Assembly (NCBI GenBank): GCA_945787585.1
Contig: CALZIG010000068.1
Coordinates: 1 to 11,492 of the forward strand
DNA from: an uncultured Gammaproteobacteria bacterium
GTDB taxonomy: Bacteria > Pseudomonadota > Gammaproteobacteria > SZUA-140
Direction: 5' to 3'
DNA: 11,492 bases
Of the stretch, positions 1-11,492 are shown one piece after another (position 1 is the first letter of the stretch; each line of letters opens with the position of its first letter). The notes under the pieces are model-generated. The model had not been told where the DNA came from. It ran no database searches and saw only the letters and a list, made by a program, of their open reading frames with translations. The translations under genes and the position numbers were made by a program.

Positions 1-715
1 GAATGATCTGTTCGGTTCATCCTGCCCGACGACACCGGCTGAACCGGATGAGGCGATCACCAGTATGGTGGTGGCGGAATGGAGTGAAGAGCAGCGTTTG
101 CTGGGTGAAAAAGAGACGTTAGGCCTCTATCTGACCGGCCACCCGATTGTTCGCTATGAAAAAGAGCTGGCCAATTTTATTACCAGTCGTATTGCCGATT
201 TGCGCCCCAATAAAACGGTTTCAGTGGCGGGACTGGTGACGGCGATCAATACACGTAACGATCGCCGCGGTGAAAAGATCGCTTTTGTCACACTGGACGA
301 CCGCACCGGCCGGGTCGAGGTCGCCGCCTTTTCCGATGCCTACAGTCGCTATCGTGATCTGTTGACCAAGGATCGGCTGGTGATCGTCAGCGGCGAGGTG
401 AGTGAGTCAGACTTCTCCGGCGGGTTTAGAATGAGCGCGGAGGCGATTTACGATATCGATCAGGCACGCGCACGCTACGCCTGTGGGCTGGAGATTGATG
501 TCGATGAGGCGCGTGCAGGCAACGGTTTCGTCACCTCATTGAGTGAAGTGTTACAGCCCTTTCGTGAAGGGAAGTGTCCAATATGGATTAATTACCATCG
601 TAAGGATGCCACGGCCCGTATGTCGCTGGGTGAGGCGTGGCGGGTGCGTCCAACGGATGAGCTACTGCAACGCCTGCGTGAAGTGGCGGATGGGGTTCGA
701 GTACTTTATAAGTAG
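1..715 (+). CDS. dnaE: DNA polymerase III alpha subunit, C-terminal part (partial at left edge)
   Basis: This is the last ~237 residues of the replicative DNA polymerase III alpha subunit, which copies the chromosome as part of the polymerase core and holoenzyme; the E. coli protein is about 1160 residues. The reading frame is open from base 2. The first visible residues, NDLFG, match the end of the internal beta-clamp-binding motif (Q-x-x-[LM]-F); base 1 is a G, consistent with the third base of a preceding Gln codon. The stretch ETLGLYLTGHPI is a strong DnaE signature. It is followed by the OB-fold nucleic-acid-binding domain (VAGLVTAIN, then VTLDDRTGRVEVAAF, then FSGGFRMSAEAIYDIDQARARYA) and the small C-terminal domain that contacts tau in relatives. 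It ends at a TAG stop about 100 bases before accA, the usual gammaproteobacterial neighbour. The polymerase active site lies outside the window. Confidence 0.96.
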   Translation, partial: NDLFGSSCPTTPAEPDEAITSMVVAEWSEEQRLLGEKETLGLYLTGHPIVRYEKELANFITSRIADLRPNKTVSVAGLVTAINTRNDRRGEKIAFVTLDDRTGRVEVAAFSDAYSRYRDLLTKDRLVIVSGEVSESDFSGGFRMSAEAIYDIDQARARYACGLEIDVDEARAGNGFVTSLSEVLQPFREGKCPIWINYHRKDATARMSLGEAWRVRPTDELLQRLREVADGVRVLYK

Positions 716-725
716 CCGGATAAGT

Positions 726-774
726 AGCGGGAACGGCTCAGTGATTGTTGCGTTTGGTTACAATCGTTCTCGCT
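726..774 (+). promoter_or_regulatory. Imperfect hairpin between dnaE and accA
   Basis: The arm AGCGGGAACG (726-735) pairs with CGTTCTCGCT (765-774), ten pairs with one G-U. The inner arms ATTGT (744-748) and ACAAT (760-764) extend the stem after an 8-nt bulge, leaving an 11-nt loop. No T-run follows, so it is not a typical rho-independent terminator. It overlaps the place where the -35 element of the accA promoter would lie. It may be a dnaE 3' end structure or a leader element; its function is unknown. Confidence 0.3.
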
Positions 775-778
775 AACC

Positions 779-787
779 TGCTAGAAT
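779..787 (+). promoter_or_regulatory. Candidate extended -10 promoter of accA
   Basis: TGCTAGAAT matches the extended -10 form TGnTATAAT with one mismatch in the hexamer (TAGAAT, 782-787). No good -35 is seen; the best is TTACAA at 758-763 with an 18-bp spacer. Transcription would begin near 794, leaving a leader of about 25 nt before the accA ATG at 819. Confidence 0.4.
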
Positions 788-818
788 GGCCGGAAATATT
801 TTTTGATTTTGGATTGAT

Positions 819-1778
819 ATGAACCTGAATTATCTTGAGTTTGAGCAGCCGATCGCCGAAATGGAGGCGAAGATCGAAGAGCTGCGTAATGTGGGTAGCG
901 ATAACGATATCAACATCAGCGAAGAGCTGGTCCGTTTGCAGGAAAAGTGTACCTCGATGACCGCGACGATCTTTGCCAAGCTGACTTCGTGGCAGATTTC
1001 ACAGTTGGCGCGTCATCCACTGCGCCCATACACGCTTGATTACATTGAGCAGATGTTTACCGATTTTGAGGAGTTGCATGGCGACCGTATGTTTGCCGAT
1101 GATGCGGCGATCGTAGGTGGCGTGGCACGGTTGGATGGTCGACCTGTGATGATCATTGGTCATCAGAAAGGGCGCGACACCAAAGAAAAGGTACGGCGTA
1201 ATTTTGGCATGCCACGCCCTGAAGGTTACCGTAAGGCGCAGCGCTTGATGGAGATGGCGGAGCGTTTCAAAATGCCGGTGCTCACCTTTATCGACACGCC
1301 CGGTGCCTATCCCGGTGTGGATGCGGAAGAGCGCGGCCAGAGTGAGGCGATTGCGCGCAATCTTCGCGTGATGTCTAACTTGAAGACTCCTATCATCTGC
1401 ACCGTGATCGGTGAGGGTGGTTCAGGCGGTGCGTTGGCCATCGGTGTGGGAGATCGGGTTTCGATGCTTGAATACAGTACCTATTCGGTGATCTCGCCGG
1501 AAGGTTGCGCCTCTATTTTATGGAAGAGCGCTGACAAGGCTGAAGAAGCGGCTGCTGCGATGGGGATTACCTCTGAGCGGTTGAAAGAACTTGGGCTGAT
1601 CGATGAAGTGATCGATGAGCCACTGGGGGCCGCACATCGCCATCTTACAACGACGGCACAGAATCTTAAGCTTTCCATTAAGCAAGCGCTGTCCGAGTTC
1701 GACAAAATGGATATTGATCAACTGGTCGAGCGTCGTTACCAGCGTCTGATGGGATACGGCAACTTCAAAACCGAGTAA
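819..1778 (+). CDS. accA: Acetyl-CoA carboxylase carboxyltransferase subunit alpha
   Basis: AccA is one of two carboxyltransferase subunits of bacterial acetyl-CoA carboxylase. With AccD it moves the carboxyl group from biotin on AccB to acetyl-CoA, giving malonyl-CoA for fatty-acid synthesis in the cytoplasm. The length, 319 residues, equals E. coli AccA. The N-terminus [22 protein letters not shown] is the family helical start. Further signatures are [20 protein letters not shown], the crotonase-fold stretch [19 protein letters not shown] and the glycine-rich [12 protein letters not shown] that builds the oxyanion site. A short GGA (811-813) is the only Shine-Dalgarno hint before the ATG. 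The stop TAA shares its last base with the tilS start, so the two genes are probably translated from one mRNA. The placement after dnaE is typical of this lineage. Confidence 0.97.
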
Positions 1779-3160
1779 TGAAGCGCGGCTCTCCCCAGCT
1801 GCTGCAACAACTGCTACAACAACTGCGCGCGGCGCTGCAAGCGATGCCCGCGCAGCGCTACTGGGTCGCCTACAGCGGCGGTATCGATTCCCACGTATTA
1901 CTACACGCAATGGCGGCGTTACGTTCGCAATACACGGCAACGCTCAATGCCGTTCACGTCAATCATGGATTGAATCCTGCGGCCAGTGAATGGGCCGCGC
2001 ACGCAGTTGCAGTGTGTGAAACGCTGGATATTCCGTGCCACCTGTTTAATGTCGATGCCGTTGCTGCGCCGGGAGAAAGCCCTGAGGCGGCGGCGCGTGA
2101 TGCCCGTTACCGTGCCTTCGCGCAGTTAATTGAGCGCGGCGATCTGTTGCTGACCGCGCACCATCAGGAAGATCAGTCCGAAACCCTGTTACTGCAACTC
2201 TTGCGTGGTGCCGGCCCGCAGGGGTTGGCGGCGATGCCAGTGCTGAGGCGATTGTCAGCAGGGCAGCTTGCGCGACCGCTGCTGTCAGTGAGTCAGGCGC
2301 AGATCGAACAATATGCGCAGGATAAGTCACTGCAATGGGTTGAAGACCCGAGTAACCAGGAGCGAGGCTTTGAGCGTAATTATCTCCGGCACGAGGTCAT
2401 TCCGAGTCTCAAGTCACACTGGCCGGCCTTTGCGAAGACGGTCTCGCGTGCCGCGGGCCACTGCGCAGAGGCGGTTACGCTGCTCGATGAAGTGGCGGCA
2501 GAGGATCTCCATCAACTCAGCGGATGGGTGTCGCAGCAGCCAGTACCGATGCGCCTGCCGTTGTCGGGTCTACAACAGATGTCACCGCAACGGCGTCGAA
2601 ATACTCTAAGATTTTGGATAAGAATGACTGGATTACCGATTGTTTCAACAGAGATAATGAAACAGATAGAGCATTCGCTGATCGATGCGCGTGAAGATGC
2701 AATACCATTAGTGCAGTGGCCGGGCGGTGAACTGCGCCGCTATCGTGATGCGCTCTATGCGATGTTGCCACTGGCTCCGCTGGATACTGCGACAGTGCTT
2801 CAGTGGCAGTGGCCGCAGCAAACTTTAGCGCTACCGGGCGGGCTTGGGACATTAACGGCGACTGTTGATGAAGCGGTAACGGAGGCGATGCCGATGGCGA
2901 TATTGAGCCTTGCCCAGTGCCAGCAGCAGCCGATGACAATCCGTTTTCGGCAAGGCGGCGAGCGCTGTCAGCTAGTCGGACGAGAGCATCATCACACCTT
3001 AAAAGGGTTGCTACAGACGGCAGGGGTGCCTCCATGGCAGCGTGATCGCATTCCACTGATCTATGTTGGTGATCAGCTGGCCGTCGTCGTGGGACATTTC
3101 ATTTGTGCGCCGTTTCAAGCGAAAGTGGGGGGAGCCGGCATTGCATTTTCGCTCAGCTGA
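1778..3160 (+). CDS. tilS: tRNA(Ile)-lysidine synthetase
   Basis: TilS changes the wobble cytidine 34 of the CAU-anticodon isoleucine tRNA to lysidine, using ATP and lysine, so the tRNA reads AUA and is charged with isoleucine. The 460-residue protein has the N-type PP-loop ATP-binding motif SGGIDS at residues 33-38, then HVNHGLN, TAHHQEDQSETLLLQLLRG and the LRHEVIPSL segment that ends the catalytic domain. A middle helical domain follows, and the C-terminal tRNA-binding domain ends with FRQGGERCQL, LKGLLQTAGVPPWQRDRIPLIY and GHFICAPF. It is slightly longer than E. coli TilS (432). The ATG overlaps the accA stop in TAATG, which decides the start and implies coupling. A short stretch near 2598-2680, between the catalytic and middle domains, is visibly more A+T-rich than its surroundings, but the frame is intact. 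Confidence 0.95.
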   Translation: MKRGSPQLLQQLLQQLRAALQAMPAQRYWVAYSGGIDSHVLLHAMAALRSQYTATLNAVHVNHGLNPAASEWAAHAVAVCETLDIPCHLFNVDAVAAPGESPEAAARDARYRAFAQLIERGDLLLTAHHQEDQSETLLLQLLRGAGPQGLAAMPVLRRLSAGQLARPLLSVSQAQIEQYAQDKSLQWVEDPSNQERGFERNYLRHEVIPSLKSHWPAFAKTVSRAAGHCAEAVTLLDEVAAEDLHQLSGWVSQQPVPMRLPLSGLQQMSPQRRRNTLRFWIRMTGLPIVSTEIMKQIEHSLIDAREDAIPLVQWPGGELRRYRDALYAMLPLAPLDTATVLQWQWPQQTLALPGGLGTLTATVDEAVTEAMPMAILSLAQCQQQPMTIRFRQGGERCQLVGREHHHTLKGLLQTAGVPPWQRDRIPLIYVGDQLAVVVGHFICAPFQAKVGGAGIAFSLS

Positions 3161-3217
3161 CGGCCATCTATCGATGATTTCCATAGAAAAAACTTGTGGT
3201 TGGCAGTTAGAATTTGA

Positions 3218-3246
3218 TTGAGCAACATGGCGTAATCTTGTAATAT
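3218..3246 (+). promoter_or_regulatory. Candidate sigma-70 promoter of pyrG
   Basis: TTGAGC (3218-3223) and TAATAT (3241-3246) are separated by exactly 17 bp, and each matches its consensus at four of six positions. Transcription would start near 3252-3254, inside a run of four C (3251-3254), about 50 nt before the pyrG ATG. The tilS stop lies about 60 bp upstream, so pyrG and eno may have their own promoter. Confidence 0.45.
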
Positions 3247-3276
3247 ACAACCCCGTCCTGTTTGTTGTATTCAAAC
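3245..3276 (+). promoter_or_regulatory. Possible pyrG leader hairpins
   Basis: Two mutually exclusive inverted repeats overlap here. ATACAAC (3245-3251) pairs with GTTGTAT (3264-3270), seven perfect pairs with a 12-nt loop. TGTTTG (3259-3264) pairs with CAAACA (3272-3277), six pairs with a 7-nt loop. If transcription starts near 3252, only the second hairpin is wholly in the RNA; the first overlaps the -10 and could be a DNA-level site. Neither hides the AGG ribosome-binding sequence at 3295. No known regulator can be assigned. Confidence 0.22.
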
Positions 3277-3296
3277 ACAAACCTCTTATTATTTAG

Positions 3297-4928
<1,632 letters not shown>

Positions 4929-4985
4929 TGAGATCAAATAATTTAGCGCTATGCTGGATCAGGTTTTACTAAGTATTGAAATTAA

Positions 4986-6308
<1,323 letters not shown>

Positions 6309-6416
6309 GATTCGCGCGATATCTGGCGAGGCTGATCAACGGTGGCCGTTATGAGTTTAACAGCATGGAATATCCCGCACCAATCTCAGGGACAGTCTGA
6401 TAGACTCATAGCACCT

Positions 6417-6689
6417 ATGAAGATCATCCCCGCCATTTTTTTTGTGTTGCTGATTCTGCTGCAAATCAAGTTGTGGAGTGGCGATGGCGGTATTGTCGAT
6501 ACCGTGCAGCTGCAACGCGCAGTTGACCAACAGCAGCAGGAAAACGATACCTTGAGCGAACGCAACACGGCACTGGAAGCGGAAGTCGAAGACCTAAAAA
6601 AAGGGGTCGATGCGATTGAAGAGCGTGCCCGTAGCGAGTTGGGTTTAATCAAACCGGGCGAGACCTTTTTTCAGACCGTCGATGAATAA
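6417..6689 (+). CDS. ftsB: Cell division protein FtsB
   Basis: FtsB is a small bitopic inner-membrane protein of the divisome. It forms the FtsQ-FtsB-FtsL subcomplex that activates septal peptidoglycan synthesis. From ATG 6417 the protein has 90 residues: a short start, one membrane helix (about residues 4-19, IPAIFFVLLILLQIKL), the W-S-G-D-G-G-I motif equal to the WFGKNGI stretch of E. coli, a periplasmic coiled coil (about 30-65) and the conserved EERARSELGLIKPGETFF end. The start is uncertain. In-frame GTG 6342 and ATG 6351 would add 25 or 22 residues before the membrane helix, and ATG 6351 has a GGTGG five bases upstream, whereas ATG 6417 has no clear ribosome-binding site. I prefer 6417 because family members start just before the helix. 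The order eno-ftsB-ispD is conserved. Confidence 0.88.
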   Translation: MKIIPAIFFVLLILLQIKLWSGDGGIVDTVQLQRAVDQQQQENDTLSERNTALEAEVEDLKKGVDAIEERARSELGLIKPGETFFQTVDE

Positions 6690-6727
6690 TCCGCTGTTGC
6701 CTTTATCTCTCCACATGCGTGGTCAGT

Positions 6728-7444
6728 ATGAGTGCTAATCAACGTTACTGGGGCATCATCCCGGCCTCCGGTGTGGGGCAGCGTATGGACAGTGAGTTGC
6801 CTAAACAGTACCTCACACTGCATGGCAAGACTCTGCTACAACACACTATCGAACGTATGGTCAATCACCCGCGAATCGCGGGCGTCGTCGTGGCGGTGGC
6901 TGAAGCGGATGACCGTTGGCGCGCGCTTGAAAACAGTTTTGGCGACCGAGTGCATTGGGTCACCGGCGGTGTTGAACGGCATAACTCGGTACTCAATGCG
7001 TTGCGTGCGCTCAGTAAGATTGCCCCGCCCGATGCCTGGGCGCTGGTGCACGATGCGGCGCGCCCCTGCTTGCGCAGTGATGACATCGATCATCTGATTG
7101 ATGAGGTCGAGCGTGACGCGGCGATCGGCGGCATCCTCGCAACCCCGGTGAGTGATACGATGAAACGCGTCAACCTGACGGGCGGTATTGTTGAGACCGT
7201 CAACCGTAACGGCCTGTGGCGCGCGTTGACACCGCAGATGTTTGGTGTCGATATGTTGATTGCGGCGATTGAATACGCAATGAAACAGGATTTCCCCATC
7301 ACTGATGAAGCGAGCGCCATCGAATCATTAGGGCACTCGCCCAAAGTGGTGGCGGGCCACCCCGACAACATCAAGATCACCATTCCGCAAGATCTCGAAC
7401 TGGCACATCTCTACCTGAAAACACAGCAAAGCGAGGCAAGCTGA
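6728..7444 (+). CDS. ispD: 2-C-methyl-D-erythritol 4-phosphate cytidylyltransferase
   Basis: IspD joins CTP and 2-C-methyl-D-erythritol 4-phosphate to form CDP-methylerythritol, the third step of the MEP route to isoprenoid precursors. The product is 238 residues from ATG 6728 (E. coli 236). The N-terminal nucleotide-binding loop PASGVGQRM (residues 12-20) and PKQYL (25-29) hold the active-site Arg19 and Lys26. Further motifs are VHDAARPC, the TPVSDTMK stretch, [14 protein letters not shown] and TDEASAIE, all family signatures. The usual second residue of the loop is Ala (PAAG); here it is Ser. An in-frame GTG at 6719 is possible, but neither start has a good ribosome-binding site. The TGA stop overlaps the ispF ATG by one base (ATGA), so the two MEP enzymes are coupled. 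Confidence 0.95.
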
Positions 7445-7917
7445 TGAGAATCGGCCACGGTTTTGATGCACACCGTTTTACTGACGATAAAGATGCGGTG
7501 ATTATTGGCGGTGTATCGATCCCCTATAAACAAGGATTGGAAGCGCATTCCGATGGGGATGTATTGATACACGCGCTGTGCGATGCACTGTTGGGTGCGG
7601 CGGCGCTGGGCGATATCGGCCAGCACTTCCCCGATACCGATCCCGACAATGCGGGCATCGATAGTCGTATCTTGTTGCGTCATATTGTGGCGCTGTTAAA
7701 TGACAAAGGCTACACGCTATCCAATGCCGACATCACGATCATCGCGCAGGCACCGAAGATGGCACCGCATATTGCGGCGATGCGCAGTGTGATTGCGGAT
7801 GATCTGCAAGTGGCGCTCGATCGAGTCAACATCAAGGCCACCACGACTGAAAAGATGGGGTACACCGGTCGCGGCGAAGGGATCTCGACCCACGCCGTTG
7901 TGCTGTTAAACGAGTAA
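7444..7917 (+). CDS. ispF: 2-C-methyl-D-erythritol 2,4-cyclodiphosphate synthase
   Basis: IspF cyclises CDP-methylerythritol 2-phosphate to methylerythritol 2,4-cyclodiphosphate and releases CMP, the fifth MEP-pathway step. Relatives are trimers with zinc sites. The length of 157 residues is normal. The start [12 protein letters not shown] carries zinc ligands Asp8 and His10. The third ligand is His43 in [17 protein letters not shown], followed by [12 protein letters not shown]. The C-terminal [16 protein letters not shown] is the family signature with the Thr-Glu pair that contacts nucleotide. The start overlaps the ispD stop in ATGA, and only three bases separate its stop from truD. This supports one transcription unit ftsB-ispD-ispF-truD. 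Confidence 0.97.
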
Positions 7918-7920
7918 TTA

Positions 7921-8946
7921 ATGGCCTTTCCGTTAGACTGGCCGCGCGCCTATGGCGATCCTCCGCTGCGTGGCGTGATCCGTTCAACTCCGGAAGATTT
8001 TCAGGTCGATGAAGTGCTGGGTTTCGTAGCGGATGGCGATGGCACTCACGCCTTTCTAAAAATACGAAAAAAAAATGCCAACACCGAATGGGTTGCCAAG
8101 CAGTTGACCCGGTATGCGGGTGTGCGCCAGGTCGATGTGGGTTACGCCGGGTTGAAAGATCGCCGTGCAGTGACCACGCAATGGTTCAGCGTCGATCTTG
8201 CCGGGCACGAAGCGCCTGACTGGCCAGCGCTAAAAGAGGGTGGCATTGAGTTTATCGAGATCACGCGTCATCGACGCAAACTAAAACGCGGTGCGCTACA
8301 GGGTAACCGTTTCAAGATTGTGGTGCGTGAGGTTGAGGGCGATCTTGAGGCATTTGAACATCGTCTTTTACAAATCGCGAGCGGCGGTGTTCCCAATTAT
8401 TTTGGTGAGCAGCGCTTTGGCTTTTCAAACCTTGAAAAGGCAACAGCGATGTTTACAGGGCAATTGAAAAAGGTACGTCGTCCCGATAAAAGTATGTACC
8501 TCTCTGCCGCTCGCTCGTGGCTGTTTAATCAAATCCTGGCGGCACGTGTTGCGTCGAACACATGGAATCGCCCAATGCCGGGGGATGTGATGATGCTGAG
8601 TGGTACGCAGAGTATTTTTGCGGTTGAAACACCGGATAGTGAAATCGAACAACGCATCTCTGATTTAGATATTCATCCCACGGGTGCGATGTGGGGCAGC
8701 GGTGAGTTGGCTTCAATGCTGGAAGTGGCCGCACTGGAAAAGAGCGCCGTTGAAAGTGATGCCCTTTTATGTGATGGGCTAAAGCGGGTAGGGCTGAAGC
8801 AACAGCGCCGCTCACTGCGCCTGATGCCGTTGGATTTACAGTTTAAACAGCTTGACCCGCAATCGATCGAGTTACAGTTTGAACTGCCTGCCGGGAGTTA
8901 TGCGACGGTGGTGTTGCGGGAATTGCTGGCGTATACCGCCCGTTAA
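7921..8946 (+). CDS. truD: tRNA pseudouridine(13) synthase
   Basis: TruD isomerises uridine 13 of certain tRNAs (tRNA-Glu in E. coli) to pseudouridine. The catalytic Asp80 sits in the family motif YAGLKDRRAVTTQWFSV. Other conserved stretches are the start (FPLDWPRAYG), EDFQVDEVLGF, GTHAFLKIRKKNANTEWVAKQL, LKRGALQGNRFKI, GGVPNYFGEQRFG and the C-terminal LRLMPLDLQ and LPAGSYATVVLREL. The 341-residue length is near E. coli 349. The codons for RKKN contain a run of nine A (8067-8075), a possible slippage site. The gene starts three bases after ispF. In many relatives surE follows; here the next sequence is A+T-rich, non-coding and leads into gene cassettes, so truD is the last recognised gene of the conserved operon in this window. 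Confidence 0.96.
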   Translation: MAFPLDWPRAYGDPPLRGVIRSTPEDFQVDEVLGFVADGDGTHAFLKIRKKNANTEWVAKQLTRYAGVRQVDVGYAGLKDRRAVTTQWFSVDLAGHEAPDWPALKEGGIEFIEITRHRRKLKRGALQGNRFKIVVREVEGDLEAFEHRLLQIASGGVPNYFGEQRFGFSNLEKATAMFTGQLKKVRRPDKSMYLSAARSWLFNQILAARVASNTWNRPMPGDVMMLSGTQSIFAVETPDSEIEQRISDLDIHPTGAMWGSGELASMLEVAALEKSAVESDALLCDGLKRVGLKQQRRSLRLMPLDLQFKQLDPQSIELQFELPAGSYATVVLRELLAYTAR

Positions 8947-9007
8947 AGGCATTCGTTCCAAACCTAAGCGCAACGCACACCCCTGAATAATGCCGATGCG
9001 TAATATG

Positions 9008-9020
9008 CGACAAAATGTCG
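9008..9020. repeat. Palindromic half-site copy 1 (CGACAAAATGTCG)
   Basis: CGACA and TGTCG arms flank AAA. With its flanks it matches 9179-9191 (CGACAAAGTGTCG) over a wider stretch: both are preceded by ATAT plus one base and followed by T-R-T-T. Together with the inverted copy at 9202-9213 this gives three copies of one motif in about 200 bp, which suggests a protein-binding site or transposon-end repeats. Confidence 0.55.
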
Positions 9021-9047
9021 TATTTTTCCAGTGCTAAAACCTATTGG

Positions 9048-9069
9048 AACATTAGTAATTACTAATGTT
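9048..9069. promoter_or_regulatory. Perfect 22-bp palindrome, operator-like
   Basis: The left arm AACATTAGTAA is the exact reverse complement of the right arm TTACTAATGTT. A further half-site CTAATGT recurs at 9086-9092, 24 bp after the one at 9062-9068. The two right-hand half-sites coincide with the -35 and -10 of a candidate promoter. This layout fits a repressor or autoregulator operator, but no regulator gene is present in the window. Confidence 0.4.
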
Positions 9070-9097
9070 TGGTCAATTTTAATCGCTAATGTATTAT
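9069..9097 (+). promoter_or_regulatory. Candidate promoter toward the cassette genes
   Basis: TTGGTC (9069-9074) and TATTAT (9092-9097; five of six consensus bases) lie 17 bp apart. The -35 is weak (three of six). Transcription would begin near 9104 and run through the 34-bp palindrome into cassette 1. CTAATGT half-sites overlap both elements. A role like the integron cassette promoter Pc is possible but unproven. Confidence 0.35.
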
Positions 9098-9179
9098 TAA
9101 TTATGAAATTAATTTTAAACAGCGGTAGCATTGTGATGAAAAAAGCTATTTCGCCAAAAAAATGTCATGAGGGATATAC

Positions 9180-9213
9180 GACAAAGTGTCGTGTTATAAC
9201 ACGACACTTTGTC
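9180..9213. repeat. Perfect 34-bp palindrome upstream of cassette 1
   Basis: Arms GACAAAGTGTCGTGTT (9180-9195) and AACACGACACTTTGTC (9198-9213) are exact reverse complements around a central AT. As RNA this would be a very stable 16-bp hairpin, but no T-run follows. The palindrome contains CGACAAAGTGTCG and its inverted copy, both related to the site at 9008-9020. It ends 7 bases before TATAGT (9221-9226), a five-of-six -10 match lying across the cassette junction, so it could be an operator. A mobile-element end or a protein-bound recombination site are alternatives. Confidence 0.65.
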
Positions 9214-9235
9214 ATCTACTTATAGTTAGATTGCA

Positions 9236-9271
9236 ATGAAAGTCCGAGTTAATAATAAGGGATGTAGATAA
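9236..9271 (+). CDS. Short leader ORF of cassette 1 (11 codons)
   Basis: The frame ATG 9236 to TAA 9269-9271 encodes MKVRVNNKGCR. Its stop overlaps the main gene's ATG in TAATG. It starts 10 nt after the cassette's first base, the same offset as the leader in cassette 2, and it contains the AAGGG (9257-9261) that can serve as ribosome-binding site for the main gene. The 11-codon ORF in class 1 attI, known to enhance cassette translation, is a precedent. No ribosome-binding site is visible before 9236, so translation of the leader is inferred only. Confidence 0.4.
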   Translation: MKVRVNNKGCR

Positions 9272-10689
9272 TGAGTAATGAAATTACTGTTACATCACAA
9301 GGTCAAGTGACCACTGGTGTAGACCAGTTTACAAACGGATTAACAGCATATTTAGGGGAGCTTGGATTACCTTCCGAACAAGTGTTGGTTCCTGTTGGAG
9401 AACGTACACGTGTAATTAACAATCTCCCTGAAGTAATCACTCTTGTCGATCCTGCTCAACGTATTACGTCAATTTACCTTTCAAAATTTATAGCTGCGTG
9501 CGGTGCGGGCCTCTTTGATGCTGCGCTTAATTTCATTTGGGACGAAACAGTACTCAACTTACGCAAAAAAGTAGCTCGCTTTGATATAGAGTATTTCTAC
9601 GACAGCGTAGTTACAGATGAAAACAGACGAAAAAAACTAAGAAGCGAAGATGACCTCGTAAAACTAGACGAGTGGGAGCTAGTCAGGGGATGCCACTTAA
9701 CAGGGATTCTATCTGATATTGGATATAAGCATCTCGATTACATTCGTGATATGAGAAACTGGGCAAGTGCTGCCCACCCTAATCAAAATGATCTAACAGG
9801 ATTTCAATTAATCTCCTGGTTGGAAACATGTATCAAAGAGGTTATAGGTAAGGAGCCTGAAGGCCCTGCCATTGAAGTTAAGCGCTTCTTGGCGAGTATC
9901 CGAAATAATACATTGAGTGCCGTAGATGCACAGCATATCAATGCAGGATTGGAGCATTTACCAACCGATTTGGGAACCTCTTTGCTGAGGACTCTTTTTG
10001 GTATGTACACGGCACAAGCGGCGCCTATTCAGATTAAAAACAATATCCGCATGGTTTGTGTGAAAGCTTGGGAAATGGCTCCTGAGGACTCTAAGTATGA
10101 GTGCGGATTGAAATATGCCACATATGCCTCCAATGGTGAAAATGATAGAAAAGACGCAGCAAATGAGTTTTTGACGTCGGTTGGCGGTTTGCCTTATTTG
10201 CCCAAAGATACGCTAGCGGTTGAAATCTCCGAAAAGGTTAATAATCTTTATATTGCGCATACGGGTTTCAACAACTTCCACAATGAACCTTCACACGCAC
10301 GACTTTTGGATTCATACATATCACAGACCGGTACAATCCCTGATTCAGTAAGGAAGGTATATGTTAAAACTGTTGTAATGGCAAAAATAGGGAACGGACA
10401 TGGAGTTTCAGACATGGCAACCTCATATTATGACAGTATGCTCTCAAAATTTGGTGAACAGGAAATTCGAGAGTTTGTATCGCTTTTGGTAGACCGGGAG
10501 TTTTCTTCAAGGGTTTGCTTAACTTCGTGCCGAGGTGGTTATAAAAATCTAGCTACATATTTTCAAGCAAGGACTACAAATCAAATAAGTCTCCAGGCTC
10601 TTCAAACAATATTGACTGCAACTGATCAACAACTTCCAAATCTAGGCAGAGATACTAGATATACTCAATTGCTTGGCAGCTATGTATAG
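9271..10689 (+). CDS. Cassette protein of unknown family with HEPN-like motif; candidate defence RNase
   Basis: I do not recognise this 472-residue protein. What is visible: no signal peptide, no clear membrane helix, and mostly helical sequence. An Ala- and aromatic-rich helix lies at about 67-100 (AACGAGLFDAALNFIWDETV). Arg162-Asn163 is followed five residues later by His169 in MRNWASAAHP, matching the R-[polar]-x(4-6)-H catalytic motif of HEPN RNases, where an upstream long helix is also usual. The remaining ~270 residues hold no motif I can name; they are helical and may be repeats or a sensor. HEPN proteins often act as toxins or in abortive phage defence, and integron cassettes can carry such genes, so a defence role is a reasonable inference, not shown. 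The ATG at 9271 has AAGGG nine bases upstream and overlaps the leader ORF stop. Codon use is A+T-rich compared with truD, consistent with transfer. Its attC follows within three bases. Confidence 0.8.
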   Translation: MSNEITVTSQGQVTTGVDQFTNGLTAYLGELGLPSEQVLVPVGERTRVINNLPEVITLVDPAQRITSIYLSKFIAACGAGLFDAALNFIWDETVLNLRKKVARFDIEYFYDSVVTDENRRKKLRSEDDLVKLDEWELVRGCHLTGILSDIGYKHLDYIRDMRNWASAAHPNQNDLTGFQLISWLETCIKEVIGKEPEGPAIEVKRFLASIRNNTLSAVDAQHINAGLEHLPTDLGTSLLRTLFGMYTAQAAPIQIKNNIRMVCVKAWEMAPEDSKYECGLKYATYASNGENDRKDAANEFLTSVGGLPYLPKDTLAVEISEKVNNLYIAHTGFNNFHNEPSHARLLDSYISQTGTIPDSVRKVYVKTVVMAKIGNGHGVSDMATSYYDSMLSKFGEQEIREFVSLLVDREFSSRVCLTSCRGGYKNLATYFQARTTNQISLQALQTILTATDQQLPNLGRDTRYTQLLGSYV

Positions 10690-10691
10690 CA

Positions 10692-10803
10692 ATCTAACAA
10701 AAGCAATTAACACGGACATTTTTCCGCGGCGTTTTCTTGTGCTAAAAGAGCCTAGCACAAGAAAAACACCGCTACAAAATTCCGGTTATTGCTGGCGTTA
10801 TGT
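10692..10803 (+). other. attC recombination site of cassette 1
   Basis: All parts of an integron attC are present. R'' is ATCTAAC (10692-10698, fits RYYYAAC). A 4-nt spacer AAAA precedes L'' GCAATTAAC (10703-10711). L' GGTTATTGC (10784-10792) is followed by spacer TGGC and R' GTTATGT (10797-10803, one base off GTTRRRY). L'' pairs with L' except for one extra T, the extrahelical base that sets strand polarity. Inner pairs CGGA/TCCG and ATTTT/AAAAT continue the stem. The long hairpin arms GCGGCGTTTTCTTGTGCT (10726-10743) and 10754-10772 pair with one mismatch and one bulge around a 10-nt loop. Recombination would occur after G10797. At 112 bp it is within the usual attC size range. Confidence 0.85.
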
Positions 10804-10807
10804 GGCC

Positions 10808-10834
10808 ATGAAGGCGAACGGTATTGTTAACTAA
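10808..10834 (+). CDS. Short leader ORF of cassette 2 (8 codons)
   Basis: The frame ATG 10808 to TAA 10832-10834 encodes MKANGIVN. The stop overlaps the main gene's ATG in TAATG. It starts 10 nt after the cassette's first base, exactly as in cassette 1. An even shorter frame, ATG-TGG-CCA-TGA (10800-10811), starts inside the attC R' box and overlaps this start in ATGA. The main gene has no close ribosome-binding site of its own, so reinitiation from this leader is a plausible route for its translation. Evidence is positional only. Confidence 0.4.
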   Translation: MKANGIVN

Positions 10835-11361
10835 TGAACGAATTTAAAAAACTCATAGAGTCAACACATAGAGGGCTTGGAGTCCCTGAGGACTACCAAG
10901 AAAAATATAGCCTCACTCTACAATATGAAGAAATTGACTTGGTTGAAATTGAAAATGATATTTATGGAAGACCACAAAAAGCAGCAAGAGTTGTTGCCGA
11001 GGCATGGCCTCAAATGAAAGCCCAGGCAGCAAGAGAAGGTGTCGTCTTAAATTTAGTATCAGCGTTTAGGTCCGTGGACAAACAAGCAGAAATAATTAAA
11101 AGAAAAATAAATAGCGGTGCTCGAATAGAAGAAATATTACAAGAATGCGCCGCCCCTGGTTACAGTGAGCATCATTCTGGCCGCGCACTAGATTTAACCA
11201 CATCTGGGTGTGAGCCTCTTACAGAGGCATTTGATAAAACAGAAGCATTTACTTGGTTGCAAGATAACGCCAATTTATTTTCGTTTGGGCTGTCGTACCC
11301 CAAGGGCAATAAATGTGGTATTGCGTATGAACCATGGCACTGGGCATTTAATGAGAGTTAG
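10834..11361 (+). CDS. M15-family (VanY-like) D-Ala-D-Ala metallopeptidase
   Basis: This 175-residue protein belongs to the zinc-dependent M15 peptidases, which cut D-alanyl-D-alanine or other peptidoglycan stem-peptide bonds; relatives include VanY, VanX and some phage endolysins. Visible motifs: SAFRS (residues 76-80, the conserved substrate-binding arginine), S-x-H-x-x-G-x-A-x-D at 111-120 with zinc ligands His113 and Asp120, and EPWHW at 166-170 with catalytic Glu166 and zinc ligand His169. All key residues are present, so activity is likely. There is no signal peptide or membrane helix, and an acidic ~50-residue N-terminal region precedes the domain. It may therefore act inside the cell, be released by lysis, or be exported by another route. 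The start is set by the TAATG overlap with a leader ORF; no good ribosome-binding site is near. It lies alone in cassette 2, and codon use is A+T-rich. Whether it serves wall remodelling, antibiotic or toxin resistance, or phage-related lysis cannot be told from sequence. Confidence 0.85.
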   Translation: MNEFKKLIESTHRGLGVPEDYQEKYSLTLQYEEIDLVEIENDIYGRPQKAARVVAEAWPQMKAQAAREGVVLNLVSAFRSVDKQAEIIKRKINSGARIEEILQECAAPGYSEHHSGRALDLTTSGCEPLTEAFDKTEAFTWLQDNANLFSFGLSYPKGNKCGIAYEPWHWAFNES

Positions 11362-11363
11362 CC

Positions 11364-11370
11364 ACATAAC
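11364..11370 (+). other. R''-like core of the cassette 2 attC
   Basis: ACATAAC is the exact reverse complement of GTTATGT, the sequence formed by this cassette's first bases and the integrase-conserved G. It lies three bases after the gene stop. It departs from RYYYAAC at one position, the mirror of the departure in GTTATGT, so the two would still pair. The rest of the site is not recognised. Confidence 0.5.
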
Positions 11371-11410
11371 CTCTATATGACCGCCCCTGTCAATAGCACG
11401 AGCCAACCTA

Positions 11411-11437
11411 AAAGCGGTGAGTAATCACCGTTTTTTT
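11411..11437 (+). terminator. Rho-independent terminator after cassette 2
   Basis: CGGTGA (11415-11420) and TCACCG (11425-11430) form a perfect 6-bp stem with loop GTAA, followed by seven T (11431-11437). AAA precedes the stem and can pair with the first T residues. It would end transcription from the cassette genes. The remaining ~55 bases to the window end hold no gene or motif that I can support. Confidence 0.85.
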
Positions 11438-11492
11438 ATTAGTACAAGTCATGCGCCTACTGCGAACCTGTTAAACGGTTTTGCAGAGCAAC

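Follow-up and report, generated by a model that had tools for sequence, protein, structure and literature searches.

We report that the window, i.e. the whole stretch of 11492 nt that was analysed, comes from an uncultured bacterium and carries an array of two gene cassettes behind a gene that we take to be truD (a name taken in part from an initial annotation of this DNA). The window belongs to a draft assembly of 321 contigs that is 86% complete, and the features are as follows.

7921..8946, + strand: ORF, presumably truD, the final gene ahead of the cassette array.
8995..9231, + strand: attI leader, whose homologue in the relative G003 (contig C4) lies immediately upstream of IntI.
9001..9020, + strand: left motif, TAATATGCGACAAAATGTCG, in part repeated within the palindrome.
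9165..9230, + strand: attI core, match to covariance model R1 (91.5 bits, E 5.7e-17; not an independent score, the window being among the model's six sequences).
9180..9213, no strand: perfect 34-nt palindrome, the arms of which covary between copies.
9225..9231, + strand: attI/cassette 1 junction, G^TTAGAT.
9226..10797, + strand: gene cassette 1, with 10-nt matched ends.
9271..10689, + strand: ORF of cassette 1, 472 aa, predicted to be all-helical.
10692..10803, + strand: attC of cassette 1 (R'' ATCTAAC, R' GTTATGT), identified with a covariance model built without this site.
10798..11370, + strand: gene cassette 2 up to its R'' end, with 10-nt matched ends.
10834..11361, + strand: ORF of cassette 2, 175 aa, VanY/M15 D-Ala-D-Ala carboxypeptidase family (PF02557).
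11371..11492, + strand: repeat in place of the remainder of attC 2, with copies elsewhere, running to the contig end.

Both cassettes fit the rule that a cassette starts with a GTTRRRY-like sequence and ends with its reverse complement, the two being halves of one attC. Specifically, GTTAGATTGC at 9225-9234 has its exact reverse complement, GCAATCTAAC, at 10689-10698, and the ends of cassette 2, GTTATGTGGC (10797-10806) and GCCACATAAC (11361-11370), are also matched exactly over 10 nt; matches of this length arose in 3 and 4 of 3000 shuffles, respectively. With a covariance model based on 13 attC sites of genus relatives, the window's site being left out, 10692-10803 scored 46.5 bits (E 3.8e-9) on the + strand and represents a complete attC (R''-L''...L'-R') in cassette 1, while the only other match in the window up to E 10 was the same stretch on the opposite strand (E 0.18). 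Model R2 includes the window's own site, so that its score for the window is not independent, and model R3 leaves the window out. For cassette 2 only the R'' end is present, and the covariance model recognised no attC for it in the window, its place being taken, from 11371 to the contig end at 11492, by a repeat with copies elsewhere. These data bear out the initial annotation insofar as it had placed gene cassettes beside truD, comprising two genes with matched ends, one complete attC (accepted rather than rejected by the covariance model) and the junction G^TTAGAT.

The cassette 2 protein scored 117.1 bits against PF02557 (cut-off 25). For cassette 1, no match was obtained in PADLOC, Pfam or NCBIfam, a PDB sequence search with 31 of its at least 120 homologues gave nothing below E 0.27, and a fold search returned 398 matches at E up to 10, none of them at E up to 0.001. 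In a tblastn search cassette 1 matched 77 plasmid records and no phage record.

Stretches similar to the right-hand repeat are present on contigs C22, C155 and C110 of G005 and on C237 of G001, and in most of the copies inspected the repeat begins directly 3' of TAAC. The repeat may represent an IS200/REP-type end. The near-constant left edge of homology in several copies together with the repeat at the right end prompted us to consider a discrete mobile element whose left and right ends are fixed. The fixed left end was dropped because faint similarity (CCTGAAT) runs, by eye, further outward in G003, G001 and the window, and because the homology in G098, G034 and G279 is nearly confined to the core. 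An Rfam search of 8900-11492 gave six matches at E up to 1, all of them under the gathering score. The ORFs near the repeat copy on C155 of G005 resemble, by look, an IS200/REP-type transposase.

The array had been described as lying directly after the operon; truD is indeed the last gene before it, but 278 nt (8947-9224) intervene between truD and cassette 1, and these are attI for the most part, the attI homology being separated from truD by 49 nt. Nor is there a truD/surE junction, which had been named as a possible cassette landing site: surE (PF01975) is located on contig C155, behind an ORF that we read as nuoN. A truD match was detected in 22 of 39 genomes searched, own genome counted.

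The 237 nt at 8995-9231 align with the DNA upstream of the intact integron integrase locus on C4 of G003 at 69.7% over 241 alignment columns (E 3.5e-22). In the six sequences compared, both sides of the palindrome had changed in 7 of 16 pairs, and the covariation score was reached in none of 500 shuffles. The link between the left motif and the palindrome arm is weak, given that 4 of 120 permutations were equally good in the five copies. Moreover, the first cassette is joined at G^TT in the window and in five other aligned copies. Because of the homology to IntI-upstream DNA and the covarying palindrome, the locus is, as judged from its sequence, a cassette array that is headed by attI and has no intI in cis.

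The window contains no IntI ORF, as initially annotated, and TIGR02249 had no match on its contig. "Integrase-less" is thus true of the locus and not of the genome, where the search for intI revealed one integron integrase, on contig C152. This IntI belongs to another clade and has another attI; R1 had no match on C152, and the 86% complete assembly yielded no IntI of the fitting clade. Since a complete integron has intI in cis, the truD locus is not one. The relative G003 carries a broken intI, with stops and deletions, tail-to-tail with truD, as well as intI stubs on C9 and C49, and in G052 a 30-nt piece near the core on C186 corresponds to sequence situated in C187 beyond the 3' end of intI; the stubs and the 30-nt piece could be explained by complete integrons having lost intI. 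In G002, a cassette-like unit lies approximately 1 kb behind truD, and no R1 match was found on the 1500 nt searched at its fitting-clade IntI (C39).

The attI core model R1 matched in 28 of 369 genomes of the class, with rough E-values and approximately four false sites expected among the 369 genomes at E up to 0.01. Of the 39 class-level sites examined, nine have IntI directly upstream, on the opposite strand and with its nearest end 102-247 nt away, and two have another IntI match (farther away in G064; partial and on the other strand in G027), while none was found around 28 (tblastn, four queries, E 1e-6, which short stubs can escape). Beyond the training genus, R1 matches are located directly upstream of an IntI ORF in G010 (C37) and G016 (C39), and sites of this type are similarly placed in G737, which is not among the 39 class-level sites, and in G427. 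Homologues between intI and the first cassette, i.e. in the position that defines attI, are hence present in G003 (C4), G010 (C37) and G016 (C39), at 9 of the 39 sites and in G737 and G427.

In several genomes, attI of the same type is present at two or more loci. Three single-contig genomes combine orphan sites with a distant IntI-bearing site whose core is very similar: the similarity is 95% over 64 nt in G098 and 93% and 91% over 58 nt for the orphans in G100, and by eye there are 3 differences in 67 nt in G737, where the IntI-bearing site has the junction ATTAG instead of GTTAG. Core similarity had a median of 84.1 within genomes (28 pairs) compared with 58.3 between genomes (1350 pairs), and the within-genome mean was reached by none of 2000 label shuffles, while the flanks of within-genome copies often fail to align. 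G071 has two orphan cores with a mutual score of 93, compared with 59-63 against the two IntI-bearing cores. At genus orphans, first cassettes with matched ends were found on C202 (11 nt; in this copy the right half alone is well kept), C138 (9 nt) and C9 (8 nt); matched ends would have been missed at C74, at C4 and, in G002, at C21, for which the start was set one base off.

Taken together, the truD locus is very probably an orphan attI site with two captured gene cassettes. Of the possibilities raised initially, the edge of an attC cluster lacking an integrase comes nearest, although it is incomplete in that the cluster has its own attI; the distal end of a chromosomal integron is contradicted, since attI marks the proximal end. 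An integron integrase would have cleaved the G^TT of attI and introduced the two cassettes in succession, such that the latest arrival would adjoin attI. The integrase could have been encoded by an intI once present between truD and attI and later deleted, as the broken gene still there in G003 might indicate, or it could have acted from elsewhere in the genome.

That truD was formerly flanked by a complete chromosomal integron whose intI was later lost, leaving a static array with attI out of use, is a serious possibility, if somewhat short of probable. It would account for the broken intI at truD in G003, the stubs on C9 and C49 and the piece from beyond the intI 3' end near the core in G052, and it agrees with the view of CALINs as "degraded integrons" quoted in PMC9024848. 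It is less easily reconciled with within-genome cores that remain alike next to flanks that often cannot be aligned, or with the glgC site, where the first cassettes of G000 and G005 start differently. It is very unlikely that the palindromic leader is a promoter or an RNA hairpin travelling with cassette arrays and not an attI: as RNA the palindrome could form a strong hairpin (-28 kcal/mol) in the 5' leader of the cassette transcript, but the leader stops at the junction of the first cassette and in intact integrons sits between IntI and the first cassette. Integrase-mediated insertion at a chance chromosomal G^TT (attG) by truD, attI being uninvolved, has precedent in published attG insertion and in the existence of cassette arrays located away from intI, and it corresponds to the initial suggestion of cassettes outside any integron; we regard it as extremely improbable, and that suggestion as contradicted, because the target is a 237-nt homologue of the attI of an intact integron and belongs to a dispersed family with nine of 39 class-level members directly beside IntI. 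Least credible of all is misassembly or mis-binning that joined an integron to the truD contig, for although the assembly is a fragmented draft and the contig ends in a repeat, G003 independently shows a broken intI at truD, G002 has its cassette-like unit behind truD, and orphans are present in single-contig genomes.

Returning to the orphan attI site, the truD copy may now be idle, since no fitting integrase was found in the assembly and the IntI on C152 is of another clade with another attI. In some genomes, orphan sites might be retained to provide additional docking stations to an integrase whose gene is elsewhere, as suggested by cores that stay alike between often unalignable flanks; on sequence evidence, such sites would be served in trans. 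We tentatively propose, as a possibility that falls a little below an even chance, a distributed integron in some Gammaproteobacteria, in which one integrase would serve several attI docking sites dispersed behind unrelated genes, each with its own short array, and in which the attI core, a palindrome co-evolved with the integrase, would be duplicated to other places in the genome and maintained by selection or conversion. If so, "integrase-less" arrays would be outposts rather than ruins.

Spare attI copies far from the recombinase gene suggest a new origin for such arrays. Chromosomal attI sites have been called poorly described and the origin of integrase-less arrays is debated in the literature, and orphan attI sites make both matters testable: with a covariance model for one type of chromosomal attI it can be asked, genome by genome, whether an intI-less array is a relic, has arisen by chance insertion or is an outpost served in trans. 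The covarying palindrome beside the cut site also hints at possible mutual recognition between an attI and its integrase. In the accessible literature that was searched, which included few subscription papers, we found neither orphan nor multiple attI sites reported.

Compared with known systems, the truD locus shares with the sedentary chromosomal integron an attI, the G^TT junction, cassettes in the same orientation and a housekeeping neighbour, but it differs in lacking intI in cis and in that several genomes have two or more loci with the same type of attI. Insertion of cassettes at attG, which Loot et al. are said to have described in 2024, is similar in placing cassettes away from the integron; the target at truD, however, is attI and not a divergent chromosomal site that is neither attI nor attC. 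As in the CALINs of IntegronFinder, there are cassettes and attC with no intI nearby, but the truD array is headed by a recognisable attI, and its contig has a single complete attC before the contig ends, where the IntegronFinder 2.0 default is two (PMC9024848). That integrases acting in trans can excise or capture the cassettes of CALINs has already been stated (PMC9668308). The CALINs of Xanthomonas are likewise intI-less arrays at recurring chromosomal places in many strains and were taken to reflect ancestral integron activity in contrast to scattered attG insertion; the available parts of that paper (PMC12444791) mention no attI for them such as heads the array at truD. Finally, the Delta-attI-type cassettes of mobile integrons also have attI sequence outside its usual place (PMC12901181), but there the attI-derived sites are inside cassettes, whereas sites of the truD type are attI copies that head chromosomal arrays.

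The window, an entire contig of 11492 nt in an assembly of 2.36 Mb (321 contigs, 86% complete), carries two gene cassettes behind truD, and we regard it as near certain that the spacer before cassette 1 is an attI site. The features concerned are as follows.

8946, stop of truD; two cassette genes come next
8995-9231, attI leader, with the attI core at 9165-9230
9180-9213, perfect 34-nt palindrome within the attI leader
9225-9234 (GTTAGATTGC) with 10689-10698 (GCAATCTAAC), ends of cassette 1, exact 10-nt inverted match
10797-10806 (GTTATGTGGC) with 11361-11370 (GCCACATAAC), ends of cassette 2, exact 10-nt inverted match

With the downstream sequence shuffled, cassette-end matches of 10 nt arose by chance in 3/3000 and 4/3000 trials. 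The attC proposed at 10692-10803 in the initial annotation was recovered at 46.5 bits (E 3.8e-9) by a covariance model trained on 13 attC sites from genus relatives, its own sequence being left out, and the same model found no second attC in the window. Using a model that includes the window's site (R2), the source genome (G000) gave four matches at E up to 0.5, and only the window's attC scored below 0.01. Of the attC of cassette 2, only the R'' end is present, and repeat sequence then runs to the contig end. This repeat (11371-11492) starts directly behind the TAAC of the R'' box, has relatives at four places (contigs C22, C155 and C110 of G005 and C237 of G001) and may be the end of an IS200/REP-type element that disrupted attC 2.

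The cassette 1 product (ORF 9271-10689) is a protein of 472 aa, predicted with a pLDDT of 85.5 to be all-helical. It has at least 1787 homologues and is widespread, e.g. in Pseudomonas and Vibrio records and on Streptomyces plasmids; it gave no match to Pfam, NCBIfam or PADLOC and matches phrog_27609, a family without assigned function. An R-N-W-A-S-A-A-H block is invariant among 31 sequences of this protein (longer conserved form RNWASAAHPNQ) and presumably resembles the HEPN ribonuclease motif, which we take as a lead only. The cassette 2 product is, by family match, a putative VanY/M15 peptidase.

The attI leader aligns over 241 columns (69.7%, E 3.5e-22) with the DNA immediately upstream of an intact intI on C4 of G003, another genome of the genus; the orientation is attI-like and both stop at the G^TTAG of the first cassette. 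Across six copies the 16-pair helix of the palindrome has standard pairs in 91.7% of cells and both-sided change in 7/16 pairs, and its covariation score is 0.471 vs. 0.162 (sd 0.043) in shuffled data (0/500 shuffles as high), falling to 0.037-0.087 when partners are shifted by 1-3 columns. Since the pairs are kept and covary, the dyad is conserved while its letters change. This would be expected if the site were recognised by a protein with lineage-specific differences, or if a single strand folded. A shorter motif, located at the leader's left edge, is nearer to its own copy's palindrome arm than to those of other copies (five copies; 4/120 permutations as good), which weakly suggests a tie between motif and arm of the same copy. 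Strong inverted repeats, with different letters, also precede the cut site in attI regions that go with the other IntI clade, that of the C152 integrase described below (G002 C59 and G003 C53).

R1, a covariance model trained on six sequences of the attI core (66 positions), gave nine full-length matches in the genus, six of them the training set, at E below 1e-12 and in five of ten genomes.

G000: the window and C202
G005: C74 and C138
G009: C141
G003: C4, C9 and C49
G002: C21

Among the nine, intI is intact at G003 C4 and present as stubs at G003 C9 and C49. Three intI remnants of G003, on C9 (locus L216), C49 (L217) and G003 C21 (L031), break off or are gapped at almost one codon, around residue 36. 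A second orphan of this type, i.e. an attI with no IntI found in cis, lies in G000 itself (C202, L221, 2519-4651). C202 and G005 C74 represent the same place, beside an ORF read as glgC, with first cassettes that start differently; that of C202 has 11-nt matched ends and a GNAT gene comes next. Look-alikes of group II introns/reverse transcriptases, judged by eye, occur in G005 C74 (L185, 11920-12681) and G002 C63 (L160), within cassette arrays or at their ends.

In the family, 8/20 genomes matched R1 (E up to 0.01), with four sites outside the genus. Two of them each lie directly upstream of an IntI ORF, of 320 aa at G016 C39 and of 257 aa, with a probable frame-shift, at G010 C37; no IntI was found at G016 C56 and G019 C21. 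The class gave matches in 28/369 genomes (E up to 0.01, G000 and G003 counted), and all 39 full-length sites outside these two genomes were screened with four IntI sequences as tblastn queries (E 1e-6). An IntI match was present in the left flank at 11 sites: nine directly upstream on the opposite strand, with 102-247 nt between the core and the nearer end of the match, one at 511 nt (G064) and one partial, on the same strand (G027). At 28/39 sites tblastn found no IntI; the left flanks covered there span 3.4 kb or more. With an R1 cut-off of E 1e-4, at which 0.04 false sites are expected (E-values being rough), 7 of 21 sites had any IntI match (five directly upstream) and 14 had none. Sixteen of the 28 IntI-less sites have at least 900 nt on the right, eight of these with a first-cassette match of at least 8 nt (chance estimated at 6% per site), and attC matches at E up to 0.05 were found at 6/28 IntI-less loci vs. 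6/11 with IntI. In the phylum, 6/398 genomes matched (E up to 0.001, G000 counted), all six of the same class.

In integrons it is established that the integrase recombines a circular cassette, through its attC, with attI at G^TT, and repetition yields an array with the newest cassette adjoining attI. The attI and two cassettes at truD would be left from such integrase-driven capture, for which two routes may be considered: deletion of intI on site, or an integrase acting from elsewhere. The family shows both, as intI stubs in G003 and as orphans sharing a genome with distant integrases. Loss in cis would also be supported by G052, where the 30 nt adjoining the core on C186 equal the stretch beyond the intI 3' end in C187. 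Service of attI in trans appears somewhat more doubtful than probable. At G003 C4 (L148, 6703-6940) a segment similar to the 3' end of the guaA-like ORF of G008 lies behind the intact IntI, and thus, at least there, the platform seems to have moved together with a fragment of its neighbour, as if from a guaA-like locus.

Within one single-contig genome, orphans and IntI-bearing sites can be much alike. In G098, IntI and attI lie near 879 kb; the orphan, found at 212 kb, is 95% identical to this attI along 64 nt, beyond which the flanks gave no alignment at E 1e-3, and its first cassette shows a matched end of 9 nt together with an attC. In G737, IntI and attI are at 3.43 Mb, but the junction there reads ATTAG and not GTTAG; the orphan (0.81 Mb) has an attC (E 4e-8) and, judged by eye, differs from this attI at 3 of 67 nt. 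G100 has an IntI at 434 kb, and along 58 nt its attI is 93% and 91% identical to two orphans (1.98 and 2.18 Mb); the class search missed this attI, so R1 undercounts. In G279, likewise a single contig, two orphans are 91% alike along 82 nt, and the search for an integron integrase gave only a weak Xer-like match. For 53 sites in 34 genomes, median core similarity (percent, gap-penalised) was 84.1 in 28 within-genome pairs vs. 58.3 in 1350 between-genome pairs, and 0/2000 label shuffles gave as high a within-genome mean. Recent copying would be an alternative source of this likeness and flank alignment would then be expected; flanks hardly align in G098, G034 and G279, and align over some 230-316 nt in G052 and G028. 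The two orphans of G071 score 93 mutually and 59-63 vs. its two IntI-bearing sites of the same type, which speaks against a simple rule of within-genome core likeness.

That no integrase is present holds for the window but not for the genome: C152 of G000 carries a single integron integrase gene (341 aa; one match each to PF00589 and TIGR02249; 434 bits, cut-off 265), near an ORF read as guaA and with a first cassette having an 8-nt matched end. This second integron (L026, 139-2493) comprises IntI, a cassette for a DUF2846 protein and an attI region that is not of the truD type. Its IntI belongs to a different clade from the enzymes accompanying the truD-type attI (eight sequences compared). 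PF00589 matched nothing else in G000, so XerC and XerD are also absent; the assembly is thus short of expected genes, and a fitting intI may simply be missing from it.

Matches to truD were present in six of the nine other genomes of the genus. In G003, truD stands tail to tail with a broken intI bearing stops and deletions. In G002 a 294-aa ORF comes next, then a unit whose ends match over 9 nt and which gave a weak attC match (E 0.18); R1 gave no match at this locus. The truD contigs of G008, G004 and G006 gave no IntI, attI or attC-model match, and that of G005 stops 97 nt behind truD. The suggested truD/surE junction, as a cassette landing site, does not exist, since surE follows an ORF read as nuoN in G000 (C155) and in G009.

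In the literature searched, in which subscription papers are thinly covered, no report of orphan attI sites was found. According to the respective papers, attI outside class 1 is poorly known (PMC9024848), non-cognate attI/IntI pairs are in general inefficient (PMC8946536), excision or capture in trans has already been suggested for CALIN cassettes (PMC9668308), and Xanthomonas CALINs are recurrent at certain loci, which their authors set against scattered attG insertion (PMC12444791).
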